Of a DNA stretch of 54,489 nt, positions 1 through 54,489 are shown one piece after another. The notes beneath the pieces were generated by a model. The model was given only the letters and a program-made list of their open reading frames with translations, was not told the origin of the DNA and searched no databases. Position numbers and translations under genes: made by a program. Source of the stretch: Clostridiales bacterium (GTDB taxonomy: Bacteria > Bacillota > Clostridia > Lachnospirales > Lachnospiraceae); assembly GCA_021201535.1 (NCBI GenBank), contig JAJQEU010000102.1:1-54489 (forward strand). Direction: 5' to 3'. Each line of letters starts with the position of its first letter. Position 1 is the first letter of the stretch.

Positions 1-29
1 GGGAAACGTTGATTTGGCAAAAAACAGGA

Positions 30-58
30 TTGACAAACCCCGGGATTGTATTTATTAT
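30..58 (+). promoter_or_regulatory. sigma-A-type promoter of ispE
   Basis: TTGACA at 30-35 and TATTAT at 53-58 are separated by 17 bp. A second possible -10 (TATAAT, 56-61) overlaps it. The AT-rich region continues to the ribosome-binding site before the start at 104. No experimental support is available here; the call rests on consensus and spacing. Confidence 0.55.
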
Positions 59-103
59 AATACAATAGGTGTATACATAATACATATGGAATGAGGAAAA
101 GAC

Positions 104-976
104 ATGGATGAGATCAGCTTAAAGGCTTTGGCGAAAATCAATCTGGGACTGGATGTACTGGGTCAGCGCGAAGATGGCTATCACGAGGTGCGTATGGTCA
201 TGCAGTCGATTCATCTGTATGACCGGGTGGAGATTAAAAAAACGAAATCCCCGCAGATTCATGTGCAGACGAATCTGTATTATCTGCCGGTGGATGAGAA
301 TAATCTCGTCTACAAAGCGGCGGCTCTGATGAAAGAGGAGTTTAAGATCAGAGAGGGCGTGCGGATCACGCTTCAGAAGTTTATCCCGGTAGCGGCGGGC
401 ATGGCCGGCGGAAGCTCGGATGCTGCGGCCGTACTGGTCGGGATGAACCGGATGTTTCATCTCGGACTTAAGCAGAACAGATTGATGGAGCTGGGATTGA
501 GGCTCGGAGCGGACGTGCCTTTCTGCGTGATGCGCGGGACGGCTCTGGCGGAGGGGATCGGAGAGAAGCTGACGGCATTGCCTCCCATGCCGAAGTGCCC
601 GGTTTTGATTGCGAAGCCGGCTGTTTCCATATCTACCAGACAGGTATATGAACAGCTGAAGCTGACAGACAGCACGCAGCATCCGAATATCGACGGGATT
701 ATCGAGAACATGAAAAGCAAAAACCTCCGCGGTGTGGCTGAGAACATGGGGAATATTTTAGAGACCGTTTCGATCCGTCAGTATCCGGTTATCCGGGAGA
801 TCAAGGCTCTGATGAAGGAAAACGGCGCGATGAATGCCATTATGAGCGGCAGCGGACCGACGGTGTTTGGACTTTATCATAGTGAGAAGGATATCCGGGG
901 CGCATATGATGCTCTGAAACAGTCCGGTCTTGCCAAAAATGTATATACCTCAGAGATCCATAACAATCGCAGATAA
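104..976 (+). CDS. ispE: 4-diphosphocytidyl-2-C-methyl-D-erythritol kinase
   Basis: GHMP-family kinase that phosphorylates CDP-methylerythritol with ATP in the non-mevalonate (MEP) isoprenoid pathway; cytosolic. The 290 residues match the usual length. The N-terminus has the family's KINLGLDVLG start. The ATP-binding glycine loop PVAAGMAGGSSDAA lies near residue 95-110, and a C-terminal GHMP motif (MSGSGPTVFGLY) near residue 247-260. The ATG at 104 has a short AG-rich site (ATGAGG) upstream. A GntR-type regulator follows 111 bp downstream on the same strand. IspE is normally chromosomal and essential in MEP-pathway Clostridia, so this marks core genome. Confidence 0.95.
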   Translation: MDEISLKALAKINLGLDVLGQREDGYHEVRMVMQSIHLYDRVEIKKTKSPQIHVQTNLYYLPVDENNLVYKAAALMKEEFKIREGVRITLQKFIPVAAGMAGGSSDAAAVLVGMNRMFHLGLKQNRLMELGLRLGADVPFCVMRGTALAEGIGEKLTALPPMPKCPVLIAKPAVSISTRQVYEQLKLTDSTQHPNIDGIIENMKSKNLRGVAENMGNILETVSIRQYPVIREIKALMKENGAMNAIMSGSGPTVFGLYHSEKDIRGAYDALKQSGLAKNVYTSEIHNNRR

Positions 977-1087
977 CAGATTATGTGTGTGATTTCCCGT
1001 AGCCGTGCATGCAGGGAATGACCCGGCGAAGCGGGGCTGCGAGACAGTTACGGGCAGGTATGGGATATCGGAGAAAGGGGATAGAAG

Positions 1088-1762
1088 ATGACAGATAATT
1101 TGGAACTTCAGACAGCTGCCTATCTGCCGCTGCGTGATGTGGTGTTTCAGACGCTTCGCACAGCGATTTTAAAAGGCGATCTGAAGCCGGGAGAACGGTT
1201 GATGGAGCTTCAGCTCGCCTCGAAGCTGGGCGTCAGCCGTACACCGATTCGGGAAGCGATTCGTATGCTGGAGCAGGAGGGGCTCGCGGTGATGATCCCG
1301 CGCAAAGGCGCGGAGGTGGCGCGGATGACCGAGAAGGACATGGAGGATGTGCTTCAGATCCGCTGCTCTCTGGAAGAGCTTGCGGTTCGGCTCGCCTGCC
1401 AGAACATTACGCAGATGGAGGTGCAGGAGCTGCGCGTGGCGATGGAACAGTTCCGGGAAAAGACGACTACCGACGATATCGCAGCCATAGCGCAGGCGGA
1501 TGTGAATTTTCACGACGTTCTTTACAAGTCCGCGGACAACCCGAAGCTGCTGGGACTTTTGAATAACCTGCGGGAGCAGATGTATCGTTACCGGGTGGAA
1601 TATCTGAAGGATTCTTCTATATATAAACAGCTGATCGAAGAGCATCAGCTGCTGTATGAGGCGGTAAGACGACAGAATGCGGAGAAAGCGGCGGCCTTTA
1701 CCAGGATGCATCTGGAAAACCAGACGGAGAGCATGAAGAAAGTGATCCGTGAGCAGGACTGA
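1088..1762 (+). CDS. GntR-family regulator with FCD ligand-binding domain
   Basis: A 224-residue regulator. The N-terminal winged helix-turn-helix (about 15-80) has the GntR signature with LKPGERL, SKLGVSRTPIREAIRMLEQEGL and a wing near IPRKGAEV. An all-helical FCD domain of the FadR subgroup follows (about 85-215) and in relatives binds a small carboxylate or sugar acid, often with a metal. The ligand and target genes cannot be read from the sequence. The start at 1088 has AAAGGGG 10 bp upstream. The gene sits between ispE and the germination cluster and is closed by a strong terminator at 1815, so it is probably not co-transcribed with the Ger genes. Confidence 0.9.
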   Translation: MTDNLELQTAAYLPLRDVVFQTLRTAILKGDLKPGERLMELQLASKLGVSRTPIREAIRMLEQEGLAVMIPRKGAEVARMTEKDMEDVLQIRCSLEELAVRLACQNITQMEVQELRVAMEQFREKTTTDDIAAIAQADVNFHDVLYKSADNPKLLGLLNNLREQMYRYRVEYLKDSSIYKQLIEEHQLLYEAVRRQNAEKAAAFTRMHLENQTESMKKVIREQD

Positions 1763-1814
1763 TGTTTTGTTTTGGCATACATGCATACAACTGTATATTT
1801 TACACATAATAGAT

Positions 1815-1842
1815 GGAGTAAGCGAAAGGCTTACTCCTTTTT
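1815..1842 (+). terminator. Rho-independent terminator after the GntR gene
   Basis: GGAGTAAGC and GGCTTACTCC form a perfect stem with a GAAA-type loop, followed by a T run. It lies 53 bp after the GntR stop and just before the GerA start at 1870, insulating the two transcription units. Confidence 0.85.
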
Positions 1843-1869
1843 ACTTACAGGAAAACAGAGGTTTATATA

Positions 1870-3357
1870 ATGGAAAATCAGGCGATTTCAAAAAGGCTGG
1901 ATGAAAATATCAGATGGTGGGAAGCACAGTTTGCGGACTGCGCGGATATCAAGATGCTGGGTATGAGTCTTGGCAGGGACATGGACGTCCGCGCTTATCT
2001 GAGTTATATCGAGGTGACCGGCGGGAGCAGTATGCTTGAAAAAAGTACACTGGGGAATCTGCTTTCGGCGCTCTGCCGGCTCCCGGGCGAAGAGGTGATC
2101 GAAAAACTGCGGGAAAACGGAATGGGCGTCTCGGACGCCGTACCGTTCGCGACGATGGCCGAGGCGGCTGACGGCATGCTTGCCGGCGAATGTATCCTGT
2201 TCGTCGACGGATTCGACCGGGCCGTGAAAATTCCGGACAAGGGATATCCGGCCATGTCCCTGCAGGAAGTAGAGTCAGAGAAATCCGTCCGCGGAAGCAA
2301 TGAGAAATTTTCCAATTCCGTGAAACAGAATGCAGCGCTGATCCGGAAACGGCTCCGCTCGCCGGAGGTTCGCGTGAGGCAGAAAAAGGTGGGTGTTCGA
2401 TCCAATACACTGCTGTATATCATGTATTACGAAGGATTGATCTATCCGGAATTCCTGGAGGAAATGGAGCGGAGGCTGGAGCGCTTTTCCGTGGACGGCG
2501 TGCAGGATGCGGGCGTCATCCAGCAGCTCTCGGAGAAATACTGGTACTCGCCGTTTCCGCAGTTTCAGGTCACGGAGCGCCCGGATCGGGCAGCCATGGC
2601 GATGCTGGAGGGACGGATTGCGGTGCTGACGGACAACTCTCCGGAAGCCCTGATTTTTCCGACGGATTATAATTCGTTTATCAAGACGCCGGATGATTAT
2701 TACAGTCGTTGGGAGATCGCCACCTTTACAAGGATTCTGCGGTATGTCGCCTCGTTTTTTGCCATGGTGCTGCCGGGATTGTATCTGGCGGTGACAAATT
2801 TTCACACACAGGTGCTGCCGACGAAGCTTCTGCTCTCCTTTGCGGCTGCGCGTCAGGGCGTACCGTTTCCCGGTGTGATAGAGGTACTGTTGATGGAACT
2901 GTCCTTTGAACTGCTGCGGGAGGCGGGGGTGCGGCTGCCCGGAGCCATGGGAAATACGATCGGCATAGTAGGTGGTCTGATCATCGGTCAGGCAGCGGTG
3001 GATGCCAATATTGTCAGCCCGATGGTGGTTATCGTCGTCGCGTTTACGGCGCTGTGTTCCTTCGCCATTCCGAACGAGGACTTTGCAACAGCGTTTCGAC
3101 TGCTGAAATTCGTCTTTATCGGACTCTGCGCAGCCTGGGGGTATTACGGATTTCTGATCGGTCTGCTGTTTGTGCTGATTCATCTTGCGCAGCTGGAGAG
3201 CTTCGGCATGCCGTATTTCACGCCGTTTGTCGGCGCGGATCTGAATGAGAATGCGGATGAGGAGGATACCTTTGTCCGTCCGCCGTCGGAGCTGCTGAAA
3301 CGCCGGCCGGTTTATGCCAACCGGAAGAACCGCGTGCGGCTGCGCATGCGGAAGTGA
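1870..3357 (+). CDS. GerA-family spore germination protein (A subunit)
   Basis: A 495-residue member of the GerA/SpoVAF family, the A subunit of a germinant receptor in the inner membrane of the spore. The N-terminal soluble part (about 1-280) contains the family region around RSPEVRVRQKKVGVRSNTLL and the conserved SPFPQ and TERPD segments. The C-terminal half holds four to five membrane segments, with FHTQVLPTKLLLSFAAARQGVPFP and the conserved GAMGNTIGIVGGLIIGQAAV around 365-380. The gene heads a GerA-GerB-Ger(x)C set followed by spoIIR, which argues for forespore expression. The germinant (amino acid, sugar, other) is not predictable. Confidence 0.92.
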   Translation: MENQAISKRLDENIRWWEAQFADCADIKMLGMSLGRDMDVRAYLSYIEVTGGSSMLEKSTLGNLLSALCRLPGEEVIEKLRENGMGVSDAVPFATMAEAADGMLAGECILFVDGFDRAVKIPDKGYPAMSLQEVESEKSVRGSNEKFSNSVKQNAALIRKRLRSPEVRVRQKKVGVRSNTLLYIMYYEGLIYPEFLEEMERRLERFSVDGVQDAGVIQQLSEKYWYSPFPQFQVTERPDRAAMAMLEGRIAVLTDNSPEALIFPTDYNSFIKTPDDYYSRWEIATFTRILRYVASFFAMVLPGLYLAVTNFHTQVLPTKLLLSFAAARQGVPFPGVIEVLLMELSFELLREAGVRLPGAMGNTIGIVGGLIIGQAAVDANIVSPMVVIVVAFTALCSFAIPNEDFATAFRLLKFVFIGLCAAWGYYGFLIGLLFVLIHLAQLESFGMPYFTPFVGADLNENADEEDTFVRPPSELLKRRPVYANRKNRVRLRMRK

Positions 3358-3516
3358 GGGGCGCCGGTATTCGCAATCCGCGCTGTCGCGCTACTTGCTC
3401 ATACCGACTTGGTCATCCAATATCCAGTCATCTGGGTGTGCAAGCACCCCCATCTGCCTGTCTATTGATGACACTTTCATATTAAATGTTTGTGCTGCCG
3501 GCTGAAAGGCGGCGGA

Positions 3517-4734
3517 ATGGAGATGATGATGGAAAAGACGGACGATGTATTTGACGCATCACACACGATTTTCTCGCAGAATCATAAAATATCACCGCGG
3601 CAGATTCGCCGTGCGCTGACGCTGGAGCTGTTTGGGGTCAGCAGTCTGCTGCTGCCGGCTTATCTGGCCGGCGGGAGCGGGATCCTCGGGGTGGCTGCGC
3701 TTGGCATCGGCGCGGCGGGAGCAGGCGCTCTGATATGTGTATGGGATCGTCTGTCTGAACACTGTGATTTTGAGGATGCCAAAAATCAGATTGCGCGGAG
3801 AGTGATACTGGCTGTAAGCGGAATCGGACTGCTGGGGCTGGCTGTTTACGTGCTTTACGTGCTGACAACCCTGCTTCGTGATCAGCTGCTGACGGCGCAG
3901 TATGAGCCGGCCATCCTGATCACACTGACGGCGGCAGGCATTTTCGGTCTCCGTAAAGGTCTGGAGTCAAGAATTCGCGTCTATGAGGTTCTGTTCTGGT
4001 TTTTGATCGTCCCGCTTGTGATCATGCTGATACTGGCCTGCTTCAGCGTTCATCCGCGGTACTGGTCGGTGACATCTTTTTCTGCTCAGGGATTCTGGAA
4101 AAGCTGTGGAATCAGTTTCCTTTTTTTCTCAGTCGCATCCCTGATCCTGTTTTTCAAACCGCATTGCAGTGAGCCGAGTGCGGCTGCTAAAAGCGCAAAA
4201 TACAGTATTTTTCTGGCACTGATGCTGAATGTGGCGGTGTATCTGATTCTGATCGGAATATTTCAGGACACGCTGTTATCGCAGCTGCAGTTTCCCGCGG
4301 TTTTTCTGATGTCGGTTGTAAAACTGCCCGGAGGTTTTTTTGAACGCCAGGATGCTTTCATGGTCGGTATCTGGTTTTTCTGTCTGTTTGCGCTGTTTCA
4401 CTCGCTGCTGTTTTACGGGAGTAAGAGTCTGCAAAATGCGCTGCAGCGGAACGAACCGAGTCAGAGCGGAGGGAGCCGGATGTCGTCGCTGAATGAGCAG
4501 AAAAACATACAGGGAGAAAAGGAAGCATCCGGTCAGGCTGCTTCGTCGATTTCCGGCGGAATCTGCGGCGCGGCTGTCTTTCTGGGAACACTTTGGCTGC
4601 TGCGGCATGAGGGACTGGCCGGTCAGTGTCTGAATCTGCTGATCTGTCTGATCGGACCGATGCTGCTGATTCTGCCGTTGGTGTATTTCGGAGTTTCCCG
4701 GATGTCACGGAAATGCAGCGGAAGAAAGAAATAA
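3517..4734 (+). CDS. GerB-like endospore germination permease (B subunit)
   Basis: A roughly 405-residue multi-span membrane protein of the spore germination permease family within the amino acid/polyamine/organocation superfamily. It begins with a short hydrophilic head containing KISPRQIRRALTLELFGVSSLLLPAYL, typical of GerB proteins, followed by about ten hydrophobic segments. In known receptors the B subunit binds the germinant. AUG codons at 3517, 3523, 3526 and 3529 are in frame; GGCGG repeats just upstream allow any of them, and 3517 is chosen as the longest well-spaced start. The loop near residues 305-340 is unusually hydrophilic (SQSGGSRMSSLNEQK). Likely expressed with the flanking GerA and Ger(x)C genes. 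Confidence 0.85.
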   Translation: MEMMMEKTDDVFDASHTIFSQNHKISPRQIRRALTLELFGVSSLLLPAYLAGGSGILGVAALGIGAAGAGALICVWDRLSEHCDFEDAKNQIARRVILAVSGIGLLGLAVYVLYVLTTLLRDQLLTAQYEPAILITLTAAGIFGLRKGLESRIRVYEVLFWFLIVPLVIMLILACFSVHPRYWSVTSFSAQGFWKSCGISFLFFSVASLILFFKPHCSEPSAAAKSAKYSIFLALMLNVAVYLILIGIFQDTLLSQLQFPAVFLMSVVKLPGGFFERQDAFMVGIWFFCLFALFHSLLFYGSKSLQNALQRNEPSQSGGSRMSSLNEQKNIQGEKEASGQAASSISGGICGAAVFLGTLWLLRHEGLAGQCLNLLICLIGPMLLILPLVYFGVSRMSRKCSGRKK

Positions 4735-4753
4735 CGTAACTATTCAGGACAGT

Positions 4754-4774
4754 ACTTCGCACTTGCTGCGAAGT
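4754..4774 (+). other. intercistronic hairpin
   Basis: ACTTCGCA and TGCGAAGT form a perfect 8-bp stem with a 5-nt loop, between the GerB and Ger(x)C genes. No T run follows, so it is more likely an RNA-processing or stability hairpin than a terminator. Confidence 0.45.
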
Positions 4775-4822
4775 GTGTCTGATCGCATAGATTACGAAAT
4801 AACAGATGGAACGGAGACAGCT

Positions 4823-5497
4823 ATGAAGAAGTGTATTTGTATCCTTTGCGCCGCTCTGGCGTTATGTCTGAGCGGCTGTGAGAACCATGAGGTCGAGAGC
4901 AATGCGTTTCCGCTGGCCCTCGGTGTCGCGGCGGAGCAGGACGGCGGCTTTCATATGTATATGGCTTATCCGGATCTGGAGGATCCGGATGCGGCGGACG
5001 ACGCGCTTTCCGGGGATGCATACTGGGATGAGAGTCTGGATGATCTGTCTGAGGGAACCGATCTGATGTCAAAGGCAAGCAGCCGGAATGTGGATATGAA
5101 CCATCTGAAGGTGCTGATTCTGGACGGACGTATGCTGGATGACGGCGTCAATGCGGAATGTCTGATCCGTTTTTTCTGTGAGAAGAAAGACATGGCCTGG
5201 AATGCGTATGTACTTTTGACGGACGGTGAAATGGAAAATCTGTTTTCGGAAGAGACACAGCTGAATTCCTGCCTCGGGATTTATCTGGAGGATCTGCTGG
5301 AGGGCTGGGAGAATCTGAAATCAGGTTCGCTGATCACGGTGGGCGATCTGGTGAGCCAGTATTATAACCGGAATGAAACACTGCTGATTCCTGTGGTCTC
5401 CATAGAGGAAAACCGGCCGGTGGTGGAAAACTTCGCGGTGGTGAGCGACCTGTGCGTGACGGGAGAACAGAGTATGGAAGAGGTGTTGGCACGCTGA
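4823..5497 (+). CDS. short Ger(x)C-family germination lipoprotein, apparently C-terminally truncated
   Basis: The N-terminus from the ATG at 4823 is a lipoprotein signal with lipobox LSGC near residue 15-18, followed by the Ger(x)C pattern with a start resembling E(V/I)ESNAFPLALGVA. Ger(x)C is the lipid-anchored C subunit of germinant receptors. Known members are about 370-400 residues with an N-terminal and a C-terminal domain; this one has 224 residues and stops after the equivalent of the N-terminal domain. The 3' end (EEVLAR and stop) lies within a short repeat-like sequence at 5482-5507 that resembles hairpin repeats at 17141 and 24871, so truncation by a repeat is possible. A naturally one-domain variant cannot be excluded. 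Confidence 0.75.
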   Translation: MKKCICILCAALALCLSGCENHEVESNAFPLALGVAAEQDGGFHMYMAYPDLEDPDAADDALSGDAYWDESLDDLSEGTDLMSKASSRNVDMNHLKVLILDGRMLDDGVNAECLIRFFCEKKDMAWNAYVLLTDGEMENLFSEETQLNSCLGIYLEDLLEGWENLKSGSLITVGDLVSQYYNRNETLLIPVVSIEENRPVVENFAVVSDLCVTGEQSMEEVLAR

Positions 5498-5601
5498 GAC
5501 AGCAGGGCCGATCCGGTAAAAAACTTACAGTTTTTGAATAGAAATGAAAAAAATGTCAAGATTCTCTACAGGACAATTATCCGGAGAGCGAGGGAAATGA
5601 T

Positions 5602-6210
5602 ATGAAAAAATATGTCATCGGAACCATCGCAGCGGCTTTTTGCTGTGCGGTACTTTTGAATACCATACAGGCACAGGAGCTGCAGCAGGGCATTTCAGAC
5701 AAGATCCTGCGTTTTCATGTGCTGGCGAACAGTGACAGCAGTGAAGACCAGGCGCTTAAGCTGAAGGTGCGCGATGAGGTGGGAAGCTATCTGTCCGTGA
5801 TGCTTTCCGACGCCGCATCCATGGAGGAGAGTGAGGAAATCGCACTGGAAAACCTGGATGAAATCGAGCAGATTGCATCGGAAGTGATACGGGAGGAGGG
5901 ATATGATTATGATGTGGCAGTCTCCCTGGAAAACTGTCGGTTTCCCGAAAAGACTTACGGTATCTATACATTTCCGTCGGGGAATTATGAGGCGCTCCGT
6001 GTGGTCATCGGGGACGGGGATGGGCAGAACTGGTGGTGCGTCCTGTACCCGAACCTGTGCTTTTCCGGGAGCATGTATGCGGTGGATGAGGCATCCGGGG
6101 AAAAACTGAGCGTAGAGCTGACAGATGAGGAGTACGCGGCGATTCTGGAAAACGGGGATTATGAGGTGAGCTTTAAAATACTGAAATTTATGAATCGGAT
6201 TCTGGAATAA
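5602..6210 (+). CDS. spoIIR: stage II sporulation protein R
   Basis: A 202-residue secreted signalling protein. In Bacillus and Clostridia the forespore makes SpoIIR under sigma-F. It acts in the intermembrane space to trigger SpoIIGA-dependent cleavage of pro-sigma-E in the mother cell. The sequence shows an N-terminal membrane/signal segment (about 5-20), then the family hallmark DKILRFHVLANSDS and KLKVRDEVG near residues 33-60, and a C-terminal part with NWWCVLYPNLCF. The downstream position relative to germination genes fits a sporulation island. I did not find a convincing sigma-F promoter by eye. Confidence 0.93.
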   Translation: MKKYVIGTIAAAFCCAVLLNTIQAQELQQGISDKILRFHVLANSDSSEDQALKLKVRDEVGSYLSVMLSDAASMEESEEIALENLDEIEQIASEVIREEGYDYDVAVSLENCRFPEKTYGIYTFPSGNYEALRVVIGDGDGQNWWCVLYPNLCFSGSMYAVDEASGEKLSVELTDEEYAAILENGDYEVSFKILKFMNRILE

Positions 6211-6352
6211 TGGATGATACATTATAAAAACACAGAGTGAGAAGTTATAAAAAAGAAAAAAGTATCCCCCCATGGGGCTTAAAAAAAAGAAATTCAGCCT
6301 TTAAAATAGATGACAGAGAGAATTGATTTTATCTGGATTGGGAGGGAAATGA

Positions 6353-7120
6353 ATGAGTCAGGCAGCAGCTTTTTTATCACAGAACATATTACCTGTCGTT
6401 AGTACAAAAGAGAGGATTGTGGATTACTGGAACAGGAGAAGCCGGGATTTCGCCCGGCTACGTATGAGAGAACTTGCCAGTCCGATCGCGGGGCGTTGGA
6501 TGGAGGAGATTTGCGGATACCTGCCCCGGAAGAAGACACTCACGATTCTGGATGTTGGAACGGGAAGCGGTTTTTTCTCATTTCTGCTCAGTGATTTTGG
6601 ATATGAGGTGATCGGTATTGATCTGACACCGTCCATGATTGAGGAGGCGCAGAAGGCAGGAAGGCTGCTGGGAAGCAAGGCGCTGTTTATGGTGATGGAT
6701 GCGGAAAAACTGTCGTTTGAGGATGAGACGTTTGACCTGGTGATCAGCCGCAATCTGACCTGGACTCTGCCAAATCCAAAAACCGCTTATGGCGAGTGGT
6801 TTCGGGTGCTGAAGCAAGGCGGCCTTCTGCTGAATTTTGACGGAAACTACGGGAAAGAAGATTTTACGGCAGACGAGGATGAACTACCGGAAGATCATGC
6901 GCACAGACGGCTGGAAAAAGAACTCTGCGCGGAGTGCAACCGGATTAAAGAGCAGCTGGAGATCAGTTATCACCAACGTCCGGCCTGGGATGTAAAGATC
7001 CTGCAGCAGGCCGGCTTTGAAAAACTGGATTTGGATTTTGGCGTGAGCAGGCGTATCTATACGGAAGTGGATGAGTTTTATAATCCTGTCCCGCTGTTTC
7101 GAATCGCCGCAGTGAAGTAA
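6353..7120 (+). CDS. class I SAM-dependent methyltransferase linked to an ABC importer
   Basis: A 255-residue Rossmann-fold methyltransferase. Motif I is LDVGTGSGFFSFLL (about 63-76), with an acidic residue after beta-2 in IGIDLTPSMIEEA and the post-II/IV region FDLVISRNLTWTLPNP (about 125-140). The substrate is unknown. GGGAGG precedes the ATG at 6353. The stop is 26 bp before the binding-protein gene at 7147, so it is probably the first gene of the Dpp/Nik-type operon. That linkage suggests, but does not show, a role in making or modifying the imported compound, for example a small chelator. Confidence 0.85.
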   Translation: MSQAAAFLSQNILPVVSTKERIVDYWNRRSRDFARLRMRELASPIAGRWMEEICGYLPRKKTLTILDVGTGSGFFSFLLSDFGYEVIGIDLTPSMIEEAQKAGRLLGSKALFMVMDAEKLSFEDETFDLVISRNLTWTLPNPKTAYGEWFRVLKQGGLLLNFDGNYGKEDFTADEDELPEDHAHRRLEKELCAECNRIKEQLEISYHQRPAWDVKILQQAGFEKLDLDFGVSRRIYTEVDEFYNPVPLFRIAAVK

Positions 7121-7146
7121 AGAACTTTTGCAAAGGGAGAAACAAA

Positions 7147-8745
7147 ATGAAAAAAACAAAAAAACTGTTCAGTCTGCTGCTCTGTGTCCTGATGCTGGGG
7201 ATGATTCTTGCAGGATGTGGCGAAAACGCAGAGACTACGGAGAGTAAATCCGCGACAGAAGCTTCGCCGACGTCTGCGGGAGAAAAGAGTATGGTGATCG
7301 GGACAGGCCAGAGCTGCACGACTCTTGATCCTGTACTGAATTATGACGGCTGGTATATCGTCCGTTTTGGTATCGGCCAGACGCTGACGAAATTTGATGA
7401 TGATTTTTCTGTATCCGGATGGCTGGTGGAGGATGACTATACAGCCTCTGATGACAATACAGTCTGGACTTTCACTGTTCGCGATGATGTGTTTTTTTCC
7501 AACGGTACGAAACTGACAGCGGAGCTTGTGAAAGCGTCGATTGAAAACGTATTTGAGAACGGCACCAGAGGGCCGGAGTATTTTACATATGAATCCATCG
7601 AAGCCGATGGCCAGACGCTGACGATTACCACTGCCGAGGCGGAGCCGATTCTGCCGAACAAGCTGGCGGATCCTCTGTTTGTCATCATCGATACATCCGT
7701 TGACATGACGAATATTGCGGATGAGGGACCGGTGGGTACAGGTCCGTTTGTAGTGGGATCCTTTGATGTGACCACTAAGGAGGTTACCGTACTGCGCAAT
7801 GATAACTACTGGGCCGGTGAAGTGGCGATGGATCAGATCACTTTTATATACACGGAGGATCAGTCCACACTGACAATGAGTCTCCAGTCGGGAGATGTGG
7901 ACGCGGTATATAATCTCAGCATGACGGCAGTCGGTGATTTTGAAAACGATTCTGACTACAATGTAATCCGCACGGCAAGCGGACGTACGACACACGGCTT
8001 TATGAATCAGAATGGCATACTGGGCGATGAGGTACTTCGCCAGGCGCTGTTGCGCTATATTGACCGTGAGACTTACTGTGAGTCTCTTCTGAATGGCCAG
8101 TATGTGCCGGGAAAGACGCTCGTGACATCGGCTTCCAATTACGGATATGACGAGCTGACAGATATCAACGCTTATGATCCTGACAGCGCTGTCCGGCTTC
8201 TTGATGACGCAGGCTATATCGACATTGACGGGGATGGTTATCGTGAGACGCCGGATGGAGAGGAGATTGATCTGACATTTATCTACTACACCGGACGTCC
8301 TGAACAGCAGATTGTCGTGGAGGCGATGCAGGCGGAGTGCATGAGCCTTGGAATTAAGATTACACCACAGGTGTATGATTCCCAGACAGTCATGGATCTT
8401 TTGCAGAGCGGAGATTATGATCTGTGCTGTGTGAGTATCAACATTATGAATATCGGCGATCCGGAGAGCCATCTGAGAACCTATTTTACCAGTGACGGCA
8501 CGTACAATTCCTTCGGATTCAGCAACGCGGAATTTGACGCAATTGTCGAGGAACTGAGCGCCACTTCAAATGCGGATGCCCGTGTAGAACTGGTGAAAGA
8601 GGCAGAGCAGATCCTGATGGATGAGAGTGTATGCATATACTTCTGCTATCCGATTATGAACTTTGTAACGACTAACAATGTCAGTGGAATCACAAGCACT
8701 CCCGCTGACTATTATTGGGTGAGTGAAAATACGGATATTCAGTAA
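7147..8745 (+). CDS. ABC importer substrate-binding lipoprotein (SBP family 5)
   Basis: A 532-residue extracellular binding protein of the peptide/nickel (DppA/OppA/NikA) class. A signal peptide with lipobox LAGC places the lipid-anchored cysteine near residue 24. Mature-domain landmarks include TLDPVLNYDGWY at the start, WTFTVRDDVFFSNG (about 110-125) and a conserved GTGPFVV near 198. It captures the ligand and delivers it to the permeases encoded immediately downstream. The ligand class (oligopeptide, nickel-chelate, other) cannot be resolved by eye. A good AGGG-type ribosome site precedes the ATG. Confidence 0.9.
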   Translation: MKKTKKLFSLLLCVLMLGMILAGCGENAETTESKSATEASPTSAGEKSMVIGTGQSCTTLDPVLNYDGWYIVRFGIGQTLTKFDDDFSVSGWLVEDDYTASDDNTVWTFTVRDDVFFSNGTKLTAELVKASIENVFENGTRGPEYFTYESIEADGQTLTITTAEAEPILPNKLADPLFVIIDTSVDMTNIADEGPVGTGPFVVGSFDVTTKEVTVLRNDNYWAGEVAMDQITFIYTEDQSTLTMSLQSGDVDAVYNLSMTAVGDFENDSDYNVIRTASGRTTHGFMNQNGILGDEVLRQALLRYIDRETYCESLLNGQYVPGKTLVTSASNYGYDELTDINAYDPDSAVRLLDDAGYIDIDGDGYRETPDGEEIDLTFIYYTGRPEQQIVVEAMQAECMSLGIKITPQVYDSQTVMDLLQSGDYDLCCVSINIMNIGDPESHLRTYFTSDGTYNSFGFSNAEFDAIVEELSATSNADARVELVKEAEQILMDESVCIYFCYPIMNFVTTNNVSGITSTPADYYWVSENTDIQ

Positions 8746-8826
8746 AACATTTTCCCGGGAGGCAGGAGTTCCTTCCGGGAAAAATGAAATTTGTACAGAC
8801 TTGAAATCAAAGAGGAGGAAAATAAG

Positions 8827-9765
8827 TTGAAAAAGGGTGATTTGCTGAAACGTCTGCTTCAGATCGTGGTCGTGCTGATCGGTATCAGCTTCCTCACCTT
8901 CCTTCTGACCTACATAGCTCCGGGAGACCCCGTGACAGCGATGTATTCGGCGAGCGGCGTGACTCCCAGTGAGGAACTGATAGAACAGACCAGGGAGGCG
9001 CTGGGTCTGAATAAACCCTTTCTTGTACAATATTTCAACTGGATCCGGAATTGCCTGCATGGGGATTTCGGCACGTCATATGTGTTCAACAAACCGGTTC
9101 TGTCGCTGATGATGGCGCGGCTCGGGCCGACGCTGAAACTCACGCTGTGTTCTCTTATACTGATGCTTGCCATCTCGATTCCGCTTGGAATTCTGTCAGC
9201 GACCCACCGGGGAGACCCGATCGACTACTTTGTCCGTGGTTTCACGTTTCTCGGTGTGTCGATGCCGAATTTCTGGATCGGGCTTCTGCTGATGCTGGCT
9301 TTCTGTGTGAAACTGGGCTGGCTGCCGGTTGTATCGTCAGGACAGGGATTTGGCAAACTGATTCTGCCGTCCGTGACGCTTGCGATAGCGATGGCATCAA
9401 AGTATACAAGACAGGTGCGGACGGCGTTCCTGGAAGAACTGAACCAGGATTATGTCGTGGGGGCTCGCTGTCGCGGCATCAGGGAGAGTACGATCCTCTG
9501 GAAACATGTGCTGCCGAACTCGATGCTGCCACTTGTGACGATGCTCGGCCTGTCGCTCGGTTCACTGCTCGGCGGAACTGCGGTCGTGGAGGTAATCTTT
9601 TCGTATCCGGGACTTGGCAACATGGCTGTGACGGCAATCAGCTCCATGGACTACAATCTGGTGCAGGGTTATGTGCTCTGGATTGCACTGATCTACATGG
9701 TGATCAATCTGGCAGTAGATATCTCTTACGGATTCCTTGACCCCAGAATCAGAGAAAAGGTGTGA
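8827..9765 (+). CDS. ABC importer permease, DppB/NikB type
   Basis: A 312-residue inner-membrane permease with about six spans. The N-terminus has the DppB pattern with an early span ending in FLLTYIAPGDP. The EAA loop near ARCRGIRESTILWKHVLPN (about 220-240) contacts the ATPases. The TTG at 8827 is chosen because AGGAGG lies 8 bp upstream at 8813-8818. A longer reading from 8791 would place the Shine-Dalgarno inside the gene. It follows the binding protein and overlaps nothing. Confidence 0.9.
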   Translation: MKKGDLLKRLLQIVVVLIGISFLTFLLTYIAPGDPVTAMYSASGVTPSEELIEQTREALGLNKPFLVQYFNWIRNCLHGDFGTSYVFNKPVLSLMMARLGPTLKLTLCSLILMLAISIPLGILSATHRGDPIDYFVRGFTFLGVSMPNFWIGLLLMLAFCVKLGWLPVVSSGQGFGKLILPSVTLAIAMASKYTRQVRTAFLEELNQDYVVGARCRGIRESTILWKHVLPNSMLPLVTMLGLSLGSLLGGTAVVEVIFSYPGLGNMAVTAISSMDYNLVQGYVLWIALIYMVINLAVDISYGFLDPRIREKV

Positions 9766-9769
9766 GCTT

Positions 9770-10597
9770 ATGACTAATTTGAAAAAATCTGTAAAAAAGA
9801 ATCCGAGTTTCACTGTGTTCAGTATTCTTGCGATCGCCATTGTACTTGTTGCTGTCCTGGCGCCGGTAATCGCGACTCATGATCCCTATGAAACGGTACT
9901 CACCGATGCAGTGCAGGCGCCGAGCGCGGAGCACCTGTTCGGAACGGACAAGATGGGCAGGGATTTGTTTTCACGGGTGATTTACGGTGCGCGGACCTCC
10001 TTAAGCGCGGCGTTGATTCTGGTCGCTGTCATTGTGGTTGTCGGAACGACGCTCGGTATCATCGCAGGGTACCTGGGCGGAATCATCGATGCGGTGATCA
10101 TGAGAATTTCAGATATGATGATTTCCTTTCCGGGCATGGTGCTTGCGATCGCGGTTGCCGGTATCCTGGGCGCGAACATGCGTAATGCAATCATTGCCAT
10201 TGCGATCGTGAGCTGGACAAAATACGCCAGGATTTCGCGAAGTCTGGTATTGAAGATTCGGGGACGCGACTACATAGCGGCAGCACTGGTCACCGGTTCA
10301 AAGACTACCCGCATTTTATGGAGGTATATGCTCCCGAATGCGCTGCCCACGATTCTGATCACGGGTGCGACAGATATCGGCAGTATGATGCTGGAGATAG
10401 CGGGTCTGTCGTTTCTTGGTTTCGGCGCACAGTCGCCGACAGCGGAGTGGGGGTTAATGCTGAATGAAGGACGGGCCTATATGACGGCCGCGCCCTGGCT
10501 GATGATTTTTCCCGGTCTCGCAATATTTATCACAGTTGCCGTATTCAATCTGCTGGGTGACAGTCTGAGAGATGTACTTGATTCCGGATATGCTTAG
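9770..10597 (+). CDS. ABC importer permease, DppC/NikC type
   Basis: A 275-residue second permease. The family head is present: one span, then DPYETVLTDAVQAPSAEHLFGTDKMGRD (pattern HxFGTDxxGRD). The EAA loop IRGRDYIAAALVTG is followed by MLPNALPTILI. The ATG at 9770 lies 4 bp after the upstream stop, behind AAAGG, so translation is likely coupled with the DppB-type gene. It forms the transmembrane channel with its partner. Confidence 0.9.
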   Translation: MTNLKKSVKKNPSFTVFSILAIAIVLVAVLAPVIATHDPYETVLTDAVQAPSAEHLFGTDKMGRDLFSRVIYGARTSLSAALILVAVIVVVGTTLGIIAGYLGGIIDAVIMRISDMMISFPGMVLAIAVAGILGANMRNAIIAIAIVSWTKYARISRSLVLKIRGRDYIAAALVTGSKTTRILWRYMLPNALPTILITGATDIGSMMLEIAGLSFLGFGAQSPTAEWGLMLNEGRAYMTAAPWLMIFPGLAIFITVAVFNLLGDSLRDVLDSGYA

Positions 10598-10667
10598 GAA
10601 CTGTCCTGAAATAATATACACATCTTGTGCAGGTTATTTCATGACATTTCTTTTAGGAAGGAGCGCC

Positions 10668-11456
10668 ATGCTGGATATACAGAATATCTCGGTTACATAT
10701 GGAAAAAATTCCGCACCTGCGGTAGAAGATGTTGATTTTTCCATGAAGCAGGGTGAGATCGTCTCCATCGTGGGCGAGAGCGGAAGCGGAAAATCGACAG
10801 TGATCCGCGCGGTGCTCGGATGTCTGCCGGGCGGGGGCTATGTGAGTAAGGGCGATATACGGTTTGAGGGAAAATCATTGCCGGACTTTTCCCTGGAGGA
10901 GTGGAGAAACCTGCGCGGAACGGAGATATCCATGATTTTTCAGGATTCCGGCGCAATGATCAACCCGATCCGGCGGATCGGCACTCAGTATGTGGAATAT
11001 ATTCGAACCCATGAAAAAATGACAAAAAAAGAAGCGTGGGACAAGGGCGTGGATATGCTTGAAAAAATGCATCTGCCGGGTGGTGAGAATGTCATGAAGA
11101 GCTACCCCTTCCAGCTCTCCGGCGGTATGCGTCAGCGTGTCGGTATTGCGATGGCGATGACCTTCCGGCCGAAGCTTCTCCTGGGCGATGAGCCGACGAG
11201 CGCACTGGATGTTACGACACAGGCACAGATTGTGCGGCAGATGATGGAACTGCGTGATCAGTTCAATACCGGTATGATTGTAGTGACGCATAACCTGGGC
11301 GTAGCCGCTTACATGGCAGATCGGATCATCGTTATGAAGAACGGACGCGTGGTGGATATGGGAGACCGGGAGCAGATTCTGCATCATCCGTCAGATGCCT
11401 ATACAAGGGATCTGCTTGACAGTGTTCCTGCGATGGGAGGTTATCGGTTTGTCTGA
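10668..11456 (+). CDS. ABC importer ATPase, DppD/NikD type
   Basis: A 262-residue cytosolic ATPase. Walker A is VGESGSGKSTVIRAV (about 36-48), the signature LSGGMRQRVGIAMAM, and Walker B LLLGDEPTSALD, with the H-loop in VVTHNLGV. The ATG at 10668 has AGGAAGGAG directly upstream. It powers the two permeases together with the next ATPase. It lacks a clear C-terminal oligopeptide-family extension with cysteines, which is present in its partner. Confidence 0.92.
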   Translation: MLDIQNISVTYGKNSAPAVEDVDFSMKQGEIVSIVGESGSGKSTVIRAVLGCLPGGGYVSKGDIRFEGKSLPDFSLEEWRNLRGTEISMIFQDSGAMINPIRRIGTQYVEYIRTHEKMTKKEAWDKGVDMLEKMHLPGGENVMKSYPFQLSGGMRQRVGIAMAMTFRPKLLLGDEPTSALDVTTQAQIVRQMMELRDQFNTGMIVVTHNLGVAAYMADRIIVMKNGRVVDMGDREQILHHPSDAYTRDLLDSVPAMGGYRFV

Positions 11457-12396
11457 ACTGATCATGGAAGCAAAGCATGTGACAAAAAAATATCCGGCTT
11501 CCGGCGGACGGACTCTGACTGCCAATAACGACGTCAGCCTGAATATTTACAGGGGGAAGACGCTGGGCATTGTGGGGGAGAGCGGTTGCGGCAAAAGCAC
11601 ATTCATGCGGATGGCGATTTCCCTGGAGGAACCGACGGAAGGAGATATTCTCTACCACGGAAAGAGTATCATTGGTTTAAAGGGTGAGATGCTGCGCAGG
11701 CACAGGCAGAATATTCAGATGGTGTTTCAGGATCCGATGGCTGCTTTTAATCCGAGGATGAAAGTGATGGATATCATCTGCGAGCCGCTGATGAATTTCA
11801 AACGCATGAAAAGGAGCGAAAAAAAGGAGGTAAGCAGAAAATACCTGGAGCTCGTGGAACTGCCGGGAGATTTCGCGCAGCGATACCCTCACAATATGAG
11901 CGGCGGACAGAGACAGCGAGTCGGTATCGCGCGGGCGCTGGCTCTGGAGCCGGAGATTATCCTCTGCGATGAGGCGACGAGCGCATTGGATGTGTCTGTG
12001 CAGAAAACGATCATAGAACTGCTCGTGAAGCTTCAGAAAGAAAAGGATATCGCGATTGCCTTTATCTGCCATGACATGGCGCTTATTCAGTCCTTTGCGC
12101 ACCAGGTCGCCGTTATGTATCTGGGGAACATTGTCGAGGTGATGCCCGGAACGAGTGTCAGCGCGGATGCAAGGCACCCCTATACACAGGCAATGATTGG
12201 ATCGATCTTCGACCTGAATATGGATTTTTCGAAACCGATTAAGAGTATTGACAGCGAGACTCCGAGTCCACTGGACATGCCTGTCGGCTGCCCGTTTCAG
12301 AACCGTTGTGACCGATGTATGGAGATTTGTAAAAAGGAGCGTCCATTGTTAAAGCATGTGGCGGAAGATCATCAGGTGGCGTGCCACCTTTTTTAA
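11449..12396 (+). CDS. ABC importer ATPase, DppF/NikE type
   Basis: A 315-residue ATPase with Walker A VGESGCGKSTFMRMA, signature MSGGQRQRVGIARAL and Walker B IILCDEATSALDVS. The C-terminal oligopeptide-transporter extension carries four clustered cysteines (CPFQNRCDRCMEIC), as in Dpp/Opp F subunits. The TTG at 11449 has GGAGG 8 bp upstream and overlaps the previous stop by 8 nt, which fits translational coupling. The ATG at 11464 is the alternative start. Confidence 0.9.
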   Translation: MSELIMEAKHVTKKYPASGGRTLTANNDVSLNIYRGKTLGIVGESGCGKSTFMRMAISLEEPTEGDILYHGKSIIGLKGEMLRRHRQNIQMVFQDPMAAFNPRMKVMDIICEPLMNFKRMKRSEKKEVSRKYLELVELPGDFAQRYPHNMSGGQRQRVGIARALALEPEIILCDEATSALDVSVQKTIIELLVKLQKEKDIAIAFICHDMALIQSFAHQVAVMYLGNIVEVMPGTSVSADARHPYTQAMIGSIFDLNMDFSKPIKSIDSETPSPLDMPVGCPFQNRCDRCMEICKKERPLLKHVAEDHQVACHLF

Positions 12397-12417
12397 ACAT
12401 CAGGAGGAGGTAGAGAA

Positions 12418-13650
12418 GTGAAAAAACGGTGGAGTATTCTTCTGATAGCCGCGCTCATTCTGTCGTTGACAGCCTGCGGTGTTTCGCCTGACGCGGCGAC
12501 TGATTCGAAAACTACACATGTGATTGGCGTCGCGGTTTACAGCGCGTCTGATCCGGAGCTTTCGATGTTTTACACATATTACCGTGATTATATCGCGGAG
12601 AGCTTCCCGGTGGAATTTATCATTTCCGAGAATCTGGATACCCTGGAGGACGAGATTGCCTTTGCTGAGACTGTGAAGAAGGCGGGAGGAGAGGGTATCA
12701 TCTCCTTTTACACGACGGATCTCGCGGCAATTGTGGAGAACTGTGCGGAGAATGAGCTTTATTATGTGCAGGGTTCCGGCTCAATCAGCGATGAGGAGTT
12801 CAATTCTGTGAAGGACAATTCCTGGTATCTGGGAGTGATCGGTCCGGACAATGAGGAAGAATTTGACGCCGGACGGGAGATGGCGGCGGATTTTATCGCT
12901 GATGGCGCGACATCGTTTCTGATCGTCAGCGGCGGCGCGGGTAATATGGCGAACTATATGCACTACATGCGCGTCGCAGGTATGCTGTATCAGATACAGG
13001 AATCCTTCGGCCTGAATTATGCGGAAGATCCGGAAAAACTGGCGCAGGCGACGGAGTTGACGTCGGTCAGAACGGACAACGAGGAAGTGACGATTGTGAT
13101 CAGTCCGGGATACGTGTCCGCAGACGAGGGGTGTGATAATCTGCTCACGGCGCTGGATGCCGGTGATTATGATGCTTTGCTGTCGGCGATGGGTCTCAGC
13201 AGTGTTTTTGATGAGATGTCGGAGCGTATCTCACCGGATACGCCTCTCATGAAGATCGGCGTGGTGGACTGCTTTTCTCAGGAAAATTACGACGCATTTA
13301 CGGATACGGCGGCGAACGGATATGGAATGCTGCATTATGTGAAAGGCAAATATGCCTCTATGGCTGCGCCGGCTTTTGTTGCAATCTTTAACGCAGTCGA
13401 GGGCGATGCTGAACTGGTGAATCCGGACGGAGAGGCGTTCCGGCTGTACCAGAGTTACTGGACAGCGGCGAGTGAGTCGGAGTACGCGGAGCTGTTCGGG
13501 TACACACAGAGTATATATGAGAATGCGTACAGCGCGACGGATATGATGAATGTTATTCGCTCTTACAATGAAGACGCGACGTATGAAGCGTTTACAGAAC
13601 TTGCAGGGAACAGCGACATTGAGTCCGTAAGGGCAAGACTGGGAAAATAA
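12418..13650 (+). CDS. periplasmic-binding-protein-like lipoprotein of unknown ligand
   Basis: A 410-residue lipoprotein. The GTG at 12418 follows AGGAGGAGG, and the signal peptide ends in a LTACG lipobox near residue 20. The mature part begins THVIGVAVYSASDPE and shows alternating beta-alpha character reminiscent of type-I (sugar/BMP-like) binding proteins, but I could not assign a named family with confidence. It is 22 bp downstream of the DppF-type ATPase and probably co-transcribed. Two unrelated binding proteins in one importer operon is odd; this one may be a sensor or an auxiliary ligand carrier. Confidence 0.7.
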   Translation: MKKRWSILLIAALILSLTACGVSPDAATDSKTTHVIGVAVYSASDPELSMFYTYYRDYIAESFPVEFIISENLDTLEDEIAFAETVKKAGGEGIISFYTTDLAAIVENCAENELYYVQGSGSISDEEFNSVKDNSWYLGVIGPDNEEEFDAGREMAADFIADGATSFLIVSGGAGNMANYMHYMRVAGMLYQIQESFGLNYAEDPEKLAQATELTSVRTDNEEVTIVISPGYVSADEGCDNLLTALDAGDYDALLSAMGLSSVFDEMSERISPDTPLMKIGVVDCFSQENYDAFTDTAANGYGMLHYVKGKYASMAAPAFVAIFNAVEGDAELVNPDGEAFRLYQSYWTAASESEYAELFGYTQSIYENAYSATDMMNVIRSYNEDATYEAFTELAGNSDIESVRARLGK

Positions 13651-13681
13651 AAATACATGGGTAAAATCATATAAATGAGTC

Positions 13682-13710
13682 TTTACACAATGCCATATTT
13701 TTTTTATAAT
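13682..13710 (+). promoter_or_regulatory. sigma-A-type promoter for the DUF1934-murI unit
   Basis: TTTACA at 13682-13687 and TATAAT at 13705-13710 are separated by exactly 17 bp. The promoter lies 77 bp upstream of the 13787 start, after the stop of the preceding lipoprotein. Confidence 0.75.
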
Positions 13711-13786
13711 GAACCGGCAAAGGGACGAAGCACAGAGAAGATATGCCGGATGCATATGACATCAGAACAGGTGCAGACAGATAATC

Positions 13787-14287
13787 ATGACGAGAGAAGT
13801 ATGGATATCCATTCGCGGACTTCAAAATGTGGGTGCGGATGAGCAGGAACCGGTGGAAATTGTTTCCGCCGGTACATATTATAATCGAAACGGAAAGCAT
13901 TATATTCTGTATGATACCGTGGAAGAGGATTCTGATTCAGCAACGCCGAACATGATCAAAATCAGTCCGGATCATGTGGAATTAACCAGAAAAGGCAGTC
14001 ACGCAGTCCGCATGGATTTCCGGCAGGGCATCCGCACATTGACAGAGTATCCGACCCCCTGCGGTCCATTGCTTCTTGGTATAACGACCGGTTTCGTACA
14101 AGTCAGTGAGACGGAACATTCGGATGGTGAGATGGAGGGGCAGACTGGTGAGATGGAGCGTCAGACTGCCGGGAAGGAGGGTCAGATCAATGTCCGGATG
14201 GAATATACGCTGGACACGGATGGGGATCGGATGGCGGACTGTGAGCTTCTGATACGGATCAGATCCCGCACGAAAGATCAGGAATGA
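13787..14287 (+). CDS. DUF1934 domain protein (YwiB-like)
   Basis: A 166-residue small beta-barrel protein of the DUF1934 family, known from Bacillus YwiB. Its biochemical role is not established. The family core is visible: an N-terminal beta strand, then YYNRNGKHYILYDT, VRMDFRQGIRTLTEYPTPCGPLLLGI, and a late strand with VRMEYTLDTDG. Residues about 110-132 hold a short acidic/glutamine-rich repeat (GEMEGQTGEMERQT, then AGKEGQ) that appears inserted in a loop. The gene directly precedes murI and is likely in the same transcript from the promoter at 13682. Confidence 0.82.
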   Translation: MTREVWISIRGLQNVGADEQEPVEIVSAGTYYNRNGKHYILYDTVEEDSDSATPNMIKISPDHVELTRKGSHAVRMDFRQGIRTLTEYPTPCGPLLLGITTGFVQVSETEHSDGEMEGQTGEMERQTAGKEGQINVRMEYTLDTDGDRMADCELLIRIRSRTKDQE

Positions 14288-14355
14288 CTTGCTTCGGGGG
14301 ATACAGCTCTGTTCAGTTGAAGAAATTTGTTGAGACAAAGGAGACTTAATAAGTA

Positions 14356-15180
14356 ATGGAAGATATAAAATATGCACCCATCGGCGTATTTGATTCAGGC
14401 GTGGGCGGACTGACTGTGGCAAGGGAGATCATGCGCCAGATCCCGTATGAGAGAATCATTTATTTCGGGGATACGGCCCGCGTTCCTTACGGCAGCAAAT
14501 CACAGGATACGATCATCCGGTTTTCACGCCAGATCGTACACTTTTTAAAGACAAAGGGCGTGAAGGCGGTCGTGGTCGCGTGCAATACCGCCAGCGCGCT
14601 GGCACTCGAGACCCTGCAGCCGGAGCTGGATATCCCGGTGATCGGTGTCGTGACCCCGGGGGCGAAGGTGGCTGCGGAGACGACTGTAAACGGAAAGATC
14701 GGCGTGATCGCCACGGAGAGCACGATCGAGAGTCAGTTATATACGAAGGTGATTCGCTCTCACAACCCGCGGGCGCAGGTGTTCGGAAAGGCGTGTCCAC
14801 TGTTCTGCCCGCTGGTGGAGGAGGGATGGCTGAAGGACCCGGTGACCGTGGAGGTGGCAAACCGTTATCTGGAGCCGCTTCTGGCTACGGGGATTGATAC
14901 GCTTGTTATGGGATGTACTCATTATCCGTTGCTGCGCGGCACGCTGCAGCAGATCATGGGAGAGAAGGTGACACTGGTGAATCCCGCTTATGAGACCGCG
15001 CGGGAACTGAAATGTCTGCTGGAGGAGGAGGGCATCGCCAATGACGGCATGATGTCCGTCCGGGAAAATATGCATCAGTTCTATGTCAGTGACGCCGCGA
15101 ATAAGTTCCGGCAGTTCGCCAATTCGATTCTTCCGTTTGGCGTGGACACGACACAGCTGATACATATAGAGGATTATTAG
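14356..15180 (+). CDS. murI: glutamate racemase
   Basis: A 274-residue enzyme that interconverts L- and D-glutamate for peptidoglycan; cytosolic and cofactor-independent. Both catalytic cysteines are present in VVACNTASA (about 76) and VMGCTHYPLL (about 187). The N-terminal IGVFDSGVGGLTV and the YFGDTARVPYGSKS segment bind substrate. Length matches the family. A weak AAGGAG site precedes the ATG at 14356. A bidirectional terminator at 15201-15236 closes the unit against the convergent gene. Confidence 0.96.
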   Translation: MEDIKYAPIGVFDSGVGGLTVAREIMRQIPYERIIYFGDTARVPYGSKSQDTIIRFSRQIVHFLKTKGVKAVVVACNTASALALETLQPELDIPVIGVVTPGAKVAAETTVNGKIGVIATESTIESQLYTKVIRSHNPRAQVFGKACPLFCPLVEEGWLKDPVTVEVANRYLEPLLATGIDTLVMGCTHYPLLRGTLQQIMGEKVTLVNPAYETARELKCLLEEEGIANDGMMSVRENMHQFYVSDAANKFRQFANSILPFGVDTTQLIHIEDY

Positions 15181-15200
15181 AAAAAAATCAAAAATAAAAT

Positions 15201-15236
15201 AACCGGAGAGACTGCTGCAGTCTGCTCCGGTTTTTG
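15201..15236 (+). terminator. bidirectional terminator between convergent genes
   Basis: The stem AACCGGAG...CTCCGGTT has an inner GACTGCTGCAGTC palindrome, a T run on the plus strand and a TATTTTATTTTT tract on the minus strand. It separates murI from the minus-strand gene that ends at 15238. Confidence 0.85.
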
Positions 15237-15237
15237 T

Positions 15238-15681
15238 TTAACGTCCGCCCGTGAATCGGGAAAGGAATCCCTTTTTCTTTTCCAGCTTGTCCAGAGGTCC
15301 GCGGATGCCGCGCACATCCGTGATGTAGATACCGGATACGGTAGCCTTGACTTCTTTTTTTACGGGAATGTAATCATAGATATCATCGTCCGCCACCATG
15401 GTAAAGATCTTCGGTCCGATCTTTACCTTTACGATCGGGAGTCTGGCACGTTTGGCGTACCAGGGGGTCTCATCGATCACCTTCTGTGGAAGACCGGACT
15501 CCTTCAGCTTCATTTTCTTTTTATCTATGATGAGCATGGTGCAGTTCTGCTTCATCTGGTCGATCGCTGCCTGCTGCTCATCCCGCTTCTTTTCATTCCG
15601 CTTCGCCAGTAAATACAGTGCTATGATCAGTGCGACAAGTATCGCTGCGACAACAATAACTAAGATAATTCTGGTGTTCAC
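15238..15681 (-). CDS. small membrane-anchored protein of unknown function
   Basis: A 147-residue protein with one N-terminal membrane segment (about 4-26), a charged stretch containing KRNEKKRDEQQAAIDQ likely to be helical, and a C-terminal region with PIVKVKIGPKIFTMVADDDIYDYIPVKKEVKA that looks beta-rich. I recognise it only as a conserved-looking hypothetical of Lachnospiraceae type and assign no function. It is transcribed convergently with murI and divergently from the downstream foldase gene. Confidence 0.75.
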   Translation of the reverse strand: MNTRIILVIVVAAILVALIIALYLLAKRNEKKRDEQQAAIDQMKQNCTMLIIDKKKMKLKESGLPQKVIDETPWYAKRARLPIVKVKIGPKIFTMVADDDIYDYIPVKKEVKATVSGIYITDVRGIRGPLDKLEKKKGFLSRFTGGR

Positions 15682-15898
15682 AAATCCGCCTCCTGTGTTC
15701 TATGATGTAGGCCCGGAATCTTCCGGATACCTGCTTTTGCGGCTGATTTTCTGTCTGTTGCACACAAACTCAAAATCAATCTGCTATATTCTAGCATTTA
15801 ATATATAAAATTACAAGAAGAATCTCTTTTCTTTTTTCGGAAAATGTGTTATGGTAGAGGACAGTTATGTAATAACGAAACAGAAAGGAAAGCAAACC

Positions 15899-17059
15899 AT
15901 GAAGAAAAAATTGGCGGCACTTTTAGTCTGTGCCATGGCGGGAGCGGCGATATTGGGGGGTTGCGGCTCAGATGAGACAGTCGACAGCGCGTCGGCGGAA
16001 TCAGAGGGAGAAGTGATCACGGCGGCGACGGTTCTGGCAGCTACAGATTATGACGTGGCGGACTATGTCACTCTGATGGACGGGTATATGAATCTGTCCG
16101 TGGAGATCAGTTCTGATTATGAAGTGACAGACGAGGATGTACAGGAGTATATCGAGTCCTATGTACTCGCTTATTATCCGATGTATGTGGAGTCGGACAA
16201 GACGACGGTTGAGGACGGCGATATCGTGAATATCGATTATGTCGGTACGATGGACGGCGAGGAGTTTGACGGCGGTTCTGCGGAGGATTACGATCTTACG
16301 ATCGGTTCCGACACCTTTATTGACGGATTTGAGGACGGCCTGATCGGTGTTGAGGTCGGCAGCACCGTTGATCTGAATCTTACCTTCCCGGATGATTACT
16401 CGACGGAGGAGCTGGCGGGACAGGCCGTTGTATTTACGGTGACAGTCAACAGTATTGTGGAGGAGCAGACACTGACATATGATGAGATGACGGACGAGTA
16501 TGTGGAGAGTACTTTCAGTTCCTACGGATTTTCTACGGTGGATGATCTGATTGAGGATATCACGTCCAGCCTGGAGAGCTCGTATGAGAGCAGTAAGGAG
16601 TCCGAGATTCAGACCGAAGTGATGGCGCAGCTCGAGGAGGGATGTACCGTGACGCTGCCGGATGGTCTGCTGGATGAGAGAGTTGAGTCCACGATAGCCG
16701 ATATCCAGTCTTACGCGGAAGATTATGATATGGAGTATGTGGATTATATCTCCAGCTACTACGGATACGATGATGAGGATGAGTTTTATGACTATGTTTA
16801 TGAGACGCTTGAAGAACAGCTGATTGAGGAGCTGATTCTGGAGGCAATCGTAGCGGATCAGGATATCTCCATCTCAACGGCGGATCTGGCGGAGTTCGTA
16901 AACAGCTATGTAGAGTATTACGGATATGATGACGAGGAGGCTTTCTATGAGGCATACGGCGGAGAGGCTTATGTACAGCTGGGATATGCGGAAAACCGCG
17001 CGCTGAATGTCGTGATGGAAGCGGCCGAGGTTACGGTTGCTGAGTCGACGGAGGAGTAG
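15899..17059 (+). CDS. secreted FKBP-type peptidyl-prolyl isomerase with trigger-factor-like C-terminus
   Basis: A 386-residue lipoprotein whose lipobox GGCGS places the cysteine near residue 22. An acidic linker is followed by an FKBP/trigger-factor PPIase domain (about 100-200) with VNIDYVGTMDGEEFDGGSAEDYDLTIGS split across its strands and a GFEDGLIGVEVGS motif. The C-terminal helical part resembles the trigger-factor chaperone domain and has many acidic and tyrosine residues. A cell-surface foldase is the likely role, an analogue of PrsA built on trigger factor. The ATG at 15899 is used because AAAGGAAAGC lies just upstream and it begins the signal peptide; an earlier in-frame ATG at 15851 would add an unlikely leader. 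Confidence 0.82.
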   Translation: MKKKLAALLVCAMAGAAILGGCGSDETVDSASAESEGEVITAATVLAATDYDVADYVTLMDGYMNLSVEISSDYEVTDEDVQEYIESYVLAYYPMYVESDKTTVEDGDIVNIDYVGTMDGEEFDGGSAEDYDLTIGSDTFIDGFEDGLIGVEVGSTVDLNLTFPDDYSTEELAGQAVVFTVTVNSIVEEQTLTYDEMTDEYVESTFSSYGFSTVDDLIEDITSSLESSYESSKESEIQTEVMAQLEEGCTVTLPDGLLDERVESTIADIQSYAEDYDMEYVDYISSYYGYDDEDEFYDYVYETLEEQLIEELILEAIVADQDISISTADLAEFVNSYVEYYGYDDEEAFYEAYGGEAYVQLGYAENRALNVVMEAAEVTVAESTEE

Positions 17060-17106
17060 TCCGGCAGATGAATTCTGTAAGAAAATGAATTGGAACTGAT
17101 ACGAGA

Positions 17107-17141
17107 AGGGCGATTGTGAGCTTTACGCTTCGCAGTCGCCT
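17107..17141 (+). terminator. possible terminator hairpin after the foldase gene
   Basis: GGCGATTGTGAGC and GCTTCGCAGTCGCC pair imperfectly around a TTTAC loop and are followed by only three T residues. It sits directly before the repeat at 17141. Termination activity is uncertain. Confidence 0.45.
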
Positions 17142-17175
17142 TTCATGGATGTTGGCGCGCTGCGACAGCAGCGCA
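17141..17175 (+). repeat. dispersed hairpin repeat, copy A
   Basis: The core GCGCTGC-GACA-GCAGCGC is palindromic and preceded by TTTCATGGATGTTGGC. A near-identical copy lies at 24871-24905 and a weaker one at 5482-5507. This copy is intergenic, upstream of recJ. Confidence 0.6.
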
Positions 17176-17251
17176 AGCATGTTTACTGCAGATATGGATA
17201 TCTTTCGCTTTTGTGTTACACGGCCGGATGAAAGAAAGGTGTGAGGATAAT

Positions 17252-19021
17252 ATGAGGGAAAAATGGGTGGTGGCCGCAAAGAAAGCGGATTTCGCCGGAA
17301 TCGGAGCGCATTTCGGGATCGACCCTGTCATCGCGCGGCTGATGAGAAACCGCGGAATGACCGATGTTTCCGAGATGGAGATGTATCTTCACGGAACAGA
17401 ACGGGATCTCCATGACCCGCATTTGCTGAAGGATGCAGACCGGGCGGCGCGGATCATCGGGGAAAAGATCCGTTCTGCAAAAAAGATCCGGATCATCGGG
17501 GATTATGATATCGATGGGATCCAGGCTACATATATATTGCTGAAGGCTCTGCGGCGGCTGGGAGCGGATGTGGATACTGTGATTCCGGATCGTATACTGG
17601 ACGGCTACGGTCTGAATGAACATCTGGTGACGAGGGCTTTTGAGGATGGGATCGACACAATCCTGACCTGCGACAACGGTATTTCCGCGATCGGACAGAT
17701 CCGGATGGCAAAGGAACTGGGAATGACCGTGATCGTGACGGATCACCATGATATTCCCTTTGAGGAAGCGGACGGCCTGCGGCGTGAGGTGCTTCCGCAG
17801 GCAGATGCCATCGTGAATCCGAAGCAGCGGGACTGCCCCTATCCGTTTTCCGGCCTGTGCGGCGCCGCGGTGGCGTTTAAGCTGGTGCAGATACTCTACG
17901 AACAGGCCGGAATTTCCGTTTCTGAGGCGGACATATTTCTTGAAAATGCCGGTTTTGCCACGGTGGGAGATGTGATGGACCTGCAGGGTGAGAACCGGAT
18001 CCTGGTGAAGCTCGGTCTGGACAGACTGCGAAAGACACAGAATAAAGGGATGCGCGCCCTGATTCTGCAGAAAGATCTGGATGCAGCGAAGCTGAAAAGT
18101 TACCATATCGGTTTTGTTCTCGGACCCTGTCTCAATGCCAGCGGACGTCTGGAGACAGCCCGCCTGTCCCTGAATCTGCTTCTGTGTGAGGATGCCGCCC
18201 GGGCAGCGGTTATGGCGCAGGAGGTCGTAGAGCTGAATGAAAGCCGGAAGCTGATGACGGCGCAGGCTGTCCGGCAGGCGGAACAGGTTATAGAGGAGCA
18301 GGGATACGGACAGGATAAGGTCATTGTCGTTTTTTTGCCGGACTGTCATGAGAGCCTTGCCGGGATTGTGGCGGGAAGGATCCGGGAAACACATTACCGG
18401 CCGGTTTTTGTGATCACCCGGGGCGAGGAGTCCTGCAAGGGATCGGGCCGCTCGATCGCCGGCTATTCCATGTATGAGGAAATGTGCAGATGCCGGGAGC
18501 TGTTTCTGAAATTCGGCGGGCATCCGATGGCGGCAGGATTTTCCGTTGAAGAAAAAAATATTGACCGGCTGAGACAGACATTGAACGAAAAAACCTCTTT
18601 ATCCGAACAGGAGCTCACACCGAAGATCACGATCGATGTTCCCATGCCCATTGATTATCTCTATGAAGATCTTGTGCGGCAGCTGGAACTGCTGGAGCCT
18701 TTCGGAAAAGGAAATGAGAAGCCGGTGTTCGCGGATCGGAATCTGGAGATCGAGAGTCTGAAAATTTTCGGAAATGAGGGCCGTGTCATCCGCATGAAGC
18801 TGAAAAGCGCACAGGGGAAGAGGATGGACGCCGTGTATTTCGGCGATATTAATGAACTGAGAGAGTCTCTGGAGGAGAAATACGACAGGAAGACGGCGGA
18901 GGATACGGTCAGCGGCAGATGTGTCCATCATGCATCGCTGCATTTTCTGTATTATCCGGAGATAGACAATTATTACGCGCAGCCGCGGATACAGCTGAAG
19001 ATCACCGGGTTTTGCGCGTAA
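17252..19021 (+). CDS. recJ: single-stranded-DNA-specific 5'-3' exonuclease
   Basis: A 589-residue DHH-family phosphoesterase that degrades single-stranded DNA in recombination and mismatch repair. Metal-binding motifs are visible: DYDIDGIQ (about 90), TCDNGISA (about 140) and the hallmark TDHHD (about 166). The DHHA1 region has SGRSIAGYSMYEE and FGGHPMAAGFSV (about 408-440). An OB-like C-terminal part follows. The ATG at 17252 is preferred (GTGAGGA upstream) over an in-frame start at 17213. It is a single gene after the repeat, with no obvious operon partner. Confidence 0.93.
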   Translation: MREKWVVAAKKADFAGIGAHFGIDPVIARLMRNRGMTDVSEMEMYLHGTERDLHDPHLLKDADRAARIIGEKIRSAKKIRIIGDYDIDGIQATYILLKALRRLGADVDTVIPDRILDGYGLNEHLVTRAFEDGIDTILTCDNGISAIGQIRMAKELGMTVIVTDHHDIPFEEADGLRREVLPQADAIVNPKQRDCPYPFSGLCGAAVAFKLVQILYEQAGISVSEADIFLENAGFATVGDVMDLQGENRILVKLGLDRLRKTQNKGMRALILQKDLDAAKLKSYHIGFVLGPCLNASGRLETARLSLNLLLCEDAARAAVMAQEVVELNESRKLMTAQAVRQAEQVIEEQGYGQDKVIVVFLPDCHESLAGIVAGRIRETHYRPVFVITRGEESCKGSGRSIAGYSMYEEMCRCRELFLKFGGHPMAAGFSVEEKNIDRLRQTLNEKTSLSEQELTPKITIDVPMPIDYLYEDLVRQLELLEPFGKGNEKPVFADRNLEIESLKIFGNEGRVIRMKLKSAQGKRMDAVYFGDINELRESLEEKYDRKTAEDTVSGRCVHHASLHFLYYPEIDNYYAQPRIQLKITGFCA

Positions 19022-19198
19022 ACAGGAAGGTTGGGGGATTTAAGCCGCAATACGGATCGTTACTTTTCAGCGTTAATCAGATGTCTTTTCATAATTTTGT
19101 ATTTTGAGGTTATCATTCGAATAAAAATGTGGTAAGGTATTATGAAAGTGTCGTGAATAGACAGACAGGCTTTTGTATCATGAGAAAGGAGCATCGTG

Positions 19199-20164
19199 AT
19201 GAAAACCCGATTTTTAAAGAAAGCAGCAGTATGGATTCTGGTCATTACCCTGGGCGTCGGATTTTATGTGAACGCCTATGCATCAGATGTCGATGCGGAT
19301 ACAACGACTGAGACTGAGGATGAGGTCACTGTGGACGAGGATGACAGGCCGTACATCGCGTTGGGCGCAGATCTGAGTTCCGACGAGCGTGCGACAGTGC
19401 TGAGTCTGCTCGGTGTGACGGAGGCGGATCTGGAAAACTATGATGTGGTCACGGTCACCAACGACCAGGAGCATGAATATCTGGATTCCTATATCTCATC
19501 GGAAACGATCGGTTCCCGCGCGCTTTCTTCTGTTGTCGTCATGGAGGCGGAGGAGGGGAGCGGCATCACGGTGACGACGAAAAATATTACTTACTGCACG
19601 GCCGGCATGTATGAGAACGCACTGGCGACCGCCGGCGTGGAGGATGCGGAGGTGATCGTGGCGGGACCGTTCGCGATTTCCGGGACGGCCGCGCTGATCG
19701 GGGCGCTGGAAGCCTATGCCGTGATGACCGGGGAGGAAATCGACGAGGATGTGATCGACGGCGCGGTCAATGAGATCGTGATCACCGGCGCGATCGAGGA
19801 GTCCACCGGCAGTACCGACGAGGTGGAGGGCATGGTCGCTTATCTGAAGGAGCAGGTTGCCGACTCGGAGGATATGACGGATGAGGATCTGGAGGAAGCG
19901 ATTCAGGATGCGGCGGATGAGTTCGGGGTGACATTGACGGATGAAGAGATTCAACAACTGAAGGATCTGCTGAAAAAGCTGCAGGGGCTGGATCTGGACT
20001 GGGATAATCTCGCAAAGCAGGCGCAGAGCGTCTATGATAAATTAAAAAATATGGGTTTTGATCTGAGTTCCATCGACACAAATGAGCTGGCGGAGGAGGC
20101 GAGCGGATTTTTTGCGAAGATCATTCAGTTCTTCCAGAATCTGTTCAGCCGCTTCGGGAGTTGA
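19199..20164 (+). CDS. DUF1002 secreted protein
   Basis: A 321-residue exported protein of the DUF1002 family (YpuA-like); function unknown. The signal peptide (about 1-27) is followed by an acidic segment rich in D, E and T. The DUF1002 domain (about 45-190) includes LGADLSSDERATVLSLLGV and the AGPFAISGTAALIGALEAY region. The C-terminal part is helical, with a final segment containing AKIIQFFQNLFSR. AAGGAG sits 7 bp before the ATG at 19199; a GTG at 19196 is too close to it. Confidence 0.85.
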   Translation: MKTRFLKKAAVWILVITLGVGFYVNAYASDVDADTTTETEDEVTVDEDDRPYIALGADLSSDERATVLSLLGVTEADLENYDVVTVTNDQEHEYLDSYISSETIGSRALSSVVVMEAEEGSGITVTTKNITYCTAGMYENALATAGVEDAEVIVAGPFAISGTAALIGALEAYAVMTGEEIDEDVIDGAVNEIVITGAIEESTGSTDEVEGMVAYLKEQVADSEDMTDEDLEEAIQDAADEFGVTLTDEEIQQLKDLLKKLQGLDLDWDNLAKQAQSVYDKLKNMGFDLSSIDTNELAEEASGFFAKIIQFFQNLFSRFGS

Positions 20165-20223
20165 GAGACTGCATATCATATATATGGATATACGGGTGGA
20201 TTTCCGCGCAAGGTACAGTAAGG

Positions 20224-20271
20224 AAAAGCAGTTTCCGCGCAGCCCGATCTGCATCCGTCGGACTGCTTTTA
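20224..20271 (+). terminator. weak terminator-like hairpin
   Basis: AAAAGCAGT and ACTGCTTTT pair across an approximately 25-nt GC-rich loop, with only a short T tract. It lies between the DUF1002 gene and the next methyltransferase gene. Confidence 0.4.
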
Positions 20272-20301
20272 CACAGGTACAGCTAAGAAAAGAGGATATA
20301 G

Positions 20302-21060
20302 ATGGAAGCCTACGGAAGATTTGCAGACGTTTATGATACATTCATGGATAATGTCCCCTATGAGGAATGGTGCGATTATATCTGCGGTATATTGTCGGAA
20401 AACGGCATCCGGGACGGCCTGGTGCTGGATCTCGCCTGCGGGACCGGCGCGATGACCCGGCTGCTGAAAGGACGGGGATATGATATGATCGGGGTGGATG
20501 TCTCCGGGGATATGCTGCAGGCTGCGCGCAGGTATGAGGATGCGGACATTCTCTATCTGCAGCAGGATATGCGGGCGTTCGAGCTGTACGGCACGGTGCG
20601 GGCAGTGGTCTGTCTCTGTGATTCGCTGAATTACATTCTGGAGGAGGATGAGCTGGAGCATGTGTTCTCACTTGTCAACAACTATCTCGATCCGCAGGGG
20701 ATTTTTATTTTTGATATGAACACGGTTTATAAATACAGGGAAGTTCTGGGAGAAGCCGTGATCTGTGATAATCGGGAGGATGCGTGTTTTACCTGGGAAA
20801 ACTGGTTTGACGAGGAGAGCTGCATCAATGAATACGCGCTGAATTTTTTCGTAAAGACAGAGGGCGATCTCTATGAGCGCTTTGAGGAGGTTCATTATCA
20901 GAGAGCGTATGAGATTCGCGCTGTGGAGCGGCTGATCCGGAGTGCGGGGCTGAAGCTGCTGGCGGTGTACGGCGAGGGCGGCAGAAAAAAGCCGGAGCCG
21001 GACTGTGAGCGCGTGTATTTTGTGGCGCAGGAGCAGGGGAAATCCGTTGTGTTACATTAG
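20302..21060 (+). CDS. class I SAM-dependent methyltransferase
   Basis: A 252-residue methyltransferase with motif I LDLACGTGAMTRLL (about 42-55), the acidic ribose-binding residue in IGVDVSGDML, and AVVCLCDSLNYI as motif IV-like (about 103-115). The tail DCERVYFVAQEQGK is typical of this small-molecule methyltransferase group. Substrate unknown. It starts at 20302 with AAGAGGA upstream and ends before hslO, with a 170-bp gap between them. It is unrelated in detail to the methyltransferase at 6353. Confidence 0.85.
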   Translation: MEAYGRFADVYDTFMDNVPYEEWCDYICGILSENGIRDGLVLDLACGTGAMTRLLKGRGYDMIGVDVSGDMLQAARRYEDADILYLQQDMRAFELYGTVRAVVCLCDSLNYILEEDELEHVFSLVNNYLDPQGIFIFDMNTVYKYREVLGEAVICDNREDACFTWENWFDEESCINEYALNFFVKTEGDLYERFEEVHYQRAYEIRAVERLIRSAGLKLLAVYGEGGRKKPEPDCERVYFVAQEQGKSVVLH

Positions 21061-21232
21061 GCGCTTACTAACCTTTTTTTGCGCACAATGGCAAAAGTTC
21101 TGTTCCGGTTTATCCGGGGCAGGAACTGTCAGGAACTGATTTGCGCATCTTGTGGCGGCTTCGTAATATTTTCGGATCCGGGACTGCAATGATACAGGGG
21201 ACAGAAAGGGTATGGCATACAGGAGAGACAGT

Positions 21233-22111
21233 ATGAGTCAGGATTATATTGTGAGGGTTGCGGCGGCGGACGGTGCTATCCGTGCATTCGCCATTACGTC
21301 AAAGGAGATCGCGGAGGAGGCCAGGGCGAGGCACAATACCAGCCCGGTCGTCACGGCGGCGCTCGGACGGCTGCTCACCGGAGCAGCCATGATGGGTGTT
21401 ATGATGAAAGGTGAGCGGGATCTGCTGACGGTTCAGGTGAAATCCGGCGGACCGATACAGGGTATGACGGTGACGGCGGATTCCCATGGACATGTCCGCG
21501 GCTATGCGCAGGTTCCCGATGTGATGCTTCCGCCAAAGAACGGAAAACTGGACGTCGGCGGAGCGGTCGGCGTCGGTATGATGAATGTCATCAGGGATCT
21601 GGGACTGAAGGAGCCCTATGTGGGACAGACTGTTCTGCAGACCGGTGAGATCGCGGAGGATCTGACATATTATTTTGCGGCGTCGGAGCAGGTTCCATCT
21701 TCGGTGGGCCTCGGCGTGCTGATGAACAGGGATAATACGGTCCGTCAGGCGGGCGGTTTCATTCTGCAGCTTCTGCCGTTTACGGAGGAGAGGGTCATCG
21801 ACGCACTGGAGAAAAAAATCTCAGATCTTTCTCCGGTGACGGAGATGCTGGAACAGGGGCATACGCCGGAAAGTATGCTGGCGTATATTCTGGGCGATTT
21901 CGGTCTGGAGATTACGGAAAAGATACCGGCGTCCTTTCAGTGCAGCTGCTCCCGCGAGCGCATCAGAAGGGTGCTGGTCAGTATGGGACGGGAGGAATTG
22001 CAGGCGATGATCGACGAGGGCGAGCCGGTGGAGATCAGATGCGATATGTGCAGTTCGGCATATACTTTTGAAATCAACGAAATAAAAAAATGTCTGGATG
22101 GGGCAAAATAA
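21233..22111 (+). CDS. hslO: Hsp33 redox-regulated chaperone
   Basis: A 292-residue chaperone activated by oxidative unfolding. The conserved start is SQDYIVRVAAADGAIRAFAI. Zinc-binding cysteines occur as CSC (about 241-243) and CDMC (about 274-277) in the C-terminal redox switch, so all four expected cysteines are present. The ATG at 21233 has AGGAG 7 bp upstream and matches the usual N-terminus; 21212 is a possible longer start. A stand-alone gene ahead of nadE. Confidence 0.94.
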   Translation: MSQDYIVRVAAADGAIRAFAITSKEIAEEARARHNTSPVVTAALGRLLTGAAMMGVMMKGERDLLTVQVKSGGPIQGMTVTADSHGHVRGYAQVPDVMLPPKNGKLDVGGAVGVGMMNVIRDLGLKEPYVGQTVLQTGEIAEDLTYYFAASEQVPSSVGLGVLMNRDNTVRQAGGFILQLLPFTEERVIDALEKKISDLSPVTEMLEQGHTPESMLAYILGDFGLEITEKIPASFQCSCSRERIRRVLVSMGREELQAMIDEGEPVEIRCDMCSSAYTFEINEIKKCLDGAK

Positions 22112-22221
22112 AAATGGAATCGCAGACATACATGGCAGGGATTGATGGGGAATGTATTTGATACTGGCGCAAAGGAAATGATTGAATATCGTTTCCTGTA
22201 AAATATAAGGAGAGACATGGA

Positions 22222-24225
22222 ATGAGGCATGGTTTTATCAAAGTGGCTGCGCTCACCCCGAAGGTGCGGGTCGCGGATCCGAAATATAATAAAGAAAGAA
22301 TCTGTGAACTGATCAATACGGCGAAGGAGGCCGGGGCGCAGGTGATGGTGTTCCCGGAACTCTGTATTACCGGCTATACCTGCGGAGATCTGTTTTATCA
22401 GGAATTACTGCTGGACGAAGCGAAGGAGGCGTTGCTTGATATCGCATCCTTCACGGAGAAGGTGGATGGGATTATTTTCGTGGGACTGCCTCTGGAGTAC
22501 AATGGGAAGCTCTATAATGTAGCTGCCGTCGTCTGCGGCGGAAGTATCCTCGGCCTGATTCCGAAAACGCATATTCCGAATTATAACGAGTTTTATGAGC
22601 GGCGTCATTTTGTGAGCGGATCTGCGGAACCGGTGCCTGTCCGTCTGGACGACGACCATATCGTCCCGATGGGAACGCAGATTTTGTTCGGCTGCCGTCA
22701 GATGCCGGGTTTAAAGATCGGTGTAGAGCTCTGCGAGGATCTCTGGGCGCCGGATCCGCCCAGTATCGGTCATGCCATGGCCGGGGCGACGCTGATCGTG
22801 AATCTCTCCGCGAGCGATGAGACGACCGGCAAGGACATCTATCGCCGGAATCTGGTCAGCGGGCAGTCCGCGCGGCTCATCTGCGGTTATGTTTATGCCA
22901 GCGCGGGCGATGGTGAGTCTACGCAGGATGTCGTGTATTCCGGCCACAACCTGATTGCGGAGAACGGCATCGTTCTGGCGGAGTCCGCGCGTTTTATCAA
23001 TGAGAGCATTTATTCTGAGATTGATATTCAGCGGCTGAAGGAGGAACGGCGGCGGATGTCCACCTATGGGAAGACGGATGCCGTATATCTCGCTGCGGAG
23101 TTTACTCTGGGTGAACGGCGTACCGAACTGACCCGTTTTGTGGATCCGGCACCCTTTGTGCCGGGGAAGAAGGCGGACCGCAAAAAGCGCTGTGAGGAGA
23201 TTTTCATGATTCAGGCGATGGGATTAAAAAAACGTCTGGAGCACACCGGCAGCCAGGCGGCGGTGATCGGTATTTCCGGTGGTCTGGATTCCACGCTGGC
23301 CTTGCTGGTCACGGCGAAAGCGTTTGATCTGCTTGGAAAAGACCGCAGCGGTATCGTTGCTGTCACCATGCCGGGTTTCGGCACGACAGACCGGACCCAT
23401 GAGAACGCGGTCAGCCTGATCCGGTCTCTCGGCGCGACCTTCCGGGAAGTCAGCATCGTGGACGCGGTGCGGACGCATTTCCGCGATATCGGGCAGGATG
23501 AGAGTGTCCATGACGTCATCTACGAGAACGGACAGGCCAGAGAGCGCACCCAGATTCTGATGGATATCGCAAACAAGCTCGGCGGCATGGTCATCGGTAC
23601 CGGCGACATGTCGGAGCTGGCGCTCGGATGGGCGACCTACAATGGGGATCATATGTCCATGTACGGGGTGAATGCCTCTGTGCCGAAGACGCTGGTGCGC
23701 CATCTGGTGCGGTATTATGCGGATACCTGCGAAGAGGAAGAACTGCGGGACGTTCTGCTGGATGTGCTGGATACACCGGTCAGTCCGGAGCTGCTTCCGC
23801 CCGAGGACGGTAAGATCTCGCAGAAGACGGAGGATATCGTAGGACCCTACGAGCTGCATGATTTCTTCTTATACTATGTGCTGCGTTTCGGCTGTACGCC
23901 GAAAAAAATCTATCGACTGGCAAAATACGCGTTTGCCGGGACATACGACAACGAGACAATTGCCAGGTGGCTGCGCATTTTTTACCGGCGATTTTTCAGT
24001 CAGCAGTTCAAGCGCTCCTGCCTGCCGGACGGACCGAAGGTGGGTACTGTGGCGGTGTCTCCGCGCGGCGACCTGCGTATGCCGTCCGATGCCAGTGTAC
24101 GGATCTGGACGGATGAGCTGGATCGGCTGTTCGAAGAGGATGAGGCGGAGCACAAGAATAAAGACAAATTGGATACCCTTGATGAGAAGCTGGATGCCAT
24201 TTTCAGGGGATTTATGAACGGATGA
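22222..24225 (+). CDS. nadE: glutamine-hydrolysing NAD+ synthase
   Basis: A 667-residue two-domain enzyme converting nicotinate adenine dinucleotide to NAD+ with ATP and glutamine. The N-terminal nitrilase-type glutaminase shows the Glu-Lys-Cys triad in VFPELCITGYTCGD, IPKTHIPNYNEFYERR and GVELCEDLWAP. The C-terminal synthetase has the PP-loop GISGGLDSTLALLV (about 350-363). Length agrees with long-form NadE. AAGGAG-like sequence precedes the ATG at 22222. Core metabolic gene. Confidence 0.95.
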   Translation: MRHGFIKVAALTPKVRVADPKYNKERICELINTAKEAGAQVMVFPELCITGYTCGDLFYQELLLDEAKEALLDIASFTEKVDGIIFVGLPLEYNGKLYNVAAVVCGGSILGLIPKTHIPNYNEFYERRHFVSGSAEPVPVRLDDDHIVPMGTQILFGCRQMPGLKIGVELCEDLWAPDPPSIGHAMAGATLIVNLSASDETTGKDIYRRNLVSGQSARLICGYVYASAGDGESTQDVVYSGHNLIAENGIVLAESARFINESIYSEIDIQRLKEERRRMSTYGKTDAVYLAAEFTLGERRTELTRFVDPAPFVPGKKADRKKRCEEIFMIQAMGLKKRLEHTGSQAAVIGISGGLDSTLALLVTAKAFDLLGKDRSGIVAVTMPGFGTTDRTHENAVSLIRSLGATFREVSIVDAVRTHFRDIGQDESVHDVIYENGQARERTQILMDIANKLGGMVIGTGDMSELALGWATYNGDHMSMYGVNASVPKTLVRHLVRYYADTCEEEELRDVLLDVLDTPVSPELLPPEDGKISQKTEDIVGPYELHDFFLYYVLRFGCTPKKIYRLAKYAFAGTYDNETIARWLRIFYRRFFSQQFKRSCLPDGPKVGTVAVSPRGDLRMPSDASVRIWTDELDRLFEEDEAEHKNKDKLDTLDEKLDAIFRGFMNG

Positions 24226-24298
24226 GTCGGAACATGGATCTTCCCGGTCGGACAGTGGCTGAGGAAATGAAATGGTCAGGGATCTGTCGGTGAACAGA

Positions 24299-24328
24299 TT
24301 GGAAACGTTGATCATAAAGTGGTATAAT
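24299..24328 (+). promoter_or_regulatory. candidate promoter of the NUDIX-pcrA unit
   Basis: TTGGAA (24299-24304) and TATAAT (24323-24328) are separated by 18 bp, 77 bp before the NUDIX start. The -10 box is perfect and the -35 moderate. Confidence 0.5.
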
Positions 24329-24405
24329 GCTTTTTGTGATGCGATTTTTGTGTGAATCGGACATACCGGATGTTTATTAAAAAGACGAGGGAAAGGACGG
24401 CAGCC

Positions 24406-24987
24406 ATGCGTCTGACGACACTATGTTATATTGAGCGGGACGGCGCATACCTGATGCTGCACCGCACTAAAAAAGAAAATGACCAGAGCCGGGGAAAATG
24501 GCTCGGCGTCGGAGGCAAGTTTGAGGACGGAGAGAGCCCCGATGAATGTATGCTTCGCGAAGTGCGGGAAGAAACCGGGCTGACGCTGACGGAATATGCT
24601 TTCCGGGGAATAGTCACTTTTGTGTCTGACTGCTGGGAGACGGAATACATGCATCTGTTTACCGCCACAGAGTATGAGGGTGAGCTTCACGGGTGCGACG
24701 AGGGAGTCCTCGAATGGGTGCCGATTGAAAAGGTTTTCGGCTTAAGTCTCTGGGAGGGAGACAGGCTTTTCCTGAAACGCCTGCAGGAAAGCCGGGATTT
24801 TTTTCGCTCAGGATGGTTTATGAGGGAGATCGGCTGGCTGACTGGAAGTTTTTTTGAAAGGAACCTTGACTTTCATAGATGCTGGCGCGCTGCGGCCGCA
24901 GCGCATGGAAGGTTGCTTTACGGATTTGTGGGAACGGATGATTTTATGCAGGAGGAATACATTGGCAAATTACGATACTTTAAATGA
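24406..24987 (+). CDS. NUDIX hydrolase with an unusual C-terminal extension
   Basis: A 193-residue NUDIX hydrolase (8-oxo-dGTP diphosphatase/MutT-like subgroup). The Nudix box is complete: G-x5-E-x7-REVREETGL within residues about 40-62. The start LTTLCYIERDGAYLMLHR is typical. Expected length is about 155-165 residues. The extra tail of about 30 residues (from DFHRCWRAAAAAHG) is encoded by the hairpin repeat at 24871 and adjoining sequence, and runs 26 nt into pcrA. The simplest reading is that a repeat replaced the original stop. The ATG at 24406 is chosen because it precedes the first Nudix strand and follows AAAGG. Confidence 0.85.
   Translation: MRLTTLCYIERDGAYLMLHRTKKENDQSRGKWLGVGGKFEDGESPDECMLREVREETGLTLTEYAFRGIVTFVSDCWETEYMHLFTATEYEGELHGCDEGVLEWVPIEKVFGLSLWEGDRLFLKRLQESRDFFRSGWFMREIGWLTGSFFERNLDFHRCWRAAAAAHGRLLYGFVGTDDFMQEEYIGKLRYFK
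24871..24905 (+). repeat. dispersed hairpin repeat, copy B
   Basis: TTTCATAGATGCTGGC followed by the palindrome GCGCTGC-GGCC-GCAGCGC matches the 17141 copy at most positions. It lies inside the 3' end of the NUDIX gene, just upstream of the pcrA ribosome-binding site. Confidence 0.6.
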
Positions 24988-27298
24988 ACAGCAGAGGGCG
25001 GCGGTGTTTCAGACGGAGGGGCCGGTTCTGATCCTCGCGGGAGCCGGATCCGGGAAAACCCGCGTACTGACGCACCGCGCTGCTTATCTGATTGAGGAGA
25101 AGGGGGTGAATCCCTGGCATATTCTGGCAATCACTTTCACGAATAAGGCGGCCGGGGAGATGCGGGAACGCATTGATGATCTGGTCGGTTTCGGGTCGGA
25201 GAGCATCTGGGTCAGCACGTTTCACTCCGCCTGTGTCCGTATCCTGCGCCGTCACATTGATCGGCTGGGGTATGACAATAACTTTACCATCTATGACGCG
25301 GATGATCAGAAAACCGTGATGAAGGAGATCTGCAAACGCCTGCAGATCGATACGAAGATGTATAAAGAGAAGACATTTCTCCATGTGATCTCAGCTGCGA
25401 AGGACAATCTTGTCTCGCCGGAGGAGTTCACCCTGCAGTCCGGCTCGGACTATAAGCGGCAGAAGCAGGCGCAGGTGTACCGGGAGTACCAGCAGACGCT
25501 GAAAAAAAACAATGCGCTGGACTTCGACGATCTCATCGTCAAATGCGTGGAGCTTCTGCAAAATGACGATGAGGTACTGGACAACTATCAGGAGCGCTTC
25601 CGCTATATCATGGTGGACGAGTATCAGGATACCAATACCGCACAGTTCCACCTGATCCGTCTGCTGGCGGGCAAATATCAGAATCTCTGTGTGGTGGGCG
25701 ACGACGACCAGTCAATCTATAAATTCCGCGGAGCGAATATTAACAATATTCTGCATTTTGAGCGTTATTTTCCGGATGCCGCCGTCATTAAACTGGAGGA
25801 AAACTATCGCTCGACACAGAATATTCTGGATGCCGCGAACGCGGTGATTCGGAATAATCTGAGTAGAAAATCCAAAGCACTGTGGACGCAGAAGGATGCC
25901 GGGGACAAGATTATATTCCGGCAGCTTGATACCGCTTATGAGGAGGCAGAGACCATCGCTTTCAGCATACAGTCTTTTGTGAGAAAAGGAACATATACAT
26001 ATGGTGACTGTGCCGTTCTGTATCGAACCAATGCCCAGTCACGTCTTCTGGAAGAGCGATTCGTCCGGGAAAATATTCCGTATCGGATTTTCGGAGGCGT
26101 AAATTTCTATGCCCGCAGAGAAATCAAGGATCTGCTTGCCTATCTGAAAACGGTCGACAATGCCAGCGATGACCTGGCGGTGCGAAGGATCATCAATGTG
26201 CCGAAACGGGGAATCGGAGCGACGACAATCAGTCGCGTACAGGAATACGCGGACGAAAACGGTCTGAGTTTCTATGAAGCTCTGAAGCGGACGGAGGATA
26301 TCCCGGCCATTAAAAGAGCGGCGGCTTCAAAAATACAGCCGTTTGTCACTTTCATACAGACCATGCGGAGTAAGCAGCCGTATCTCAGTATTGAAATGCT
26401 GATGCAGGAGATCCTGGATACCACCGGGTATCTTGCGGATCTGGAGACGGAGGACACGGAAGAATCACGCTCCAGAATTGAAAATATAGAAGAACTGATC
26501 AGCAAGATCGCCGCCTATGAGGAGGCGGAGGATATGCCGACGCTGGGCGGCTTTCTTGAAGAGGTTGCACTGGTTGCGGACATTGATAATCTGGAAGAGG
26601 ACAGTGACTATGTAGCGCTTATGACGCTGCACAGCGCAAAGGGACTGGAGTTTCCGAATGTATATCTGTCCGGTATGGAGGACGGGTTATTTCCCGGATA
26701 TATCACGATCACAGCCGATGATCCGTCAGAGATTGAAGAAGAACGGCGTCTCTGTTATGTGGGGATCACCCGTGCGAAGGAGCATCTGACGCTGACCGGC
26801 GCAAAAATGCGTATGATTCGCGGCGAAACGCAGTTTAGTAAAACGTCCCGTTTTGTAAAAGAGATCCCGAAAAATCTGCTGAGCGGATATATACCGGACA
26901 GGCAGGATCGCATGTCGCAGAAATCGTACGGAGAGCCAGGATACGCATATACTTCGTCCCCGTACGAACAGTCCGGAACCGGCGGGATGCCATACGCCAC
27001 ATCGTCATCGGAACAGAGCGGGGCGGCGGGGAGAGCATACGCTTCAGCCACCTCAGGGCAGCCCGGAAATTTCATGAAGCCATATGCTTCGCCGGCTGCA
27101 AAACAGTTCGGAAGCGCCGGCAGACTTACTTCTCTGGATTATGCAGAGGGAGACCGGGTCATCCATATGAAATTCGGCGAGGGAACCGTGACCGGAATTG
27201 TCTCCGGCGGCCGGGATTTTGAGGTATCAGTAGATTTTGATAAATTTGGTACAAAAAAAATGTTCGCATCGTTTGCAAAATTACGGAAACTGTGTTAG
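24962..27298 (+). CDS. pcrA: UvrD/PcrA-type DNA helicase
   Basis: A 778-residue superfamily-1A 3'-5' helicase for repair, displacement of RecA and plasmid replication. Motif Q and Walker A: LNEQQRAAV, AGAGSGKTRVLTHR. Motif II is VDEYQDTN, motif III GDDDQSIYKFRGA, motif IV YRSTQNIL, and motif VI YVGITRAKEHL. The C-terminal 100 residues form a variable Ser/Gly/Pro/Tyr/Ala linker, then the conserved GDRVIHMKFGEGTV tail. A TTG start at 24962 is chosen because AGGAGG ends 6 bp upstream. It overlaps the NUDIX stop by 26 nt, so the two are probably one operon. Confidence 0.95.
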   Translation: MANYDTLNEQQRAAVFQTEGPVLILAGAGSGKTRVLTHRAAYLIEEKGVNPWHILAITFTNKAAGEMRERIDDLVGFGSESIWVSTFHSACVRILRRHIDRLGYDNNFTIYDADDQKTVMKEICKRLQIDTKMYKEKTFLHVISAAKDNLVSPEEFTLQSGSDYKRQKQAQVYREYQQTLKKNNALDFDDLIVKCVELLQNDDEVLDNYQERFRYIMVDEYQDTNTAQFHLIRLLAGKYQNLCVVGDDDQSIYKFRGANINNILHFERYFPDAAVIKLEENYRSTQNILDAANAVIRNNLSRKSKALWTQKDAGDKIIFRQLDTAYEEAETIAFSIQSFVRKGTYTYGDCAVLYRTNAQSRLLEERFVRENIPYRIFGGVNFYARREIKDLLAYLKTVDNASDDLAVRRIINVPKRGIGATTISRVQEYADENGLSFYEALKRTEDIPAIKRAAASKIQPFVTFIQTMRSKQPYLSIEMLMQEILDTTGYLADLETEDTEESRSRIENIEELISKIAAYEEAEDMPTLGGFLEEVALVADIDNLEEDSDYVALMTLHSAKGLEFPNVYLSGMEDGLFPGYITITADDPSEIEEERRLCYVGITRAKEHLTLTGAKMRMIRGETQFSKTSRFVKEIPKNLLSGYIPDRQDRMSQKSYGEPGYAYTSSPYEQSGTGGMPYATSSSEQSGAAGRAYASATSGQPGNFMKPYASPAAKQFGSAGRLTSLDYAEGDRVIHMKFGEGTVTGIVSGGRDFEVSVDFDKFGTKKMFASFAKLRKLC

Positions 27299-27326
27299 AC
27301 TGAATCCAAGGGTTTGGTATTTCGTA

Positions 27327-27343
27327 ACTGTAATAGTTACAGT
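27327..27343. promoter_or_regulatory. perfect palindrome, possible operator
   Basis: ACTGTAA-TAG-TTACAGT is a perfect 7-bp inverted repeat in the 105-bp gap between pcrA and the small membrane protein. The spacing fits a dimeric repressor site, but no regulator can be named. Confidence 0.4.
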
Positions 27344-27403
27344 ATTTCCAAAGCAATCGGTATGTTTATAAAAGCACATGATATTTTGAAAGGAGAGTAT
27401 GCT

Positions 27404-27655
27404 ATGAGTAAAGTGGAAGATATGCTCAGCACAGTAAAATTGACGGAGTTATTATCCAAAAAGGGCGAGGATAAGAAGCATAACAAGATTTTATGTATTC
27501 TCGCTATCGTCGGCGTCGTAGTGACAGTCGTAATTGTGATACGGCTTCTTTACAAATTCTTCGCTCCGGATTACATGGATGATTTTGAGGACGAGTTTGA
27601 GGATGAGTTCGAGGATGATTTTTTTGATGACGATGAGGATGAATACGACGAATAG
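27404..27655 (+). CDS. small acidic single-pass membrane protein
   Basis: An 83-residue protein: a short helical N-terminus (SKVEDMLSTVKLTELLSKK), one membrane segment (about 30-50, ILCILAIVGVVVTVVIVIRLL) and a strongly acidic C-terminal tail made of E/D/F repeats. No family name is recognised. AAAGGAGAG lies upstream of the ATG at 27404, and a terminator at 27747 closes the gene. The acidic tail faces either the outside or the cytosol; orientation is not determined. Confidence 0.7.
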   Translation: MSKVEDMLSTVKLTELLSKKGEDKKHNKILCILAIVGVVVTVVIVIRLLYKFFAPDYMDDFEDEFEDEFEDDFFDDDEDEYDE

Positions 27656-27746
27656 GATGGAGCGAGTGCAGGATGAATGACGGCAGTTTGTGCGGTTCAG
27701 AATGCAGAACAGACGCCAGAGTTTCGTGTAGTGACAGGATAGACAG

Positions 27747-27787
27747 ACAGCCCCAGCAAGTTTGTTTGCGCGGGCTGTTTTTCTTTT
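27747..27787 (+). terminator. Rho-independent terminator
   Basis: ACAGCCC and GGGCTGT pair around an approximately 18-nt loop, followed by a long T-rich tract (TTTTTCTTTTCTTT). It separates the small membrane protein gene from rlmD. Confidence 0.8.
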
Positions 27788-27916
27788 CTTTTATATGCGC
27801 AATCGCGCAGGGGCGTATATGGAAATTCTGCAGCCATGCTGCACGAGTCCCGCGCGGCGGGCGTGAGGTCAAAACAGTTTCCTGCCCGATTGCAGGTATG
27901 CGAGAGGAATATTACA

Positions 27917-29818
27917 GTGAAAAAAGGACAGATTTTTGAAGGTGTGGCAGAGAAGGTTAAATTTCCAAACCGGGGTATTGTATCCGGCTGTCGTTTTGTG
28001 GCGGAGAACCGTGATGTACTTCAGTGCCCGACAGGGGAGACCGCAGAAGACGAAAGTGACGGAATCCTGACAGAGTCTTGGGGAACAGGTGAGACAAAAG
28101 AAGTCCGCGCCTCAGGCGGGCAGAATGCGGAGGCGGTTGGTCCGGTAATCGTCAAAAATGTAATCCCGGGACAGAGAGTTCTCTTTTCTGTCCGGAAAAA
28201 ACGCAGCGGGAAGGCGGAGGGACAGCTTCTGGAGGTGCTGGAAAAGTCTCCGCTGGAGCAGGAATTTCCCGATTGCCCGCATTTCGGTGTCTGCGGCGGA
28301 TGTAATTATCAGACGCTTCCTTATGCGGTACAATTGAAAATCAAATCCTCGCAGGTGCTGGAGCTGATGAGGGAGGTTGTTCCCAATGTCGCGGATATTT
28401 TCGAGGGAATTAAAGCGAGTCCGCAGCAGTTCGGATATCGAAACAAGATGGAGTTTACTTTTGGTGATGAGAAAAAAGACGGTCCGCTGACGCTCGGCAT
28501 GCATAAGAGAGGCGGATTTTATGATATAGTGACGGTTGATCAATGCAGAATTGTGGATGAAGATTATCGAAAAATTTTGTCTGTCACGGAAGTCTATTTC
28601 CACAAAATGCAGACGCCATTCTATCATCGTATGCGCCATGAAGGATATCTGCGCCATCTTCTGGTGAGGAAAGCGGTGAAAACAGGGGAGATCCTGATTG
28701 ATCTGATCACGACGACACAGGTCTGTTGTTCTCAGACAAACAGAAACGGAAATACGAATAAGAACGGAGACGGGCATTTGCAGAGGAACATTTCTGACAA
28801 TTGTCGTACGGAAAATGTTTTGCTGGACGGGTGGCGGCAGAGGCTGCTTTCTCTTGAACTGGACGGAAGGATTGCGGGAATTCTTCATACGAAAAATGAC
28901 AGCCCCGCGGACACCGTAAAAAATGAGGGCACAGAGGTGCTGTACGGACAGAATTTTTTTTATGAGGAGATCCTGGGGCTGAAGTTTCGCATTACGCCGT
29001 TTTCCTTTTTTCAGACAAACTCACTGGGGGCGGAAGTATTATACGAGACGGCCCGCAGTTTTATCCGCGAATCTCTGGAGGCGGACGGACAGAGCCTGGA
29101 GGGAAAGACGGTTTTCGATCTCTACAGCGGTACCGGTACCATTGCCCAGATGCTTGCATCTGTCTCCGGCAGAGTTGTCGGGGTGGAAATCGTGGAGGAG
29201 GCCGTGGAGGCTGCACGGAAAAACGCGGCGGAAAATGGTCTTACAAATTGTGAGTTTATTGCCGGAGATGTGCTGAAAGTACTGGATGAGGTGGGGGAGA
29301 AGCCGGATTTTATCGTTCTGGATCCGCCGAGGGACGGCGTGCATCCGAAAGCGCTGGAAAAAATAATCAGATATGGCGTGGAGAAGATGATTTATATCTC
29401 CTGTAAACCGACGAGTCTTCAGAGAGATCTGGTTGTGCTGCAGGAGAGGGGATACAGAGCGGAAAGAATGTGCTGTATTGATTTGTTCCCTGGAACAGTC
29501 CACGTTGAGACGGTTGTTGCTTTGTCCCAACGCAAGCCCGACGATTATATCGAAGTCGATCTGTATCTGGATGAGTTAGATGCCACCTCAGCCGAACTGA
29601 AAGCGACTTATGAAGAAATCAAGGATTATGTGCTGAAAGAATTCGGTTTAAAGGTTTCAAGTTTATATATTTCCCAGATTAAGCGGAAGTGCGGCCTCGA
29701 AGTCGGTCCGAATTATAACCATGCGAAGTCCGATAACGTCAGGGTACCGCAGTGCCCGCCGGAAAAGGAGGAAGCGATCCGTGCTGCCCTGAAGCATTTT
29801 GCGATGATCAAAGAATAA
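27917..29818 (+). CDS. rlmD: 23S rRNA (uracil-1939-C5)-methyltransferase, 3' end replaced by an integrated element
   Basis: A 633-residue RlmD/RumA enzyme, longer than the usual 430-460. Visible parts: a TRAM-like N-terminus, an Fe-S cluster motif in CPHFGVCGGCNYQ (about 116-128), motif I VFDLYSGTGTIAQML, DPPRDGVHPKAL, and the catalytic cysteine in YISCKPTSLQRDL. Two insertions, rich in E/S/T near 35-70 and N/G near 275-300, enlarge it. After VETVV (about residue 530) an approximately 100-residue extension follows. A homologous extension is fused to the recombinase at the other end of the element, so residues after the crossover come from the element. GTG at 27917 is chosen (GAGAGGA upstream). 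Confidence 0.9.
   Translation: MKKGQIFEGVAEKVKFPNRGIVSGCRFVAENRDVLQCPTGETAEDESDGILTESWGTGETKEVRASGGQNAEAVGPVIVKNVIPGQRVLFSVRKKRSGKAEGQLLEVLEKSPLEQEFPDCPHFGVCGGCNYQTLPYAVQLKIKSSQVLELMREVVPNVADIFEGIKASPQQFGYRNKMEFTFGDEKKDGPLTLGMHKRGGFYDIVTVDQCRIVDEDYRKILSVTEVYFHKMQTPFYHRMRHEGYLRHLLVRKAVKTGEILIDLITTTQVCCSQTNRNGNTNKNGDGHLQRNISDNCRTENVLLDGWRQRLLSLELDGRIAGILHTKNDSPADTVKNEGTEVLYGQNFFYEEILGLKFRITPFSFFQTNSLGAEVLYETARSFIRESLEADGQSLEGKTVFDLYSGTGTIAQMLASVSGRVVGVEIVEEAVEAARKNAAENGLTNCEFIAGDVLKVLDEVGEKPDFIVLDPPRDGVHPKALEKIIRYGVEKMIYISCKPTSLQRDLVVLQERGYRAERMCCIDLFPGTVHVETVVALSQRKPDDYIEVDLYLDELDATSAELKATYEEIKDYVLKEFGLKVSSLYISQIKRKCGLEVGPNYNHAKSDNVRVPQCPPEKEEAIRAALKHFAMIKE
29503..29514 (+). other. attL core inside rlmD
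   Basis: CGTTGAGACGGT at 29503-29514 is repeated exactly at 52361-52372. Both copies encode VETV at equivalent positions of an RlmD C-terminal motif, in frame with homologous but divergent tails. The exact crossover dinucleotide cannot be located by inspection. Confidence 0.8.
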
Positions 29819-29839
29819 CAGGATGAAGGAGGACGAAAA

Positions 29840-30214
29840 ATGCAGAGTTTGTATGAACGGATGGGCGGTACTTACACAATGGGCGAGGATGGGATGTATT
29901 ATCCCGATCTGGTGATCCGTGAGGAGGAAGCACCACATTACGGCAGGTACGGCAGGATGCGTAAAGCATTCCTGAAAGAACACCGGAGCGGGCTGTACTC
30001 TTCGCTGCTGCTGACCGGAAAGCTGACAGCACATCTGAATGAGGTTGACGATGCTGCAAATGACCGGATGGAATTGCTGGTCAGGCAAATGGCTGAGCGG
30101 CAGCACATTGACGAGACACTGAAAGCCCGTGACCAGATGGCATGGGTTGGCGCGATCAATAACATCCGCAATGCAGCGGAAGAGATCGTGTTGTCGGAAC
30201 TGATTTACAATTAA
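29840..30214 (+). CDS. tnpV: TnpV-family transposon protein
   Basis: A 124-residue protein of the TnpV family, first seen in the clostridial mobilizable transposon Tn4451. Its function is unknown and it is not a transposase. Features: YERMGGTYTMGEDGMYYPDL at the start, GRYGRMRKAFLKEHR, and a C-terminal helix NNIRNAAEEIVLSELIYN. GAAGGAGGA precedes the ATG at 29840. It is the first element gene after attL. A remnant of a second tnpV lies at 31532. Confidence 0.88.
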   Translation: MQSLYERMGGTYTMGEDGMYYPDLVIREEEAPHYGRYGRMRKAFLKEHRSGLYSSLLLTGKLTAHLNEVDDAANDRMELLVRQMAERQHIDETLKARDQMAWVGAINNIRNAAEEIVLSELIYN

Positions 30215-30230
30215 AAAGTTTTTATTGTGA

Positions 30231-30260
30231 CAAGGGACTGCTGTGAGGCAGTTCTTTGTT
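30231..30260 (+). terminator. weak terminator-like hairpin after tnpV
   Basis: AAGGGACTGC and GCAGTTCTTTG form a short stem with a TGTGA-type loop, 17 bp after the tnpV stop. The T run is interrupted. Confidence 0.4.
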
Positions 30261-30326
30261 GCTACAGGAAACATTTTTTCTTCCCTTAGTAACACAGAAA
30301 TGTCATGAATTCTTCATGGCATATCA

Positions 30327-30355
30327 TTGAAATCTGATTCTGCATTGGATATAAT
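30327..30355 (+). promoter_or_regulatory. sigma-A-type promoter of the DUF1016 gene
   Basis: TTGAAA (30327-30332) and TATAAT (30350-30355) are spaced by 17 bp, 83 bp upstream of the start at 30438. This is one of the best promoters in the window. Confidence 0.75.
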
Positions 30356-30437
30356 ATAAAATGCATTTTGGCAATGCGAAATTCAGGACTCCGATATAAC
30401 GTGCCACCATGCAGAGAGAATGGAAAGGATACTTTTT

Positions 30438-31481
30438 ATGGGCGATCTTATAAAAAATGATAATAGGAATATAGAAAATACGGCACAGTCGGAAGATGCG
30501 TATCGTTCCATCCGGGGATATGTCGTTGACGCACAGCGACAGGTGTATTCTGCCGTCAATTCTGCAATGGTAACTGCCTATTGGAATATTGGCAAGGCGA
30601 TTTATGAAGTGTGTGGGGAAAATGATCGTGCCGCTTATGGTAAGCAGATTCTTCAATATGTTTCTGAAAGGCTTACGGCTGAATTCGGAAAGGGGTACAG
30701 CATCCGTAATTTAAGGAATATGCGCCGATTTTATCTGATGTTTCAGATTCGGCAGACAGCGTCTGCCGAATTGAGCTGGTCGCATTATCAGCTTTTAATG
30801 CGTGTTGAAGATGAAAATGCAAGAAATTTTTATGCGCAGGAAGCAGCAAAATCCGGCTGGAGTGTCCGTCAGCTTCAGCGGCAGATAAATACGATGTACT
30901 ATAACCGAATTTTGGCCAGCAAGGATAAAGATAGTGTTTCTGCGGAAATCCAGACTACTGTCCCGAAACCGGAATACGAGACAATCATTAAAGACCCGTA
31001 TGTTTTGGAATTCCTCGACCTCCCGCAGAATGAGCATTTCTATGAATCGGATTTGGAACAGGCTCTCATTAACCATCTGCAGAAGTTCCTTCTGGAGCTT
31101 GGCAGAGGCTTTTCCTTCGTGGCAAGGCAGAAGCGTATTACCTTTGACGGGCGGCACTTTTATGTGGATCTCATTTTCTACAATTATATTTTGAAATGTT
31201 TTGTGTTGATTGACCTCAAAACAGAGGATTTGACGCATCAGGACATCGGCCAGATGCAGATGTATGTGAACTACTATACGCGGGAAATGATGAATGAAGG
31301 AGATAACCCGCCGATAGGGATTCTCCTCTGTGCGGATAAGAGCGATACGCTTGTACGGTATACCCTGCCGGAAGATAATACACAGATTTATGCCGCGAAG
31401 TATATGGCGTATATGCCGACGGAGGAAGAACTTAAGAGGGAGTTGAGTTTTGATGAATTTGAAAAGCTGGATGACATGTAA
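30438..31481 (+). CDS. DUF1016/YhcG-like PDDEXK nuclease
   Basis: A 347-residue protein. The N-terminal DUF1016_N region (about 20-160) contains the family text AYWNIGKAIYEV, LTAEFGKGYSIRNLRNMRRFY and LSWSHYQLLMRV. The C-terminal PDDEXK-type nuclease has D and EDL in FDGRHFYVDLIFYN and FVLIDLKTEDL, consistent with a metal-dependent nuclease active site. Relatives often sit near restriction loci, so a DNA-defence or fitness role is possible but not shown. It carries its own promoter, and a tnpV remnant follows, suggesting a cargo insertion. ATG at 30438 has GGAAAGG upstream. Confidence 0.88.
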   Translation: MGDLIKNDNRNIENTAQSEDAYRSIRGYVVDAQRQVYSAVNSAMVTAYWNIGKAIYEVCGENDRAAYGKQILQYVSERLTAEFGKGYSIRNLRNMRRFYLMFQIRQTASAELSWSHYQLLMRVEDENARNFYAQEAAKSGWSVRQLQRQINTMYYNRILASKDKDSVSAEIQTTVPKPEYETIIKDPYVLEFLDLPQNEHFYESDLEQALINHLQKFLLELGRGFSFVARQKRITFDGRHFYVDLIFYNYILKCFVLIDLKTEDLTHQDIGQMQMYVNYYTREMMNEGDNPPIGILLCADKSDTLVRYTLPEDNTQIYAAKYMAYMPTEEELKRELSFDEFEKLDDM

Positions 31482-31531
31482 GCCAAAAGTGCAGTCAGAC
31501 TGCTTTTTGAAAGCGTACAATAAAGTAATCA

Positions 31532-31600
31532 CGCGATCAACGATATCCGTAATGCAGCGGAAGAGATTGTTTTAGGACAACTGATCTACAATTTAAAAAA
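31532..31600 (+). pseudogene. 3' remnant of a second tnpV
   Basis: The sequence from CGCGATCAAC through CTGATCTACAATTTAAAA matches the 3' end of tnpV (30151-30214) at most positions. It would encode AINDIRNAAEEIVLGQLIYN but has no 5' part. The DUF1016 cassette lies between the intact and remnant copies. Confidence 0.75.
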
Positions 31601-31610
31601 TGAGCAAAAG

Positions 31611-31639
31611 AGGCGGTTCGCAGTTGAGCCGCCTTTTTT
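31611..31639 (+). terminator. Rho-independent terminator
   Basis: GGCGGTTC and GAGCCGCC form an 8-bp stem around GCAGTT, followed by six T residues. It lies just after the tnpV remnant and before the parM promoter. Confidence 0.85.
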
Positions 31640-31730
31640 GCTGCTTTTTTTCTTCCCATTATCTATTATTTCCCCTGTAAAATTAGAATAATAAATCAAC
31701 CGGTTTTATTATTTTTTCACAATGCCGGAA

Positions 31731-31787
31731 CGCTCAATTTCCGCTCAATCCGCGCTCAATGCCATTCGCCTCTGTTTCCTGTAGACT
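31731..31787 (+). promoter_or_regulatory. three 11-bp-phased CTCAAT repeats and -10 box upstream of parM
   Basis: CGCTCAAT occurs at 31731, 31742 and 31753, each exactly 11 bp apart (one helical turn). A TAGACT -10 begins at 31782, 21 bp after the last repeat, and there is no recognisable -35. The same arrangement with the same spacing occurs at 50302-50358. An activator or ParR-like protein binding direct repeats is the natural reading. Confidence 0.7.
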
Positions 31788-31801
31788 GAATCTGCAGCAG
31801 G

Positions 31802-31822
31802 ACGGTACCAGTACGGTACCAG
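31802..31822 (+). repeat. tandem 11-bp repeat in the parM leader
   Basis: ACGGTACCAG occurs twice with an 11-bp period (31802-31811 and 31813-31822), between the CTCAAT promoter and the parM start at 31858. Helical phasing and position next to a ParM gene make it a candidate ParR/centromere or operator site. Confidence 0.5.
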
Positions 31823-31857
31823 CCGCGGCAGATTTTACAGAATACGGAGGATTTTTT

Positions 31858-32826
31858 ATGCGAGAACTGAACAACACGAAAATTATTGCCGTTGACCATG
31901 GTTACGGCAACATCAAGACGGCGAATACCGTCACCCCGACCGCCCTTACGGCTTATGACTCGGAACCGGTCTTTTCCGGCAACATCCTTGAGTATAACGG
32001 CACCTATTACCGCATCGGGGAAGGCCGCAAGGAGTTTATCCCGGACAAGGTAGCGGATGAGGATTATTATATCCTGACGCTGATGGCTGTCGCAAGGGAG
32101 CTGAATCTTGCGGGCATCAGCGAGGCCGACGTCCATCTGGCTGCGGGGCTGCCCCTGACATGGGTGCGGAGGCAGAGGGAGGATTTCCGGAATTACCTGC
32201 TCCGCAATGAGGATGTGCAATTTAAGTTCAAGAGGAAGGGATACAGACTCCATTTCACGGGCTGCTCCCTGTACCCGCAGGGTTATCCGGCGGTTGTCAA
32301 CAGGCTGAATGAATTTAAGGGAACCAACCTCCTTGCGGACATCGGAAACGGCACAATGAACATCCTGTACATAGTGGATAAGAAACCGGTTGAGAGCCGC
32401 AGCTGGACTGAAAAAATCGGTGTCAACCAGTGCATGATTGCCGCACGGAATGCCGTCATGGACAATTTCGGGGTAAAGATTGAAGACGCGACCATTGAAA
32501 AGGTGCTGCGCCTTGGAAAGGCTGATATCGGCAGGTATTATCTGGACTGCATTGTTTCAGCGGCTGAAAAATATGTGGCGGATATTTTTGCCACGCTGCG
32601 CCGGTATGAATACAACCCGGACCTGATGCGGCTTTTTATAACAGGCGGCGGGGGCTGCCTCATCCGCAATTTCCATCCGGGGCTGTGTGGGAAGGAGGAG
32701 AAAGGCGGAAGCGGCAAAGACGGATATGGCGAAGGCCGGATCACAATCATTGATGACATCTGCGCGACGGCAAAGGGGTATGAATACCTTGCTTATACCA
32801 GCCTGCGCAGGAAGGAGCGGGTATGA
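31858..32826 (+). CDS. parM: ParM-like actin-family partition ATPase
   Basis: A 322-residue actin-like protein of plasmid partition (ParM/StbA/Alp class), expected to form filaments that separate replicated copies. Nucleotide-pocket segments are visible: phosphate-1 VDHGYGNIKTA (about 12-21), phosphate-2 LLADIGNGTMNIL (about 159-171) and the adenosine motif LFITGGGGCLI (about 260-270). ATG at 31858 has GGAGG 8 bp upstream. Its stop overlaps the next gene by 4 nt (ATGA). An in-frame region from 31759 is open but overlaps the promoter repeats, so that longer start is rejected. Confidence 0.85.
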   Translation: MRELNNTKIIAVDHGYGNIKTANTVTPTALTAYDSEPVFSGNILEYNGTYYRIGEGRKEFIPDKVADEDYYILTLMAVARELNLAGISEADVHLAAGLPLTWVRRQREDFRNYLLRNEDVQFKFKRKGYRLHFTGCSLYPQGYPAVVNRLNEFKGTNLLADIGNGTMNILYIVDKKPVESRSWTEKIGVNQCMIAARNAVMDNFGVKIEDATIEKVLRLGKADIGRYYLDCIVSAAEKYVADIFATLRRYEYNPDLMRLFITGGGGCLIRNFHPGLCGKEEKGGSGKDGYGEGRITIIDDICATAKGYEYLAYTSLRRKERV

Positions 32827-33236
32827 ACACGAACATTAAAAACACAAACCTCCGCTTCAACATGGACAAAGAAATACAGCGCAGGGCGTGGGAATATCTC
32901 CAGACAATGGACAAGGAAATTTTCAAATCCTACAGCCATGTAATCGCGGTTTCAGTGGTGGATTTTTTTGAACGCTATTACCGCGTGCAGGATGATCCAT
33001 ATTTGGAAACGAGGGAGCGGGAGGAACGCTTTGTCGCACAGATCGTTGATGCGGTGAAAGCAGCGTTGGAAAAGGACCTTCCGGTATTCCTTGCAGGATG
33101 CCTGTCCGGGCTGTCTCAGAGGATGGCGTGGGACAGCGCTCCCGCGTTTGTTTCAGCACAGGCGGAGCCGTCAGGCGCAGCGGGCGAAACAGAAGAAGCG
33201 GAGCCGGAAATTGACTGGGAATTCCTCGGCGGGTAA
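32823..33236 (+). CDS. ParR-like partition adaptor
   Basis: A 137-residue protein whose N-terminus (NTNLRFNMDKEIQRRAWEYLQTMDKEIFKSYSHVIAVSVVDFFERYY) has the pattern of ribbon-helix-helix ParR proteins encoded right after ParM. The C-terminus is acidic and flexible (ETEEAEPEIDWEFLGG), which in ParR contacts the filament. The 4-nt overlap with parM implies coupled translation. It may bind the 11-bp repeats upstream of parM and regulate its own operon. The family assignment is by context and pattern, not by database match. Confidence 0.7.
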   Translation: MNTNIKNTNLRFNMDKEIQRRAWEYLQTMDKEIFKSYSHVIAVSVVDFFERYYRVQDDPYLETREREERFVAQIVDAVKAALEKDLPVFLAGCLSGLSQRMAWDSAPAFVSAQAEPSGAAGETEEAEPEIDWEFLGG

Positions 33237-33263
33237 TCCCGCCGGTTCCCGGAGGAGGCGCGC

Positions 33264-33977
33264 ATGACGAAATACATGACGGCAGATACGCAGCTCCCGC
33301 CTTATATGGTTTTCCCGCGGTTCCTTATGGACATCCCGCTTCCGGAAACGGCAAAGCTGCTTTATGTGCTGCTTCTTGACCGGGCGCGGCTCTCCCTCAA
33401 AAGCGGCGGCTGGACAGACAGCCGGGGCCGTGTGTTTATCTATTTCACGATCCACGGTATGGCGGAGGCGCTCCATAAAAGCGAGATGACAGCCAAAAAC
33501 AGCCTTTCCAGGCTGGAGGATGCCGGGCTGATCGCCCGCAGGCGGCAGGGACAGGGAAAACCGAACCGGATTTATGTAAAAATCCCGGCTGATACGGCTG
33601 GCCTGACGGACAACAAAATGCTCCCCGGACAGACAGGAAACTGTCTTCCGGACAGACAGGAAACTGTCTCCATGACAGCCAAAAAACTGTCCGGTAATAA
33701 GAAAGAGGGAATAAAAATAATACAGAAAAACAGAGGGAGTAATATGCCGCACGCATACGGCAGCTGCCGGAATGTGTTCCTGACGGATGCGGAATTTGAT
33801 GCCCTGAAAGCAGATGTCCCCGGTTTTGGGGATTATATTGAACGGCTGTCCGTCTATATGGCGTCAACCGGGAAAACCTATAAAAACCATGCGGCCACGA
33901 TCAGAAGCTGGGAATTAAGGGACAGGGCCGCATCACCGAAACGAAATTATGAATGCAGGGAGGATGAGAGCCTTTGA
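33264..33977 (+). CDS. repA: RepA_N-type replication initiator
   Basis: A 237-residue initiator. The N-terminal winged-helix region (about 8-110) has the family text PPYMVFPRFLMDIPLPETAKLLYVLLLDRA, a conserved GRVFIYFTIHGMAEALHKS and TAKNSLSRLEDAGLI. The middle (about 118-148) is low-complexity, encoded by repeats (see 33625). The C-terminal part has YGSCRNVFLTDAEFDALK, common in relatives. RepA_N replicons usually carry their origin iterons within the rep gene. The loader gene follows at a 4-nt overlap (TTGA). It suggests the excised element can replicate. Confidence 0.85.
   Translation: MTKYMTADTQLPPYMVFPRFLMDIPLPETAKLLYVLLLDRARLSLKSGGWTDSRGRVFIYFTIHGMAEALHKSEMTAKNSLSRLEDAGLIARRRQGQGKPNRIYVKIPADTAGLTDNKMLPGQTGNCLPDRQETVSMTAKKLSGNKKEGIKIIQKNRGSNMPHAYGSCRNVFLTDAEFDALKADVPGFGDYIERLSVYMASTGKTYKNHAATIRSWELRDRAASPKRNYECREDESL
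33625..33691 (+). other. candidate replication origin iterons inside repA
   Basis: Two copies of a 22-bp sequence (33625-33646, 33648-33669), 23 bp apart, each contain the palindrome GACAGGAAACTGTC. A degenerate third copy, with GACAG at 33674-33678 and CTGTC at 33687-33691, follows. RepA_N plasmids characteristically hold their iteron origin within the rep coding region. Confidence 0.6.
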
Positions 33978-34807
33978 AAACGACGGAAGAACTTATACAG
34001 GATATTTTTGCGGGTTTTGACCTGCGGGAGGATGAATACTTCAATGCGGAGGACGGGCTGATCTACTGTAAGAAATGCCATACACCGAGACAGGCAAAAA
34101 TTGAAACCGGCGGCAGGCTGCTGACCCCGTATGTCATGTGCCGGTGCAGGAAAGAACAGCACGAAAAAGAGGAAACGGAGCGGGCGCTGCGTGAATCATT
34201 AGCGGAGGTGTCGCGCATGAAAGCGGCGGGGCTTCAGGATACGAAGCTGTACGATTACTGTTTTGCAAACGACAGCGGCATTAACCCGGAGATGCGCCAT
34301 GCCCATACTTACGTAGAGAACTGGGAGAAGATGAAAAAAGACGGCACGGGGCTTCTGCTCTGGGGCGGCGTGGGCACGGGGAAATCCTTTTTCGCGGGAT
34401 GTATCGCAAATGCGCTGCTTGAACAGGCGGTGCCGGTTCTGATGACAAATTTAGCAAGAATACTGAACAAGCTGACAGGGATGTATTCTGATGACCGGAA
34501 CCAGTTTGTAGACAGCCTGAACCGCTACAGCCTGCTTATCATTGATGACCTTGGGGCAGAACGCAGCTCCGGGTTTGCGCAGGAACAGGTATTTAATGTC
34601 ATAGACAGCAGGTACCGGAGCAAAAAGCCGCTGATCGTGACGATCAACCTGACGATTGAGGAAATGAAACATCCGGAGGAACTGGCCCGTGAAAGGATTT
34701 ATGACCGCATCCTGGAACGGTGCATCCCGATAAAAATCAATAACCGGAATATCCGGGAGATGAATGCTGCCGACAGCCTTGAACAGGCGAAAAAACTTTT
34801 TGTTTAA
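33974..34807 (+). CDS. DnaC/IstB-like helicase-loader ATPase
   Basis: A 277-residue AAA+ ATPase. An N-terminal zinc-ribbon-like motif (CKKC, CRCRKEQ, about 31-62) precedes the AAA+ core with Walker A LLWGGVGTGKSFFAGCIAN (about 125-140), Walker B LLIIDDLGAER (about 184-194) and arginine-containing ELARERIYDRILERC. Such loaders deliver the replicative helicase to the RepA-opened origin. TTG at 33974 overlaps the repA stop by 4 nt, with AGGGAGG 10 bp upstream, so translation is coupled. Confidence 0.87.
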   Translation: MKTTEELIQDIFAGFDLREDEYFNAEDGLIYCKKCHTPRQAKIETGGRLLTPYVMCRCRKEQHEKEETERALRESLAEVSRMKAAGLQDTKLYDYCFANDSGINPEMRHAHTYVENWEKMKKDGTGLLLWGGVGTGKSFFAGCIANALLEQAVPVLMTNLARILNKLTGMYSDDRNQFVDSLNRYSLLIIDDLGAERSSGFAQEQVFNVIDSRYRSKKPLIVTINLTIEEMKHPEELARERIYDRILERCIPIKINNRNIREMNAADSLEQAKKLFV

Positions 34808-34996
34808 GCCTGCTTAACCCCATGCTGCCCAAAGCAGTACCATTTGCCTGGCAAGCGGATACTACATTAGGTGCGGGAAAGTCCTGAAGTGGTTTGGACA
34901 TGGGCGGATTATTTTATGATGCCGGATGTGGGTTTGCCATCTGAGGAAGATTCCGCACCAGTTTATCTGAAAATGATACCAAAAGGAGAAATATTT

Positions 34997-35221
34997 ATGG
35001 CAGGGAAAAAAGAATTAACAGCAGATGAAAAAGCATTATTGCAGGCGAAGCACAGGATGGAGGAAGCTGAAGCGAGGGACCGCGTGAAAGAACGGAAAGC
35101 GCGGACAAGACGGCTGATTCTGGAAGGTGCGGCTCTGGAGAAAGCCTTTCCGGAGGCAGTCACGATGGAGCCTCCCGAACTTGAGAGATTCCTGCGGCTG
35201 CATCTGCAGCGGCACTTTTGA
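34997..35221 (+). CDS. DUF3847-like relaxosome-associated small protein
   Basis: A 74-residue basic, helical protein (GKKELTADEKALLQAKHRM, then RDRVKERKARTRRLILEGA) resembling the DUF3847 family that sits beside mobilization genes in clostridial elements, and probably an accessory of the relaxosome. The ATG at 34997 has AAAGGAG upstream. An in-frame stretch from 34871 (about 42 further codons, ESPEVVWTWADYF) is open but lacks a ribosome site and is unlike the family; it may be a remnant. Between 34808 and 34870 I see no other gene. Confidence 0.65.
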   Translation: MAGKKELTADEKALLQAKHRMEEAEARDRVKERKARTRRLILEGAALEKAFPEAVTMEPPELERFLRLHLQRHF

Positions 35222-35277
35222 GAAGTAAAAGAAGGGGTTCCCGGCAGGTCTGGGATTTCCTCTTTTTTATTTCCCGA

Positions 35278-35316
35278 AGGGCGCACTTACTCACCACCCG
35301 TAAAACGGGCGGTGGT
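35278..35316 (-). other. MobQ-type origin of transfer (oriT)
   Basis: On the minus strand the sequence TAAGTGCGCCCT (35289 to 35278) matches the nic-region consensus of MobQ relaxases such as RSF1010, with the expected cut after TAAGTGCG. Immediately 5' of it on that strand is the inverted repeat ACCACC...GGTGGT (35293-35316). A hairpin just upstream of nic is the known MobQ layout. The relaxase gene begins 356 bp away. Confidence 0.8.
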
Positions 35317-35644
35317 ATCCTCCCCTGCGGTCCGGAACGTGCGCTCTTCACGAAATGTCCACTGGACACTTCTCCAGAGGGGGCAGGCGATTCCGCAGGC
35401 GGAACCTCCTGTGCAGCCAACTGAACCGTCTGAAGTAATCAGACAGTTCCTGCCCCTGACGTATCCGGTGCAGATGATCGGCATGGAACCCATACCGATG
35501 TTGGCTGTCTGCGAGAACCTGTCACAGCACAAGGCACGCACTTCGGGTGTGGCAGCTTTGTCGCAGATATGGAGGCACCGTGAAATGCGACGCCTCATCT
35601 TCTTTTTTGCGAAAAGAAGCAAAAATGGAAAGGACGGTGATCGA
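35317..35644 (+). other. leader region between oriT and the relaxase gene
   Basis: No convincing gene. It contains a TGTCC-ACT-GGACA palindrome (35357-35369) and a hairpin CTTCTTTT...AAAAGAAG (35599-35619) directly before the relaxase ribosome site. The open frame upstream of 35645 lacks a start with a ribosome site. These palindromes could be relaxase or accessory-protein sites. Confidence 0.5.
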
Positions 35645-37360
35645 ATGGCGATCTACCATTTAGAGGCAAAGGTCATCAGCCGGGGCAACGGGCGTTCCGC
35701 CTGCGCTGCGGCTGCTTATATGAGCTGCTCCCGCATCTATAACGATTATGACGGGATACAGCATGATTACAGCAGAAAGCAGGGGCTTGTCTGGTCACAG
35801 GTCTTCCTTCCGGAGAATGCCCCGCCGGAATGGCAGAACCGTTCCGTCCTCTGGAATGCCGTGGAAGAAAATGAAAAAACGAAGGACAGCCGTCTTGCCA
35901 GGGAGTTTGTCGTGGCACTTCCGGCTGAACTGGAACCGGAGAACTGGAAGAATCTGCTGTCAGAGTATATCCGCAGCCAGTTTGTCGATGAGGGCATGTG
36001 CGCGGACGTCAGCATCCATGATACGGACGGGCATAACCTCCATGCCCATATCCTGCTGACCGTGCGCCCGCTTGATGAAAATGGGAAATGGCAGTATAAG
36101 ACAAAGAAGGAATATCTCTGCATCCGGGACGGCGAGGAACGCGGATTTACCGCCGATGAATGGAAAAGCGCACAGTCTGAGGGATGGGAAAAACAGTACC
36201 CGTACAAACCGGAAAAAGGCAAGAAGAACATATATCTGTCCCCATCGGAAGCCGAACGCCGGGGGCTGGTACGCGCGGGCAAGCATCCCAAAAGCACAAA
36301 ATACGGGCGGCAGAATCCCGTCTCCGAACGCTGGAACAGTGAGGAGCAGCTCATCCTCTGGCGGGAAGCATGGGCGGATATCTCCAACCGCTGTCTGGAA
36401 CAGGCCGGATGTGAGGAACGCATTGACCATCGCAGCCATGCGGAGCGCGGCATAGCAGAACAGCCGACAATCCATGAGGGCGTTTTTGCGCGGAACATGG
36501 AGGCAGACGGGATTGCTTCCGACCGGTGTGAAATAAACCGGCAGATAAGGTCAGACAACCGCCTGCTCCGTGAGCTGAAAAAACAGATGGAACGGCTGGC
36601 AAAAACCGTCAGGGAGTCTGTTCCTGCTGTCGCCGATGCACTTGAGAAGCTCCGGGGGAAAATGGTCCTGCTCCAGTATAACCTCCTGCACAGCCTGGGC
36701 CAGTCGCAAGCGCTGGAGGATAAGATCAGCAGCGTATCCCCTGTCATGGAAGAATATAAGGCAGTAAAAAAACAAATCCGGAAGAAACAGTCGGAGAAGA
36801 AAAAGCTGGCCGGTGAGAAGAGTGACACCGGCGTTTTCAGCCCGCTCCGCCATGTCCGGCTGAATCAGCAGATCGCGGAGCTGACAGAGGATATCGGGGA
36901 ATTAATGACGCGGAAGAAACAGCTGATGTATGAGGTTGGATGCCATGATGAAACAGAGATGAAACTGGCAGAAAATACTTTTGCCCGGATGGAGGAAAAT
37001 ATGGGGAAACTGGATGAACAGCAGGATCGCCTCAAAGAACGGCTCATGGAAAGTGCCGGGCGTTTTATCGAAACGCGGGAAAATATCGGCACAGAAAGGG
37101 CAGATGCCCTGCTTGATGCCCGTGCATCACAGCGTCAGGAGTACCGGGAACGGTATCTGCTGCGCCTCCGCACAGACCTTGGGCAGAAGTTTGACGGGCG
37201 TCGCCTGCACCGTGCCGAAGATCTGGTTGACCAGAGAAACGGTGAAGAGCCGGGAGAAATCAGGGAACGCCTGGCTGAGCTTAGGCAGGAACGTGAAGCA
37301 GAACGCCGCAGGGAACGTGCAGGAAAAGAAAAAAAGAAATCGCATGGGATTTCCCTGTGA
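35645..37360 (+). CDS. MobA/MobL-family relaxase (MobQ)
   Basis: A 571-residue relaxase that nicks oriT and pilots the strand in transfer. The N-terminal domain (about 1-200) has motif I with RSACAAAAYMSCSRIYN (Tyr candidate), and the metal-binding HUH motif in GHNLHAHILLTVR (about 129-141). The C-terminal half is long, charged and coiled-coil-like (KKQIRKKQSEKKKLAGEKS and further E/R/K-rich segments), typical of MobL proteins. ATG at 35645 follows AAAGGACGGTGA. No coupling protein or secretion genes are adjacent, so a helper element is needed. Confidence 0.9.
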   Translation: MAIYHLEAKVISRGNGRSACAAAAYMSCSRIYNDYDGIQHDYSRKQGLVWSQVFLPENAPPEWQNRSVLWNAVEENEKTKDSRLAREFVVALPAELEPENWKNLLSEYIRSQFVDEGMCADVSIHDTDGHNLHAHILLTVRPLDENGKWQYKTKKEYLCIRDGEERGFTADEWKSAQSEGWEKQYPYKPEKGKKNIYLSPSEAERRGLVRAGKHPKSTKYGRQNPVSERWNSEEQLILWREAWADISNRCLEQAGCEERIDHRSHAERGIAEQPTIHEGVFARNMEADGIASDRCEINRQIRSDNRLLRELKKQMERLAKTVRESVPAVADALEKLRGKMVLLQYNLLHSLGQSQALEDKISSVSPVMEEYKAVKKQIRKKQSEKKKLAGEKSDTGVFSPLRHVRLNQQIAELTEDIGELMTRKKQLMYEVGCHDETEMKLAENTFARMEENMGKLDEQQDRLKERLMESAGRFIETRENIGTERADALLDARASQRQEYRERYLLRLRTDLGQKFDGRRLHRAEDLVDQRNGEEPGEIRERLAELRQEREAERRRERAGKEKKKSHGISL

Positions 37361-37436
37361 CGCTGTACCCGGAAGGCAGGATATGGATGTTACAGGCACA
37401 GGCAGCGCTGGCAGTACAATAACGGCGCTGCCCTGC

Positions 37437-37571
37437 TTTTTATCATATAGGAAAGTTCTTCGAACTTCCTATATGATAAAAAACGCTCCGCGAGGATGCA
37501 CATGCCGCGCAAAGGAAGATGTCTGCTTACGCAGACGCGCGGCAGCGCAGGAATCCCGCGAAGCGGGATTC
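37437..37571 (+). other. cluster of three strong hairpins
   Basis: In the 287-bp gap between the relaxase and the tyrosine recombinase genes are three hairpins. One is a long inverted repeat (37437-37483) with arms around ATCATATAGGAA and TTCCTATATGAT. The second has TGCCGCGC and GCGCGGCA arms enclosing TCTGC-TTAC-GCAGA. The third is AATCCCGC-GAA-GCGGGATT (37553-37571). No coding content is evident. The first may be a terminator for the mobilization operon. Confidence 0.65.
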
Positions 37572-37647
37572 TATTTAATGGCAGATGCATGAAATTTGGG
37601 CAGAAAGCTACAATAAAGACATTACCGATTTTACAGGAGGAATTCAA

Positions 37648-38493
37648 ATGGACAACGAAATGATCATTACAGAAGAATTGATTGAGGCATATGCAGACTG
37701 GCTGGGTGGGGAGGAACGCGCGAAAAATACAATAGACAAATACCGGCATGATCTGAAGATCCTGTGCGCGTGGCTTGACGGGCGCCCGGTGACAAAAGTT
37801 CTTGCATCAGAATGGAAAGCCGACCTTCAGGCGCGTTACGCTGCGGCAAGCGTAAATTCCATGCTGGCGGCAGCAAACGGTTTTTTTCGATGGATGGGAT
37901 GGACGGGCATCAAACTGAAATTCCTGAAAATCCAGAGGAAGGTGTTCTGTGATAAAAACAGGGAGCTGGATAAACCGGATTACCAGAGGCTTATTGCGGT
38001 GGCACTTTCCATGGGTAAATCGCGGCTTGCGCTTTTGATGGAGGTGCTCTGCGGACTTGGTCTTCGCGTATCGGAGTTAAAATATATCACGGTGGAAGCG
38101 GCGGGGGCCGGCAGGGCAGAAATTCAGATGAAGGGAAAAATCCGCACAGTCATCATCTCTAATAAATTGGCGCGGAAACTCCTGAAATACGCGAAAAAGA
38201 AAAATATATCCTCCGGGGAAATTTTCATCACTAAAAGCGGCAAAAGCATGTCCCGCGGCCAGATCTGGCAGGAAATGAAGAAACTGGGCGAAAATGCCGG
38301 TGTAGAATCAGAAAAAGTATTCCCCCACAATCTGCGGCACCTGTTTGCCCGGACGTACTATAGAATATATAAGGACATCGCTAAACTGGCGGATATCCTC
38401 GGACATACTTCAATCGAAACCACACGCCTTTATCTGATTTCCACAGGTGAGGAACATGCGGAACAGATCGAAAGTCTGGGGCTGGTATCCTGA
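37648..38493 (+). CDS. tyrosine recombinase, probable DNA invertase of the adjacent promoter
   Basis: A 281-residue integrase-family recombinase with all expected catalytic residues: R140 (GLGLRVSEL), a lysine near 164, H227 and R230 (PHNLRHLF), H253 (ILGHTS) and nucleophile Y262 (TTRLY). The N-terminal SAM-like core-binding domain spans about 8-90. AGGAGG sits 7 bp before the ATG at 37648. The stop codon lies within the left 25-bp inverted repeat of the segment 38490-38887, an intimate link suggesting it inverts that segment. It could also act on other sites in the element; it is not the element's integrase, which is the serine recombinase. Confidence 0.88.
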   Translation: MDNEMIITEELIEAYADWLGGEERAKNTIDKYRHDLKILCAWLDGRPVTKVLASEWKADLQARYAAASVNSMLAAANGFFRWMGWTGIKLKFLKIQRKVFCDKNRELDKPDYQRLIAVALSMGKSRLALLMEVLCGLGLRVSELKYITVEAAGAGRAEIQMKGKIRTVIISNKLARKLLKYAKKKNISSGEIFITKSGKSMSRGQIWQEMKKLGENAGVESEKVFPHNLRHLFARTYYRIYKDIAKLADILGHTSIETTRLYLISTGEEHAEQIESLGLVS

Positions 38494-38514
38494 TAACCAT
38501 AACAAACATTATGT
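38490..38514 (+). repeat. left inverted repeat of the invertible segment (IRL)
   Basis: A 25-bp repeat containing ATAACAAACATTATGT, matching the complement of 38863-38887 at 23 of 25 positions. Its core has CATAA-N6-TTATG arms with a CAAACA spacer, as expected for a tyrosine recombinase crossover site. It overlaps the recombinase stop codon; both orientations keep a TGA there. Confidence 0.85.
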
Positions 38515-38551
38515 ACATAGGCAAGCGAAAGACGTATGCACTTCTTCTTAT

Positions 38552-38580
38552 ATTATAGTCGTGCATGGCACCAAATGCAA
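38552..38580 (-). promoter_or_regulatory. promoter inside the invertible segment, now pointing left
   Basis: On the minus strand TTGCAT (38580-38575), a 17-bp spacer and TATAAT (38557-38552) form a near-consensus sigma-A promoter. An imperfect inverted repeat (CCAAATGCAA, TTGCAATTTGG; 38572-38602) covers the -35. Inversion would move it to about 38797-38825 facing right. Confidence 0.8.
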
Positions 38581-38684
38581 GCAGAAAATTTGCAATTTGG
38601 CACCAACGTCCGTACTGTTTTTCTCTTAAAACGGCCCGGCATCAGAAGATTGCATAAATCCCCTCCTAGCCTTAATAAAACGGC

Positions 38685-38752
38685 AAAAAATGGGTGCAAA
38701 AATGAAGGCGGCAGAAAAAGCCTTTCTGCGGTCCGATTTTTCGCGCCCATTT
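38685..38752 (-). terminator. long hairpin terminator within the invertible segment
   Basis: The arms, each about 30 nt, pair with small bulges around a GCAGAAA...TTTCTGC centre. On the minus strand the hairpin ends in CCCATTTTTT. It would stop transcripts entering from behind the internal promoter in either orientation, on the strand that the promoter reads. Confidence 0.65.
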
Positions 38753-38862
38753 GGCTGTAAATATTGAAGAAGCCATCAGGTTGCGCCATTTTATATGATT
38801 GACAAAGGCTTTCCATGATTACCATGTCAGGGAAAAACAGCATAAATCCAAATCCGTATAGG

Positions 38863-38887
38863 ACATAATGTTTGTTATAGCTATCAG
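38863..38887 (-). repeat. right inverted repeat of the invertible segment (IRR)
   Basis: The partner of the repeat at 38490-38514, in opposite orientation, with the identical 16-bp centre ATAACAAACATTATGT read on the minus strand. It lies 393 bp before the start of the secreted protein at 39280. Confidence 0.85.
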
Positions 38888-38914
38888 ACGGAAAGCATTC
38901 TCAACAGGAAACGG

Positions 38915-39157
38915 ATGCTGCCGGAGCCGGACTTTCCTGAATTGCGCTGTGGGCAGGTGCCTCTTCTGAGAAATCAGCAGTTCATTTATGTAAAAATCGT
39001 CTGCATTTCAAAACAGCTGATTGATGGCAAATTCAGACAAATCTTCTGCAAAGAAGTTGTTGACTGGTATCTGTATCCTGCTATCAAAAATCAGGCTGTT
39101 ACAAAAGAGGAAAAGACAGAGGCACAGGATTGTGAGGTGAGGTTGAACAGGAAATGA
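38915..39157 (+). CDS. possible small protein in the leader of the beta-helix operon
   Basis: An 80-codon frame (starting LPEPDFPELRCGQVPLLRNQ) with AGGAAA a few bases upstream of the ATG. It lies between the right inverted repeat and the 39280 gene, so it would be the first frame on the ON transcript. No family is recognised. It may be a gene remnant left when the switch was acquired; low confidence. A poor TTGACT-N16-TATCAA promoter-like sequence (39060-39087) is inside it and could give basal expression. Confidence 0.25.
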   Translation: MLPEPDFPELRCGQVPLLRNQQFIYVKIVCISKQLIDGKFRQIFCKEVVDWYLYPAIKNQAVTKEEKTEAQDCEVRLNRK

Positions 39158-39279
39158 CTTTTTATGAAATTGTTTTTCACGTTCGCGCAGGTACTCGGTC
39201 TATGTGGGGAATCTTTTAAAAGAACCCCTGCAGGATATGCTCTTAAAGAGCAAAAAATAACATGATTGGAGGTACAAAG

Positions 39280-42200
39280 ATGTCAAAGAAATTGACAAAA
39301 CGGTTGTTGAGTCTGGTTTTGACGTTGTCCATGATGTGCAGCCTGGCGGTCACGCCGGCGTTAGCTGCAGACGGATCGTCTGATACTGCAGCATCAGGGA
39401 CAGTCACAGCCAGCGATTCCGAAGACCCCGAATACATCGAGGCGGGCAATCTGATTGCTGAGGATGAGGGCTGTGTTGAGATTGTTGAAACAGACCCGGC
39501 AACAGAATCAGGTCAAGGTAATTCTGCGGATAATGGCGTGGCAGTGGCAAGTGATGACACTGAAACTGATGATGCAGACAGCAGCGTAATTTCTGTATCA
39601 AATGCAGACAGCTTTGCAGAAGCTGTTAGCACTGCAAATGCATCCGAATCTGCCGTTACCATTCAGCTTACAGACGATGTGGCGTTAGACACCAGCGCTA
39701 TATTTTCCGGCACAGTAGCTGTAACGCTTGACCTGGCAGGCCATGCGATTACCAGAGGTTCCAGTACTACAGGATATCTGATTGGTATTGGATCTGGCTC
39801 AAATCTGACGGTGACGGATTCTGTAGGCGGAGGATACATTGACGGCGCTACCTATACGGTAAATGGAACCACTTATGTCGGATACAGTATCCTTACAAAT
39901 GGTACTTTGGCGCTCAATTCCGGTACGCTGAAAGGTTATTACGGACTGTACATTTCCGGCAGCGAGGCAAATGTTACTATTTCCGGCAGCGGAGCTGTTG
40001 AAGGAACTTCCAGAGGTATTTCCATGAACAGCGGTACATTGACTGTTGAAGCAGGGACAATTACAGGCGGAACCTACGGAATGGTTCAGTTTACCGGTGA
40101 GACAACAATTAACGGCGGCACCATAGGAAGTGCAGGAGAAGGCAGAGGCATTCAGCATCAGGGCGGAAGCCTTACTATAAACGGCGGCACTGTCCTCGGA
40201 GAATATGCGGTTACATCGAATGCATACAATGCCAGCACTACATTAACAGTTACGGGCGGCATCATCGGTGATACAAGTGACAGCACTGATGACTTGTCAA
40301 GCATGGCGTTAGTTGGCGTGTTTGTGATCGGTTCTACAACCACCTATGATGCCAAAGCTTATATTTCAGGCGGCACAATTACGGCCTATGACAGCGGTGT
40401 ATATATTCAGGGCAATGTAGCTGCCGGTGATACCAGCGAAAAGGATTCCTACAACGCAACGGTTACTGTATCTGATGATGCAGTAATTGAAACTGTATAC
40501 AATTCCACATATGGCTATAGCGACAGCGGCGTTTCTGTGTGGGGCAAAGGTGCTGTTTTGAATGTTGAGGGCGGTACTATAAGTTCTGGCGTTTTTGCAA
40601 TCGCAGGTAACGGAACATATAATACATCGGGTTCTGGTTATAGCAATGCTGGTACTGTAATCAATATTACTGATGGTGAAATCAGTTCCGGTGGTACAGC
40701 GATTTATCACCCACAGTATGGTAGTCTTATCATCAAAGGTGGAACTATTACCGGGGAGACAACCGGCATTGAAATCCGTTCTGGTGAGGTTAGCATTGAA
40801 GGAGGGAAGATTAGTGCAGAGTATGATCCGTTGACCTATACGGAAAATCCTAGCGGGACTACTATCGCTGGGGCTGCGCTTGCGGTTGCTCAACATACTA
40901 CCATGCTGGATATCGCGATCACAATAAGTGACGGAGAATTTGAAGGTTTCTTCGGTGTGTATGAGAAAAATGTGCAGGAAAATGAATATACTGACGGAAC
41001 AGACTATTCGGATCATGTCAGTGTTGAAATTACAGGTGGAAAGTTTCTGACAACTTACCCTGTAAAAGATGCAAATTATGATGATATTACGACAAATGCT
41101 GAATATAAGGGATATGCTGTTTATGAAAACTCTGAGGGCGTAATAAGCATAAAAGGTGGATACTACAATAGTGATCCCAGTGAGTATTGCGTATCTCCTT
41201 ACTATGTGGTATCCAGAAGTGACAACGTATCGACTGGCGATCTGGCGTTGACCTACTACTACTATGTTACTGGCAACAGGATTGTTGGGACTGGTATGGA
41301 TTTGGAAAGCGGTGTCATTGAAATAGAGTTCTATGTTAGGGCAGACGCAACAGACTATGCTGCTATCGAGACTTTTACATTGGATGAAGACGAACTGGAA
41401 CTTTCGGATTATGACACTGCAACAGTTGAAGGTTATTCCTGTTATGTAATACCGAAAACGGTTGTGGCTAATAAAATGACCGAAGAATTTGACATTGTAT
41501 TGGAGTTATATGGAGGCTATGCTATTAAGCAAACTACAAGTTTGAAAACTATGGTTAAGGATTGGTTAGATAATGCAGACGAAAGTACCTTGGCATCCTC
41601 TGAAGCAGAAGTTCTCATTACAATGTTGAATCTTGGCGCAGCTACTCAGCTTTTAGATGACAGTAGTTTGACGGCTTCTAAACTGGCAAATGAAGGGTAT
41701 GCATATGGAACTGATGCCACTGTATCCACTCTCACTGAAATTTATAATAGTTTATCATATAGTTCTCTGAGCAATTATAAGCTGACTGCTTCGGGAACAG
41801 GAGATAAGGTGGGATTAAAAGGGATTGGCGTAACATGCGATTCGGACTTTGGTGTAGTGTTGTATACGTCTACAAATTTGGACGAATATAAGGAAGAAAA
41901 TAGAATAGAAGTTCAAGTTGATGGCGTTACCTGTGATAACATTGAAATTTCGGACTATGCAGTGGAAGTTTCGGATCTTAGTGCTGTTGATTTGACGAAG
42001 GAAATTACTTTTATTTTCACTGATGGGGATGGAGACACATATTCATTGACTGCTACAGGAATTTACTTTGCAAGATTTCTGATGAATTCTAAATATTATG
42101 CTGATAGCACAATCAATTTTGCAAAGTGCATGTATATGTATATTAGCGCAGTGAATGAACTAATCTCTGAAAATTCCCAAGAAGGAGGATCAACAGCAAT

Positions 42201-42339
42201 GATATATGTATTTAATGAACCGGAAATTGAAGTTGTTAGTCTTGCCATGTATGACGATGAAGTTACCACTAATGTAAGTTCGGGTGAAGTCAGTGTAGGA
42301 GGCGATACTGACGTTGAAGAAGATGATCTGTTTAATTGA
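39280..42339 (+). CDS. large secreted beta-helix-like surface protein, candidate phase-variable factor
   Basis: A 1019-residue protein with a signal peptide (about 1-30, ending TPALAA), an acidic Ser/Thr-rich linker and a long repetitive region (about 100-650). The repeats have short turns of GGT(I/V)-type strands (for example INGGTIGSAGEGRGI, SGGTITAYDSGVYI), as in right-handed beta-helix or pectate-lyase-like proteins. A non-repetitive C-terminal domain (about 650-1019) follows. There is no LPXTG, S-layer or choline-binding anchor, so it is secreted or held by an unknown mechanism. GGAGG lies 7 bp before the ATG at 39280. Base composition becomes more AT-rich in the second half. It heads the modification/export operon. 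Confidence 0.8.
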   Translation: MSKKLTKRLLSLVLTLSMMCSLAVTPALAADGSSDTAASGTVTASDSEDPEYIEAGNLIAEDEGCVEIVETDPATESGQGNSADNGVAVASDDTETDDADSSVISVSNADSFAEAVSTANASESAVTIQLTDDVALDTSAIFSGTVAVTLDLAGHAITRGSSTTGYLIGIGSGSNLTVTDSVGGGYIDGATYTVNGTTYVGYSILTNGTLALNSGTLKGYYGLYISGSEANVTISGSGAVEGTSRGISMNSGTLTVEAGTITGGTYGMVQFTGETTINGGTIGSAGEGRGIQHQGGSLTINGGTVLGEYAVTSNAYNASTTLTVTGGIIGDTSDSTDDLSSMALVGVFVIGSTTTYDAKAYISGGTITAYDSGVYIQGNVAAGDTSEKDSYNATVTVSDDAVIETVYNSTYGYSDSGVSVWGKGAVLNVEGGTISSGVFAIAGNGTYNTSGSGYSNAGTVINITDGEISSGGTAIYHPQYGSLIIKGGTITGETTGIEIRSGEVSIEGGKISAEYDPLTYTENPSGTTIAGAALAVAQHTTMLDIAITISDGEFEGFFGVYEKNVQENEYTDGTDYSDHVSVEITGGKFLTTYPVKDANYDDITTNAEYKGYAVYENSEGVISIKGGYYNSDPSEYCVSPYYVVSRSDNVSTGDLALTYYYYVTGNRIVGTGMDLESGVIEIEFYVRADATDYAAIETFTLDEDELELSDYDTATVEGYSCYVIPKTVVANKMTEEFDIVLELYGGYAIKQTTSLKTMVKDWLDNADESTLASSEAEVLITMLNLGAATQLLDDSSLTASKLANEGYAYGTDATVSTLTEIYNSLSYSSLSNYKLTASGTGDKVGLKGIGVTCDSDFGVVLYTSTNLDEYKEENRIEVQVDGVTCDNIEISDYAVEVSDLSAVDLTKEITFIFTDGDGDTYSLTATGIYFARFLMNSKYYADSTINFAKCMYMYISAVNELISENSQEGGSTAMIYVFNEPEIEVVSLAMYDDEVTTNVSSGEVSVGGDTDVEEDDLFN

Positions 42340-42410
42340 TTCTCATTTCTTGATGGGAAACAATGTAATATACTTTTAGATGGCTTAAAAGATAGATATG
42401 ATGAGACAGT

Positions 42411-42451
42411 ATACCCAGTGGTCATGGTCATAGACCATAACCACTGGGTAT
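42411..42451 (+). terminator. intercistronic hairpin, possible attenuator
   Basis: A 19-bp inverted repeat with one mismatch (arms starting ATACCCAGTGG and ending CCACTGGGTAT) has an ATA loop and only a weak T tract. It lies between the abundant-type secreted protein gene and the PqqD gene. Partial termination would set a high substrate-to-enzyme ratio, as seen in RiPP operons. Confidence 0.6.
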
Positions 42452-42491
42452 TTCTTGAATTACTATGACATAAGTAACGAGGAGATTCATA

Positions 42492-42758
42492 ATGAAAGTA
42501 AACAAAGATTTTATCCTGCGGGATATGGGAAGTAAATGCGTCGCAGTGCCCATTGGAAAGACCTATGAAACATTCAGGGGATTTATTAAAATGAATGAGA
42601 GTGCGAAGTTCATTTGCGAAGCACTTGCCGTAGGCAAAACTGAGGATGAGGTTGTGGCAGAAATGACTGACAGGTACGGAATTAGCATGGAACATGCAGC
42701 TACCTCCTATCAAAAAGCGGTCGTAAAAATGATGGAAGCAGGTATGCTGGAAGAGTAA
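42492..42758 (+). CDS. PqqD-like peptide recognition/chaperone protein
   Basis: An 88-residue PqqD-family protein. PqqD-like proteins and RiPP recognition elements bind leader peptides. The pattern is visible: MKVNKDFILRDMGSKCVAVPIGK beta-strands and MNESAKFICEAL, followed by helices with TEDEVVAEMTDRYGI. In RiPP clusters it hands the precursor to modifying enzymes. GAGGAG lies upstream of 42492. It is followed by the HPr-kinase-like gene with a 50-bp gap. No short precursor gene is obvious nearby, so its client may be the secreted beta-helix protein or an unseen peptide. Confidence 0.85.
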   Translation: MKVNKDFILRDMGSKCVAVPIGKTYETFRGFIKMNESAKFICEALAVGKTEDEVVAEMTDRYGISMEHAATSYQKAVVKMMEAGMLEE

Positions 42759-42808
42759 TAAATTAGTACCGTTATCTTTTTATAACACTAGAAAGAGAAG
42801 AAAATCAT

Positions 42809-43534
42809 ATGATGAGACTGGAGATTGCCGGTATTCCTGTTGGTATTAATAATAAATATAACTTTTCTGATTGGAACTTTTGTGGGCACGAAACAGAGCG
42901 GCTTCCACTTCTGGAAGTGTCGGCCACGGAAAGAGAAATTGATAAAGAGTATAACAGGATAACTCCTGAATTTGATATTGTCCAGGCTGAACGAAATATT
43001 CTCTATCAGAAAATCTGTTTTGGAATGCTTGACTATGATGGTTTCCTGATTCATGCGGCGGTTGTTGCCGTAGATGGAGAAGCCTATGCCTTTACAGCGC
43101 CAAGCGGGACAGGGAAAAGTACGCACGTAGGATATTGGATGCAGGTGTTTGGCTCCCGCGCACAAATAGTAAATGGGGATAAGCCGATCATCCGTCGAAT
43201 AGACGGATGTTTTTATGCCTGTGGAACGCCATGGCGCGGTAAAGAACATCAGGGAGCTGCCATAAATGTTCCGTTGAAAGCACTGTGTCTGTTGGAGCGT
43301 GGGGAAGAAAATGTTATTGTTCGAGCAACTGATGCGGATGTTATAGACAAATTATTCTTTCAGATTCCTATTCCGTGGGAAGCGCATCAGGTAGAAAAGC
43401 AGATTGATCTCCTAAATCAGCTCATGAAGGAAGTCCCCATATTCAAGCTGAGCTGCAATATGTCTCAGGAAGCTGCTGTTGTAGCATATAATGGTATAAA
43501 TAATCTAGGGGAGAAATCATGTGAAGGCAGGTAG
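42809..43534 (+). CDS. HPr-kinase-like P-loop kinase
   Basis: A 241-residue P-loop protein. Walker A is APSGTGKSTHVGYWM (about 97-112) and a downstream acidic segment NGDKPIIRR (about 120-128) corresponds to the metal/phosphoacceptor region of HPrK/PEPCK-type enzymes. In lasso-peptide clusters homologous kinases phosphorylate the precursor's C-terminus. The substrate here is unknown. ATG at 42809 has AAGAGAAG upstream; 42812 is possible. The stop is 9 bp from the exporter start. Confidence 0.78.
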   Translation: MMRLEIAGIPVGINNKYNFSDWNFCGHETERLPLLEVSATEREIDKEYNRITPEFDIVQAERNILYQKICFGMLDYDGFLIHAAVVAVDGEAYAFTAPSGTGKSTHVGYWMQVFGSRAQIVNGDKPIIRRIDGCFYACGTPWRGKEHQGAAINVPLKALCLLERGEENVIVRATDADVIDKLFFQIPIPWEAHQVEKQIDLLNQLMKEVPIFKLSCNMSQEAAVVAYNGINNLGEKSCEGR

Positions 43535-43543
43535 AAGGAGTAC

Positions 43544-45664
43544 ATGGAGTATAATTCTATTTTGAAAGAATTGGAGCAGGAAGAATGCATCATAATTTCG
43601 ACAACAGGCACCAGTATGCAGCCCCTTCTCTACACTTACTCTACTCATGTGCTGATCCGCAAAATAGAAGGTAAGCCAAAAAAGAATGATGTTGTACTCT
43701 ATGTCCGCCCTGATGGAACAAAGGTGCTTCACAGAATTATCGGTTTTGACGGCGATACTTGTCTGATTCGTGGAGACAACACGTTCGTTTTGGAACGTGT
43801 GCCGTTGTCAGCCGTGAAGGGAGTTATGGAAACTGTCTGGAAAGAGGAAAAGGAGATTCACTGCACGGACAGGCTCTATCGGCTGTATGTCTGGTTCTGG
43901 AATCTGATCTATCCTCTCCGGTTCTTAAAATATAAAGTAAAAGCAGGCATCGTATCTATGGGAAAACGTCTGTTAGGTGACACTTCCCTTGCATGGATAG
44001 CAAAGATGGTGCGTGGAAGCCTTGCAGGCATCATTATTCTGACGGTATGCACAGGCATCCGTGCTTTCCTGTCAGTTTTACTTGCCCTCGTGATGCGTAA
44101 TGCTATAGATTACGCTGTTGCCATGGATAAACCCATGTTCCTGAAGTGGGCGGGGATCTTTCTTGGCATTATAATTGTCCAGATTGCCTTGTCCGCCGTT
44201 ATCCGGCAGAAGGATGAATGGACACGGGCAACGATAGAGAATCGGTTGAAGCAGCACAGCTATGAGAATATCCTTCATAGCACGTATTCCGGGCTGAAAG
44301 CATATCATACGGGCGAGCTGCAGAACCGTATGACCAGTGATGTAAAGATTGTGGCAGATTATGCAACGGAGATCATCCCCGGCGCTGTGTCAATGGCAGT
44401 GCAGCTTGTTTGCGCTTTGTTTATCCTGATGCTTCTTGACTGGAGGTTCGGCAGCCTGTTCCTTGTTGGGGGAATTTTAATGTTGTGCGTGACTTTCCTC
44501 TTCCGCCGCAGGATGAAGACTCTGCATAAGGAAGTGCAGGAATCAGACGGAATGCTGCGTTCATGGCTGCAGGAGTCCGTGGAGAGCCTTTTAATACTGA
44601 AAGGCTTTGAAGCAGAGAGTATGGCTGCCGGAAAAACAGAGGAAAAAGCTGCTATCCATAAAAAAGCGCGGATGAAAAGACGCACATTCTCCAATATCTG
44701 TAACATAGGCTTCGGCGCTGTGATGCAGGGAAGCTATCTTTTTGGACTGGTATGGTGCGGAATTGGGATTTTAAACGGCACGTTAACCTATGGAACACTG
44801 ACTGCTGTCCTTCAGCTGATCAGCCAGATCAGAAGCCCCTTTGCCAATATCTCCGGCTTTGTGCCCCAGTATTACTCTATGCTGGCGTCTGCGGAACGGC
44901 TGATTGAACTGGAAAAGCTGCCGAAGGAAACCGGCGCAAGGAAGAGCCTGCCGGATTTCAGGGCGATTTGCGCCAAAAACCTTACGTTCATCTATGATGA
45001 CGGCGAGGAAGAGGTGATCAGCAATGCTTCTTTCACCATCGAAAAAGGGGAGCTTGTCGCGCTGACCGGCATCTCCGGTATCGGAAAAAGCACCCTCTTA
45101 AAAATCCTGCTTGGGATTTATCCCCCTGTATCGGGGCGGCTGTATGCAGACTGTATGGATCAGGAGATTGATATAGATCCAGGCACAAGGCACTGGTTTG
45201 CCTATGTCCCCCAGGGGAATATGCTGATGTCCGGCAGCATTTATGCGGCTGTGGATTTTTTACACGCTGCTCCTTACACCAGAGAGCAGAAAGAGCGGAT
45301 ACAGGCTGCCTGCCGGATTGCCTGTGCGGACGAGTTTATCAAAGAATTGCCGGATGGATATGATACCATTCTTGGAGAAAAAGGCGCAGGATTGTCCGAA
45401 GGTCAGATGCAGCGAATTGCGATAGCCCGGGCGATTTATCGTAATGCGCCAGTCCTGCTGCTTGATGAAGCAACGTCCGCACTTGATGAGGAAACGGAGC
45501 ACAGGCTGCTTCAAAACCTGAAAGAAATGGGCAGCCAGACTGTGCTGATCGTCACGCACAGGCCGGCTGCAATGGAGATTTGCAGCAAAAGGCTGGTGTT
45601 TGAACACGCCAAAATAACGATGGAAAAGATTGGAGGTGCCGCATGTACGGAAAAGGGAGACTGA
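43544..45664 (+). CDS. ABC exporter fused to an S26-like Ser/His peptidase domain
   Basis: A 706-residue protein. Residues 1-90 resemble an S26 (SipW/ER-type) signal peptidase catalytic domain: Ser24 in GTSMQPL, His63 in VLHRIIGFDGD and the GDN box at 77-79, but no membrane anchor. Then about six membrane segments (about 145-420) and an ABC ATPase: Walker A TGISGIGKSTLLKIL, signature LSEGQMQRIAIARAI, Walker B VLLLDEATSALD, and the H-loop TVLIVTHRP. The layout is that of a peptidase-containing ABC transporter, with a serine peptidase in place of the usual C39 cysteine peptidase. Its Ser-His dyad is intact. GGAG lies upstream of 43544. Confidence 0.88.
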   Translation: MEYNSILKELEQEECIIISTTGTSMQPLLYTYSTHVLIRKIEGKPKKNDVVLYVRPDGTKVLHRIIGFDGDTCLIRGDNTFVLERVPLSAVKGVMETVWKEEKEIHCTDRLYRLYVWFWNLIYPLRFLKYKVKAGIVSMGKRLLGDTSLAWIAKMVRGSLAGIIILTVCTGIRAFLSVLLALVMRNAIDYAVAMDKPMFLKWAGIFLGIIIVQIALSAVIRQKDEWTRATIENRLKQHSYENILHSTYSGLKAYHTGELQNRMTSDVKIVADYATEIIPGAVSMAVQLVCALFILMLLDWRFGSLFLVGGILMLCVTFLFRRRMKTLHKEVQESDGMLRSWLQESVESLLILKGFEAESMAAGKTEEKAAIHKKARMKRRTFSNICNIGFGAVMQGSYLFGLVWCGIGILNGTLTYGTLTAVLQLISQIRSPFANISGFVPQYYSMLASAERLIELEKLPKETGARKSLPDFRAICAKNLTFIYDDGEEEVISNASFTIEKGELVALTGISGIGKSTLLKILLGIYPPVSGRLYADCMDQEIDIDPGTRHWFAYVPQGNMLMSGSIYAAVDFLHAAPYTREQKERIQAACRIACADEFIKELPDGYDTILGEKGAGLSEGQMQRIAIARAIYRNAPVLLLDEATSALDEETEHRLLQNLKEMGSQTVLIVTHRPAAMEICSKRLVFEHAKITMEKIGGAACTEKGD

Positions 45665-46608
45665 TTCGAAATATCCTGTTTGCTGTTATTGCAGTATTAC
45701 TGGCCGGTGGTCTGGCGTTTATGATCTATTCTGATGAGCAGGAACAAAAAGAGCGAGCGGCGGCTATACTCGAACTTCAGGCGGAAGCCCGGCCTTATGA
45801 AGTGGAATTGAATAACCTTCAAAGCGAACTTTCCTCACTGGAGAAAAACACCGGCTATACCAGCAATCGGGCCGAGATCATGGTTGGATTTATTGCTTCT
45901 GAAATGTCAGATATTGAGTATATAAATGAAAAAGCGCAGACATATGGCTTTTCCCCTGTACTTGTGATTGACTGTACAATAGATATTTCAGATGTGGAGG
46001 AGATTGTTGAGGCGGTAGACGAAAATTGGGAGATTATGCTTTATGTATCGTCTTTTTCTGAAGAATCCAATGAGAGCGTTTTAACTGTGCTCTCTTATCT
46101 GGATTCAATTGAAAAAGACGAAACCGGCGTATTTTTCCTGCGTAATGATTATGCCAGTGATGCGAACATCCAGTTGCTGGCTGATGACGGCTTTATTGGA
46201 TATACGCTGTATCACAGCTCGTCGCCTGCAGCAGGACAGACAGAGGATGGAACTGTATATTTTGATTACTCCTATATCCGGTCTGATGAAGGAACGATTG
46301 ATGACCGTTTGTCAGTACTTTATTCGAATAAGGCATCAATGCTGATTGTATTTGACATGGATAAGATAAATTCTGGTGAGATCTCCGGTTCTTATGTTAC
46401 CGGTGTTTTGGACAAGGTTCAGAATTATGCTTTGCAGGAAAATTGTTGTTTTGCTACAGTAGAAGAAGTCGTTCAGGAACTGTCTGAAATCAACATGACG
46501 GAGGCGCAACAGCAGGCTGATTATGAGGAGCAGGCGGAAGAGATACAGGAGCGCATTGATGAACTTGAAGAAATCATCAGCGACATTTACAGCCGCATAG
46601 AATATTAG
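45643..46608 (+). CDS. membrane-anchored protein of unknown function, exporter-linked
   Basis: A 321-residue protein with one N-terminal membrane segment (about 10-28), then a coiled coil (residues about 35-75, rich in E, L, Q) and a globular part whose text (GVFFLRNDYASDANIQLLADDGFIGY) faintly recalls polysaccharide deacetylase-like folds, but without its catalytic motifs. The C-terminal helix is acidic. The ATG overlaps the exporter stop by 22 nt with GGAGGT upstream, so it is translationally coupled. It may be a periplasm-side accessory of the exporter. Confidence 0.7.
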   Translation: MYGKGRLIRNILFAVIAVLLAGGLAFMIYSDEQEQKERAAAILELQAEARPYEVELNNLQSELSSLEKNTGYTSNRAEIMVGFIASEMSDIEYINEKAQTYGFSPVLVIDCTIDISDVEEIVEAVDENWEIMLYVSSFSEESNESVLTVLSYLDSIEKDETGVFFLRNDYASDANIQLLADDGFIGYTLYHSSSPAAGQTEDGTVYFDYSYIRSDEGTIDDRLSVLYSNKASMLIVFDMDKINSGEISGSYVTGVLDKVQNYALQENCCFATVEEVVQELSEINMTEAQQQADYEEQAEEIQERIDELEEIISDIYSRIEY

Positions 46609-46633
46609 CGAATGGGGACGGGAGGAATGAGAC

Positions 46634-47809
46634 ATGGCTGTATCAGAGAAATCACTGGATGCCGCATACGGCATGGTATATCTTGCGGCTTGTGCGGTGA
46701 ACAACCATATACCGGATAGAGAACGGACAGAACAGATGGATCTGGAAAAGGTTTACGCTTTGAGCCGTTTCCATGGCATGACGTCACTCATCGGCATGGC
46801 AGCTGAATCGGCTTTTAACGGCAGGCTGCCGGACAATCCCCTTTTCGTGAAATGGGACAAAAACATCTGCCAGACCGTCTGCCGTGAAACGCTCATGGAT
46901 GAGGAACGGCAGGAGTTACTGGCCTTTTTTGAGGAAAGGGGCATATGGTATCTGCCGTTAAAGGGAATCCATTTAAAGGAACTGTATCCCTCGCCGGGGA
47001 TGCGGCAGATGGCGGACAATGACATCCTGTTTGACAAAAGGTTCCAGCCGCTGGTCCGCCAGTGGTTTGAAGAACGCGGCTACACGGTGAAATCCTATAA
47101 CACAGGAGCGCATGATGTGTACATGAAAGAGCCGTTTTACAGCTTTGAAATGCACACATCCCTGTTCGGTTTCGGGCATGACCCCCGGTGGCAGGCGTAT
47201 TATGAAAACGTAAAAGAACGGCTGGTTTTAGACACGGGAAAATCCTTTGGTTACCATTTCAGTGATGAGGATTTTTATATTTATAACACCGTCCATGCGT
47301 TCAAACATTTCTCCGGCGGTGGCACCGGCCTGCGCTCCCTCCTGGACTGTTATGTATATGTACAGGCTCATGGGGACAGCCTTGACTGGCCCTATATAGA
47401 AAAAGAACTGGAATCGCTTGGCGCTGCTGAATATGAGAAATATGTGCGGGCGGTCAGCCTGAAGGCTTTTTCCGGTACGGAGCCGTTCACGCAGGAGATG
47501 CTGGCAGGGGATGAAAAGGAATTCTTTGAGGAGATTCTGGTTTCAGGGACTTACGGGACGCTTGACAGGCTTGTAAGGAACAAGGTAAAGGGGTTAAGCC
47601 CGGAGGAAGAAAAACCATCCGCGAGGACGAAGCTGCGCTATATATGGCACCGGTTATTTCCGGGGCCGGAGCATATGGCAATGTACCACCCGTTCTTTGC
47701 GAAGCACCGGTGGCTGGTTCCTGCGGGATATGTCTACCGCTTTATTTACAGCGGGGTGAAAGGTTTTAAGAGAATCACATCCGAATTTAATACAGTACGG
47801 AAAATGTAG
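46634..47809 (+). CDS. nucleotidyltransferase-fold protein (PF14907-like)
   Basis: A 391-residue protein of the nucleotidyltransferase family found in polysaccharide and lasso-peptide clusters. The core LKGIHLKELYPSPGMRQMADNDILF (about 110-135) carries the acidic DND residues expected for the transferase centre. The remainder is helical. Possible role: adding a sugar phosphate or nucleotide to the exported product. GGGAGG precedes the ATG at 46634. It is the last gene of the operon, closed by the terminator at 47819. Confidence 0.85.
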   Translation: MAVSEKSLDAAYGMVYLAACAVNNHIPDRERTEQMDLEKVYALSRFHGMTSLIGMAAESAFNGRLPDNPLFVKWDKNICQTVCRETLMDEERQELLAFFEERGIWYLPLKGIHLKELYPSPGMRQMADNDILFDKRFQPLVRQWFEERGYTVKSYNTGAHDVYMKEPFYSFEMHTSLFGFGHDPRWQAYYENVKERLVLDTGKSFGYHFSDEDFYIYNTVHAFKHFSGGGTGLRSLLDCYVYVQAHGDSLDWPYIEKELESLGAAEYEKYVRAVSLKAFSGTEPFTQEMLAGDEKEFFEEILVSGTYGTLDRLVRNKVKGLSPEEEKPSARTKLRYIWHRLFPGPEHMAMYHPFFAKHRWLVPAGYVYRFIYSGVKGFKRITSEFNTVRKM

Positions 47810-47818
47810 GAAACGCAT

Positions 47819-47866
47819 AAAGCAGGGGGCATCACTGCAGCATCAGTAAGCCCGTCCTGCTTTTTT
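47819..47866 (+). terminator. Rho-independent terminator of the cargo operon
   Basis: AGCAGG...CCTGCT with inner GGGC/GCCC pairing and six T residues on the plus strand. It ends at the stop codon of the convergent STAND gene and may also serve it weakly. Confidence 0.75.
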
Positions 47867-50201
47867 ATTGCTGTAAAAGCCGCTGCCCGATTCCGATCCC
47901 GGCCTCCGCGTAGTTTTCCAGGATTTCCTGCTGTTTCACTTCCAGCATCTCCGGCTCCCCGTCCCAGACAGTTTCGTAGATGGCCATGGCTTTCTTATAA
48001 TGTTCCGTGGCGTCAGGGATTTTCCCCTGCACCATGCAGACAGTGCCCATTGCTTCCGTAAGCAGGGCGTAATCCCCGGATGCTTCCGTGGTGTGCTGCC
48101 CGACTTCCCGCGCAACGGACTGGAGGATTTTCATGGCGGTTTCCGGTTCCCCCATATCGCAGAGCAGGGCGGCATAATTTGCGGTAAGGACAGCTGAGTC
48201 ATGCATATAGACAAGGCCGTGTTTTTTTAGCAGCGACGCGGCGTTTTCTATGTGTTCCCTGACCTTATCCAGCTGTCCTGCCATCCTGTAACATGCGCCG
48301 AGGTTGGCGTGAATATTCGCGGCGAGGAGTGCATTCTTTTCATCAGTTTCCGTAAGCAGGGCAAGTGCGTCTTTTTCCAGACGGATTGCTTTTGAAGGGG
48401 TTTTCTCCATGGAAGCCTTATAATCCAGAAGCAGCGCACGGTCATTTCTTTGGTCAGGTTCTCCGGATAAACCGGTGCTTCCGGGAGTCTGGCCGATCAG
48501 CCGCTCCATTTCAGCGAGTATGACCCGCATCCCCGGCTCATAATGGTATTTATCCATATATGGGAAAACATTTTCCAGAAAAAGCAGAAAAAACCGGTTG
48601 TCATCTTTTTCAGCTATAGTAATGATATTTTCAACTGTCGCAAACAGCAGCCGGTGGAATGAAATATCCAGGCCGTGCATCAGGCAGATGCCCTGCAGCT
48701 TTTCACAGAGTGTCCTGCAGCGTGCAATGGAGGGTTTCAGGTCAGTGACCGTGATTTCCTGTACCATCGGGTGGAGCGTGACAGAACGCCCCGGCTGCGG
48801 TGTGAGGAAGCCATTTTCAATAAGGTCATTGACTGTATTCAAGTCTGCCAGGCCGAGCCAGTCCGCCAGTCTGCGGACAGGGATGCCTGTCATCGGGATA
48901 AGCGCCATATTGCGCATGACATCCTGTTCTGCATTCGTAAGCCGGAATAAGGAGAAAAGGGTGTGGATATGCCCGTAATACGTCTCCTTTGTCGGTCTGC
49001 CGTCCTTGGTGATGCTGATTTTGTCAGCAGAATCAAGGGATGTTTTTTCTTCGCGGAGTTTGGAGAGCAGGCGGGCAGGCTCCATGATGCCTTTATCCAG
49101 CAGGCGTGCTGCAAGCTCCACTGCGAGCGTATGGCTGTGGACGGCGTCGATAATCTGTTCCAGAATATGGGTGTGCTTATCTGCTTCGGAATAATACTTC
49201 CCCATCAGGCCAAGCAGGGCGGATTTGTCAGGAATCTCACCAAGCTGCATGGACGGGTAATGCTCCATTCGGTTCCTTGTGGTGAACACTATACGGCAGC
49301 GGTATTTCATCATGACCGGAAGGAAACTGTCTTTTGTTGCTGGGACATTGAAATTGTCGATGACCAGCAGGGTGTCGCTCTTTAAGGTGCGCAGGAAGCG
49401 GTTGTGCCTGCGGAAACGCTCCTCTTCGCTTTCATCCGGCAGGTCATCCGCGAAATCCAGGTCTGTGACATCATGGTAAAGGCTGCCGCTGTATGTGATG
49501 TACAGGGTATTGGTGTATTCTTTTTTGTACTGGGCGGCGTAGGCTTTTGCAAATTCACTTTTGCCGATGCCCGCAATCCCGTGGACGAAAACCTTGCCAT
49601 GCTCTGCAAGCAGGCTGTGAAGCTGCCTGATCTCGCCTTCGCGTCCGCAAAAATGGCGGCATGGCTTTGGCACGTCATTTCCGAAAATAAAATCAGACAC
49701 GACAGGCGAAAGGTTTCCGGAAGTAATCAGGTTATTTGTTCGGGCATCGCGCTTCACAAATTCGCGTTCAAGGCCAAAGCAGAGCGCATTGGTAAAGAAT
49801 GCGGCATCTTCCTTTTCATTGTGGCATGGATATTTTTGAACCAGTTCAGATTTCATCCGCTCGGAAATGGAATCGTCGCCGATGATCAGCCCATAGATTT
49901 TCTCAACCGCCATTGCGCTGTCAGACATTTTTGGCAGCAGATTTTCATAAATATCCGTTGCCATCTGTATCCGGTGCCGTTTGTCAGTCAGATAGTAGCC
50001 GGATATTTTCGGGCTGACTTTTGCGCTGCCCTTCAGCCAGCGGCAGACAAGCCCGTTGTCAAAATCAAAATCCATACCGGCTTCACTGCTGACGAAGCTG
50101 TCAAAGATCAGATATAAAAAATCAATCTGGTTCAGTCCCCAGTCCTCACTGACATATGAGCGGATGACTGCCATGACGGATACAAAATCACAGCGTTCCA
50201 T
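47865..50201 (-). CDS. NB-ARC/TPR STAND-type protein, candidate regulator
   Basis: A 778-residue signal-transduction ATPase. The N-terminal part (about 1-165) includes an HTH-like DNGLVCRWLKGSAKVSPKI region. The NB-ARC core has Walker A VHGIAGIGKSEFAKAYA, Walker B TLLVIDNFN, an RNBS-B-like RIVFTTRNR and the ALTL-type SHTLAVELA. The C-terminal third is TPR-like (ANLGACYRMAGQLDKVREH and similar helices). STAND proteins can be transcriptional activators or defence effectors. It is divergent from the CTCAAT promoter at 50302, as a regulator often is. The ATG at 50201 is used because GGGGAG is 10 bp away; a GTG at 50210 overlaps that site. Confidence 0.78.
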   Translation of the reverse strand: MERCDFVSVMAVIRSYVSEDWGLNQIDFLYLIFDSFVSSEAGMDFDFDNGLVCRWLKGSAKVSPKISGYYLTDKRHRIQMATDIYENLLPKMSDSAMAVEKIYGLIIGDDSISERMKSELVQKYPCHNEKEDAAFFTNALCFGLEREFVKRDARTNNLITSGNLSPVVSDFIFGNDVPKPCRHFCGREGEIRQLHSLLAEHGKVFVHGIAGIGKSEFAKAYAAQYKKEYTNTLYITYSGSLYHDVTDLDFADDLPDESEEERFRRHNRFLRTLKSDTLLVIDNFNVPATKDSFLPVMMKYRCRIVFTTRNRMEHYPSMQLGEIPDKSALLGLMGKYYSEADKHTHILEQIIDAVHSHTLAVELAARLLDKGIMEPARLLSKLREEKTSLDSADKISITKDGRPTKETYYGHIHTLFSLFRLTNAEQDVMRNMALIPMTGIPVRRLADWLGLADLNTVNDLIENGFLTPQPGRSVTLHPMVQEITVTDLKPSIARCRTLCEKLQGICLMHGLDISFHRLLFATVENIITIAEKDDNRFFLLFLENVFPYMDKYHYEPGMRVILAEMERLIGQTPGSTGLSGEPDQRNDRALLLDYKASMEKTPSKAIRLEKDALALLTETDEKNALLAANIHANLGACYRMAGQLDKVREHIENAASLLKKHGLVYMHDSAVLTANYAALLCDMGEPETAMKILQSVAREVGQHTTEASGDYALLTEAMGTVCMVQGKIPDATEHYKKAMAIYETVWDGEPEMLEVKQQEILENYAEAGIGIGQRLLQQ

Positions 50202-50301
50202 GCTATTCACTCTCCCCTGTATAAGTGTATATTATCATAGCAGAAATGTGTATATACCGCAAGGCAGGTACCATGAAATGATTGTGAAATCAGGAGAAAA
50301 A

Positions 50302-50358
50302 TGCTCAATCCGCACTCAATCTGCGCTCAATGTTTTTCATCCATCTTTCCCGTAAAAT
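50302..50358 (+). promoter_or_regulatory. second CTCAAT-repeat promoter
   Basis: TGCTCAAT, CACTCAAT and CGCTCAAT begin at 50302, 50313 and 50324 (11-bp period). TAAAAT begins at 50353, exactly 21 bp after the last repeat, as at 31731-31787. No good -35 is present. It reads toward the small ORF at 50394. Confidence 0.7.
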
Positions 50359-50393
50359 GATGTCCATAAGAACCGGCTGGAAGGAGGGGCTTT

Positions 50394-50546
50394 ATGGGAC
50401 ATGAAATAGAATTTGACCGTTGCATAGATTTCATGGTGCAGATGATTGAAAAGTACGGAGATAAGCTCCTTGAAGAGCTGGAGATGGAACGGATGGACAG
50501 CGAAGCCGCCGGAAAAAGAAAAAATGCAGATGGGAACAGCGCGTGA
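50394..50546 (+). CDS. 50-residue protein under the CTCAAT promoter
   Basis: A short gene with an excellent AAGGAGGGG site ending 4 bp before the ATG. The protein (start MGHEIEFDRCIDFMVQMIEK) is predicted helical, amphipathic and charged at its C-terminus. No family is recognised. It has its own promoter and terminator, so it is a separate unit and not the start of the recombinase operon. Possible excision or regulatory small protein; function unknown. Confidence 0.7.
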   Translation: MGHEIEFDRCIDFMVQMIEKYGDKLLEELEMERMDSEAAGKRKNADGNSA

Positions 50547-50583
50547 GGCGGGGATTTCAAAAAAAGATTTCCCTGCTTTTATT
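50547..50583 (+). terminator. terminator of the 50-residue ORF
   Basis: GCGGGGATTTC and GATTTCCCTGC pair across a run of A residues and are followed by CTTTTATTTTG. The stem immediately follows the stop codon of the small ORF. Confidence 0.65.
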
Positions 50584-50590
50584 TTGCCCC

Positions 50591-50619
50591 TTGCGCATGG
50601 TTGGAACATAGAGTATAAT
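50591..50619 (+). promoter_or_regulatory. sigma-A-type promoter of the serine recombinase
   Basis: TTGCGC (50591-50596) and TATAAT (50614-50619) are separated by 17 bp. It lies about 100 bp upstream of the recombinase start, giving a short leader. Confidence 0.65.
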
Positions 50620-50720
50620 TTTGTTGGGACAATAAATCGCGGGGTGAATACAGTGAAAAAATGTAAGACTTTCATTGCTATTTGTGCCACCAGCCAATGG
50701 GCGGCGGAATGGAGATTATC

Positions 50721-52670
50721 ATGAAAAAAACGAAATGCTATATTTATACGAGGGTGTCCACTACCATTCAGGTGGACGGGTACAGTCTGGACGCGCAGAA
50801 AGAAAAACTTAAACGTTACGCGGAATTCCAGAATATGGAGATTGTCGGAGAATTTTCTGACGAAGGCAAATCCGGCAAGAGCGTGGCTGGCCGTCCAGAG
50901 TTCCAGAAAATGTTGAAAAATATAGAAGACGGTGTGGACGGGATAGAATTTGTCCTTGTCTTTAAGCTGTCCCGTTTCGGGCGTAATGCTGCGGACGTAC
51001 TTAATTCCCTGCAGATGATGCAGGATTATGGCGTGAACCTGATCTGCGTGGAGGACGGTATAGACAGCTCCAAGGACAGCGGTAAGCTGATGATTTCCGT
51101 CCTGTCTGCCGTTGCGGAGATTGAGCGGGAGAATATTCTGGTCCAGACGATGGAAGGCCGGAAGCAGAAAGCGCGGGAGGGGAAATGGAACGGCGGCTTT
51201 GCCCCTTACGGATACGATCTGGTAAACGGTGAGCTGCAGATCGCGGAGGATGAGGCAGAAATTATCCGCCTCATATACGACAAGTACATCCATACGAATA
51301 TGGGGTTATCCGCGATTGCTGTCTACCTGAACCAGCATGGCTACAAAAAGAAGAAACGGCAGAATAATACACTGGATGCATTCGCAGTCTCGTTTATCAA
51401 GGGTGTGTTGGATAACCCGGTCTATTGCGGAAAACTGGCATTCGGGCGCAGGAAAAATGAGAAGATACCCGGGACAAGGAATGAATACCATACGGTCAAG
51501 CAGGATACCTATATGCTCAGCGAAGGAATCCACGAAGCTATCATTTCGGAAGAGGACTGGCAGCTTGCCCAGCAGAAACGGCAGGCTACAGGCGTCCAGT
51601 ATCCCAAGACCCACAGCCTCGACCATGAGCATATTTTATCCGGCATACTAAAGTGCCCTGTCTGCGGCGGCGGTATGTACGGCAATGTCAACCGCAAGAA
51701 GAAAAAGGACGGCACCCATTATAAAGATTATTTTTACTATGCCTGCAAGCACCGTCTCTGGATTAACGGCCACCACTGTGACTACAGGAAGCAGTGGGGC
51801 GAGGATATTATCAATGATGCAGTGGCGGAGGTAATCGTAAAGCTGGTACAGAACCCCAAATTTGAAGCAGGACTCAGAAAAAAGATTGATTCTAAAATTG
51901 ACGTGAGCGAGATGGAGGCTGAACTGGAAGGGCTGGAAAAGCAGCACCGCCAGTTAAGCGGGGCAAAGGCAAGGTTGGGACAGCAGATGGACAGCCTTGA
52001 CATATCAGACCGTTTCTATGAAAAGAAATATCAGGATATGGAGACCCGTCTGTATCGCCTGTACGACGAGATTGAAGCCGTAGAAAACAGCATGGAAGAA
52101 ATCCGAACCAGAATGTGGAATGTACAGCAGCAGAAAATATCAAGGGATAACGTCTACCAGTTCCTCTTGTATTTTGACAGACTGTATGACAGGTTCACGG
52201 ATTTGGAAAAGAAAAAATTCATGAACAGCTTTGTAGAACAGGTAGACATTTATGAGCAGGAGCAGCCGGATGGCCGAATCCTGAAGCACATCAAATTCCG
52301 GTTTCCTATCTTTTTTGATGATGAGGAAATACAGGATATTAGTTGGGACAACGAAAATACCGTTGAGACGGTGGTATTATTGTCCAAACTTCATTCGAAG
52401 CATCATATAGAGGTAGAATTACATATGGATGAGATGGATTTAACTGCTGCGGAAAGTAAGGCTACCTATGAAGAGATCAAAGCGTACGTCCTGGAGCATA
52501 GCGGATTGAATGTCAGCAATCTTTATATCGCGCAGGTCAAGCAGAAGTATGGTATCATTGAGCGGGAATGCTATAATAAGCCAAAAAGCGAGGATTCCAG
52601 GCAACCGAAGTGTCCGCCGGAGAAAGAGGCGGCGATTACGGAGGCGTTGAAGTATTTTAAAATGATATAG
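50721..52670 (+). CDS. large serine recombinase, element integrase, with an RlmD tail
   Basis: A 649-residue large serine recombinase. The resolvase domain (about 1-150) has Ser13 in YTRVSTTIQ, with downstream LDAQKEKLKRYAEFQ. The recombinase domain and zinc-ribbon (cysteines in LKCPVCGGG and CKHRLW, about 312-355) follow, then a coiled coil (about 390-470). Residues from about 547 (VETVVLLSK) to the end are not recombinase sequence but an RlmD-type tail homologous to the end of rlmD at 29.5-29.8 kb. In the excised circle this gene would instead end with the tail now on rlmD. ATG at 50721 is chosen (GGAG 6 bp upstream); 50709 is possible. Confidence 0.9.
   Translation: MKKTKCYIYTRVSTTIQVDGYSLDAQKEKLKRYAEFQNMEIVGEFSDEGKSGKSVAGRPEFQKMLKNIEDGVDGIEFVLVFKLSRFGRNAADVLNSLQMMQDYGVNLICVEDGIDSSKDSGKLMISVLSAVAEIERENILVQTMEGRKQKAREGKWNGGFAPYGYDLVNGELQIAEDEAEIIRLIYDKYIHTNMGLSAIAVYLNQHGYKKKKRQNNTLDAFAVSFIKGVLDNPVYCGKLAFGRRKNEKIPGTRNEYHTVKQDTYMLSEGIHEAIISEEDWQLAQQKRQATGVQYPKTHSLDHEHILSGILKCPVCGGGMYGNVNRKKKKDGTHYKDYFYYACKHRLWINGHHCDYRKQWGEDIINDAVAEVIVKLVQNPKFEAGLRKKIDSKIDVSEMEAELEGLEKQHRQLSGAKARLGQQMDSLDISDRFYEKKYQDMETRLYRLYDEIEAVENSMEEIRTRMWNVQQQKISRDNVYQFLLYFDRLYDRFTDLEKKKFMNSFVEQVDIYEQEQPDGRILKHIKFRFPIFFDDEEIQDISWDNENTVETVVLLSKLHSKHHIEVELHMDEMDLTAAESKATYEEIKAYVLEHSGLNVSNLYIAQVKQKYGIIERECYNKPKSEDSRQPKCPPEKEAAITEALKYFKMI
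52361..52372 (+). other. attR core inside the recombinase gene
   Basis: CGTTGAGACGGT matches 29503-29514 exactly. The sequence to its left is element (recombinase), that to its right the displaced chromosomal rlmD end. Confidence 0.8.
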
Positions 52671-52703
52671 ACTCGGTGTGTAGAAGGGATTGGCATCCCA
52701 AAA

Positions 52704-52747
52704 GCAGGGCAGACAACGATTGAAACCGATGCCTGCCCTGTTTTTTA
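52704..52747 (+). terminator. terminator after the recombinase/rlmD end
   Basis: CAGGGCAG and CTGCCCTG form a strong stem followed by TTTTTT on the plus strand. It is convergent with the small minus-strand gene that ends at 52745. Confidence 0.8.
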
Positions 52748-52894
52748 ATTATTCTTCGGTTTCATTCCCCAGAAGACCACATTCATAAGAATGACAATTA
52801 TAGCAACAACAATCATGGATACCCAAAATCCCATATTCAAACCAAGGAATTCTGTGGTGTCAAACAGCTTTATCCAAATATCGGTTATAGTCAT
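52745..52894 (-). CDS. 49-residue membrane protein downstream of mgtA
   Basis: A short single-pass protein (MTITDIWIKLFDTTEFLGLN, then a hydrophobic VSMIVVAIIVILMNVVFW). AAGGAGGA lies 8 bp upstream of its ATG (52894), and only 15 bp separate it from the mgtA stop, so it is translated from the same transcript. Small membrane proteins regulate MgtA-type pumps in enterobacteria (MgtS, MgtR); a comparable role is inferred, not shown. Too short for most gene callers. Confidence 0.7.
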   Translation of the reverse strand: MTITDIWIKLFDTTEFLGLNMGFWVSMIVVAIIVILMNVVFWGMKPKNN

Positions 52895-52909
52895 AATAGC
52901 TTTCCTCCT

Positions 52910-54489
52910 TTACAACAGCTCGCCATAATGACGAACGTACGCTTTTTTCAAACTGGTTGCCAGCAGCATATAGAGCAGGATGCATGGAATCAGATAAAGG
53001 AAATAACTTGCTGGCAGTGCAACAAAACCCAGTAATGTTCCCAACGGTGTAAATGGAATAATGGTTAACACTGTGATTCCTGTCAACGTCATCAATGTCA
53101 GAGGAGCGGAGGCACGGCTCTGAAGAAAGGGCAGCTTTGGTGTACGGATCATGAGAATGACCAGAGTCTGGCTCCACATGGACTCCACAAACCATCCCGC
53201 CTGAAACATTGCTATGTATCTGAATTGCAAATCCGCAAGCTCTGCGCCGCTGAAATGGGCGACAAGGTCGTTATACAGAACGCCGCCGGACACAAACAGG
53301 GGACAAAACACGAAGTACATGAAAATATAGGTCGTGAAGTCAAAAATGGAACTGGTCGGCCCGATCCAGATCATAAAGCTTCCCACGCTGGATGCGTCCC
53401 ACTTCCTCGGAACAGCAATGAATTCTTCATCTACATTGTCCCAGGGGATGGCTGTGCAGCTCAGGTCATAGATCAGATTCAGGAAAATCAGGTGTACGCT
53501 CATCATGGGCAGGAACGGCAGCAGCGCCGACGCCGCCAACACAGAAAACATATTGCCGAAGTTGGAGGACGCTGTCATCTTGATATATTTGATCATGTTG
53601 GCGTAGGTCTTACGCCCTTCAATGATCCCTTCCTCCAGCACCATCAGGTCTTTTTCCAGAAGAATAATGTCTGCTGATTCTTTTGCTACATCCACTGCAG
53701 TATCTACAGAGATTCCAATGTCTGCTGCTTTCATGGCGGCGGCGTCATTGATGCCGTCTCCCATAAATCCGACTGTATGTCCGTTTTTCCGCAGAATGGA
53801 TACAATACGGGCTTTTTGACCGGGGGTTAGCTTTGCAAATATATCGGTGATTTCTGCAGCTTCGGCTAGTTCCTCGTCTGTCATATAATCCAGTTCAGAA
53901 CCCAGAAGCATATTTCCAACCTTAAGCCCTACCTGAGCACAGATGGTACGTGTAACCTTATCATTATCCCCCGTTAGAATTTTTGTGTGTACGCCGTGTG
54001 CCGCCAGAGCAGAAATTGCATCGGCAGTTGATTCCTTGGGTGGGTCGAGGAACGCAAGGTATCCGATCAGCACCATATCTGTCTCATCCTTTGCGCTGAA
54101 AACATCAACAGAGGATGGATTGGTTTTGTGGGCGATACACAGAACCCGGAACCCTTTTTCGTTTAGTTCATCTGCCGTCTGCAAAATCCTTTTACGCACA
54201 TCCTCACTCAGAGGCTTCACCTCGCCGTCCAGCTCCACAAAGGAACAGACGGAGAGCATTTCTTCCACAGCGCCCTTGGTGATCATCTGTGTTTTTCCTG
54301 TTCTATCCTGTACAACCGTGGTCAGGCGACGGCGTGAGAAGTCAAAGGGAATCTCATCCACCTTCACATAATGCTCGGACAGATCTGTCAACTGCGGATT
54401 CTCCCGTTCTTCCTCTTCGGTCTTTTGAATGATCGCCAAATCCATCAGATTTTTATACCCGGTCTGGAAATAGCTGTTTAAGTATGCGT
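52910..54489 (-). CDS. mgtA: magnesium-translocating P-type ATPase, partial
   Basis: The C-terminal 526 or so residues of a P3B-type ATPase that imports Mg2+. The reading frame is open to the window edge ([10 protein letters not shown] and on), so the N-terminus lies outside. Visible features are the end of the P-domain hinge [26 protein letters not shown] and [11 protein letters not shown], plus the C-terminal membrane segments with [10 protein letters not shown]. The phosphorylated Asp is upstream of the window. It belongs to the chromosome right of attR. Regulation is not visible in the window. Confidence 0.92.

What the first reader, a model, noticed from the sequence alone, without database searches (positions are those of the whole stretch)
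38490..38887. Invertible promoter next to its own recombinase, caught OFF, controlling a mobile beta-helix operon
Seen: a tyrosine recombinase gene with a full catalytic set ends within a 25-bp inverted repeat (23/25 identical to its partner 350 bp downstream). Each repeat has CATAA-N6-TTATG arms. Between them lies a near-consensus promoter pointing left (TTGCAT-N17-TATAAT, 38580-38552) and no equally good promoter pointing right. Known: tyrosine recombinases flip similar promoter segments in Clostridioides and Bacteroides. Inferred: in the other orientation the promoter fires into the operon at 39280, so the secreted protein and its maturation genes would be phase variable. I am not aware of a described inverton controlling this gene set on an integrative mobilizable element.
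Basis: partly seen in the sequence, partly recalled or inferred. Interest (0 to 1): 0.9.

Follow-up and report, generated by a model that had tools for sequence, protein, structure and literature searches.

The report
Recombinase-linked invertible promoter on mobile element
A bacterium carries, on what looks like a mobile DNA element, a short DNA switch next to its own flipping enzyme that most likely turns a neighbouring gene cluster on and off; it belongs to a widespread kind of switch, appears to sit in the off position, and three related species carry one such switch in two different orientations.

Summary
Confirmed, but less novel than claimed. The inverted repeat (38490-38514/38863-38887, 23/25) exceeds chance (best of 100 shuffles 19/25) and abuts a tyrosine recombinase gene with a complete catalytic set. 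Of 98 such genes with at least 500 nt downstream (window's included), 86 carry a repeat pair within 200 nt of the stop; the same test gives 11/195 far away and 5/97 upstream. Of 87 segments, 64 have the better promoter pointing at the recombinase (OFF), 12 at the cargo (ON), 11 undecided. In three species of the window's genus an apparently orthologous switch has collinear flanks, and one has the segment inverted: comparative evidence that this family inverts. The window's promoter fits the family position and points OFF. Not shown: inversion at this locus, or control of the operon. Its sites match the family weakly (only 9 and 7 of 162 arms score lower), and four of its six next-closest homologues lack a convincing pair. 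It very likely belongs to a known kind, Clostridia invertons linked to a tyrosine recombinase (PMC11892184); this cargo on a mobilizable element is the new part.

The parts
37648..38493 (+). tyrosine recombinase (281 aa, P0001), presumed invertase
   Evidence: PF00589 1.5e-24 and PF02899 6.5e-07; R140, K162, H227, R230, H253, Y262 at 98-100% in an alignment of 118 proteins, the window's included
38490..38514 (+). left inverted repeat / presumed recombination site; holds the recombinase stop codon
38863..38887 (-). right inverted repeat / presumed recombination site
38515..38862 (.). presumed invertible segment (348 nt)
   Evidence: spacer within the family range: median 243, 5-95% 164-356
38552..38580 (-). 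promoter-like site TTGCAT-N17-TATAAT pointing left (OFF)
   Evidence: score 10.4; -10 ends 35 nt from the left arm's inner edge as called in the survey
38688..38752 (.). large hairpin inside the segment, role unknown
   Evidence: the 101-nt stretch 38670-38770 folds at -39.5 kcal/mol, z -3.1 against 100 shuffles
38915..39157 (+). 80-aa ORF between switch and operon
   Evidence: no Pfam or NCBIfam match; no match in the 19 other genomes of the genus searched
39280..42339 (+). large repeat protein, secreted and beta-helix-like by eye; first large gene of the presumed target operon
   Evidence: ORF (its first possible start is 39262); no Pfam or NCBIfam match at E 0.01, only a weak PDB match, E 0.043
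42492..42758 (+). PqqD-like protein
   Evidence: PF05402 1.9e-09
42809..43534 (+). HprK/ScmC-like protein
   Evidence: weak: TIGR04249 8.8e-05, below cut-off; no Pfam match
43544..45664 (+). ABC exporter with an N-terminal signal-peptidase-like stretch (stretch recognised by eye, no call)
   Evidence: PF00005, PF00664
45643..46608 (+). protein of unknown family, membrane-anchored by eye, also in the G198 cluster
   Evidence: only a below-cut-off Imm3 match; 57% identical in L164
46634..47809 (+). NTP_transf_5 nucleotidyltransferase
   Evidence: PF14907 9.8e-44
35312..37360 (+). MobA/MobL relaxase (element context)
   Evidence: PF03389 2.9e-87
50682..52670 (+). large serine recombinase (element context)
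   Evidence: PF00239, PF07508

Best explanation
The stretch 38490-38887 is an invertible promoter (inverton) flipped by the tyrosine recombinase encoded immediately upstream, which recombines the two inverted sites at a shared asymmetric core (CAAACA). In the orientation sequenced, the segment's promoter points left, away from the operon and into the 3' end of the recombinase gene: OFF. After inversion the same promoter would lie about 35-40 nt inside the right arm and read towards the cluster from 39280 (repeat protein, PqqD, HprK-like, ABC exporter, NTP_transf_5): ON. Shown here: the anatomy, the family-wide architecture, the conserved promoter placement, and opposite orientations at apparently orthologous switches of relatives. 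Inferred: that this recombinase acts on these two sites, that the window's segment flips, and that the operon is its target.
For: Repeat beyond chance. Recombinase with intact conserved active site. 86 of 98 genes with at least 500 nt downstream (window's included) have a repeat pair within 200 nt of the stop; same test 11/195 far away and 5/97 upstream. Among the 81 of 88 sites with clear symmetry, the 6-nt centre is identical in both arms at 81 of 81 loci while 63 different centres occur. Promoter near one arm: 64 OFF, 12 ON, 11 undecided of 87. Homologous segments in opposite orientation between collinear flanks: L220 against L219 and L225; also paralogues L195/L196, left flank only. Contigs end within 500 nt downstream of the gene in 23 of 121 against 4 of 121 upstream, as mixed orientations would cause. 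No rightward promoter-like site above 7.5 between switch and operon.
Against: No flipped copy of this locus found: one copy in the own assembly, no megablast match in plasmids or phages. The window's arms score 10.2 and 7.5 on the family site model (median 26.3); only 9 and 7 of 162 family arms score lower, two other places in the window score above the left arm and four above the right arm. Of the six next-closest homologues with downstream DNA (53-56% identical), one has a pair at threshold (L038, first gene), one just below it (L034), four no convincing pair. The -35 is only 3/6, and a scan allowing a 15-nt spacer left the window undecided. The first large gene starts about 390 nt beyond the switch with an 80-aa ORF between. 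In six relatives of the cluster (upstream DNA held for four) there was no recombinase hit and no family-type repeat.
Confidence: 0.8

Rival explanations
1. A former inverton that no longer flips: the sites have decayed and the switch is locked OFF.
For: The window's arms are among the weakest of the family sites; four of six next-closest homologues lack a convincing pair; no flipped copy seen.
Against: The 16-nt core is kept at 15/16 with an identical 6-nt centre in both arms, and the recombinase keeps every catalytic residue. The closest homologue (L032, 72%) has, near its contig end, one site whose inner bases fit the family and whose outer bases deviate (read by eye), so site drift together with the enzyme is as likely as decay.
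Confidence: 0.12
2. The segment flips, but its target is not the operon: the operon has its own promoter or is read through from the recombinase, and the switch controls the 80-aa ORF or only antisense transcription of the recombinase.
For: The 80-aa ORF lies first (38915-39157). A weak rightward promoter-like site (7.5, 39060-39087) lies between switch and operon.
Against: In relatives the ORFs after the switch on the same strand are often secreted, pilin-like, polysaccharide or signal-peptidase genes (by eye, not counted; one search was shown in part). The weak site lies inside the 80-aa ORF and has TATCAA for a -10.
Confidence: 0.12
3. The repeats are not recombination sites of this enzyme but a transposon or integration scar, or a terminator pair, beside an unrelated integrase.
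For: The locus lies beside a relaxase and a large serine recombinase; four of six next-closest homologues lack a convincing pair.
Against: Repeat pair after the gene in 86 of 98 cases against 11/195 and 5/97 in controls; orthologous segments inverted.
Confidence: 0.03

Closest known systems
Clostridia 'inverton group 139' linked to tyrosine-recombinase 'invertase group 35' (hCom2 survey, PMC11892184; passages seen)
   Same: 33 invertons, 32 from Clostridia, tyrosine recombinase within 5 kb; the quoted Clostridium sp. D5 example has 26-bp repeats 205 nt apart and its orientation shifts in culture. Our family has repeats of about 20-30 nt and median spacer 243.
   Different: Their repeat motif and invertase sequences were not in the text I saw, so identity with our family is likely but untested. 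The passages do not mention the window's cargo. Another of their groups (145) is enriched near relaxase genes, so switches near mobilization genes are not new in themselves.
Clostridioides difficile switches: pdcB/Cdi2, and the RecV-dependent flg and cmr switches (PMC9286219, passages)
   Same: Invertible promoter with short imperfect repeats (Cdi2: 174 bp, 19-bp repeats) upstream of a target gene.
   Different: The pdcB recombinase was not identified and RecV serves more than one switch; here one recombinase gene lies directly beside one switch and the core differs from locus to locus.
Invertible promoters with invertases on Bacteroidales ICEs (PMC8748976, abstract and passages)
   Same: Invertase plus invertible promoter carried on a transferable element.
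   Different: Bacteroidales, with glycan and resistance cargo; the invertases were not compared here.
E. coli fimS switch with FimB/FimE (PMC8777976, passages)
   Same: A 314-bp invertible promoter upstream of the target operon, flipped by site-specific recombinases; that fimE lies beside the switch and faces the OFF promoter is recalled.
   Different: 9-bp repeats, two recombinases; relatedness not tested here.

Membership tests
Invertible promoter (inverton) | Inverted repeats beyond chance flanking a short segment | tested here: met
   23/25, best of 100 shuffles 19/25
Invertible promoter (inverton) | Promoter-like sequence inside the segment | tested here: met
   Weak alone, supported by conserved placement in relatives; promoter activity not tested
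Invertible promoter (inverton) | Both orientations observed | tested here: inconclusive
   Seen between relatives L219/L220/L225; not at the window locus
Invertible promoter (inverton) | Orientation changes expression of the neighbour operon | not testable with these tools
   Needs RNA data
Tyrosine recombinase | Catalytic R-K-H-R-H-Y set | tested here: met
   R140, K162, H227, R230, H253, Y262, 118-protein alignment (assignment of roles recalled)
Clostridia recombinase-plus-downstream-switch family found in this survey | Repeat pair within 200 nt downstream of the stop codon | tested here: met
   Left arm starts one base before the TGA stop codon
Clostridia recombinase-plus-downstream-switch family found in this survey | Site consensus ACNACATAAT-N4-ATTATGTNGT | tested here: inconclusive
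   Right half-site ATTATGT fits, left half-site poor; arms score 10.2 and 7.5 against a family median of 26.3
Inverton group 139 / invertase group 35 of PMC11892184 | Same repeat motif and same invertase cluster | not testable with these tools
Integrative mobilizable element | Relaxase plus own integrase, no conjugation machinery, defined ends | tested here: inconclusive
   MobA/MobL and large serine recombinase present; ends and absence of a conjugation set not worked out

The most novel reading that the evidence does not exclude
The switch also controls its own enzyme. In OFF the promoter fires across the left arm into the 3' end of the recombinase gene on the antisense strand, which would hold recombinase low and OFF stable; in ON this brake is gone, so ON cells revert faster. 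That would account for the 64:12 OFF excess across 87 related switches, and would make recombinase plus switch a portable, self-limiting cassette with a private core sequence per locus, here carried on a mobilizable element.
Probability: 0.25. Interest if true: 0.6.

Novelty: new member of a known kind. Interest (0 to 1): 0.45.

Why it matters
If true, a mobilizable element brings a secreted-protein and export cluster into a new host already under a reversible switch. The survey gives a simple rule (recombinase stop codon, then a repeat pair, then cargo) that finds such switches from sequence alone; recombinase homologues at E <= 1e-40 occur in 63 of 391 genomes drawn across the class, own included (their repeats were not examined). 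It also supplies ON/OFF pairs between related species for testing why OFF dominates.

Tried and rejected
Plasmid and phage collections by megablast: no match. The exact 16-nt core in viral contigs: 47 stretches with one site each, not looked into; taken as chance. Beta-helix cargo shared with nine other switches: a first clustering joined them, but with low-complexity filtering the window protein matches only itself, so the claim was dropped. Terminators as part of the switch: 10 of 76 segments rightward against 1.0 expected, 7 against 1.5 leftward; enriched but not general, and none met the criterion in the window. Empty-site test for the element: rlmD and serine-recombinase searches in 20 genomes of the genus did not give clear ends; not pursued. 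Papers: no paper in the library holds all of 'invertible promoter', 'phase variation', 'tyrosine recombinase' and 'Lachnospiraceae'; other searches: (listings). A search for antisense or feedback on recombinase expression gave two papers, one of them on fim.

Rows dropped before counts: 5 gene hits as truncated or below 33% identity; L035 left out as a truncated gene; 1 of 88 segments as too short or N-rich; 7 of 88 sites with weak symmetry, the window's included, left out of the site table. At least three of the 88 repeat pairs (L042, L176, L229) look like chance matches by eye, while L034 and L087 have pairs just under the threshold. Not fetched: 4 of the 19 non-window places and 11 of the weakest or truncated places. 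The 15-60 nt promoter zone was chosen.

Full report
Observation. The two arms 38490-38514 and 38863-38887 are 23/25 complementary with 348 nt between; the best of 100 shuffles reaches 19/25. The left arm contains the stop codon of an ORF (37648-38493) that matches Phage_integrase and the N-terminal SAM-like domain. Its solved relatives by sequence at E <= 1e-10 are four XerA/XerC/XerD-type chains. The 16-nt core is found at only these two places in the own assembly with up to 2 mismatches, once exactly and once with one mismatch. The leftward promoter-like site exists, but its -35 is poor, about 7% of 60 shuffled segments reach its score, and with 15-nt spacers allowed a rightward site comes close (10.4 against 9.8), so that scan left the window undecided.

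Survey. P0001 has homologues at E <= 1e-40 in 60 of 299 genomes of the family and 63 of 391 of the class, and at E <= 1e-30 in 13 of 20 of the genus, own genome included each time. I fetched 115 regions and added three loci and the window. 121 genes were kept and 5 hits dropped. Of the 98 genes with at least 500 nt of downstream DNA, the window's included, 86 have a repeat pair starting within 200 nt of the stop. The same test gives 11 of 195 at distant places and 5 of 97 on the upstream side. A stricter earlier test on the first 65 genes gave 43/55 downstream, 2/62 upstream and 3/432 far. At least three of the 88 pairs found in all look like chance and two further loci have pairs just under the threshold.

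Sites. Centred on their symmetry axis, 81 of 88 sites share the pattern ACNACATAAT-N4-ATTATGTNGT. The six central bases are identical in both arms at 81 of 81 loci, while 63 different centres occur and 3 of 81 have a self-palindromic 4-nt centre. Because arms were found by similarity, some identity is built in, and the inner arm positions are also 96-100% identical. The telling contrast is that the four central positions carry almost no information across loci (0.01-0.29 bits) yet never differ within a locus, as a strand-exchange region that must match between partners would. The window's own pair shares its centre CAAACA but fits the family arms poorly: scores 10.2 and 7.5 against a median of 26.3, with 9 and 7 of 162 arms lower.

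Promoter and orientation. Scanning 87 segments for a promoter whose -10 lies 15-60 nt from an arm (a zone chosen), the leftward site wins by at least 2 bits in 64, the rightward in 12, and 11 are undecided; without threshold 69 to 18. In scans without the zone the figures are 57 left, 12 right, 18 undecided, against 21, 16 and 50 expected from shuffles; 51 of 57 leftward and 10 of 12 rightward winners fall in the zone, against 22% in shuffles. By genome, of 59 scored, 39 show leftward and no rightward switches, 7 rightward and no leftward, 5 both. The window scores 10.4 leftward and 4.0 rightward in the zone, 35 nt from the arm, so it belongs with the OFF majority. Related species and paralogues are not independent, so the binomial value (1e-9) is indicative only.

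Inversion between relatives. Of 34 segment pairs alignable at E <= 1e-4, the 30 pairs both classed OFF align in the same direction. The OFF/ON pairs L219/L220 and L220/L225 align in opposite direction over 61-62 nt; one OFF/ON pair (L076/L208) aligns in the same direction over 32 nt; L195/L196 (ON/undecided) align in opposite direction. L219, L220 and L225 come from three genomes of the window's own genus. Their recombinases are 64-71% identical, and the DNA on both sides is collinear (the recombinase gene, and a NusG-like gene downstream; PF02357 tested for L220), but the segment of L220 is inverted relative to the other two. L195 and L196 are paralogues in one genome: recombinases 87% identical, segment inverted over 249 nt at 73% identity; L196 ends just after its repeat, so its right flank cannot be compared. 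Contigs end within 500 nt downstream of the gene in 23 of 121 cases and within 500 nt upstream in 4, by genome 15 against 4 of 68. Mixed orientations would cause this, though repeats can break assemblies too.

Cargo and context. After relatives' switches lie large secreted proteins, pilin-like and sortase or signal-peptidase genes, polysaccharide operons and others (by eye, not counted). In the window the same-strand cluster is a large repeat protein, PqqD (PF05402), an HprK-like protein, an ABC exporter, a protein of unknown family and NTP_transf_5. The exporter has matches at E <= 1e-120 in 18 of 397 genomes, own included. In six fetched regions there was no recombinase hit and no family-type repeat; upstream DNA is held in four of them. 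The most complete relative, G198, has the repeat protein, PqqD, HprK-like, exporter and unknown protein without a switch. So switch and cluster are separate modules. MobA/MobL, RepA_N and TnpV genes and a large serine recombinase lie around them; the element's ends were not established.

Interpretation. The best reading is an invertible promoter served by its own neighbouring recombinase, OFF as sequenced. Shown: anatomy, family architecture, promoter placement, inversion between relatives. Inferred: enzyme-site pairing here, flipping here, operon as target. The main doubt is the window's divergent sites, and that of the six next-closest homologues with sequence one has a pair at threshold, one just below it, and four none that convinces (one of these, L036, has a 16/18 match 5.5 kb away, against 13-15 in shuffles).

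Known and new. PMC11892184 (passages) describes inverton group 139, 33 invertons of which 32 are from Clostridia, linked to a tyrosine recombinase group, with a 26-bp/205-nt example in Clostridium sp. D5 whose orientation shifts in culture; its group 145 is enriched near relaxase genes. Our family is very likely group 139 or next to it; the motif itself could not be compared. Invertible promoters with invertases on ICEs are known in Bacteroidales (PMC8748976, passages). An invertible promoter before its operon is known from fim (PMC8777976, passages), and orientational control of fim switching is named in a title in the reference list of PMC2845655. In searches, none aimed at the OFF excess as such, I did not see this cargo under such a switch on a mobilizable element. 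I rate it a new member of a known kind.

Noticed in passing
L055 58 nt, L065 23, L070 12, L077 72, L085 99, L091 27 nt past the right arm, and two further loci at 33: A small protein family (77-149 aa, motif by eye YLSDL...SLxEWxDAVxYL) is an early ORF after the switch in 8 of 83 loci; the L055 member has no Pfam match.
   Followed up: partly
L219, L220, L225: The first gene after the switch is a NusG-like protein (PF02357, tested for L220 only), reminiscent of the UpxY antiterminators near Bacteroides invertons named in PMC11892184.
   Followed up: partly
window:29503-29778 and 52361-52636: The 3' ends of the RlmD-like ORF and of the large serine recombinase resemble each other (66% over 133 nt, 79% over 39 nt), with TnpV next to the former; perhaps the element's ends.
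   Followed up: partly
window:37437-37482: Perfect 17-bp inverted repeat with a 12-nt loop between the relaxase and the recombinase gene; possible terminator or regulatory hairpin.
   Followed up: no
window:47865-50210 (-): STAND-like NTPase with TPRs, weakly related to FxSxx-COOH system proteins, convergent with the operon end.
   Followed up: no
L080, after the right arm: Three tandem proteins (623, 480, 644 aa) with near-identical N-termini follow one switch.
   Followed up: no
L052 1-80: The contig ends in two head-to-tail copies of a switch-like site just after the recombinase gene, perhaps an assembly artefact at an active switch.
   Followed up: no
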